33,505 nucleotides of DNA, taken from the NCBI GenBank assembly GCA_944391535.1, contig CALXTY010000006.1, positions 1 to 33,505 on the forward strand, given 5' to 3'. The stretch comes from an uncultured Alphaproteobacteria bacterium (lineage in GTDB: Bacteria > Pseudomonadota > Alphaproteobacteria > CAAGCB01 > CAG-977). Position 1 is the first letter of the stretch. Each line of letters starts with the position of its first letter. A model generated the notes under the pieces. The model ran no database searches, had not been told where the DNA came from, and was given only the letters and a program-made list of their open reading frames with translations. Positions 1-33,505 of this stretch are shown here, piece by piece. A program made the position numbers and the translations under genes.

Positions 1-591
1 CCATAAAAAATACAAAATGCAAAACAGCAGCAAACCTTCAAAGCTTGCTTCATAAAGCTGGCTCGGGTGACGCGGCAAAGGCCCGCCGTTCGGAAAGATC
101 ATAGCCCACGGAACGGAAACGGTGACACGACCGTACAATTCGGAATTGGCGAAATTCGCCAATCGACCGAAAAACAAGCCGATCGGCGTAACGCAAGCTA
201 AAATGTCCGTAAATTGAAAAAAAGCGACTTTTACGCTGCGCGCATATAAATAAACCGCCGTCACCACACCGATCAAACCGCCGTGAAATGACATGCCGCC
301 TTTCCACAAAGCAAAAATCTGCAACGGATTTTCAAGATAGTAACCGAAGTTATAAAATAAAACGTACCCCAGTCTGCCTCCGGTGATCAGCCCTACGGTC
401 GCCCAAAAAATAACATCGTCAACCATAACGTCCGTTACCGGATTCGGATATCGTTTAACCATCCGACGCGCCAAAAACCACGCAAGCATAATTCCCGCCA
501 AATAGGCTAATGAATACCAACGCAAACCGAAATTACCAATATGAACGGCTACGGGATCTATATTCGGAAAAGGTATTCCCTGATATGTCAT
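1..591 (-). CDS. lgt: Prolipoprotein diacylglyceryl transferase Lgt (3' end off the window)
   Basis: Transfers a diacylglyceryl group from phosphatidylglycerol to the lipobox cysteine of prolipoproteins, the first step of lipoprotein maturation in the inner membrane. The visible 197 codons begin at ATG 591 with MTYQGIPFPN, the usual Lgt start, and run open to the window edge. Several hydrophobic segments are present. The family motifs GGMSFHGG (about residues 98-105) and GRLANFANSELYGR (about residues 143-156) can be read, followed by HPSQLYEA. The C-terminal third is missing because the window ends. It lies 12 nt after hldD in the same direction and is probably cotranscribed with it. A substrate lipoprotein (LppC-type, 8101-9687) is also encoded in this window. 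Confidence 0.95.
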   Translation of the reverse strand, partial: MTYQGIPFPNIDPVAVHIGNFGLRWYSLAYLAGIMLAWFLARRMVKRYPNPVTDVMVDDVIFWATVGLITGGRLGYVLFYNFGYYLENPLQIFALWKGGMSFHGGLIGVVTAVYLYARSVKVAFFQFTDILACVTPIGLFFGRLANFANSELYGRVTVSVPWAMIFPNGGPLPRHPSQLYEASFEGLLLFCILYFLW

Positions 592-603
592 CTTCTGCCT
601 CTG

Positions 604-1590
604 CTATCTGTACGGATCGGCTGTTTCCAGATATTCCTTCACGTATTTCGCGACGCCGTCTTCCAGTGACGTAAACGGCTTCGTATAGCCCGCCGCTCTG
701 AGTTTCTGTATATCGGCCTGTGTGAAATACTGATATTGTCCTTTTATTTCCGCCGGCAATTCCATAAAATCCATTTCCGGCTTTTCACCCAAAGCGGCAT
801 AAACGGCGCACAAAACATCGGCATACGTTCTTGCCTGTCCCGTCCCGATATTAAACAATCCGCTGATTTCGGGATGCTGCATCAGCCATAAAATGACGTC
901 GACCGTATCTTCTATCCACATAAAATCGCGCATCTGTTCGCCGTCTTTGTAGGCCGAATTCTCCGACTTAAACAACGGGAACAGCTTGCCGTTCTTCGCG
1001 GCGTTGTAAATTCTGGGAATGACGCTTTGATGACGCGTATTGTGATATTCGTTCGGACCGTATAAATTAAAGCAACGTAACCCGATCCATTGAGGCGGAA
1101 CGGTTTCGCCGCGATTAATCGTGTCGATGATCTTGCGATCTAAAAACAGTTTCGTCCAGGCCGCCGCCGATAACGGTTTTAATTTTAACAATTCTTCCGC
1201 AGAATCATCATCTTTAAATCCCAAAGAACCGTCACCGTAAACACCGGCCGTCGAATCGTAAATGAACGGCACCTGATGATGAGAACACCACGACCACAAG
1301 CGCCACGTTAAGTGAATCCGGTCGTCGATCAGGGCATCAACATTGTTTTCATCCGAAAACCCCGTATAGTTGATATGCAAAACGGCATCTATTCGACCCG
1401 CATGCGCATCCAGATAATCAAATATTTTTTCGGGGAAAATAACATCTCGCAAAGAACGTTTCGCGATGTTGCGCCATCTGTCGTCTGTCTGAAAACGGTC
1501 AACAACCGTAATTTCGCCTAATCCCCGTTCTTCTATTCCGGCCGCAAGGTTCGATCCTAAAAAGCCGGCTCCGCCTGTAATGACATACAT
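604..1590 (-). CDS. hldD: ADP-L-glycero-D-manno-heptose 6-epimerase-like protein (HldD family) with altered active site
   Basis: HldD epimerises ADP-D-glycero-heptose to ADP-L-glycero-heptose for LPS inner core. This 328-aa protein aligns along its full length with alphaproteobacterial HldD: nucleotide-binding TGGAGFLGSN at residues 5-14, VDRFQTDDRWRNIAKR, RCFNLYGPNEYH at 172-183, FNIGTGQARTY at 246-256, and a C-terminus ending in ETADPYR. The residues that matter most are changed. The YxxxK motif (family PLNxYGxSK) reads PLSAAAWTK at 139-147, so Tyr is Ala143. The Lys of the family EYHKG motif is Asn184. The HEGA/HMGAxSST loop is HINYTGFSD at 72-80. It could be a pseudoenzyme, an epimerase with a shifted specificity, or non-functional. 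Membership of the family is secure; activity is doubtful. It is the first gene of an operon with lgt. Confidence 0.88.
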   Translation of the reverse strand: MYVITGGAGFLGSNLAAGIEERGLGEITVVDRFQTDDRWRNIAKRSLRDVIFPEKIFDYLDAHAGRIDAVLHINYTGFSDENNVDALIDDRIHLTWRLWSWCSHHQVPFIYDSTAGVYGDGSLGFKDDDSAEELLKLKPLSAAAWTKLFLDRKIIDTINRGETVPPQWIGLRCFNLYGPNEYHNTRHQSVIPRIYNAAKNGKLFPLFKSENSAYKDGEQMRDFMWIEDTVDVILWLMQHPEISGLFNIGTGQARTYADVLCAVYAALGEKPEMDFMELPAEIKGQYQYFTQADIQKLRAAGYTKPFTSLEDGVAKYVKEYLETADPYR

Positions 1591-1621
1591 AGCACCCTCA
1601 TTAATTTTTCAGCTTTTTCCT

Positions 1622-1650
1622 TTATAAGCCAAAACCGTCCGCTTGCTCAA
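1622..1650 (-). promoter_or_regulatory. Candidate sigma70 promoter for hldD-lgt
   Basis: On the minus strand, TTGAGC (1645-1650) is followed after 17 nt by TTATAA (1622-1627). This predicts a start near 1615 and a leader of about 25 nt carrying a GAGGG ribosome-binding site just before ATG 1590. Spacing and both hexamers are good; no experimental support is available. Confidence 0.5.
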
Positions 1651-1721
1651 ATGTTTTTCTTTAAAAAAAGCGGATATCGTCTTATTTTAAAAAAAATTTT
1701 GTTACGTGGAAGGAGTCTGTG

Positions 1722-2543
1722 ATGTCAAAATCTTATTCCGTTTTGCTCATCGGTTGCGGAAAAATGGGCGGAGCCGTTTTAAACGGATTGCTTAAAAAAG
1801 GTGTTCAAAGTCAACTGATCCGCGTCGCGGAACCGAACGAAACGATCAGAGAAGATTTAAAACAAAAAGGGATTCTTTGCGCCGCTTCAGCTTTGGAACT
1901 AACGGATTTTAATCCGGACATCGTTCTTCTGGCCGTTAAGCCTTTTTTGATTGAACAGGTGATTGATACCGTTAAACCTTTTACCGATAAGGGGGCGGCT
2001 GTTTTATCCATTATTGCCGGACGGCAAATCCAATGGTTTAAAGAAAAACTCGGCTCTCAAACCGTTGTTTTCCGTGCCATGCCCAATACGCCCGCCGCGA
2101 TCGGCGCAGGCATTACGGCCGTCATCGCTTCAAAAGAAGCCGTTCCTGATCAAAAAGAACAAATCGATTCCGTTTTAAAGGCTTGCGGCGACGTTATCTG
2201 GTTGGAAAACGAAGATCAGATTGATACCGTGACGGCGGTTTCCGGAAGCGGCCCCGCGTATGTTTTTTATTTAACGGAAGCTTTGGCCAAAGCGGCCAAA
2301 GCGGCCGGATTAAGCGATGAAACAGCGGAAAAGCTGGCAATAAAAACCGTTACCGGATCCGCAAAACTGATGAAAGAAAGTTTCGAAACCCCTGAAAAAT
2401 TAAGACAAAACGTCACAACGCCCAACGGAACGACAGCGGCGGCTTTGGATATTTTGATGAATCCGACAACGGGCTTTGAACCTTTGTTAAAACAAGCTGT
2501 CCTCGCGGCCGAAAAAAGATCAAAAGAACTCTCGAAGGCTTAA
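1722..2543 (+). CDS. proC: Pyrroline-5-carboxylate reductase
   Basis: Reduces 1-pyrroline-5-carboxylate to L-proline with NAD(P)H, the last step of proline synthesis in the cytoplasm. The protein has 273 aa, normal for the family. The N-terminus carries the Rossmann motif LLIGCGKMGGAVLNGL. The C-terminal dimer domain has SGSGPAYVFYLTEAL and TTPNGTTAAALDIL, matching the P5CR signature. The start is taken at ATG 1722 because AAGGAG (1710-1715) lies 6 nt upstream; the in-frame GTG at 1719 would be too close. The MATE gene follows after 4 nt, so the two are probably cotranscribed, though no functional link is obvious. Confidence 0.95.
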   Translation: MSKSYSVLLIGCGKMGGAVLNGLLKKGVQSQLIRVAEPNETIREDLKQKGILCAASALELTDFNPDIVLLAVKPFLIEQVIDTVKPFTDKGAAVLSIIAGRQIQWFKEKLGSQTVVFRAMPNTPAAIGAGITAVIASKEAVPDQKEQIDSVLKACGDVIWLENEDQIDTVTAVSGSGPAYVFYLTEALAKAAKAAGLSDETAEKLAIKTVTGSAKLMKESFETPEKLRQNVTTPNGTTAAALDILMNPTTGFEPLLKQAVLAAEKRSKELSKA

Positions 2544-2547
2544 AAAC

Positions 2548-3918
2548 ATGAGAATTGCCGGACAACAGGATTTAACACGCGGGAACGCTTTGGCCAATTT
2601 GTGGTATTTTTCGTTCCCGTTTTTGTTGGCCTATCTGTTACAGGCTTTGTACAACACGGTCGATCTGTTCGTGGTCGGACGGTTTGGCAACGGCAGTATT
2701 TCTGTTGCAGCAGTCGCAAACGGCAGCTGTATCATGATGTTTATTTTAAACCTGATCTCCGGTCTGACAACCGGATCCACCGTTTTGATCGGTCAGTATG
2801 TCGGAGCGGGAAATCAGGAAAAATTAAAACGTTGCATCGGGACAAGTTTGTTCCTGTTCTTAATTTGCGCCGTTCTTTTGACTTTGATCATGTTGATCGC
2901 CATGCCTGTTATTTTAAAACTGATGCAAGTGCCGGAACACGCATTCCAAGAAACAAAAGCTTATGCGGATATCTGCGTTTTGGGCATTCTGTTCATTACG
3001 GGCTATAACGCGTTTTCGGCCATATTCAGAGGATTGGGAAACTCTGTCGCACCGCTGATTTTTGTCGCTATTGCTTGTGTCTTTAATATCATCGGCGACT
3101 TAGTTCTTGTTGCCGGCTTTCATATGGGAGCGGCCGGAGCCGCCATCGCAACGGTTGTCGGGCAAGGCATCAGTATGCTTTTTGCCTATTTCTTCATGCG
3201 CAGAAACGTTCAATTTGAATTCAAATTGAAAAACTTTGTTCCCGATTACGGTATTGTGCGGGAATTGTTCAGAGTCGGCTTGCCCATTTCCATAACAGGC
3301 GGACTGATTGATCTGTCGTTCATGTTTATCACTTCGATTATCAACACGATGGGAATGGCGGCGGCGGCCGGAGTCGGCATTGTCGGCAGAGTGAATTCTT
3401 TTGCCATGTTGCCAGCCATTTCGGCAATGGGAGCCATTTCGGCGATCACCGCGCAAAACATCGGCGCGAACAAACCCGTCAGAGCTCTTTATACCTTAAA
3501 GCTCGGCATTATCGGCACAATGATCTTCGGCATCGCCGCAATCGCTTTATTCCTTTATATCCCTGAAAAAATTGTCGGATTCTTTATGAATAAAAACGCT
3601 TTCGGCGCGCAGGAAACCATCGAAGCCGGAGCCGCTTATGCCAAAAGCTTTTGTTTCGAATATATTCTGGTTCCGGTCGTGTTTTGTACCAACGGCTTTT
3701 TCAACGGATGCGGGCGTTCTTTTTTCTCGATGCTGAACAATGTCTTATGTACGTTCGTATGCAGAATACCGATGGCGTACTATTTCAGCACAATGGCGGG
3801 CGCTTCTCTTTATGCTGTCGGATTTGCTTCCCCGCTGGCTTCTTTCGTGTCAAACATTCTGGCCTTGATTTATCTGGCATCGGGAAGATGGCGCAAAAAA
3901 GGAATTAAATGGTTATGA
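2548..3918 (+). CDS. MATE family multidrug/cation exporter
   Basis: A 456-aa integral membrane protein of the multidrug and toxic compound extrusion family, which exports cationic drugs or metabolites using an Na+ or H+ gradient. About 12 hydrophobic segments can be traced. The N-terminus (WYFSFPFLLAYLLQALYN, then TVDLFVVGRFG) and the segment GNSVAPLIFVAIACVFNIIG are typical of both repeats of the MATE fold. The closest resemblance from memory is to Firmicutes-type MATE proteins, so lateral gain is possible. The substrate cannot be inferred. It starts 4 nt after proC and ends at a strong hairpin terminator shared with grpE. Confidence 0.9.
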   Translation: MRIAGQQDLTRGNALANLWYFSFPFLLAYLLQALYNTVDLFVVGRFGNGSISVAAVANGSCIMMFILNLISGLTTGSTVLIGQYVGAGNQEKLKRCIGTSLFLFLICAVLLTLIMLIAMPVILKLMQVPEHAFQETKAYADICVLGILFITGYNAFSAIFRGLGNSVAPLIFVAIACVFNIIGDLVLVAGFHMGAAGAAIATVVGQGISMLFAYFFMRRNVQFEFKLKNFVPDYGIVRELFRVGLPISITGGLIDLSFMFITSIINTMGMAAAAGVGIVGRVNSFAMLPAISAMGAISAITAQNIGANKPVRALYTLKLGIIGTMIFGIAAIALFLYIPEKIVGFFMNKNAFGAQETIEAGAAYAKSFCFEYILVPVVFCTNGFFNGCGRSFFSMLNNVLCTFVCRIPMAYYFSTMAGASLYAVGFASPLASFVSNILALIYLASGRWRKKGIKWL

Positions 3919-3947
3919 AAAAAGCCCTCTGACGAGGGCTTTTTTTT
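3918..3947. terminator. Bidirectional intrinsic terminator between the MATE gene and grpE
   Basis: The stem AAGCCCTC / GAGGGCTT closes on the tetraloop TGAC and is flanked by an A-run on the left and a run of eight T on the right, so it can end transcription from both sides. The T-run overlaps the grpE stop codon (3946-3948), and the MATE stop codon (3916-3918) abuts the A-run. Confidence 0.9.
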
Positions 3948-4584
3948 AAACTGTCGTGTCAATATGCTCCACATTTTCCTGACCGGGGTGCGGACCGCCC
4001 CGCGTCACAATCACAACGGCTTCGCGTAAAACACGATCGCCTCCGATCATATAGCCTTTCTGCCATTCCTGAATAATCGTTCCGGCGGGCTGAGTCGGAT
4101 CTTCGACTTCCTGAACCACTTTGTGCAAATTCGGATCAAAGATCCGTCCGACACTTTCTATTTCTGTAATGTTATTCTTCTGCAATGCCGAATTTAAGTC
4201 TTTCTGCGTTAATTCCAAACCGACCAAAAGATTTTTAACCAATTCGTTCTGGTTTTCTTTTTCGGATTCCGGAATACTTGCCATGGCTCGGGTAAGATTG
4301 TCGTTAACGGGCAAAAGATCCTGCGCAAAAGTCGATATGGCAAACTTGGAACGCTTTTCCAGTTCCTGTTGCGTCCTGCGCCTTAAATTTTCCATTTCCG
4401 CCTGAGAACGCAAATATAAATCTTTATACTTGTCGATTTCCGCCTGCATCTGTGCGATTTTTTCGGCTTGGGCGTTTTCGGCTTCTTGTGCCGTATCCGC
4501 AGAATCTTGCGATTCCTGTTGCACTTCTGCCGCCTCTTCTTTTAATTCTTTGATTTCTTCATCGTGTTTATGATGCTTTGTCAT
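3946..4584 (-). CDS. grpE: Nucleotide exchange factor GrpE
   Basis: GrpE releases ADP from DnaK and so drives the Hsp70 folding cycle. The protein has 212 aa. An acidic, glutamine-rich N-terminus precedes a long coiled coil (about residues 40-95, including AQMQAEIDKYKDLYLRSQAE) for dimerisation, a helical bundle, and the C-terminal beta domain that contacts DnaK (NLHKVVQEVEDP, GYMIGGDRVLREAVVIV). It starts 5 nt after the hrcA stop, with an AGGAAAG ribosome-binding site overlapping that stop, so it belongs to an hrcA-grpE operon. dnaK and dnaJ are not in this window. It ends at the hairpin shared with the MATE gene. Confidence 0.95.
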   Translation of the reverse strand: MTKHHKHDEEIKELKEEAAEVQQESQDSADTAQEAENAQAEKIAQMQAEIDKYKDLYLRSQAEMENLRRRTQQELEKRSKFAISTFAQDLLPVNDNLTRAMASIPESEKENQNELVKNLLVGLELTQKDLNSALQKNNITEIESVGRIFDPNLHKVVQEVEDPTQPAGTIIQEWQKGYMIGGDRVLREAVVIVTRGGPHPGQENVEHIDTTV

Positions 4585-4589
4585 CTTTC

Positions 4590-5639
4590 CTACCCTATCA
4601 ATTTACTGACAACCCGTGACGTATAATCCACCAAGGGAATTATTCTGGCATAATTCATTCTTGTCGGACCGATAATTCCGACCGCTCCGATAATTTTTTC
4701 TTCGCTGTTGCGATACGGTGCCGTTATCATCGAACACCCCGACAAATTAAACAATTCGTTTTCCGATCCGATATATATTTGTATGCCATCCGCCTTCTCT
4801 GTTAAATCCAACAGTTTTGTCATACTTTCCTGTGCTTCCAAAACGGAAAAAAGATTTCTGACACGTTCCAAATCCTCTATCGCCTGTATGTTTTCTAACA
4901 GATTCGCCTGACCTTTGACAATCAAAACGCCTTTCTTGCCGCCTGCCCACGCCGCTAAACCCGCAGAAACCAAACGCGAAGAAACCTCGTCCAATTGCGC
5001 TCGATGAGAGGCCGTTTCTTTTAAAATTTCTTCCCGCGCTTCTTCAAGCGTGCGTCCCTGAAGACGCGCATTTAAATAGTTTGTCGCTTCGGTTAATGCA
5101 ACGGGCAATGTTCCGGAAGGAATATCTATCAACCGATTTTCAACCGCGCCGTCCGCCGTCACCATCACGACCAAAGCCCGACCCGACCCCAAATGCACAA
5201 ACTCTATATGCTTTAACGGCGCTTCGATTTTGGGCGCGATAACCACTCCGGCACACTTCGACAATCCCGAAAGCATCGAAGATGCCTGCGATAACATCGT
5301 TTCCAAATTAATTCCCGTCGTGCGGCAATGCGCTTCTATGGCGTGGCGTTCCGATTTTTCCAAAGAACCTACTTCCAATAAACCGTCAACAAACAACTTC
5401 AATCCTTTTTCGGTCGGAATTCTGCCCGCCGATGTATGAGGAGACGTTAACAAACCGACTGCTTCCAAATCAGCCATAACGTTGCGAATCGTTGCCGATG
5501 AAAGCGGAAAATCCAATAATCCCGATAATGTTTTCGATCCGACGGGTGCTCCGGTTTCCAGATACGCGTCAACAAGCGATTTGAAAATATCGCGAGATCG
5601 GTTATTTAATTCAGATAAAGTTGATATTTGTTTATTCAT
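4590..5639 (-). CDS. hrcA: Heat-inducible transcription repressor HrcA
   Basis: HrcA represses chaperone genes, usually by binding the CIRCE operator, and is kept active by GroEL. The 349-aa protein has an N-terminal winged helix with VDAYLETGAPVGSKTL and SSATIRNVMADLEAVG, then SPHTSAGRIPTEKGL, followed by the GAF-like and dimerisation regions (GAVGIIGPTRMNYARIIPLV near the end). The ATG at 5639 is chosen because it gives the family-typical N-terminus; the in-frame TTG at 5669 lies between the promoter hexamers. No ribosome-binding site precedes ATG 5639, which fits the predicted very short leader. No CIRCE sequence was seen upstream. It is divergent from rph and cotranscribed with grpE. Confidence 0.95.
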   Translation of the reverse strand: MNKQISTLSELNNRSRDIFKSLVDAYLETGAPVGSKTLSGLLDFPLSSATIRNVMADLEAVGLLTSPHTSAGRIPTEKGLKLFVDGLLEVGSLEKSERHAIEAHCRTTGINLETMLSQASSMLSGLSKCAGVVIAPKIEAPLKHIEFVHLGSGRALVVMVTADGAVENRLIDIPSGTLPVALTEATNYLNARLQGRTLEEAREEILKETASHRAQLDEVSSRLVSAGLAAWAGGKKGVLIVKGQANLLENIQAIEDLERVRNLFSVLEAQESMTKLLDLTEKADGIQIYIGSENELFNLSGCSMITAPYRNSEEKIIGAVGIIGPTRMNYARIIPLVDYTSRVVSKLIG

Positions 5640-5647
5640 AGTTGATA

Positions 5648-5676
5648 AATGTAGTAATCGGAGTATCAAACGTCAA
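5648..5676 (-). promoter_or_regulatory. Sigma70-type promoter of hrcA-grpE, predicted nearly leaderless
   Basis: On the minus strand, TTGACG (5671-5676) and TACATT (5648-5653) are separated by exactly 17 nt. Transcription would begin near 5641-5642, only about 2-3 nt before the hrcA ATG at 5639, so the mRNA should be almost leaderless. The region also holds an inverted repeat with arms GTTGATA (5641-5647) and TATCAAAC (5664-5671), one base from perfect, that overlaps the -10 and spacer and could be the HrcA operator or part of a divergent rph promoter (TTGATA-N16-TATCAA). Confidence 0.6.
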
Positions 5677-5715
5677 CAGGACAAATGATTTATTCACTAT
5701 TTAAGGACAAAGAAC

Positions 5716-6432
5716 ATGGAAAGACCTTCTAAGAGAAAACCGGACGAACTGCGCAAAGTCATCATCGAACCGAACATCAACAAGCATGCCGAAGGATCGT
5801 GCCTGATCAAATGCGGCGACACGCACGTTATTTGTACGGCAACCGTCGAAGACAAAGTCCCGATGTGGATGCGCAACACCGGAAAAGGTTGGGTCACGGC
5901 GGAATACGGCATGATCCCGCGCGCCACGGGAACAAGAACGGACAGAGAAGCCAAAAAAGGTCAATCCGGACGCACGCAGGAAATTCAACGTCTGATCGGA
6001 CGGGCATTGCGTTCCGTTGTCGATATGAAGGCGTTAGGCGAAATCTGCATTAAAATCGACTGTGATGTGATTCAGGCTGACGGCGGGACGCGCACGGCTT
6101 CCATTACCGGCGGTTATGTCGCTTTGCATCTGGCGTTGCAAAAACTGCGGGAACAACGCCGTTTTTACACTTTGCCGTTGTTTGACAGCGTTTCCGCCAT
6201 TTCTTGCGGTATTTACGAAGGAACTCCCGTTTTGGATCTTGATTATACCGAAGATTCAAACGCGCAAACCGATTCCAATTTCGTCATTACCGGAAAAGGC
6301 GGTATCGTTGAAATTCAGGGAACGGCCGAACGCACGCCGTTTTCTTCGGACGAATTCAAGACGCTTTACGAACTGGCTTGCAAAGGAACGGCCGAATTAA
6401 GCAAAATCCAACGCGAAGTTCTGGGAGAATGA
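5716..6432 (+). CDS. rph: Ribonuclease PH
   Basis: A phosphate-dependent 3'-5' exoribonuclease that trims tRNA 3' ends. The 238-aa length is typical. The family signature [20 protein letters not shown] is present around residue 117-136, together with [16 protein letters not shown] near the N-terminus and [16 protein letters not shown] with the following arginine-rich [20 protein letters not shown], which forms the phosphate and RNA site. An AAGGA ribosome-binding site lies at 5702-5706. It starts a compact operon with rdgB (1 nt gap) and hemW (4 nt overlap), an order found in many alphaproteobacteria opposite hrcA. Confidence 0.97.
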
Positions 6433-6433
6433 G

Positions 6434-7027
6434 ATGCGCAAACTGACCGAAAAAAAAATAGTTCTGGCTACGCATAACATCGGCAAAGTCAAAGAAATGC
6501 AGGCCATGCTCGATCCTTTCGGCGTTACCGTTTTATCCGCGGACGATCTGAAACTGTCTGAACCCGAAGAAAACGGAAAAACGTTTATTGAAAATGCCAA
6601 AATCAAAGCCTTGTGCGCCGCAAAGGAAGCGAATATGCCGGCATTGGCGGACGATTCCGGCTTATGCGTGCACGCGTTGGATAACAGACCGGGGATTTAT
6701 TCGGCACGCTATAACGAACCGAAAAAAAACGGTTTTATGTACGCGATGGAAAAACTCAATGAGGAACTGGGCGATCAAAAAGACCGTTCGGCTCATTTTT
6801 CCTGCGCGATCGTGATCGCGTGGCCTGACGGACAAACCGAAGAATTTGAGGGAAAAGTCAACGGAACGCTTTGCTGGCCGCCCAAAGGAGAAAAAGGTTT
6901 CGGTTATGATCCGATGTTTGTTCCGGACGGTTATCAGCTTTCGTTTGCCGAATTGCCGGCGGAAGAAAAAAATAAAATCAGTCACCGCGCGCGGGCTTTG
7001 AAATTATTTACGGATCACTGTCTGTGA
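6434..7027 (+). CDS. rdgB: XTP/dITP pyrophosphatase (RdgB/HAM1 family)
   Basis: Hydrolyses non-canonical purine nucleoside triphosphates (dITP, XTP) to monophosphates and pyrophosphate, keeping them out of DNA and RNA. The 197-aa protein carries the family motifs ATHNIGKVKEMQ at the N-terminus (substrate binding), LADDSGLCVHALDNRPGIYS with the catalytic Asp, GFGYDPMF, and SHRARAL at the C-terminus. The start ATG lies 1 nt after the rph stop, with GGGAG just upstream. The stop codon overlaps the GTG start of hemW. Confidence 0.96.
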   Translation: MRKLTEKKIVLATHNIGKVKEMQAMLDPFGVTVLSADDLKLSEPEENGKTFIENAKIKALCAAKEANMPALADDSGLCVHALDNRPGIYSARYNEPKKNGFMYAMEKLNEELGDQKDRSAHFSCAIVIAWPDGQTEEFEGKVNGTLCWPPKGEKGFGYDPMFVPDGYQLSFAELPAEEKNKISHRARALKLFTDHCL

Positions 7028-8142
7028 GCGGTTTTGGTATCTATATCCATTGGCCGTTTTGCCGATCCAAATGTCCTTATTGCGACTTTGCGAGCAGAGC
7101 GGAAAAAAATTTTGATTTTCAAGCTTGGAAAACGGCTTACGCCCAAAGCCTGAAATCATACGCTTCAAGAACGGAAAACAAACAGGTTTCCAGTATTTTT
7201 TTCGGCGGCGGAACCCCTTCTTTAATGAATGAAGAACTTGTTTCTTTCGTTATCGAAACAATTTATTCGCTTTGGAAGACCAAAGAAGATATTGAAATCT
7301 CTCTGGAAGCAAATCCCTGTTCGATTGATCTTGAAAAAATGAGGGCTTTAAAAAAAGCCGGCATCAATCGTCTGTCTGTCGGCGTTCAGGCTTTAAATGA
7401 TAAAGACTTGAAATTTTTAGGACGCCTGCACACCGTTGAACAGGCGTTGGAAACGATTAAAAACGCCAAGCAGGTTTTTCCCCTCGTGTCTGCCGATTTT
7501 ATTTACGGACGCCCCGATCAGTCTTTACAAGACTGGAGAGTCGAACTCGAAAAGATATTGGAACTTAATCTGAAACATCTTTCCCTGTATCAGCTGACAA
7601 TTGAAGAAGGAACGGTTTTTTATAAAAAAGGCGTTCAACCGCCCGAAGAAGAACTGGCCGCCGATTTGTTTGAATTGACTGACCGTTTGACGTATCAGGC
7701 GGGGCTTGAACGTTATGAGGTTTCAAACCATGCCGTTAAAGGAGATGAATGTCGGCATAATCTTCTTTATTGGCAGGGTGGAGAATGGCTCGGCGTCGGT
7801 CCCGCCGCCCACGGACGGTTTACGCAAGACGGTCTGTTTTACGCAACGGCGCAAGACAAAAATCCTGCCGTCTGGTTAAACAATCAAATGGCGGAAGAAA
7901 TCGTTTTGGAATCGAAAGAAAAGGCGGAAGAGCTGATTTTTATGGCATTAAGGACACGAGAGGGCATTGACAGAAAAACCTTTTTCAATGTCATCGGAAA
8001 AGATCCCGAAGCCTTTATGGATACGGGAACTTTACAGGACTATCAAACGGACGGTTTCCTGATTTGCGATCAAAACGGCATTCGCACAACGGCCAAAGGA
8101 TTAATGATTTTGAACGCCTTGTGTAGGACTTTGCTGATTTGA
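7024..8142 (+). CDS. hemW: Radical SAM heme chaperone HemW
   Basis: HemW is a radical-SAM protein that delivers heme to respiratory proteins; it was long misnamed as an anaerobic coproporphyrinogen oxidase. The 372-aa protein has the iron-sulfur motif C13-x3-C17-x2-C20 in HWPFCRSKCPYCDF. The fourth cysteine that marks true HemN is absent (Phe22 follows Asp21). FFGGGTPSLM, NRLSVGVQALND and the C-terminal HemN_C winged-helix region are present. The start is GTG 7024, overlapping the rdgB stop as GTGA. The 3' end overlaps the convergent LppC gene by 42 nt, so the two transcripts are partly antisense. Confidence 0.93.
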   Translation: MSGFGIYIHWPFCRSKCPYCDFASRAEKNFDFQAWKTAYAQSLKSYASRTENKQVSSIFFGGGTPSLMNEELVSFVIETIYSLWKTKEDIEISLEANPCSIDLEKMRALKKAGINRLSVGVQALNDKDLKFLGRLHTVEQALETIKNAKQVFPLVSADFIYGRPDQSLQDWRVELEKILELNLKHLSLYQLTIEEGTVFYKKGVQPPEEELAADLFELTDRLTYQAGLERYEVSNHAVKGDECRHNLLYWQGGEWLGVGPAAHGRFTQDGLFYATAQDKNPAVWLNNQMAEEIVLESKEKAEELIFMALRTREGIDRKTFFNVIGKDPEAFMDTGTLQDYQTDGFLICDQNGIRTTAKGLMILNALCRTLLI

Positions 8143-9687
8143 TGAAACCGTCCCTGCTTTAACAACAGGAGCGGTTGGCGTTTCCGCCGTGCCGTTTGCT
8201 TTTCCTTCTGCCGCCAAAGCTTGCGCCGCTTCTTCTTCGGGCGTTAAAGGAACCGTTACCAGATCTGGAGAATGACGGAAATCCTTGATATAAACGTCGG
8301 GAACAAAAACGGGAACGGTTTCAAAAACCTCCAATGCCGGAGACAAGGTGACAAAGCCTTTCTTTTCTACCCCTAAGACCTGCAAACCGCGTTCGGACAA
8401 TCCGTTCGGCAATAAACGGAACAGACCGTCGACGCCTTTAAAACCGGAAACAGTCGTCAGATTTTCATAAGAAAAGCTTCCCGTTTCCGCCAAAATCGCG
8501 GCCAAAGCAACGGCATCATAGGCTTGAGAAGCGATACGCGGCGGCTTTTCACCATAAATATCCTGATAACGTTTTGAAAACGCTTTAAAGCCTTCCGAAG
8601 GCAAATGTGAAAACCACCCGCCGATTAAAGCCGGTTCGCGTGACGGACGGGAATCCGCCCACTGAGACGTTCCCAAAATCCGAATATCGGACGGCACGTC
8701 ATAGTAAGAGAACAGAGCCCCTAAAGAACGCAAACGACTGCCTTCCTCCGGTATTAAAATCGCATCAAATTCAAACGGATCGCGTACCAGTTCTTTTCCT
8801 TTTAAAACGTCTATGGTCGCTTGCAACTGTTCTAAGGACATTGCGACTTCCTGCATTTCTCCGGTTTCTTCGTTTTTCATCAACACCGGTTTGCCTTGAA
8901 TGACATCTTCTTTTGCTTTTTCCAGACGTTTGACTTCATCTTCGCGTTCCGTTTCCAAGTCTTCCAATAACTTTGGCATAACGGATTGAACGGCCGATTG
9001 TAAATCCCCCGCCACAGGATCATAAAAAGCTGCCTTCGTAATCATACCGCCGCAAGCGTCAATGGCCGATTTCGCAGCCATGGAAACGATGTCTCCGGTC
9101 GCATTATCCTGAGAAATGACGGCAAGACGCTTATAGCCTTTGTCACAAGCAAAACGCACAATGTGTTCAACCTGCTGGGAAGTCAATGTACTGATCGTAT
9201 AAATACCGTCACCTAAATTCGAAGGATCGGACGAAAACGTAATCACACCCACATCTGCTGAATACGTCGACGGACGAACGGCTCGTACTGCTTTTGAAAA
9301 AACAGGTCCGATAATCAGTTCTACTCCTTGACTGATCGCCAATTCAGCGGCTTCTCTGGCTCCTTCTTGCGTCCCTTTTGTGTCGTAAAATTGTAAAATC
9401 AATTTTTGGCTCGAAATGTCAAACAAAGACATCATCGCCGCATTGCGTAAAACTTCACCCAGTTTCGCAGACGTCCCCGTCAAAGGCACCAGTAATCCGA
9501 CCCGTACCATTTCAACGGGCACAATCGCCGGAGCCGCCTCTTCGCCTTTTTCAACAATATTGGCATCGGCGACATGAAACGCGCTTTGATCCACTCGTCT
9601 GGGCAATAACGGTATCCCGCCCCGACAAGAAGCTAAAAAACAAACGGCAACAAAAAAAGTGATTGATTGACGAATAATTTGACGCAA
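8101..9687 (-). CDS. LppC/LpoA-like lipoprotein, periplasmic-binding fold (penicillin-binding protein activator family)
   Basis: A 528-aa outer-membrane lipoprotein related to the C-terminal domain of LpoA, which activates PBP1A; the activator role is inferred from the family. A signal peptide ends in the lipobox FLASC with Cys21. The body is a type-1 periplasmic-binding fold (VGLLVPLTGTSAKLGEVLRNAA, IIGPVFSKAVRAV, FDAILIPEEGSRLRSLGALF). A charged coiled-coil insertion at about residues 237-300 interrupts it, as in other alphaproteobacterial members. The tail is Ala/Thr/Pro rich. The start is TTG 9687, since no ATG is nearby and AGGAG sits about 7 nt upstream. It is divergent from rsmI, as in many alphaproteobacteria, and overlaps hemW by 42 nt. 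Confidence 0.82.
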   Translation of the reverse strand: MRQIIRQSITFFVAVCFLASCRGGIPLLPRRVDQSAFHVADANIVEKGEEAAPAIVPVEMVRVGLLVPLTGTSAKLGEVLRNAAMMSLFDISSQKLILQFYDTKGTQEGAREAAELAISQGVELIIGPVFSKAVRAVRPSTYSADVGVITFSSDPSNLGDGIYTISTLTSQQVEHIVRFACDKGYKRLAVISQDNATGDIVSMAAKSAIDACGGMITKAAFYDPVAGDLQSAVQSVMPKLLEDLETEREDEVKRLEKAKEDVIQGKPVLMKNEETGEMQEVAMSLEQLQATIDVLKGKELVRDPFEFDAILIPEEGSRLRSLGALFSYYDVPSDIRILGTSQWADSRPSREPALIGGWFSHLPSEGFKAFSKRYQDIYGEKPPRIASQAYDAVALAAILAETGSFSYENLTTVSGFKGVDGLFRLLPNGLSERGLQVLGVEKKGFVTLSPALEVFETVPVFVPDVYIKDFRHSPDLVTVPLTPEEEAAQALAAEGKANGTAETPTAPVVKAGTVSSNQQSPTQGVQNH

Positions 9688-9751
9688 AGAATTGCTCCTG
9701 AATTTAAAACGTGGTTAGATGCATCTTAACTGTTTTTGCAAAGGAGTGCAA

Positions 9752-10603
9752 ATGTCTGAAACATCTTTTATCAAAGGATTATACCTTGTGGCAACCCCTA
9801 TCGGTAATTTAGGCGATATTTCCGAACGCGCCATAGATGTTCTGACCCATGCTGATCTGATTGCCTGCGAAGATACAAGAAACACAAAAAAGCTGCTGAA
9901 CCTGCTCGGGATTACGGGTAAAAATCTGACGGCTTATCACGAACACAATGCGGATCAGGCTCGGCCTAAAATTTTAGAACGATTGCGAAACGGTACTATG
10001 ATTGCTTTGGTTTCAGACGCAGGAACCCCTTTGATCAGCGACCCCGGATACAGGCTTGTCCAAAACTGTATCGATCAAAATATCTACGTCACAGCCATAC
10101 CCGGAGCTTCCGCCGTTTTAACGGCGTTACAGCTTTCCGGCTTACCTTCTCACAGATTTTTGTTCGAAGGATTCCTGCCCGCCAAAACAACGGCCAGAAA
10201 AAAAGAGCTGGCGTTGTTGGCAAATATCCCCGCAACGATGATTTTTTATGAATCGCCTCAAAGACTTCAGGAAACTTTAACCGATATGATCGAAATTTTG
10301 GGAAACAGATCCGCCGCCGTTGTACGCGAATTAACCAAAAAATTTGAACAAACCGTTCGGGGTTCTTTATCCGAATTATCGGATTATTACGATAAGAACG
10401 GCGCACCGAAAGGCGAGATCGTCATCGTTGTGGCTCCGGCGGAACAAAAAGAAGCAACTTCCGAAGAAATCACCGCTTTATTAAAAGAAGCCCTGAAAAC
10501 CATGCGTTTAAAACAAGCCGCCGCCGAAGTTGCCGAAAAAACCGGAGAATCCAAAACAAAACTTTACCAGATGGCTTTGGCATTAAAAAATGATTCCGAA
10601 TAA
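9752..10603 (+). CDS. rsmI: 16S rRNA (cytidine1402-2'-O)-methyltransferase RsmI
   Basis: Adds the 2'-O-methyl group to C1402 in the ribosomal decoding centre. The 283-aa protein is a tetrapyrrole-methylase-fold enzyme with GLYLVATPIGNLGDIS at the N-terminus, IACEDTR, SDAGTPLISDPG and AIPGASAVLTALQLSGLPS, followed by FFYESP-type region (IFYESPQRL) and a C-terminal helical tail. ATG 9752 is chosen because AAGGAG (9741-9746) is 5 nt upstream and the protein then begins just before the conserved core; the in-frame ATG at 9719 would add 11 residues. It overlaps yraN by 14 nt. Confidence 0.95.
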   Translation: MSETSFIKGLYLVATPIGNLGDISERAIDVLTHADLIACEDTRNTKKLLNLLGITGKNLTAYHEHNADQARPKILERLRNGTMIALVSDAGTPLISDPGYRLVQNCIDQNIYVTAIPGASAVLTALQLSGLPSHRFLFEGFLPAKTTARKKELALLANIPATMIFYESPQRLQETLTDMIEILGNRSAAVVRELTKKFEQTVRGSLSELSDYYDKNGAPKGEIVIVVAPAEQKEATSEEITALLKEALKTMRLKQAAAEVAEKTGESKTKLYQMALALKNDSE

Positions 10604-10976
10604 GCGCGACAAAGGAAAAAAAGCCAGAAATGACGGCTATAAGGCTGAAGACAAAGCCGTTCTGTTTTTGCGTCTGAAAGGATACAAAATCATCGCGCGG
10701 AACTTTAAGCCGCCCAGAGGCATCGGTGCCGGAGAAATCGATATCATTGCGCAAAAAAAAGACGTTATCGCTTTTATCGAAGTCAAATACCGCCCCGATC
10801 CGTCAACAGCCGCCGAAGCCGTTACGCCGATCGTTCAAAGCAGACGCATCAAAGGAGCGCAATATTTCCTTATGACCCGTCCGGAATTGAACGATAAGGA
10901 AATACGATTTGACGTCATTTTAATTTCACCGAAGCACTTTCCCGAACACATTCAAAACGCTTTCATGTGTTCATGA
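10590..10976 (+). CDS. YraN family (UPF0102) endonuclease-like protein
   Basis: A 128-aa protein of the UPF0102 family with a restriction-endonuclease-like fold. The PD-(D/E)xK-like core is visible as GEIDIIAQKKDVIAFIEVKYR (residues about 48-68), preceded by GYKAEDKAVLFLRLKGYKI. Its biological role is unsettled; related proteins are linked to DNA processing or recombination. It directly follows rsmI with a 14-nt overlap, a conserved arrangement. Its last 14 nt overlap the convergent kinase-like gene. Confidence 0.88.
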   Translation: MIPNKRDKGKKARNDGYKAEDKAVLFLRLKGYKIIARNFKPPRGIGAGEIDIIAQKKDVIAFIEVKYRPDPSTAAEAVTPIVQSRRIKGAQYFLMTRPELNDKEIRFDVILISPKHFPEHIQNAFMCS

Positions 10977-11460
10977 GGATTTTTTGAATCTCATCGGCCG
11001 TTTGTTCAACCGTTAAATCATCGGTCTGAATTTTAAAGGTGTCCATATGACGATACTTCGGTAAATAAGAAAGGCTTTTCTCAAAAGTTTCCCGACAAAC
11101 ATTTTGACGCGTCTTTAATCTGTTTTCCAAAACACCGGCGGAACATATCAAAGATATTTTGATTACTCGGACTTTTTCTTTAAGTCTCCCCGTAATTTCA
11201 TCAATGATTTTTTCGTCCGGCAACACCCAACAAAACAAAACCGTTTTTGAAAAATCGTTTTTTAAAAAAGAATTTAAAAGATAAACGATATTGTCCAGAA
11301 CCATTTCTTTATTTTCTTGTGAAACGGTAAACGGGCTCATATCCCAACACCAGTCACCGTCCAGAAAAAAACACGGCTGTAACCGTTTTTTCAAACAATT
11401 ACAGACCGTTGTTTTTCCGATCCCCATCGGACCGTTCAGAATAATCAATGTCTTTGCCAT
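10963..11460 (-). CDS. Small P-loop NTPase / kinase-like protein (AAA_18 or shikimate-kinase-like fold)
   Basis: A 165-aa cytoplasmic protein with Walker A GPMGIGKTT at residues 10-18, near the N-terminus as in nucleotide or small-molecule kinases. FFLDGDWCWDM resembles the substrate-binding segment of such kinases, and the region after ICSAGVLENRLKTRQ may be a lid. The substrate is unknown. It starts 21 nt after the parB stop in the same direction and may be the last gene of the rsmG-parA-parB operon, although it is not a usual partner. Its low-GC, Lys/Ile-rich make-up and sporadic context suggest acquisition (inference). Confidence 0.7.
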   Translation of the reverse strand: MAKTLIILNGPMGIGKTTVCNCLKKRLQPCFFLDGDWCWDMSPFTVSQENKEMVLDNIVYLLNSFLKNDFSKTVLFCWVLPDEKIIDEITGRLKEKVRVIKISLICSAGVLENRLKTRQNVCRETFEKSLSYLPKYRHMDTFKIQTDDLTVEQTADEIQKILMNT

Positions 11461-11481
11461 GATTATTTCGTTACCGAAACG

Positions 11482-12504
11482 TCATTCCTGATGTTCTATT
11501 TTATCCAAACTGATCACATCGTCTTCCAACGCATCGGAAAAAGAATCATCAAAAACGACTTCGCCGATTTCCTCTTTTTCCATTTGAATGACATCTTCAT
11601 CAACAACCGAGTTCACCGATGCAGTCTGTTCGAGCGAAGGTTTATTTGTTTCCGTCTTGTTGCTCAATTTACGAATGATCGTATCCAACTGTTCCAATGT
11701 TTCATACGTCAGAATCAATTCCCCGCCGACAGCTTTGGGACGAATGGCGACGTTGATCCCCAATACTCGAGACAAATCTTTTGCCAAAGCGTCACATTCC
11801 TCTTGTTTATCGGATTTTTTCGCAGATGTTGTTTTCTTTTTCTTTTCCAATCCTTCCTGCGCCAATTTTTCCGTCTGTCGGACGTTCAATCCTTTGGCGA
11901 TCACCGCATCCGCCAAAACTTCCGGTTCTTTTGCCGTTAACAAAGCCCGCGCGTGACCGGAAGTCAGTTTTCCGGTTTCCAAATATTTCTTGACTTTCTC
12001 AGGCAAACCTAACAAACGGATCGTATTAGCGACATGACTGCGGCTTTTCCCGACAGCTTTCGCCAGTTCTTCCTGCGTATTGGCAAACTCGTCCATTAAA
12101 CGACGATATCCTTCCGCCTCTTCCAACGCGTTTAAATCCTGACGTTGCAGGTTCTCGATCAAAGCGACTTCCAAAGCTTCTTTATCCGTCAATTCTTTGA
12201 TTAAAACGGGAACTTCAGTCAACCCCGCCAGTTGGGAAGCTCTCCAACGGCGTTCCCCGCCGACAATTTCATACTTGTTTTCAAATCCGTCTTTTAAACG
12301 CACGATCAAAGGCTGTAAGACGCCTTTCGTGCGAATGGATTCCACCAGGTCATTGATGGCTTCTTCGTCAAAAACACGGCGCGGCTGAAACGGACTGGGT
12401 TCCAGATCGGACAACAAAACGGTTTTAATGCTTTGATTTTCTTCTTCGGAGGCGCTTTCTCCTAAAAGAGCGTTCAATCCGCGACCTAAATTTTTTGATG
12501 ACAT
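11482..12504 (-). CDS. parB: Chromosome partitioning protein ParB
   Basis: ParB is a CTP-dependent clamp that loads at parS and spreads to form the origin segregation complex. The 340-aa protein begins KNLGRGLNALLGE, the usual ParA-contacting N-terminus. The ParB/Srx domain includes PFQPRRVFDEEAINDL, the CTP-binding GGERRWRA and ENLQRQDLNALEEA. The helix-turn-helix is NTQEELAKAVGKSRSHVANTIRLLGLP. A charged linker precedes the C-terminal dimerisation region, after which there is an unusual acidic tail (residues about 300-340). It overlaps parA by 19 nt. Two matching parS sites lie about 1.5 kb upstream. Confidence 0.97.
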   Translation of the reverse strand: MSSKNLGRGLNALLGESASEEENQSIKTVLLSDLEPSPFQPRRVFDEEAINDLVESIRTKGVLQPLIVRLKDGFENKYEIVGGERRWRASQLAGLTEVPVLIKELTDKEALEVALIENLQRQDLNALEEAEGYRRLMDEFANTQEELAKAVGKSRSHVANTIRLLGLPEKVKKYLETGKLTSGHARALLTAKEPEVLADAVIAKGLNVRQTEKLAQEGLEKKKKTTSAKKSDKQEECDALAKDLSRVLGINVAIRPKAVGGELILTYETLEQLDTIIRKLSNKTETNKPSLEQTASVNSVVDEDVIQMEKEEIGEVVFDDSFSDALEDDVISLDKIEHQE

Positions 12505-13289
12505 CTTTTTGCCTCCTGCTTTAAAACTTCGCTTGCCAGACTGATATAAGCCTGCGCGCCTTTACTTCTGAAATCATACAGTAAAATCGGTTTGCCGTGT
12601 GACGGCGCTTCCGACACGCGCACATTGCGCGGAATGATCGAACTGTAGACCTTATTACCAAAATATCCCCGCACGTCTTGCGCAACGACTTCCGACAATC
12701 CCGTGCGACCGTCAAACATTGTCAGAACAATACCCTGAATTTCCAGATCATGATTAAAATTACGCTTGACCCGATCAATCGTTTTCATCAGATCCGCCAC
12801 TCCTTCCAACGCCAGATATTCGCACTGAACCGGAACAATGACGGAATCCGCCGCCACCAAAGCGTTTACGGTCAGCATGCCGACAGCCGGAGGGCAGTCA
12901 ATAAAAATATAGTCATAAGAAAGCATTTCGGCATCCAAAGCTTTCTTTAAAAAGAACTGCGGATTTTCCTGATGCGACAATTCAAAATCGGCACCCGCCA
13001 GATCTTTGGAGGAAACGACAACCGACAAATTCGGAATCTTCGTCCATATGATCGAAGAAGAAATTTTCGTTTCCCCCATCAAAACCTGATACATATTTTT
13101 CGGAGCGTTTTTTCTGTCGATTCCGAAACTGACCGTGGCATTCCCCTGCGGATCCAGATCCAGCACCAAAACCTTTTTATTCACAGCGGCCAAAGCCGTT
13201 GCCAAATTAACGGCCGTTGTTGTTTTACCGACTCCGCCTTTTTGATTCGATACCGCAATAATACGCGGATCACAATTTAAAATGCTCAT
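12486..13289 (-). CDS. parA: Chromosome partitioning ATPase ParA (Soj)
   Basis: ParA is a DNA-binding ATPase whose gradient pulls ParB-parS complexes towards the cell pole. The 267-aa protein has the deviant Walker A KGGVGKTTTAVNLATAL near residue 18, VLDLDPQGNATVSFGI (Walker A'), and FIDCPPAVGMLTVNAL (Walker B). It lies between rsmG (4-nt overlap) and parB (19-nt overlap), the classic alphaproteobacterial order. Confidence 0.97.
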   Translation of the reverse strand: MSILNCDPRIIAVSNQKGGVGKTTTAVNLATALAAVNKKVLVLDLDPQGNATVSFGIDRKNAPKNMYQVLMGETKISSSIIWTKIPNLSVVVSSKDLAGADFELSHQENPQFFLKKALDAEMLSYDYIFIDCPPAVGMLTVNALVAADSVIVPVQCEYLALEGVADLMKTIDRVKRNFNHDLEIQGIVLTMFDGRTGLSEVVAQDVRGYFGNKVYSSIIPRNVRVSEAPSHGKPILLYDFRSKGAQAYISLASEVLKQEAKRCHQKI

Positions 13290-13909
13290 TTCTTTCTGAC
13301 CTCCGAAAGCAAAAGAATCGTTCCTTCCGAACTGGTGACACTTTGAATTTTTTCAAAGTGAAAATTATATTTCTTTAAAGCCGGCTCCAATTCCTCTTGC
13401 GCTTTCAATCCCTTCATAAATACGCAACGCGTGTTCGTTTTTAAAAAAGGATAAGCGTATTTGATCAATTTATCTAAAGATGCCAAAGCTCTGGCCGTAA
13501 TGACGTCTACATTAAATTTTTCCATTTGTTCGATACGTTCGTTATGCACTTCGGCTTTTAAGTCGCATACATCTATAATTTTATTTAAAAAAGCGCATTT
13601 TTTTCCGTCACTTTCCACCAAATGAAAATCATATTGGCGATTGATATCCATGATTGCCAATACCAAAGCCGGAAATCCCGCGCCGCTGCCTAAGTCCAAA
13701 ACAACCTTGTCCGTCGGTGACAATAACTTAAACAACTGAGCCGAATCCAAAATATGTCTTGTCCAAACAATCGGTAATGTCGAATTGCCCACCAAATTCA
13801 ATTTAGATTGTTCCTGTTCCAACAATTCAACATATCGATCCAGTTTTTCAACAACCGGATCAGATAATTGAAGTTGTTTTAAAACATTATCCCGATCTTG
13901 CGTGATCAC
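13286..13909 (-). CDS. rsmG: 16S rRNA (guanine527-N7)-methyltransferase RsmG
   Basis: Methylates G527 of 16S rRNA at N7; loss gives low-level streptomycin resistance in other bacteria. The 207-aa protein has the N-terminal LDRYVELLEQEQSKLNLVG helix region and SAM-binding motif I VVLDLGSGAGFPALVLAI. The start is GTG 13909, preceded by a weak AAAGG. In most alphaproteobacteria mnmE-mnmG sits directly upstream; here the upstream region holds parS sites instead. It overlaps parA by 4 nt. Confidence 0.95.
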   Translation of the reverse strand: MITQDRDNVLKQLQLSDPVVEKLDRYVELLEQEQSKLNLVGNSTLPIVWTRHILDSAQLFKLLSPTDKVVLDLGSGAGFPALVLAIMDINRQYDFHLVESDGKKCAFLNKIIDVCDLKAEVHNERIEQMEKFNVDVITARALASLDKLIKYAYPFLKTNTRCVFMKGLKAQEELEPALKKYNFHFEKIQSVTSSEGTILLLSEVRKK

Positions 13910-13921
13910 TTTTTTGCCTTT

Positions 13922-13937
13922 TGTTTCACGTGAAACA
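13922..13937. promoter_or_regulatory. parS site 1 (ParB-binding centromere)
   Basis: A perfect 16-bp palindrome TGTTTCACGTGAAACA, identical to the canonical bacterial parS. It lies 12 nt upstream of the rsmG start, where bound ParB could also reduce transcription of rsmG-parAB. Confidence 0.95.
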
Positions 13938-13988
13938 TTTTCTGACTGATTTTTTTATAAAATAGCTTTTGTTGATATAAAAACTCAA

Positions 13989-14011
13989 GCAGAAAAAAAT
14001 TTTTTTTCTGC
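13989..14011. repeat. A/T palindrome between the two parS sites
   Basis: The arms GCAGAAAAAAA and TTTTTTTCTGC are exact reverse complements around one central T. It could act as a weak terminator for the CHR genes (transcribed leftward into it), as a bent A-tract, or as a nucleoid-protein site. The stem has few G-C pairs, so a normal intrinsic terminator is not certain. Confidence 0.75.
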
Positions 14012-14016
14012 CAAAA

Positions 14017-14032
14017 TGTTTCACGTGAAACA
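14017..14032. promoter_or_regulatory. parS site 2 (ParB-binding centromere)
   Basis: A second perfect copy of TGTTTCACGTGAAACA, 95 bp from site 1 centre to centre and 1 nt from the stop codon of the downstream CHR gene. ParB is encoded about 1.5 kb away and the candidate oriC about 7 kb away, as expected for an origin-proximal centromere. Confidence 0.95.
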
Positions 14033-14033
14033 T

Positions 14034-14558
14034 TTAATATAAAAAGATACCGATGACAGCCGCCCCTAAAATTAATGTAATCGGAGAAACATTATAACGA
14101 TAACACGCGATGAATGAAGCGATACATAACAAAACGCTTGTATAATCTATAAAATTTTCAGGGGTCATTAAAATTAACGCCGCCCCCAAAATTAAACCGA
14201 TCACGGCGATCTTCAATCCCTTAAAAGCGTTTTTAACATGAACGGATTCTTTGAATTTCTGCAAAAAAGCATACAGTAAAATAACAACGATTAAAGACGG
14301 CAGACAAACACCCGCCGTTGCACAGGCCGCCCCCCAGATCGTTCCTGTCGTCGAATAACCGATATACGTTGCCGCATTGATCGCAATCGGTCCCGGAGTC
14401 ACCTGAGAAACGGCGACAATATCCGTAAATTGAGAATTCGTAATCCAGTTGTGATTGCTGACAACTTCATTTTGAATTAACGGCAACATGGCATATCCGC
14501 CGCCAAAGCTGAACATGCCGATCATAAAAAACGTTTTAAAAAGTTGCAGAAAAATCAT
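14034..14558 (-). CDS. Chromate transporter (CHR) family half-protein, second subunit
   Basis: A 174-aa membrane protein consisting of one CHR domain with about five or six hydrophobic segments. The CHR signature is clear: FSFGGGYAMLPLIQ (residues 17-30) and DIVAVSQVTPGPIAINAATYIG (about 46-67). Short-chain CHR proteins work as pairs that together equal one long ChrA, and are implicated in chromate/sulfate or other anion transport; the substrate here is unknown. It overlaps its partner by 4 nt and ends next to parS site 2. Such pairs are frequent in anaerobic Firmicutes and Bacteroidetes, so acquisition is plausible. Confidence 0.87.
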   Translation of the reverse strand: MIFLQLFKTFFMIGMFSFGGGYAMLPLIQNEVVSNHNWITNSQFTDIVAVSQVTPGPIAINAATYIGYSTTGTIWGAACATAGVCLPSLIVVILLYAFLQKFKESVHVKNAFKGLKIAVIGLILGAALILMTPENFIDYTSVLLCIASFIACYRYNVSPITLILGAAVIGIFLY

Positions 14559-15091
14559 TCTTTTTTATACCCGTAATAAAGAATACCGATCACGATTGAA
14601 GCGATAATAATATAAATCGGAGATAACGGCGTAAACGTAATCAATAAAGCAATTACAACAGGAATCAGAAACTTAAATCCGATAACGCCCGTCCGCTTGG
14701 CAATCGTAACAACAGGAACCAAAATCAAAGCAACAGAAGCCGGTTTGATCGCCTTAAACGCCGCAATAAACATCGGTTCGTTCTGAATTCCCTGAAACAG
14801 CATCGCTATCATTAAAATAATAATAAATGACGGTAAGACAGACCCGAAGGCCGTTGCGATCAACCCTTTAACACCGCCTATCCTCAATCCCAAAAAAATC
14901 GCCAAATTAACGGCAATCGGTCCGGGGGCCGATTGTGTCACGGCAACGATATCAATAAATTCGTCTTCGTCCAGCCAATGGCGCCGCGTGACCAATTCCC
15001 TTTTAATCTGCGGCATCATTGCCAATCCGCTGCCCAGTGTAAAAGCGCCGATTTTAAAGAAAACACAAAAAAGTTCCCAAGCCTGATACAT
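14555..15091 (-). CDS. Chromate transporter (CHR) family half-protein, first subunit
   Basis: A 178-aa membrane protein with one CHR domain: FTLGSGLAMMPQIKREL at residues 17-33 and DIVAVTQSAPGPIAVNLAIFLG at about 47-68, followed by four or five hydrophobic segments. It is the promoter-proximal member of a short-chain CHR pair with the 14034-14558 gene and shares a 4-nt overlap with it. A strong promoter with a TATAAT -10 lies upstream, overlapped by an inverted repeat, so it may be regulated by a DNA-binding protein not encoded here. Confidence 0.87.
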   Translation of the reverse strand: MYQAWELFCVFFKIGAFTLGSGLAMMPQIKRELVTRRHWLDEDEFIDIVAVTQSAPGPIAVNLAIFLGLRIGGVKGLIATAFGSVLPSFIIILMIAMLFQGIQNEPMFIAAFKAIKPASVALILVPVVTIAKRTGVIGFKFLIPVVIALLITFTPLSPIYIIIASIVIGILYYGYKKE

Positions 15092-15119
15092 ATTTCACCG
15101 TTTTTTGAATATTTTCATC

Positions 15120-15147
15120 ATTATACTTTTGTTGATTCCTTAATCAA
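15120..15147 (-). promoter_or_regulatory. Promoter of the CHR pair with an overlapping operator-like dyad
   Basis: On the minus strand TTGATT (15142-15147), 16 nt, then a perfect TATAAT (15120-15125). The -35 and spacer form the inverted repeat TTGATTCCTTAATCAA (15132-15147; plus-strand reading), a likely operator. The predicted leader to ATG 15091 is about 20 nt. Confidence 0.65.
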
Positions 15148-15374
15148 GAATTAAAAAATTTTTAGTCATTCAAAAATACGAAAATGTTTTTATTTCGATT
15201 CTGAAAGAACCTTGAAAATAAAACGATTATAAAGAAAATATTCCGTTTTTTTCCTTTCCTGAAAAATGTGAAGTTAAAAACTTTTTTAAAACTGTTTTAA
15301 AAAAGAAAAAAAGAGGAATTTTTCTTTCTTCCTCTCTTTTTTGTATTTGTTTTCATTACGTAATAACATAGGGA
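15148..15374. other. AT-rich intergenic region downstream of hslU
   Basis: This stretch between the CHR promoter and the hslU stop has no credible gene. It is very A/T-rich and contains a near-perfect A/T hairpin (15281-15306, arms CTTTTTTAAAA and TTTTAAAAAAAG around CTG) followed by the hslVU terminator. Confidence 0.6.
15302..15336 (-). terminator. Intrinsic terminator of hslVU
   Basis: Read on the minus strand, AGAGGAA (15330-15336) pairs with TTCCTCT (15313-15319) across a 10-nt A-rich loop, and the stem runs into a T-run (15302-15312, interrupted once). It lies about 40 nt after the hslU stop codon. Confidence 0.7.
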
Positions 15375-16685
15375 TTATAAGATGAATTTAGATAAATCTG
15401 ACGTTTTTGCCAACGTCCCGACTTTCTCTAAAACTTTTTCCTTAGTAATGATTTCCGTTTCACCCTGTCTTTCGGCCGCCGTAAAAGAAATGTCTTCCAA
15501 CAATTTTTCCAATATCGTATGCAAACGGCGGGCGCCGATATTTTCAACGTTTTCATTGACTTCCGCCGCTAAAGCCGCAATTTCCTGAATGGCTTCGTCC
15601 TCAAATTCAAGCGTGAAATTTTCCGTTTTCAGCAATTCCTTGTACTGCAAAATCAAATTGGCTTCCGGTTCGCACAAGATCTTATAAAAATCGTCCTTCG
15701 TTAAAGCCTTTAATTCAACGCGAATGGGTAAACGTCCCTGCAGTTCAGGCAGTAAATCGGACGGCTTTGACACATGAAAAGCACCCGATGCGATAAATAA
15801 AATATGATCCGTCTTGACCATTCCATGCTTGGTCGTCACTGTCGTTCCTTCGATTAAAGGCAGTAAATCACGTTGCACGCCTTCCCTTGACACATCGGGA
15901 TTCTTGCCTTCGCTGCGACCGCAAATCTTATCGAATTCATCAATAAACACAATTCCGTTGTTTTCAACGTTGGCAATCGCTTCTTTGATGACTTTTTCCT
16001 GTTCGATCAGGTTGTCGCTTTCTTCGGTCACCAAAACATCATAAGAATCTTTAACCGTCATTTTCTTTTTACGATATGAAGTACCTCTGCCGCCCAGCAG
16101 GTCGCCCAAACTGATCATGCCCATCTGAGCGCCGGGCATGCCGGGAATATCAAATGTCGGCATCGAGTTGTTCGGCGCTTCCTGAACTTCGATTTCAATT
16201 TCTTTATCGTCCAAAGAGCCTTCCCGAAGCAATTTACGGAACTTTTGACGGGTTTCCTCTGTCGCGTTAACGCCGACCAGTGCGTCTATCACGCGCTTTT
16301 CAGCCGCTTCCTCGGCCTTGACGTGAACGTTCTTGCGCATCTTTTTACGCGTCATCGTAATCGAAATTTCCAAAAGATCCCTGATAATACTTTCAACGTC
16401 ACGACCGACATAGCCGATTTCCGTAAACTTCGTTGCTTCCACCTTGATAAAAGGAGCCTGCGCCAATTTGGCCAAACGGCGGGCGATCTCCGTCTTACCC
16501 ACGCCGGTCGGGCCGATCATTAAAATGTTCTTCGGAACGACTTCCTCTTTTAAAGACGGCGAAAGCTGTTGTCTGCGCCAACGGTTGCGCAACGCTATCG
16601 CTACGGCTCTCTTGGCCTCGTTCTGGCCGATAATGTGACGATCCAATTCAGATACTATCTCGCGCGGAGAAAAAAACATACTCAT
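15375..16685 (-). CDS. hslU: ATP-dependent protease ATPase subunit HslU
   Basis: HslU is the AAA+ unfoldase that feeds substrates into the HslV peptidase and is a heat-shock protein in most bacteria. The 436-aa protein shows Walker A GPTGVGKT at residues 58-65, Walker [12 protein letters not shown], the intermediate (I) domain at about 110-240, and the arginine-finger and sensor region [20 protein letters not shown]. It ends in LSKFIL, as HslU normally does so that its tail can dock into HslV. The start overlaps the hslV stop by 4 nt (ATGA). Confidence 0.97.
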
Positions 16686-17212
16686 AACTTTTCCGTAATA
16701 ATGTTGTGGTTAGTGTAAATGCAAATGTCGGCCGCAATGTTCATCGATTTTTCCACAATCTCCTGCGCCGACAAATCCGTGTCAATCAATGCCAAAGCCG
16801 CCGCCTGCGCATATGACCCGCCGGATCCGATCCCGATTAAACCGTGCTGCGGTTCCAATACGTCCCCGTTGCCCGTTAAAACCAATGTCACGTCTTTGTC
16901 CGCGACAATCATCATGGCTTCCAGTTTTCTTAAATAACGATCCGTACGCCAGTCCTTCGCCAGTTCTACGCAAGCCCGTGTCAGTTGACCCGAATACTTT
17001 TCTATTTTTTCTTCCAAGCGTTCAAACAACGTAAAAGCGTCCGCCGTTGCCCCCGCAAAACCGGCAATGATCGAGCCGTTGCCAAGTCTGCGAACTTTTT
17101 TGGCATTGCTTTTTAAAACGGTGTTGCCGAAAGTGACTTGTCCGTCTCCGGCAATCACGACAGAGCCGTTTTTGCGCACGCACAGGATTGTTGTCCCTCT
17201 TAAATTATCCAT
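16682..17212 (-). CDS. hslV: ATP-dependent protease peptidase subunit HslV
   Basis: HslV is the N-terminal threonine peptidase of the HslUV proteasome-like complex. ATG 17212 is chosen because AAGGAGG lies about 5 nt upstream, giving 176 aa; the in-frame start at 17233 would precede that site. The expected mature N-terminus is Thr7 in [20 protein letters not shown], after a six-residue propeptide like those in other alphaproteobacterial Hsl[14 protein letters not shown] and [15 protein letters not shown] are typical. hslU follows with a 4-nt overlap. Confidence 0.96.
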
Positions 17213-17248
17213 AAAGCCTCCTTTTGCTTGCACTGATCTGAAACTGCG

Positions 17249-17278
17249 TTAAAGTGGTTTAAATCAGATTATTGTCAA
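17249..17278 (-). promoter_or_regulatory. Candidate promoter for hslVU
   Basis: On the minus strand a perfect TTGACA (17273-17278) is followed after 18 nt by the weak -10 CTTTAA (17249-17254). No clear sigma32 promoter was seen in this gap, so how heat induction is achieved is unclear. Confidence 0.35.
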
Positions 17279-17295
17279 AAGAAAGGAAAAAAACA

Positions 17296-17883
17296 ATGCG
17301 CTTCTCCGAATTAGAACGAAATACCGCGGAAACGCAAATTAAAGTTCAGCTTAATCTGGACGGAACCGGCGTCTATGACATTCAAACCGGCTGCGGATTT
17401 CTGGATCATATGTTGGCTCAGTTATCCCGTCACGGTTTGATCGATCTGAATATTCAGGCAAAAGGCGATCTGCATATCGACGCGCATCATCTGGTCGAAG
17501 ATGTCGGCATTGTTTTGGGAAAAGCTTTTTCTCTGGCCTTGGGTGATAAAAAAGGCATTAACCGTTACGGATCCGCTTGTATTCCGATGGATGAAGCTTT
17601 GACAAGGTGCGTTTTGGATTTAAGCGGCAGATCCGCTTTTGTCTGGCATGTCGGTTTCCCGACCGAAAAAGTCGGCGAAATCGATACAGAAGTCTTTAAA
17701 GAATTCTTCGCCGCCGTCACCGATAATTTAAAAGCCGCCGTCCATATCGAAAATCTATATGGCGATAATTCGCATCATATTGCTGAATCCTGTTTTAAAG
17801 CGTTCGCACGCGCTTTGCGTCATGCCGCCGAAACCGATCCCCGCGCCGGAGATCTTCTGCCCAGCACCAAAGGAGCTTTATAA
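17296..17883 (+). CDS. hisB: Imidazoleglycerol-phosphate dehydratase
   Basis: Dehydrates imidazole-glycerol phosphate in histidine synthesis, using two Mn ions. The 195-aa protein is the stand-alone type. The metal-binding motifs are visible: GCGFLDHMLAQLSRHG, DAHHLVEDVGI, and DNSHHIAESCFKAFARAL near the C-terminus. ATG 17296 is chosen because AAAGGA lies upstream; the in-frame TTG at 17272 would start before that site. In many alphaproteobacteria hisB next to hslVU is followed by hisH-hisA-hisF. Here it is followed at once by a flavodoxin-like gene, so the rest of the his cluster is elsewhere or absent. Confidence 0.96.
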   Translation: MRFSELERNTAETQIKVQLNLDGTGVYDIQTGCGFLDHMLAQLSRHGLIDLNIQAKGDLHIDAHHLVEDVGIVLGKAFSLALGDKKGINRYGSACIPMDEALTRCVLDLSGRSAFVWHVGFPTEKVGEIDTEVFKEFFAAVTDNLKAAVHIENLYGDNSHHIAESCFKAFARALRHAAETDPRAGDLLPSTKGAL

Positions 17884-18498
17884 ATGTTAAAATATATTCT
17901 CTATTTCATTATTGTTGCCGCTGTTATCGGCGGTATAATCGGTATCGTTCATCTTTACCGTGTTTCCGTCAGAAACGAAAAAGAAATGGCTCCGTATATG
18001 AATATGTCGGATACCGTGCATAAAAACTTTGGAAAAACGCTGATCATCTATTATTCGTTAACAGGACATACAAAAGAAATTGCCGAAAAAATCCAAAGCA
18101 AAACAAATGCCGATCTCTTTGAAATCGAAACGCAAAAAGCTTTTCCGATGAAGCCGATACTTTTCTTTGCCGTAAAACAACAGCTTAAAGATAAAAATTA
18201 TCCCGCTTTAAAGAACATTCCAGATGTTTCTTCTTACGATACGATTTTCGTGGGTTCTCCCGTTTGGTGGTACACGGCCGCAACGCCTGTTTTATCTTTG
18301 CTTAATCAAATGGATTTCCAAGGGAAAAAAGTCGTTCCTTTTTCCACTCAAGGAAGTAATGTCGGAACATTCCTTGAAGACTTTACGGCAAAAGCCAAAA
18401 ACGCCGTTATTCAGAAATATGCCTCTTTTAACAATCTGGGAAAAAAATACGATCAGGCCGTTAACGCTAAAATCGCGGAATGGTTAAACAATCTGTAA
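17884..18498 (+). CDS. Membrane-anchored flavodoxin-like protein
   Basis: A 204-aa protein with one N-terminal transmembrane helix (about residues 4-24), then a flavodoxin fold. The FMN phosphate loop is IIYYSLTGHTKEIAEKI (residues 54-70), and the second flavin loop is VGSPVWWYTAATPVLSLL with its conserved Trp pair. It resembles the Flavodoxin_4 family, common in anaerobes, and may be an electron carrier or a quinone/flavin reductase; partners are unknown. The orientation of the flavin domain cannot be settled from sequence. It starts directly after the hisB stop, with AAGGAG inside the hisB end, so it is translationally linked to hisB, and it ends at a strong hairpin terminator. Confidence 0.82.
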   Translation: MLKYILYFIIVAAVIGGIIGIVHLYRVSVRNEKEMAPYMNMSDTVHKNFGKTLIIYYSLTGHTKEIAEKIQSKTNADLFEIETQKAFPMKPILFFAVKQQLKDKNYPALKNIPDVSSYDTIFVGSPVWWYTAATPVLSLLNQMDFQGKKVVPFSTQGSNVGTFLEDFTAKAKNAVIQKYASFNNLGKKYDQAVNAKIAEWLNNL

Positions 18499-18499
18499 A

Positions 18500-18531
18500 A
18501 AAAACAGCCGGACAATCCGGCTGTTTTTTTT
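18500..18531. terminator. Bidirectional terminator between the flavodoxin-like and GldA-like genes
   Basis: A long perfect stem ACAGCCGGA / TCCGGCTGT closes on the loop CAA, with a run of A on the left and eight T on the right, so it serves both convergent genes. The T-run touches the stop codon of the 18530-19621 gene. Confidence 0.93.
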
Positions 18532-19621
18532 ATTTCTTCATTTCTTTGCCTAACCGGTCAACGTTGATAATCGATTGCGAAAAACGTTCGGGACTTAATT
18601 CGTAATGATCTATATGCCAACCGGGAACATTAACCGCTTTATTGATCAAAGCCGGCAAATCGTCATCCGTCAAACCGACATCCGCCAACGTAATCGGAAG
18701 ACCCGTCTTATGATAAAATTGCATGACGCGGTCGCGCAATTCGGTTTGACCGTCATAGTCCAATAAAGCCAACACGCCGTAAGCGACCAAAAAGCCGTGC
18801 AAATATTTATGAGACACGGGAAAGATCGTTGCGCCGTAATAAAAGCAATGCGCCAGATTGGTATTGTAATAAAATTCGGGGCAAACCGTCATGTTACTGA
18901 CCAGTCCGGTTGAAATGACAATATCCAAAATGACTTCCTGCAAAGCTGTTGAGGTTTTCTTTTCACGACAAGACTGCAAAGCTTCTTCGCCGTATTTCAG
19001 CAACGGTTCGCTGCAAACCTGACACAAGCTTAAACCGACCAAAAGATTCTGATCGAGTTCGACATGGCGCAAAGCCAAAGCGACTTCGGCTTCTTTGCTT
19101 AACGCGTCTCCGATCCCCGCCTGCAGATATTCGATCGGAGAATTTGCAATAATTTTATCATTGATAAAAACGCACACGGGAGGACGGGAAGAATAAAAAT
19201 TGTTTTTAAAGCTGCCGTCCGCGTTATACATGATCGCCAAAGCCGTGCACGGTGCGCAATTCGATGAAATCGTCGGAAACGTAAACAACGGTTTATCAAG
19301 GTTTTCCGCGACAACTTTACAGGTATCACAGCATTTTCCGCCGCCGACAGCCAAAATGACTTCAGCTTTTTTAACGGTGTCGTCTTTTTCTAACATCTCG
19401 ACGTTTTCATATGTGGAATCGCCGCCGAACCAAACCTGTCCCAAAACGGTGATACCGTCTTTTTTCAATGCTTCCGTCAGTTCTTTCGCGGCAACCGACA
19501 TGGCTGTCTTTCCGCCGATAATCACAGCGGTTTTTCCGTACTTTTTAATAAAAGAGCCGGCTTTTTCATAAATGTCTTCGCCGATTGCGTAATCGGGCAA
19601 CGTCACGATACTGCGTTTCAT
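18530..19621 (-). CDS. Iron-containing alcohol dehydrogenase family, glycerol dehydrogenase-like (GldA)
   Basis: A 363-aa enzyme of the group III metal-dependent alcohol dehydrogenases, closest by motif to glycerol dehydrogenase, which oxidises glycerol to dihydroxyacetone with NAD+. The NAD loop AVGGGKCCDTCK is near residues 91-102. The three metal ligands expected in GldA are present: Asp in GIGDALSKEAE, His in NLAHCFYYG, and His in KYLHGFLVAYG. Substrate specificity cannot be proven from sequence. Unusually many cysteines cluster near the active site (GKCCDTC, SSNCAPCTA). It has its own promoter and a strong ribosome-binding site (AAGGGGA) and is divergent in style from the housekeeping genes, suggesting an accessory insertion. 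Confidence 0.88.
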   Translation of the reverse strand: MKRSIVTLPDYAIGEDIYEKAGSFIKKYGKTAVIIGGKTAMSVAAKELTEALKKDGITVLGQVWFGGDSTYENVEMLEKDDTVKKAEVILAVGGGKCCDTCKVVAENLDKPLFTFPTISSNCAPCTALAIMYNADGSFKNNFYSSRPPVCVFINDKIIANSPIEYLQAGIGDALSKEAEVALALRHVELDQNLLVGLSLCQVCSEPLLKYGEEALQSCREKKTSTALQEVILDIVISTGLVSNMTVCPEFYYNTNLAHCFYYGATIFPVSHKYLHGFLVAYGVLALLDYDGQTELRDRVMQFYHKTGLPITLADVGLTDDDLPALINKAVNVPGWHIDHYELSPERFSQSIINVDRLGKEMKK

Positions 19622-19653
19622 GTTTTCCCCTTTTTAATGATTTATCTTGTTTT

Positions 19654-19682
19654 TTTATAAATTTATTCAACATAAAAGTCAA
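19654..19682 (-). promoter_or_regulatory. Promoter of the GldA-like gene
   Basis: On the minus strand TTGACT (19677-19682), 17 nt, TATAAA (19654-19659): near-consensus sigma70 with ideal spacing. The -35 overlaps the T-run of the rho terminator. Confidence 0.7.
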
Positions 19683-19705
19683 AAAAAAGCCTCTGTCGAG
19701 GCTTT
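19681..19705 (-). terminator. Intrinsic terminator of rho
   Basis: The stem AAGCCTC / GAGGCTT closes on TGTC (plus-strand reading) and is followed on the minus strand by a run of T. It lies just after the rho stop codon (19710). Confidence 0.88.
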
Positions 19706-19709
19706 TTCT

Positions 19710-20963
19710 TTAAGAGTTCATCGCTTCGAAAAAGTCGTAATTGTTTTTCGACTGCTTGAGTTTTTCCATTAAAAATTCCATCGCGTCCGCCGGTCCCATC
19801 GGCATCAAAATACGGCGCAACACCCACATCTTGGACAAGATATCTTTGCCGACCAGCAGTTCTTCCTTACGCGTGCCGGATTTCGTAATGTCAATCGCGG
19901 GGAATATACGTTTGTCGGACACTTTGCGATCCAAAATGATTTCCGAGTTACCCGTTCCTTTGAATTCTTCGAAAATCACTTCGTCCATACGGGATCCCGT
20001 GTCGATCAAAGCCGTCGCGATGATCGTTAAAGAGCCGCCTTCTTCAATATTTCTGGCCGCGCCGAAAAAGCGTTTCGGTTTTTGCAAAGCGTTGGCGTCA
20101 ACACCGCCCGTTAAAACCTTGCCGGAGCTCGGTACAACCGTATTGTAAGCTCTGGCCAGGCGCGTAATGGAATCCAGCAAAATAACGACATCGCGTTTGT
20201 GTTCGACCAAACGTTTGGCTTTTTCAATCACCATTTCCGCCACCTGAACATGGCGGGCGGCCGGTTCGTCAAAGGTGGAGCTGATGACTTCGCCTTTAAT
20301 CGTGCGGCTCATTTCCGTGACTTCTTCCGGGCGTTCGTCAATCAGCAAAACAATCAGGTAAATTTCGGGATTGTTTTGTGTGATCGCGTGCGCAATGTTT
20401 TGCAACATCACGGTTTTACCGGTTCTGGGCGGCGCAACGATCATACCGCGCTGTCCTTTTCCCTGAGGACAAATCAAATCAATGATTCTGGACGTCATGT
20501 TTTTGTTATCCAGATCGTTTTCCATCTTGATCTTTTCTGTCGGGTGAAGCGGCGTCAGGTTATCGAAATTAATGCGGTAACGAACGTTTTCGGGATCCGT
20601 AAAGTTGATCTTTAACACTTTGGATAAAGCAAAATACTTTTCACCGTCCTTCGGCGCGCGCAATTCGCCTTCGACCGTGTCGCCCGTTCTTAATCCGAAC
20701 TTGCGCACCTGACTCGGGGAAACGTAAATATCATCCGGTCCCGGCAGATAGTTCGATTCCGGAGAACGTAAAAATCCGAAGCCGTCCTGTAAGACTTCAA
20801 TCACGCCTTCGTCAACCAAAACTTCGTCATTTTTGGACAACTGCTTTAAAATCGCAAACGTCAAATCCTGCGTGCGTAACGTTGAAGCGTTTTCGACACC
20901 CAGTTCTTCCGCCATACTTAACAGTTCGGCGGGAGATTTCTTTTTCAAATCTTTTAAATGCAT
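19710..20963 (-). CDS. rho: Transcription termination factor Rho
   Basis: A hexameric RNA helicase that terminates transcription. The 417-aa protein has the N-terminal Rho_N region ([18 protein letters not shown]), a cold-shock-like RNA-binding domain ([19 protein letters not shown] at about 57-75), and the RecA-like motor with Walker A APPRTGKT at 177-184, Walker [17 protein letters not shown], and the R-loop segment [17 protein letters not shown]. No inserted domain is seen. It points leftward, away from the candidate oriC, and stands where rho or hemE borders the origin in other alphaproteobacteria. Confidence 0.98.
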
Positions 20964-20991
20964 ATAAACTCTGTATCGTTGTTAAGGAAAA

Positions 20992-21050
20992 CGGGCGATG
21001 TTGCCCGAAGAAGAGAGTTTTCTTTTATCTTTTTTGGCACAGTCGGTCAA
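20992..21050 (-). promoter_or_regulatory. Candidate rho promoter and leader hairpin
   Basis: On the minus strand TTGACC (21045-21050), 17 nt, TAAAAG (21022-21027) predicts a start near 21015 and a leader of about 50 nt. The leader contains a perfect 5-bp stem, CGGGC with GCCCG (20992-21007, 6-nt loop), that could form early in the transcript. rho is autoregulated by leader termination in other bacteria; whether this hairpin takes part is unknown. Confidence 0.4.
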
Positions 21051-21099
21051 GTCGAAAAAAATTCTCCTTCAAATAATTTATTTAAAAATAAGATGTTGT

Positions 21100-21390
21100 T
21101 CTTGTTGTTCGTTGTGGATAAGTGGGACGCAATTTTATCAACAGATTTTCAACAGAAATAGTCACACTTTCATGGTATGGGAAAAAAGACTGTAAAATAA
21201 AATTAAAAAAAGATTCTATGACGATTCGCTCCTGTCTGTGGATAACGAGGATCATTTTTTATCCGTTTTTTTATCAAAACAGTGATTTTTTTTATACACA
21301 TCTGTATAAAAAACAGGACATAATCGAATAAAAGGGATAAAAATAAAGAAACTCTTTACTTATCAGACTTATGCACAGGGGTTTGAAAAA
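21100..21390. other. Probable chromosomal origin of replication (oriC)
   Basis: A gene-free AT-rich stretch (the whole rho-maf gap is 20964-21390) with DnaA boxes: TTATCCACA on the minus strand at 21113-21121 and 21237-21245, TTATACACA at 21292-21300, TTATGCACA at 21369-21377, plus the weaker TTATCAACA at 21135-21143. Between 21246 and 21360 the DNA is strongly A/T-rich, suitable for unwinding. Two GANTC sites (21212-21216 and 21223-21227), the CcrM methylation motif of alphaproteobacteria, lie 11 bp apart. The gap adjoins maf-aroE-coaE-dnaQ, which in Caulobacter also begins at the origin, and flanking genes diverge from it. parS and parAB are about 7 kb away. Confidence 0.85.
21288..21313. 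repeat. Inverted repeat with DnaA box inside oriC
   Basis: The arms TTTTTTATACA (21288-21298) and TGTATAAAAAA (21303-21313) are exact reverse complements around the loop CATC. The left arm and loop contain the box TTATACACA; the opposite strand carries the one-mismatch box TTATACAGA. This places two facing DnaA-box-like sequences in one dyad. Confidence 0.85.
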
Positions 21391-21981
21391 ATGTTGATAT
21401 TGGCTTCCAAAAGTAAAAGCAGGCAAGATCTTTTAGACGCGGCAGGCGTTGATTTTAAATGCGTTTCCGCCGGCATTGACGAAGACGCCATTAAAAAGGA
21501 AATGCGGGTTGACGGACAGGACAGTCTGCAGACCAGTCTTCAGTTGGCAACGCAAAAAGCGATGGCCGTTTCTAAAAAGTATCCGAAAGCTTTTGTGATC
21601 GGCGCCGATCAGATTTTGGATTTAAACGGTGAATGGTTTTCCAAGCCCGCCGATGTGAACATCGCTCATAAGCATTTAAAAAAATTAAGAAATAAAACGC
21701 ACTTGTTGGTCAACGGAACGGCCGTTGTCAAAAACGGCAGTCTGGTATGGTTTGACAACTCTGTGGTAAAAGTGACGATGCGCGATTTTTCCGATAACTT
21801 TTTGGACGATTATTTGGCCGAAGCCGGTGAAGACGTCTGCAATTCGGTCGGAGCTTATTATATGGAAGATCTGGGCGCGCAGTTGGTCAAATCGTATGAA
21901 GGCGATTATTTTTCAATTCTCGGGTTGCCCTTGTTGCCTTTGTTGGAATGCCTCAGAACGTGCGGAGAGCTTGAAAAATGA
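21391..21981 (+). CDS. Maf-like nucleotide pyrophosphatase
   Basis: Hydrolyses modified or non-canonical nucleoside triphosphates (families act on dTTP/UTP or 7-methyl-GTP). The 196-aa protein starts LILASKSKSRQDLLDAAGVDF, the Maf substrate-binding motif, and has VIGADQIL with the catalytic Asp, and SVGAYYMEDLGAQLVKSYEGDYF with the conserved C-terminal motif. The GADQIL form resembles the YceF-type enzyme more than the GADTVV type. It is the first gene rightward from the candidate oriC, equivalent to the first gene of the Caulobacter chromosome as I recall it. It overlaps aroE by 4 nt. Confidence 0.92.
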   Translation: MLILASKSKSRQDLLDAAGVDFKCVSAGIDEDAIKKEMRVDGQDSLQTSLQLATQKAMAVSKKYPKAFVIGADQILDLNGEWFSKPADVNIAHKHLKKLRNKTHLLVNGTAVVKNGSLVWFDNSVVKVTMRDFSDNFLDDYLAEAGEDVCNSVGAYYMEDLGAQLVKSYEGDYFSILGLPLLPLLECLRTCGELEK

Positions 21982-22799
21982 TTAAAAAAGCCGGCGTGAT
22001 CGGATTTCCGATACACCATTCAAAATCTCCGATCATTCATAATTACTGGCTGAAAAAGTACGGTATTGAAGCCGTCTACGAAGCGTTCGAAGTAAAAGCG
22101 AACAATCTGAAAAGCTTTGTTCAATCTTGTGTTCAAAACGGTTTTGTCGGTTTAAACGTTACCGTTCCTCACAAAGTCGCCGTTATGTCTTTGATGGACG
22201 AATTGACGGTTGAAGCAAATAAAGCCGGCGCCGTCAATACCGTTATCGTACGGTCTGACGGAAAACTTTTAGGACATAATACGGACGGTTTCGGGTTTTT
22301 GGAAAACCTTGTGGAAAATAAGCCTGATTTTAAAATTAAAGACGCTTGTTGCGTTGTTCTGGGGACCGGAGGAGCCGCTCGGGGCATTTGTGCGGCGATG
22401 ATGTTAGCCGGCGCCGCTGAAATCAGGCTGGTTTACAGAACAAAGGAAAAAGCCGAAAACATAGCCCGATCCGTTGGCGGTCACTTTGAGTTGATCGAAT
22501 GGTCTGAAAAAGAACAAGCCTTATTCGAAGCAAGTGTGTTGGCAAACGCAACGACTTTGGGCATGAACGGATTTGATCCGTTGGAAATTGACTTAACAAA
22601 TTTACCCGAAAACGCCGTTGTCGCCGATCTGGTTTATGCGCCGCTGCAAACCGAATTATTAAAACAGGCAAAGCAAAAAGGTCTTTGCACGGCGGACGGA
22701 TTGGGAATGTTGTTACAACAGGCTCGTCCGGCTTTTAAAGCGTGGTTCGGCATAATGCCGGAAATCACTCCCGAATTAAGAAAGTTGGTCATCTCATGA
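21978..22799 (+). CDS. aroE: Shikimate dehydrogenase
   Basis: Reduces 3-dehydroshikimate to shikimate with NADPH in aromatic amino-acid synthesis. The 273-aa protein has the shikimate-binding motif GFPIHHSKSPIIHNYW at the N-terminus, FVGLNVTVPHK with the catalytic Lys, DGFGFLENL, the NADP loop VLGTGGAARGI, and ANATTLGMNG. The C-terminal DGLGMLLQQARPAFKAWFG is also typical. Starts and stops overlap its neighbours by 4 nt (maf and coaE), so it is translationally coupled in the maf-aroE-coaE-dnaQ operon. Confidence 0.96.
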   Translation: MIKKAGVIGFPIHHSKSPIIHNYWLKKYGIEAVYEAFEVKANNLKSFVQSCVQNGFVGLNVTVPHKVAVMSLMDELTVEANKAGAVNTVIVRSDGKLLGHNTDGFGFLENLVENKPDFKIKDACCVVLGTGGAARGICAAMMLAGAAEIRLVYRTKEKAENIARSVGGHFELIEWSEKEQALFEASVLANATTLGMNGFDPLEIDLTNLPENAVVADLVYAPLQTELLKQAKQKGLCTADGLGMLLQQARPAFKAWFGIMPEITPELRKLVIS

Positions 22800-23398
22800 A
22801 AAAAAGCATCGTTGTCGGTTTGACAGGCAGTATGGGGGCGGGAAAATCAACAGCCGTCAAAATGATCAAAAATATGGTCATTCCCGTTTTTGACAGTGAT
22901 CAAACCGTGCATCGGTTGATGCGGGATCACGCGGAAATGAAGGCTTTGTTCTATCGAAAATATCCGCAAAGCGTTATTAATGACCAAATTGACAGAACCG
23001 TTTTATCCGCATTGATCAGTGAACAAAAGCTGCACGTCAAAGAATTGGAAAATATGATTTACCCCTTTTTGGAACGGGAGTTGGAAGCTTTTTTCGCCCG
23101 TCATCGCTTTGAACCGGTTGTTGTTCTTGACGTTCCGTTGTTGTTTGAGGCGGGTTGGGATAGGTTCTGCGATCAGATCATTGTAGTCACTGTTCCGGCG
23201 GACATTTTAAAACAGCGTGTTTTTGAACGTCCCGATATGACGGAAGAAAAATATCAAACGTTGATGCAACGGCAGATGAGTGATGCGGAAAAACGATCAA
23301 AAGCGGATTATGTGATTGAAACGCAATACGGCATTGAGCCGGTTCGACAACAGCTTGTCGATATTATGGAAGGGTTAAAATGCGAGAAGTCGTTTTAG
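22796..23398 (+). CDS. coaE: Dephospho-CoA kinase
   Basis: Phosphorylates dephospho-CoA on the ribose 3' hydroxyl, the last step of coenzyme A synthesis. The 200-aa protein begins KKSIVVGLTGSMGAGKSTAV with the P-loop, followed by VFDSDQTVHRLM and VLDVPLLFEAGWD. ATG 22796 is used because it overlaps the aroE stop (ATGA); an in-frame GTG further upstream would lie inside aroE. It overlaps dnaQ by 19 nt. Confidence 0.96.
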   Translation: MKKSIVVGLTGSMGAGKSTAVKMIKNMVIPVFDSDQTVHRLMRDHAEMKALFYRKYPQSVINDQIDRTVLSALISEQKLHVKELENMIYPFLERELEAFFARHRFEPVVVLDVPLLFEAGWDRFCDQIIVVTVPADILKQRVFERPDMTEEKYQTLMQRQMSDAEKRSKADYVIETQYGIEPVRQQLVDIMEGLKCEKSF

Positions 23399-24066
23399 AT
23401 ACGGAAACAACGGGATTGGATCCTTATTCGGGACATAAGCTTGTTTCAATCGGTTGTGTGGAATTGGAAAACCATATGCCGACAGGCAGAACGTACTATC
23501 AGTTAATCAATCCGGAACGCGATGTGCCCGAAGAAGTCGTTAAAGTGCACGGATTGACAAACGAGATTTTGGATAAAGAACCGCCGTTCAGAGACATCGT
23601 CGATGATTTTCTGGCGTTTATCGGAGATTCTCCTTTAGTCATTCATAACGCCGAATTCGATATGAAGTTTATCAATGCTGAGCTGTCTTGGATTAAGCGT
23701 CCGCCGATTCCAATGGACAGAACGATCGATACGTTATTGATCGCCAGACGAAAATTTCCGGGATCCCGCGTAAACTTGGACGAATTATGCCGTCGTTTCG
23801 AAATCGACAACACCAAAAGAACGAAACACGGGGCTTTGCTGGATTCCGAGTTGTTGGCGGAAGTGTATCTTGAATTGTTGGGGGGAAGGGAACCGGGATT
23901 TGTTCTCGGTATGAAAGAAAAGGAAAGCGTTTTGGAAATCAAAGCGCAAAACGAAACGGAAAAAAGGCCTCGCAAAGAACCGAGACCGCCCGTTTTTCTG
24001 GACGGGGAAGCGGAAAATCACGAGGCTTTTTTAAAAAAATTAAAAAATCCGCTCTGGCTTAATTGA
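23380..24066 (+). CDS. dnaQ: DNA polymerase III epsilon subunit (3'-5' proofreading exonuclease)
   Basis: DnaQ proofreads for the replicative polymerase. The 228-aa protein has the exonuclease motifs in order: Exo I VLDTETTGLDP (residues about 5-15), Exo II LVIHNAEFDMKFINAEL, and Exo III epsilon HGALLDSELLAEVYLEL with the HxAxxxxD pattern. The C-terminal tail (about 185-228), which in the family contacts the polymerase alpha subunit, is basic and ends KNPLWLN. An AAGGG ribosome-binding site lies inside coaE. It ends with an 8-nt tail-to-tail overlap with secB. Confidence 0.96.
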   Translation: MREVVLDTETTGLDPYSGHKLVSIGCVELENHMPTGRTYYQLINPERDVPEEVVKVHGLTNEILDKEPPFRDIVDDFLAFIGDSPLVIHNAEFDMKFINAELSWIKRPPIPMDRTIDTLLIARRKFPGSRVNLDELCRRFEIDNTKRTKHGALLDSELLAEVYLELLGGREPGFVLGMKEKESVLEIKAQNETEKRPRKEPRPPVFLDGEAENHEAFLKKLKNPLWLN

Positions 24067-24535
24067 CCGTGGCGTTTTCTTTTTGCTTTTTGATTTCTTC
24101 CAAACGTTTGTGATACAAGCCCACAAAATCAATCGGATTGATCATTAACGGCGGGAATCCGCTTTCACGGGTCAGATCGGCAATGATGTTGCGGACAAAC
24201 GGGAACAATAAACGCGGAATTTCAATCAATAAAATCGGTTCGACATGATCGGCCGGAACCTGAACGGAAGCGATGCAACCGTATTCGACTTCACATAAAA
24301 AAGCTACCTTGTCGGCGACTTTGGCTTCTGCTTTAATCTTTAAAGCGACCTGATAGGTTGTTTCTTGTATGCGAGCGGCTTGAACGTCCACGGAAACATT
24401 AATTTCGGGATTTGTTTTTAATTCTGTGAAAATTTGCGGAACATGAGGGGCTTCAAATGAAATGTCTTTAACAAATTGAGCGTTGATCGCGATCGAAACC
24501 TCTTGTTGATTGCTTTCGGTATTATTTTCGTTCAT
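24059..24535 (-). CDS. secB: Protein-export chaperone SecB
   Basis: A tetrameric chaperone that keeps preproteins unfolded and delivers them to SecA. The 158-aa protein has the family core ISFEAPHVPQIF, INVSVDVQAARIQETTYQVALKI and the conserved C-terminal FPFVRNIIADLTRESGFPPLMINPIDFVGLY region (read as two adjoining pieces). AGGAGA lies 7 nt before ATG 24535. SecB is common in proteobacteria, which supports the taxonomic call. It is divergent from tim44; the fxsA gene often found between them is missing here. Confidence 0.97.
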   Translation of the reverse strand: MNENNTESNQQEVSIAINAQFVKDISFEAPHVPQIFTELKTNPEINVSVDVQAARIQETTYQVALKIKAEAKVADKVAFLCEVEYGCIASVQVPADHVEPILLIEIPRLLFPFVRNIIADLTRESGFPPLMINPIDFVGLYHKRLEEIKKQKENATVN

Positions 24536-24559
24536 AAGTATTCTCCTGATTAAAAAATC

Positions 24560-24568
24560 TGCTATACT
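24560..24568 (+). promoter_or_regulatory. Extended -10 promoter for the tim44 operon
   Basis: TG-C-TATACT (24560-24568) matches an extended -10 element; the -35 at the usual distance is poor (TTCTCC). The predicted start is near 24575, leaving a short leader that includes the AAGGAAGG ribosome-binding site at 24596-24603. Confidence 0.5.
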
Positions 24569-24611
24569 CTATCCTAATCAAAAAAAGAAGAAAAGAAGGA
24601 AGGTTAAAATT

Positions 24612-25319
24612 ATGTCACAACAGTTCCAGTTTTTGGACATCATCTTTTTGGGAATAATTGTCCTGCTTTTGGTTAATCGTCTGAGAAGTGTTTTGGGAAC
24701 GCGTCCTTCGTCCGATGAAACGATTAAAAATGAACCCGTTTCAAAAACAAAGAATGATAACGTCCTTGATATATCGGAATATCGCACCATTGAAAACGAA
24801 GGCGGATCGGCGAAAATGGAACATGATTTTGAAGCCAGCGCGGATTTTGAAGAAAATTCCGAAGTCGTTCAAAACCTTAAAAAAATCAAACAAAAATTTC
24901 CTTCTTTCGATTTGGTTGATTTTATGCAAAAGGCTCCCAGAGCTTTTGAATATATCGCTTTGGCTTTTGCCAAAGGAAATAAAAACGATTTAAAACCTTT
25001 GCTCAGTCCCGAAATTTATAAAAGCTTTGAAAACGTGATTAATGAACGTAACGAACGTAAAGAAACCGCGGAATTCAGTCTGATCGCGTTTAAAACCATT
25101 CGGTTGACCAAAGCCGAAAATTTCGGTGACAACGTCGAATTGACCGTCGAATTCGAAACGGAACAAACGAATATCGTTAAAAACGAACAAGGACAAGTCA
25201 TTGTCGGAGATCCGACTTATATTGAAACCGTTACGGATATCTGGACGTTGCGTAAAAATATGAAATCCAGTGATCCTGTGTGGGTGTTGACGGCAACGCA
25301 TAATAAAGTTTCCGCTTGA
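24612..25319 (+). CDS. Tim44/TimA domain protein
   Basis: A 235-aa protein with an N-terminal membrane helix (about residues 8-24, IIFLGIIVLLLVNRLRSVLG) and a C-terminal Tim44-like domain (about 95-235), recognisable by FMQKAPRAFEYIALAFAKGN and LKPLLSPEIYKSFENVI. Mitochondrial Tim44 anchors the import motor; in alphaproteobacteria TimA is an inner-membrane-associated homologue of uncertain role. ATG 24612 is preceded by AAGGAAGG at an 8-nt spacing; in-frame codons upstream lack such a site. It is followed by mltA with a 1-nt stop/start overlap. Confidence 0.88.
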   Translation: MSQQFQFLDIIFLGIIVLLLVNRLRSVLGTRPSSDETIKNEPVSKTKNDNVLDISEYRTIENEGGSAKMEHDFEASADFEENSEVVQNLKKIKQKFPSFDLVDFMQKAPRAFEYIALAFAKGNKNDLKPLLSPEIYKSFENVINERNERKETAEFSLIAFKTIRLTKAENFGDNVELTVEFETEQTNIVKNEQGQVIVGDPTYIETVTDIWTLRKNMKSSDPVWVLTATHNKVSA

Positions 25320-26455
25320 TGAAACGTGTTGTTATCGGTCTTTGCTGTTTTATTTTGATTATCGGAACGGTTGTTCTGTTTAAACAGCCTGCGAAAGAAG
25401 AAAGTTCCGTTTCTTTTATGGACGAAATTCCGGATCAGCTGGTTTTAAATCCGACAGACTTTGATCAATTAAAAGGATTTGAATCCGATCGGATAAAAGA
25501 GTCTTTGCCCGCTTTAAAAAAATCTTGCGCCGTTTTGGAAAAACGCTACGATCAATGGCAAAAATTCTGCAAAAAATTAAATCAAGCCGATTTTAAAACG
25601 GATGAACAACTGCGTTTCTTTATAAAAAAAGAAATGCGGCCTTTTGAAATAAAAGATCAAAAATCGGGATTGTTTACGGGATACTATGAACCGGAAATCG
25701 AAGGATCTTTGGTTAAAACGGAACAATATCACACGCCTGTGTACGCTTTGCCCAAAGACATTGTCCGCATTGATCTGGGGAAATTCAATCCGAAATATAA
25801 AGGCGAAATCTTATTCGGAAAACAACAGGGAAAAGAAATCGTTCCTTATTTGACACGACGTGAAATCGAAACGCAAAAAGAAATGTTTCCGGCAGAAATT
25901 ATCGCTTGGATCAAAGAACCGGCTGATCTGTTTATTTTACAAATTCAAGGCTCCGGCGTTTTAAAATTGCCTGACGGAAAGCTGATCGGCATCGGATATG
26001 CGGGAAACAACGGTCACGCTTTTACGGGGATCGGCAGTGTTATGGCAAAAAAAGGACTGCTGAAACACGGCGTTTACACGATGGCGGAAATTAAAAAGTG
26101 GCTGATTGACAACCCGCAACAGGCTCAAAGTCTGATGCATGAAAATTTGCGCTATATCTTTTTTAAAAAATTGGATCGTCCGGGTGCCGTCGGGTCTTTG
26201 GGTGTTCCTTTGACAAAAGGCAGAAGTCTGGCCGTTGATCCGGCTTATATTCCTTTGGGCAGTTTTTTATGGTTGCAGACAACCGATCCTGACGGTAATC
26301 CTTTAAATCGTTTGATGACGGCTCAGGATACGGGATCCGCCATTAAAGGCGCGATCAGAGGCGACTTTTTCTGGGGCAGGGGCGATGAAGCGTTAAAAGA
26401 AGCCGGACGTATGAAAAGCACGGGAACTTATTTTTTGTTATTGCCTAAAGACTGA
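25319..26455 (+). CDS. mltA: Membrane-bound lytic transglycosylase A
   Basis: Cleaves peptidoglycan between MurNAc and GlcNAc, forming 1,6-anhydro-MurNAc. The 378-aa protein has an N-terminal hydrophobic anchor or signal (residues 3-22) without a clear lipobox, the MltA domain (FTGYYEPEIEGSL at about 119-131, FILQIQGSG at 205-213), and the 3D domain with LMTAQDTGSAIKGAIRGDFF; Asp337 and Asp349 are the candidate catalytic residues. ATG 25319 overlaps the tim44 stop (TGATG) and there is no strong ribosome-binding site, so translation is likely coupled. It lies in the tim44-mltA-(membrane protein)-smr operon. Confidence 0.93.
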   Translation: MKRVVIGLCCFILIIGTVVLFKQPAKEESSVSFMDEIPDQLVLNPTDFDQLKGFESDRIKESLPALKKSCAVLEKRYDQWQKFCKKLNQADFKTDEQLRFFIKKEMRPFEIKDQKSGLFTGYYEPEIEGSLVKTEQYHTPVYALPKDIVRIDLGKFNPKYKGEILFGKQQGKEIVPYLTRREIETQKEMFPAEIIAWIKEPADLFILQIQGSGVLKLPDGKLIGIGYAGNNGHAFTGIGSVMAKKGLLKHGVYTMAEIKKWLIDNPQQAQSLMHENLRYIFFKKLDRPGAVGSLGVPLTKGRSLAVDPAYIPLGSFLWLQTTDPDGNPLNRLMTAQDTGSAIKGAIRGDFFWGRGDEALKEAGRMKSTGTYFLLLPKD

Positions 26456-26472
26456 TATCGGATACGGATAAA

Positions 26473-26967
26473 ATGACGAAATTACCTTTACAACCGCCGA
26501 CACGCGAAGACTTGATCATTTTTCAAGGACTTCAACGCGCTCTTGTGGAAAAAAAAGCCTTTATCAAAATCAACTTTAAACGTTTGAACAAATTTAAATC
26601 CCCTTTCTTTAATCCGTGGGAAAACGTGTTGCCTTTATTAATTATTTTGGGGTTGTCTTTAAGCCTGATGATCGTAAAAAGTCTGATGACGGGAACAATC
26701 GTTTTAATGGTTCTGTGTGTCGGATACGCTTTTTTGATGCCTTATTTTCTAGAGCCCTTCATGCATAATCGCGTGGTTAAAAGAATTGTTCCCAGAATTG
26801 AAAAATTTTTAATCGCTTGGCGTTACGGCGGATTTTCTATTGTCTTAACGGCCGATCCGCGCTATTCCTGTCAAGCGCCGACAGGAAACTGGCAACAATT
26901 TACGCAAGCTTATTTTTCCGATTTAATCCCGCAAGGCATGGACGAAAACAGCAATGACAACGGATAA
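26473..26967 (+). CDS. Conserved membrane protein of unknown function
   Basis: A 164-aa protein that I do not recognise. A basic N-terminal region (residues 1-50) precedes two closely spaced transmembrane helices (about 53-72 and 74-93), then a soluble tail with RIVPRIEKFLIAWRYGGFSI and an aromatic/Gln-rich end. It lies between mltA (17-nt gap) and smr (14-nt overlap) and is probably cotranscribed with them. No function is proposed. Confidence 0.75.
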   Translation: MTKLPLQPPTREDLIIFQGLQRALVEKKAFIKINFKRLNKFKSPFFNPWENVLPLLIILGLSLSLMIVKSLMTGTIVLMVLCVGYAFLMPYFLEPFMHNRVVKRIVPRIEKFLIAWRYGGFSIVLTADPRYSCQAPTGNWQQFTQAYFSDLIPQGMDENSNDNG

Positions 26968-27475
26968 CAGCGATCTGGATTTATGGAAAGCCGTAACGCA
27001 AACCGTTCGACCGCTGAAATCGAAAACGCCCGCTCAAAAAGCGGAACATATTTCTTTGCGCAAAAAATTAACCGTGGACGTTAAACCCGTTCGTCACAGC
27101 CCGAATTTGGACTATTCCATTACCGACCCTTTAAAAGAAGGCGATATTCATGCGATGGATAAAAAAACGGGACAACGTTTTAAAAACGGGGAAATGCCGA
27201 TTGACGCCGTTTTGGACTTGCACGGTCATACGTTGGAAAGCGGTTTTCAGGCTTTGGTCGGGTTTATTCATCAGCAAAGCAAAAAAAACGCCCGTTGTCT
27301 TTTGTTAATTACGGGGAAGGGCGGTTTTTTGGGCAGAGGCGTTTTAAAAGCCGAAGTCCCCGTCTGGATGAATTCTGCCGAAATACGCAGTTTGGTTTTG
27401 TCTTATACGCTGGCAAAGCCCAAAGACGGCGGTGACGGGGCTTTTTATATTCTTTTAAAACGCAACAGATCGTGA
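26954..27475 (+). CDS. Smr (MutS2 C-terminal-like) domain protein
   Basis: A 173-aa protein with a charged N-terminal region and a C-terminal Smr domain, seen as VLDLHGHTLESGFQALVGFI (about residues 79-98) and LLITGKGGFLGRGVLK, the expected LDLHG and TGKG motifs. Smr domains often have nicking or RNA-cleaving activity; in alphaproteobacteria the substrate of this MltA-linked copy is not established. It overlaps the membrane-protein gene by 14 nt and ends 38 nt before mnmE. Confidence 0.88.
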   Translation: MTTDNSDLDLWKAVTQTVRPLKSKTPAQKAEHISLRKKLTVDVKPVRHSPNLDYSITDPLKEGDIHAMDKKTGQRFKNGEMPIDAVLDLHGHTLESGFQALVGFIHQQSKKNARCLLLITGKGGFLGRGVLKAEVPVWMNSAEIRSLVLSYTLAKPKDGGDGAFYILLKRNRS

Positions 27476-27513
27476 TAAGACAAAGCTGAAATATATTCTT
27501 AGGGACTAAAAGA

Positions 27514-28824
27514 ATGAACGGAACCATTTTTGCACCGGCAACGGCTTTGGGAAAAGCGGGCGTAGCTGTCATACGCATTTCCGGATCACGCGCGATTGAA
27601 GCGATCCGACACATGACAGCCGTCAAAGAACCCGTTCCCAGAAAAGCGATTTTTACGCAGATTCATTCTTTGGACAAAACAGCGATAGATAACGGGTTGG
27701 TGTTGTATTTTCCCTGTCCGAACAGTTTTACCGGAGAAGATGTGGTTGAATTTCAAACGCACGGCGGCCGCGCGATTATGGCGGCCGTGCTTTCAGAGCT
27801 GTCTAAAATCAAGGATTTTCGTCCCGCCGAACGCGGCGAGTTTACCAGACGCGCGGTTGAAAACGGCAAAATGGATCTGACCGCCGCCGAAGGATTGGCC
27901 GATTTGGTTGATGCCGAAACCGAACAACAAAGAAAGCAGGCTTTGCGTCAAATGGACGGTGCTTTGGCAAAAATCTACGAAGATTGGCATGATCGGTTGT
28001 TGCATGTATTGGCTTGGATGGAAGCGTATATTGATTTTCCGGAAGAAGAAATTCCGCAAAGCGTTTCCGAAGACGTACGCCATAAAATCGGCGGATTAAT
28101 GTCTGAAATTCAAGCGCATTTAAATGACGGACGGCGCGGGGAAAAACTGCGTGACGGATTTCAAATCGCCATTATCGGGGCGCCGAACGCGGGTAAATCA
28201 AGTTTAATGAACCGTTTGGCTCAGCGTGATGTCGCCATTGTTTCTTCAACGGCGGGGACAACGCGGGATATTATTGAAGTTCGTTTGGATATTAACGGCT
28301 ATCCGGTGATTGTCGCCGATACGGCGGGATTGCGCGAAACCGAAGAGGAAATCGAAGCCGAAGGCGTACGGCGTGCCAAAAAAAGAGCCGAGGAAGCCGA
28401 TCTGGTTTTATGGCTTACGGACGCTTTAAAACATAAAAATCCGAAGGAAGCGCAAGGCATTGACAGTCAAAAAATCATATCCGTCATGAATAAAGCCGAT
28501 AAGGCGAGCGATATTAAAAATGATGAAAATATATGGATTTCTGCCAAAACGGGGCAGGGCATAGAAGTGCTTTTGGAAAAGATCGGACACTTTGTCGAAG
28601 AAAAGATGGCTCTGCGCGAAGAACCGTCTTTAACCCGATTGCGGCACAGGAAATCATTGGAAGAATGTATGCAGTGCTTAAATTCCTCTTTAAAAGCGCC
28701 GGAAATAGAGCTGATGACGGAAGACTTGCGTATGGCGATGCGTTCTTTGGGCAAGATAACGGGGCAGGTGCAGGTCGAAGAACTGTTGGACGTGATCTTT
28801 AAAGATTTTTGCATAGGAAAATAA
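27514..28824 (+). CDS. mnmE: tRNA uridine-5-carboxymethylaminomethyl modification GTPase MnmE
   Basis: MnmE and MnmG together install cmnm5 groups at wobble U34 of certain tRNAs. The 436-aa protein has an N-terminal tetrahydrofolate-binding domain ([37 protein letters not shown]), a helical domain, an inserted G domain (Walker A GAPNAGKS at 222-229, [12 protein letters not shown]) and the C-terminal FCIGK with the conserved Cys. The start ATG has AGGGA upstream. The stop overlaps the mnmG start by one base. Its position next to smr is unusual; the normal partner rsmG is 13.6 kb away on the other side of oriC. Confidence 0.97.
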
Positions 28825-30686
28825 TGACGAACACTTTTGATGTAATTGTTGTCGGCGGCGGTCATGCCGGTTGCGAAGCAGCGGCGGCGGCGGCCAGAAT
28901 GGGCGCAAAAACGCTTTTATTGACGCATAAAATCGCAACAATCGGCGAAATGTCCTGCAATCCCGCCATCGGCGGATTGGGAAAAGGTCATCTGGTGCGT
29001 GAAATTGACGCTTTGGACGGCGTTATGGGGCGAATCGCCGATCAGGCCGGCATTCAATTCAGATTGCTGAACAGTTCCAAAGGTCCCGCCGTTCAAGGAT
29101 TGCGCACACAGGCGGACAGAAAACTGTACAGACAAGCCATGCAGGCGGAACTGTTGAATTATGAAAATTTAACGGTTAAAGAATGTGCCGTGGAAGGCTT
29201 GATTTATCAGGAAAATCCTCTGTGCGTCACCGGTGTCGAAGGCAGTGACGGTTCGGTTTATAAGGCTTCCGCAATTGTTTTGACGGCGGGAACGTTTCTG
29301 CACGGTCTGATGCACGTCGGAGAAACAAAAACGATCGGCGGACGGGTCGGAGATGTTTCCTGTGAACACTTGTCCGATTTTCTTGTCCGTCTGGGATTAA
29401 CCGTCGGCAGATTAAAAACGGGAACGCCGGCGCGTTTGGACGGGAAAACGATTAACTATGATATTATCCAACGTCAGGAAGGCGATCCTGATCCGGAACC
29501 TTTTTCTTTTCTGGACGATAAAATCACCACCCCGCAAATCGCCTGTCATATAACGGCCACCAATAAAACAACGCACGACATCATTCGGGCGAATATGCAT
29601 CGCGCGCCGTTATTTTCAGGACAAATCAAAGGAGTCGGTCCTCGTTATTGTCCCAGTATCGAAGATAAACTGGTGAAATTCGCCGAAAGGGATTCTCATC
29701 ACGTCTTCTTGGAACCCGAAGGACTTGACGACGATACCGTTTATCCGAACGGTATTTCAACCTCTTTGCCGGCGGACGTGCAAGACGCGATGATCCATTC
29801 CATCAAAGGGCTTGAAAATGTCCGGATTATCCGTCCGGGATACGCGATTGAATATGATTATGTCGATCCTTTGGAAATGCGCACGACCCTTGAAACAAAA
29901 AAAGTGTCGGGATTGTTTATCGCGGGTCAGTTGAACGGAACGACAGGCTATGAAGAAGCCGCCGCTTTGGGATTGTTGGCGGGGATCAACGCCGCGTTGA
30001 AAGCGGCCGGATCGTCAAAAGAATTCACGTTGGATCGCGCCGACGCCTATTTGGGCGTCATGATTGACGATTTGACAACCAAAGGGGTTGACGAACCGTA
30101 TCGCATGTTTACTTCTCGTGCTGAATACAGGCTTTTGTTGCGTTCGGACAACGCCGATATGCGTTTAACACCCAAAGGTATTGAAATCGGTTGTGTCGGA
30201 ACAAAACGCCGACAATATTTTGAAGAAAAAGTCAAAGCTTTAAACGAAGCGCGTCAAAAGCTGATCCAGATCGGCGGGACTCCGAGAGAATTGGAAAAGT
30301 TGGGATTTGAAGTCAATAAAGACGGATCGCATCGAAACGGGTTTGATTTATTGGCGTACGAGAAAATCGACTGGCAGGCTTTGGCCGCGGTTTGGCCTCA
30401 ATTGCAAAACACGCGTAAAGACGTTGTCGAACAGTTGGAAATCGAATCAAAATACCGCGGTTATTTGCAACGTCAGGAATCCGATATCATCGCTTTTCGC
30501 AAAGACGAGGCTTTGAAAATTCCGGCGGATATCGACTATAAAAAGATCGGCGGATTGTCTAACGAAGTCATTATGAAATTAAATAAAGTCCGCCCCGAAA
30601 CATTGGGAGCCGCTTCGCGCATTTCAGGAGTAACCCCTGCCGCCGTCACCGCCGTTTTGGGATATATCAAGTCGGCAAAAAACTAA
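28824..30686 (+). CDS. mnmG: tRNA uridine-5-carboxymethylaminomethyl modification enzyme MnmG (GidA)
   Basis: The FAD- and NADH-binding partner of MnmE. The 620-aa protein begins with the dinucleotide fold [20 protein letters not shown], followed by [50 protein letters not shown], and the second signature [20 protein letters not shown]. The C-terminal tRNA- and MnmE-binding domain is intact (about 540-620). ATG 28824 overlaps the mnmE stop (TAATG). The last 4 nt overlap the convergent unknown gene. Confidence 0.98.
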
Positions 30687-31927
30687 ATTTCTTTATGGCA
30701 GATGAAACGTTTGATCTGCGCGTTGATGAAGTTTTGCAACCATTCCAAATCTTCTTTGGGCAGACCGCGACCGATATGCGCGGTTTGTCCGTCCGCACCG
30801 ATGACAAGCGTGTATTTGAAATCATAGCTGTTATGGATAACGTAGACATATTCCAATTCTTCGGGTTTGATCAAGAAACCGAAAGAAGGAAAGAACAACC
30901 ATCTTGACTTGATCCGTATGCCGTTCGGCGAAATGACAATCCGTTTGCGTCGGAAAAACAAAGACAACGGAATCATGATAAACAGAACCAAAGCGGCGAG
31001 AATAACCGGTAAATAGGAAAGAGTCAGATGAAGGATAAAACCGAAAAACAAAATTGAAAAAAAAGCACAAAAACAAAGAATTCCCGAAAAAATCGAAAAA
31101 GCGCTGTCACGAATTTGCGGATCAATTTGACAGGTTTCAGCGTTTTCCACAATTTTGAAAGATTTGGGAATTTTATATAAATTTTTTTCCAAAACAGATA
31201 TTTTTCCTTGGACGATCAGATCAGGTAAAGATTTTTGAATGTCTTCCGGAGCGATTTCAATAACACCTTCTGCCGTGTTAAACAAAGCGGGCATCTGTAG
31301 TTGACGAGCCAGTTCTTCCCACTTTTGGGAAATATTTTCACCGTTTTTTGTAATGTACAAAGGAATGGTTTTTGTTTCGTTGGGATGTTGCAAATCGATG
31401 ATATGTTGGGTAAATGATGTCAGCCCTAAGACATTGACAATTCTTGTACGGTAGCGTACGCCTAAATATTCGTTTAAAGAATCGGCCATTCTTGTGCTGT
31501 GTTCAAACGGTTTTTGAATGACAACGGCGGCGAATTTATGACCGATGAAAAAATCACGGCCGTAAAATAATAACATCAACCTGGTGATGATTAGAAACAA
31601 CCCCAATCCTACAAACAACCATGAAGCGGAAAAGGAGTTGTTTGTTACCGGTAAAGGAAGATTTTCTGCTTGGGAAAACAAAGAATTGTTTGCGGAACCA
31701 AAATCGGCGATCAATCCTAGAGTAATTAAAACAATACCTAAAAAAATACCCCAGTAAACACGTGTTTTGGAAACACGGTCTTTTGCTTGTGTCGGACGGC
31801 GTGAAACGTCGAAATCCAAAAAAGAAGCCAACGGACGCAACCGTCGTTTTTCAATTTTTTCTTCGCTGATTGAAAAACCTTCCAACTCGTCTAAATCAGT
31901 GGTTTGTATTAACTCATCTTGAACCAT
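30683..31927 (-). CDS. Unknown four-helix membrane protein with a possible bacterial PH-like domain
   Basis: A 414-aa protein I cannot name. The cytoplasmic-looking N-terminus (about 1-55) is acidic then basic. Two transmembrane helices at about 58-76 and 100-120 are followed by a soluble middle (about 125-270), then a second helix pair (about 275-325) and a C-terminal beta-rich domain ([36 protein letters not shown], and [15 protein letters not shown]). The last segment resembles bacterial PH-type membrane proteins, where the phrase GRGL-x-E-x-EWL recurs; this is an inference. It overlaps mnmG by 4 nt and is divergent from the GGDEF gene. Confidence 0.65.
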
Positions 31928-31973
31928 ACAGTCCTCGAAACAATGTTTTTTTTAAGTTATGACAAATTCGTCT

Positions 31974-32001
31974 TTGCTCTGCAAGAGCAATATACTATAA
32001 A
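31974..32001 (+). promoter_or_regulatory. Candidate promoter of the GGDEF gene with an overlapping dyad
   Basis: TTGCTC (31974-31979), 16 nt, TATAAA (31996-32001). The -35 and spacer form the perfect inverted repeat TTGCTCTGCAAGAGCAA (31974-31990; 6-bp arms), an operator-like site placed between divergent genes. The predicted leader is about 32 nt. Confidence 0.45.
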
Positions 32002-32039
32002 TAATATGAAAAGGATATTTTTTCATTAACGGAAACGAT

Positions 32040-33505
32040 ATGGAAACAACTTTAACTTCTACTGCCGGTCTCATCCCTATGCTGCTTAGTTTGGTGGGTG
32101 TGTTGGTAACATTGCAGTATTTAAAGGGTATGGCTGATTTTTCAAACGCCATTCGTTTTATTTTCTGGGGATTTGTTTTCATATTCGGTGCCAAAGTATT
32201 GATCTTTATCGCCCGTTTCATGCCGCAAGGGTATTATTTTTTCTTTTCCGTTTTGTTTCATCTGTGTTCGGCTGTTTTCTTGACAGCCGGCGCTATGAGC
32301 ATAAAAGGAATAAAATTTTTTAATAAAACGGTTATTGTTTCCGCCTGCCTTTTGGCCGCAGTGTGGAGCTGGTATGTTGTTATAATTACTCGAGATTCTT
32401 CCACACTGACTTTGTCTTTAGCCGCTTCTACATTTGGTTATGCCGTTTTGGCCGCATCTCTGTGGCGCAGAAAAGCTTTACGTAATTCCATAGGATTTGT
32501 TATTACAGGCTGGTTCTGCATTTTCTTGCTGCTTTATAATCTGCTTACATTAATGTCTTGGGGGCAAAGTCTGTTGTCGCCGGCGTTTGAAACTTTCTTG
32601 TATATCGCTATTATGTGCGGCTGGATTTTAATTTCCAACAATATGATGGCTCATCAGTTTGACGCTTTGGAACAAATCGCTGAAGAAAGTAAAGAACGTT
32701 TACGTCTGATGATACAAATGTCCCCTTTCCCGATTATTATCTCGCGGTTGAAAGATGATCAGTTGATGTTGATCAATAATAAAGCCGGAACTTTATTCGG
32801 GTTGGACGTCAAACATCCGGGGAACTTTAAAACCGTTGATTATTTTGCTGAACCCTCTAAACGAACAGAATTGTTGACAAAATTGGAAAAAAATCCTGTC
32901 GTCGATGATTTCGAATTTTTAGTTAAACCACGCAAAGGAGAGCCGTTTTGGCTGTTGTTATCTGCTCGAGTCATAGATTTTGAATATGAAATTGCACTGT
33001 ATATGGCGTTTCAGGATATTACGGATCGTAAGAAAAAAGAAATGCAGCTGTTTGATCAAGCGACAAAAGATCCTCTGACAAAATGCTATAACAGGCGTCA
33101 GTTCGAAGAATTGGCTAAAAATGAAGTTCAACGTTCGAGAAGATATAATCATCCGTTCTGCTTGTTTATGATTGATGCGGATCATTTTAAAAATGTTAAC
33201 GATACGCATGGACACGCCGTCGGTGATTTGGTCTTGCAGGCTTTGGCGGATTGTTGTCGCAGAACCTTACGTGAATCTGACATTATTGCTCGTTTCGGCG
33301 GTGAAGAATTCGTTATTCTATTGCCTGAAGCAACAAGTGAAAACGCTTTCCGTGTCGCTGAACGTTTAAGAATTAAAATTTCTAAACTGGTTGTCAAAAA
33401 TGAACAAAATCAAAATGTTCAGTTCACTGTAAGTATTGGACTGGTTTCTTCGATCGTAACGGATAATGTCGCGGAAATGTTAAAAATGGCCGATGAAGCA
33501 TTATA
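32040..33505 (+). CDS. Membrane-bound PAS-GGDEF diguanylate cyclase (3' end off the window)
   Basis: Makes cyclic di-GMP from two GTP. The 488 visible codons give an N-terminal block of about seven hydrophobic segments (residues 1-205), a PAS-like domain (about 218-333, with PFPIIISRLKDDQLMLINNK and YMAFQDITDRKKKE) and a GGDEF domain from about 345 (DPLTKCYNRRQFEE, MIDADHFKNVNDTHGHAVGD). The active-site loop is GGEEF at 420-424, an active form. The inhibitory I-site RESD at 411-414 lies five residues before it, so product feedback is likely. ATG 32040 has a GGA ribosome-binding core 6 nt upstream. The reading frame is open to the window edge, so the C-terminus is missing. The 7TM-PAS input suggests it senses a membrane or small-molecule signal. 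Confidence 0.9.
   Translation, partial: METTLTSTAGLIPMLLSLVGVLVTLQYLKGMADFSNAIRFIFWGFVFIFGAKVLIFIARFMPQGYYFFFSVLFHLCSAVFLTAGAMSIKGIKFFNKTVIVSACLLAAVWSWYVVIITRDSSTLTLSLAASTFGYAVLAASLWRRKALRNSIGFVITGWFCIFLLLYNLLTLMSWGQSLLSPAFETFLYIAIMCGWILISNNMMAHQFDALEQIAEESKERLRLMIQMSPFPIIISRLKDDQLMLINNKAGTLFGLDVKHPGNFKTVDYFAEPSKRTELLTKLEKNPVVDDFEFLVKPRKGEPFWLLLSARVIDFEYEIALYMAFQDITDRKKKEMQLFDQATKDPLTKCYNRRQFEELAKNEVQRSRRYNHPFCLFMIDADHFKNVNDTHGHAVGDLVLQALADCCRRTLRESDIIARFGGEEFVILLPEATSENAFRVAERLRIKISKLVVKNEQNQNVQFTVSIGLVSSIVTDNVAEMLKMADEAL

Follow-up and report, generated by a model that had tools for sequence, protein, structure and literature searches.

The closest described relatives of the locus reported here are the replication origin of Caulobacter crescentus, which lies between hemE and COG1806 (PMC1914354), and the unwinding system, or BUS, of Bacillus subtilis, in which duplex opening is directed by a DnaA box together with the DnaA-trios (3'-GAT-5', with a middle A) that come after it (PMC6669920, PMC8287927). 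The middle base of the trio is touched by residue Asn187 of the B. subtilis DnaA, and a T in place of this base lowers activity (PMC10721633); deviant trios devoid of the middle adenine have been anticipated (PMC8287927). The BUS rule calls for three or more NAN triplets (consensus 3'-GAT-5') no farther than 16 bp from a DnaA box.

The window, that is, the whole stretch of DNA that was analysed, corresponds to the entire contig C6 (33.5 kb) of a draft alphaproteobacterial genome of 1.92 Mb, in 197 contigs and 88.8% complete. It was compared with other genomes of its order. The nine named relatives are Alphaproteobacteria assembled from metagenomes, and rumen or faeces was the source of several. 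The intergenic region between rho and maf, a gap of 427 bases, is in all probability (roughly 94%) the chromosomal replication origin, a reading that includes opening from DnaA box 1 and bidirectional forks. What the sequence itself shows is the position, the conserved boxes, the skew switch, the gene order, the parS sites, and genes for DnaA, CcrM and CtrA. The features of the locus are the following, with the basis of each in brackets.

20964-21390, unstranded: predicted oriC, the whole rho-maf gap (box cluster, skew minimum, conservation in 12 genomes)
19710-20963, minus strand: rho, left border (ORF list, gene order)
21391-21981, plus strand: maf, right border and first gene of maf-aroE-coaE-dnaQ (ORF list, gene order)
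21054-21094, unstranded: predicted unwinding site, A/T-rich and the least stable part of the gap (nearest-neighbour stability; A/T-rich in relatives too; role inferred)
21089-21112, plus strand: DnaA-trio-like run with a period of three bases, 3'-GTT-5' in the direction leading away from box 1 (lag-3 and G-phase tests; role inferred)
21113-21121, minus strand: DnaA box 1, TTATCCACA (exact match; mean column conservation 0.97)
21135-21143, plus strand: weaker DnaA box, TTATCAACA (several relatives have an exact TTATCCACA or TTATTCACA here)
21212-21216, unstranded: GANTC site 1, possible CcrM methylation site (motif match; weakly conserved)
21223-21227, unstranded: second GANTC, a possible target of CcrM methylation (most of the genus has it at -166 to -168 from maf)
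21237-21245, minus strand: DnaA box 2, TTATCCACA (exact match and conservation)
21292-21300, plus strand: DnaA box 3, TTATACACA (exact match and conservation)
21361-21373, plus strand: candidate IHF site that matches WATCAN5WTR and overlaps box 4 (8 of 12 genomes have a match at -30 from maf; low-information motif)
21369-21377, plus strand: DnaA box 4, TTATGCACA (exact match and conservation)
11482-13289, minus strand: parB and parA (ORF list, gene order)
13922-14032, unstranded: origin-proximal centromere with two perfect parS sites (TGTTTCACGTGAAACA, starting at 13922 and at 14017; motif match)

A first-pass annotation had proposed this gap as an oriC, and its description of the DNA is confirmed: the four strict TTATNCACA boxes are where it had placed them, the weaker box is present at 21135-21143, the flanking genes diverge, the gap is A/T-rich (69% A+T), and it is the longest gene-free interval of the window, the next one seen in the ORF list measuring 283 bp (15092-15374). 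A cluster of this kind in A/T-rich intergenic DNA goes well beyond chance, since a first-order Markov null predicts 0.019 strict boxes in the gap and three or more were reached in none of 5000 simulations (the whole window holds 5, against 0.96 expected). The draft genome as a whole carries 54 strict boxes, with at most two in any 300-bp stretch outside the gap, and the rho-maf gap is the sole four-box cluster within its 1.92 Mb. In a gap alignment across 12 genomes of the order, the conservation of the four boxes exceeds that of random 9-mers drawn from the gap (a value as high came up in 2 of 10,000 draws), box 1 being the best conserved; in the genus of the window they are found at approximately -278, -154, -99 and -22 from the start of maf. 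The dnaA gene, reported as missing from the window, is indeed located on another contig (C155), which contains no strict box; a denser cluster of DnaA boxes was found neither near dnaA nor anywhere else in the draft genome, and an origin in the neighbourhood of dnaA was rejected. An Rfam search of the window and of the gap gave nothing at gathering score, and a snoRNA match was discarded as chance-level (E 0.11, far under its threshold).

DnaA boxes also occur elsewhere in this genome. Two TTATCCACA boxes in the same direction, exactly 200 bp apart, are present in the intergenic DNA upstream of uvrC on contig C61 (positions 2553 and 2753), accompanied by a conserved GANTC and an A/T-rich stretch, and the same spacing is seen in at least four relatives. 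This pair is possibly a DnaA-titration or reactivation site; a second origin there was rejected, as the skew is negative throughout the surrounding 132-kb contig in G202.

The GC-skew check suggested with the first-pass annotation, computed on the 33.5-kb contig, places the cumulative minimum at position 20922, at the gap. Among ten relatives, analysed on contigs of 66-374 kb, eight have their minimum 0.4-1.8 kb upstream of maf (-420, -464, -465, -474, -487, -1035, -1066 and -1790 bp from its start). In these eight, as in the window, the gap sits at the skew minimum, the remaining two being displaced. In the latter (G203, contig C2, and G207, contig C44) the minimum lies at -19.7 and -23.9 kb from the maf start, 20-24 kb off the conserved box cluster, which may reflect local rearrangements.

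Two explanations that would deprive the gap of its role as an origin can be considered against these data. The gap could serve to titrate DnaA, or could hold the divergent promoters of rho and maf under DnaA regulation, with the true origin elsewhere; it does contain promoter-like sites and one terminator-like site, and the conserved pair upstream of uvrC, which has no skew switch, indicates that non-origin DnaA-box loci do occur here. However, the promoter-like matches are near the number found in shuffled sequence (3 vs 1.5), and a promoter or titration site leaves unexplained why eight relatives share the location of the skew minimum with the window. This possibility is very improbable. The skew switch itself could arise from the coding-strand bias of divergent gene blocks, as the minus strand carries most genes on the left side of the gap and the plus strand most of those on its right, or from the endpoint of an old inversion, a notion to which the two relatives with displaced minima lend some weight. 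The effects of replication and coding were separated by use of fourfold-degenerate sites, with the genes of each strand taken apart: plus and minus genes alike show the left/right shift, both in the window and in each of four relatives, and the shift reaches over 100-250 kb. Coding bias is largely refuted by these results, and an explanation of the switch without replication can be regarded as extremely unlikely.

The genomic context evokes the question of how the locus relates to the Caulobacter origin. In a survey of the class involving 190 genomes, 117 had matches to both hemE and maf; the two genes share a contig in 102 of these 117, and in 97 of the 102 they are divergent and less than 6 kb apart, with a median gap of 1305 bp. 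In 20 such outgroup regions the typical order is parB-parA-rsmG-mnmG-mnmE, then rho, then hemE, followed across the junction by maf-aroE-coaE-dnaQ-secB, with rho located 0.6-2.7 kb beyond hemE in 19 of the 20. By contrast, neither hemE nor COG1806 (PF03618) was found in any of the 12 genomes of the order of the window, 11 of which are more than 90% complete; the hemE and COG1806 borders of a Cori-type origin are consequently not seen here, but the locus has retained its ancestral position in front of maf. Since the Caulobacter origin is flanked by hemE and COG1806, and is not directly before maf as had been claimed, two border genes are missing here and not one. The gene order of other alphaproteobacteria identifies the position as the ancestral hemE-maf junction, and on its right side COG1806 has been lost as well. 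The suggestion that rho replaced hemE is to be corrected: rho already lay beyond hemE in the outgroups and became the border upon loss of this gene. In the simplest reading, both border genes would have been lost while the origin stayed in place, which would leave it between the next surviving genes; in the most distant relative examined, G207, rho is not beside the gap either. A hemW-like gene (7024-8142) is retained in the window, although hemE was not found in the order.

The parS pair is approximately 7 kb from the gap. It is adjoined by two chromate-transporter-like genes, named from their sequence (14034-15091), between rsmG and hslU. The mnmE-mnmG genes lie on the right of the origin (27514-30686) and rsmG-parA-parB on its left (11482-13909), whereas in outgroups they form one block on the left, a split that suggests an inversion across the origin.

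On the left of box 1 the three-base-periodic run gives way to the region of lowest stability within the gap, 21054-21094, which ranks fourth among the least stable 40-bp stretches of the whole window in a nearest-neighbour stability profile. The triplets of the run are mostly 3'-GTT-5' in the window, while those of G205 and G208 contain 3'-GAT-5'; the G periodicity exceeds that of shuffled letters (P=0.0002, an optimistic value because the rows are related). At box 1 of the window these mostly 3'-GTT-5' triplets depart from the published NAN rule, so the run is not classed as a BUS; box 2 offers one weak TAG-CAG-TAT run. In an alignment with the B. subtilis DnaA structure 8BTG, on which the residue number was counted, the equivalent of Asn187 is Tyr in the genus of the window; the sequences of G205, G206 and G208 have Arg there, and that of G199 has Phe. 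G206, with its Arg, has no clear 3'-GAT-5' triplets, and the covariation between DnaA residue and triplet, seen in few lineages, is suggestive only. Among alphaproteobacteria, Tyr may be a frequent residue here. It is conceivable, if rather unlikely, that the order uses deviant 3'-GTT-5' DnaA-trios by box 1 and that its DnaA reads them with an altered base-contacting residue: the genus of the window pairs Tyr with 3'-GTT-5', G205 and G208 pair Arg with 3'-GAT-5' triplets, G199 has Phe, and B. subtilis has Asn. Initiator and origin would then have co-evolved, and the origin would also have lost its CtrA sites. G207 encodes three full-length DnaA-like proteins (contigs C36, C31 and C8), two of them with a B. 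subtilis-like TNEI motif; these two may stem from contamination or another replicon.

The place of duplex opening deserves separate attention, given that the locus could be an origin that opens around boxes 2-4 (about 21254-21340), leaving the triplet run at box 1 without a role. That stretch is almost as unstable (-44 vs -41 kcal/mol per 40 bp), and it includes AAAAGGGATAAAA at 21331-21343, which is highly conserved; the 3-bp periodicity at box 1 above that of shuffles, and the superior conservation of this box, speak for the other side. Opening around boxes 2-4 is a serious contender, albeit one held at below even odds, and since it competes with the unwinding step only, its weight is not exclusive of the main explanation.

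The two GANTC sites are 11 bp apart, as annotated. At least one GANTC is present in all 12 gaps (25 in total, 13.8 expected), the motif is depleted on a 374-kb contig of a relative (1037 vs 1603 expected), and CcrM is encoded in all 12 genomes. CtrA is likewise encoded in all 12, with 65-68% identity to the Caulobacter query; the CtrA and CcrM results rest on match strength (65-74% identity) and not on a curated family. Although CtrA is encoded, the TTAA-N7-TTAA sites expected of a Cori-type origin are absent from the gap of the window, in strict or loose form, and strict sites are absent from 11 of the 12 gaps; control of this origin by CtrA was thus rejected.

The assignment of the gap as the origin is favoured because the four-box cluster is unique, the skew has its minimum there and shifts at fourfold-degenerate sites, the boxes are conserved, the location is ancestral, parS and parAB are nearby, and unstable A/T-rich DNA adjoins box 1; the sole box cluster, the skew minimum and the ancestral hemE-maf junction give the initial proposal strong support. 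What counts against it is the draft state of the genome, the shortness of the contig, the displaced skew minima of G203 and G207, and the departure of the trio-like run from the middle-A rule at box 1. In the predicted sequence of events, DnaA would bind the four strong boxes and weaker ones, and a DnaA filament would extend from box 1 along the run at 21089-21112 and open the A/T-rich stretch at 21054-21094. DnaB helicases would then load, with forks moving left past rho and parAB/parS and right past maf-aroE, and methylation of GANTC could have a role in timing. We hold with high confidence that this is, on the strength of its sequence, an origin of the ordinary kind, at its ancestral site without its customary neighbours.

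The precise placement of the origin in an uncultured gut and rumen order allows coverage-based estimates of growth rate. An origin can keep its place despite the loss of both customary border genes, and because both are gone, a search beside hemE or COG1806 fails here. The change from A to T in the trio-like run, together with the changed DnaA residue, provides a natural test of how DnaA recognizes single-stranded origin DNA.

In comparison to the Cori of Caulobacter crescentus and other hemE-COG1806 origins (PMC1914354), the locus is alike in its position ahead of maf-aroE-coaE-dnaQ-secB with parAB nearby, in its intergenic, A/T-rich nature, in its TTATNCACA cluster, and in the presence of GANTC and CcrM; it differs in that hemE and COG1806 are gone, rho is the left border, and TTAA-N7-TTAA CtrA sites are absent. 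The Wolbachia and Ehrlichia origins (PMC1914354) also kept the ancestral place after a border change, and some have few or no CtrA sites, but there hemE was kept and COG1806 exchanged for COG1253, whereas here both borders were lost. With the B. subtilis BUS (PMC6669920, PMC8287927, PMC10721633) the locus shares the succession of DnaA box, short spacer, three-base-periodic run and A/T-rich DNA, and in two sister genomes, G205 and G208, 3'-GAT-5' triplets are found at this place; in the genus of the window, by contrast, T mostly takes the middle position instead of A, and Asn187 aligns with Tyr.
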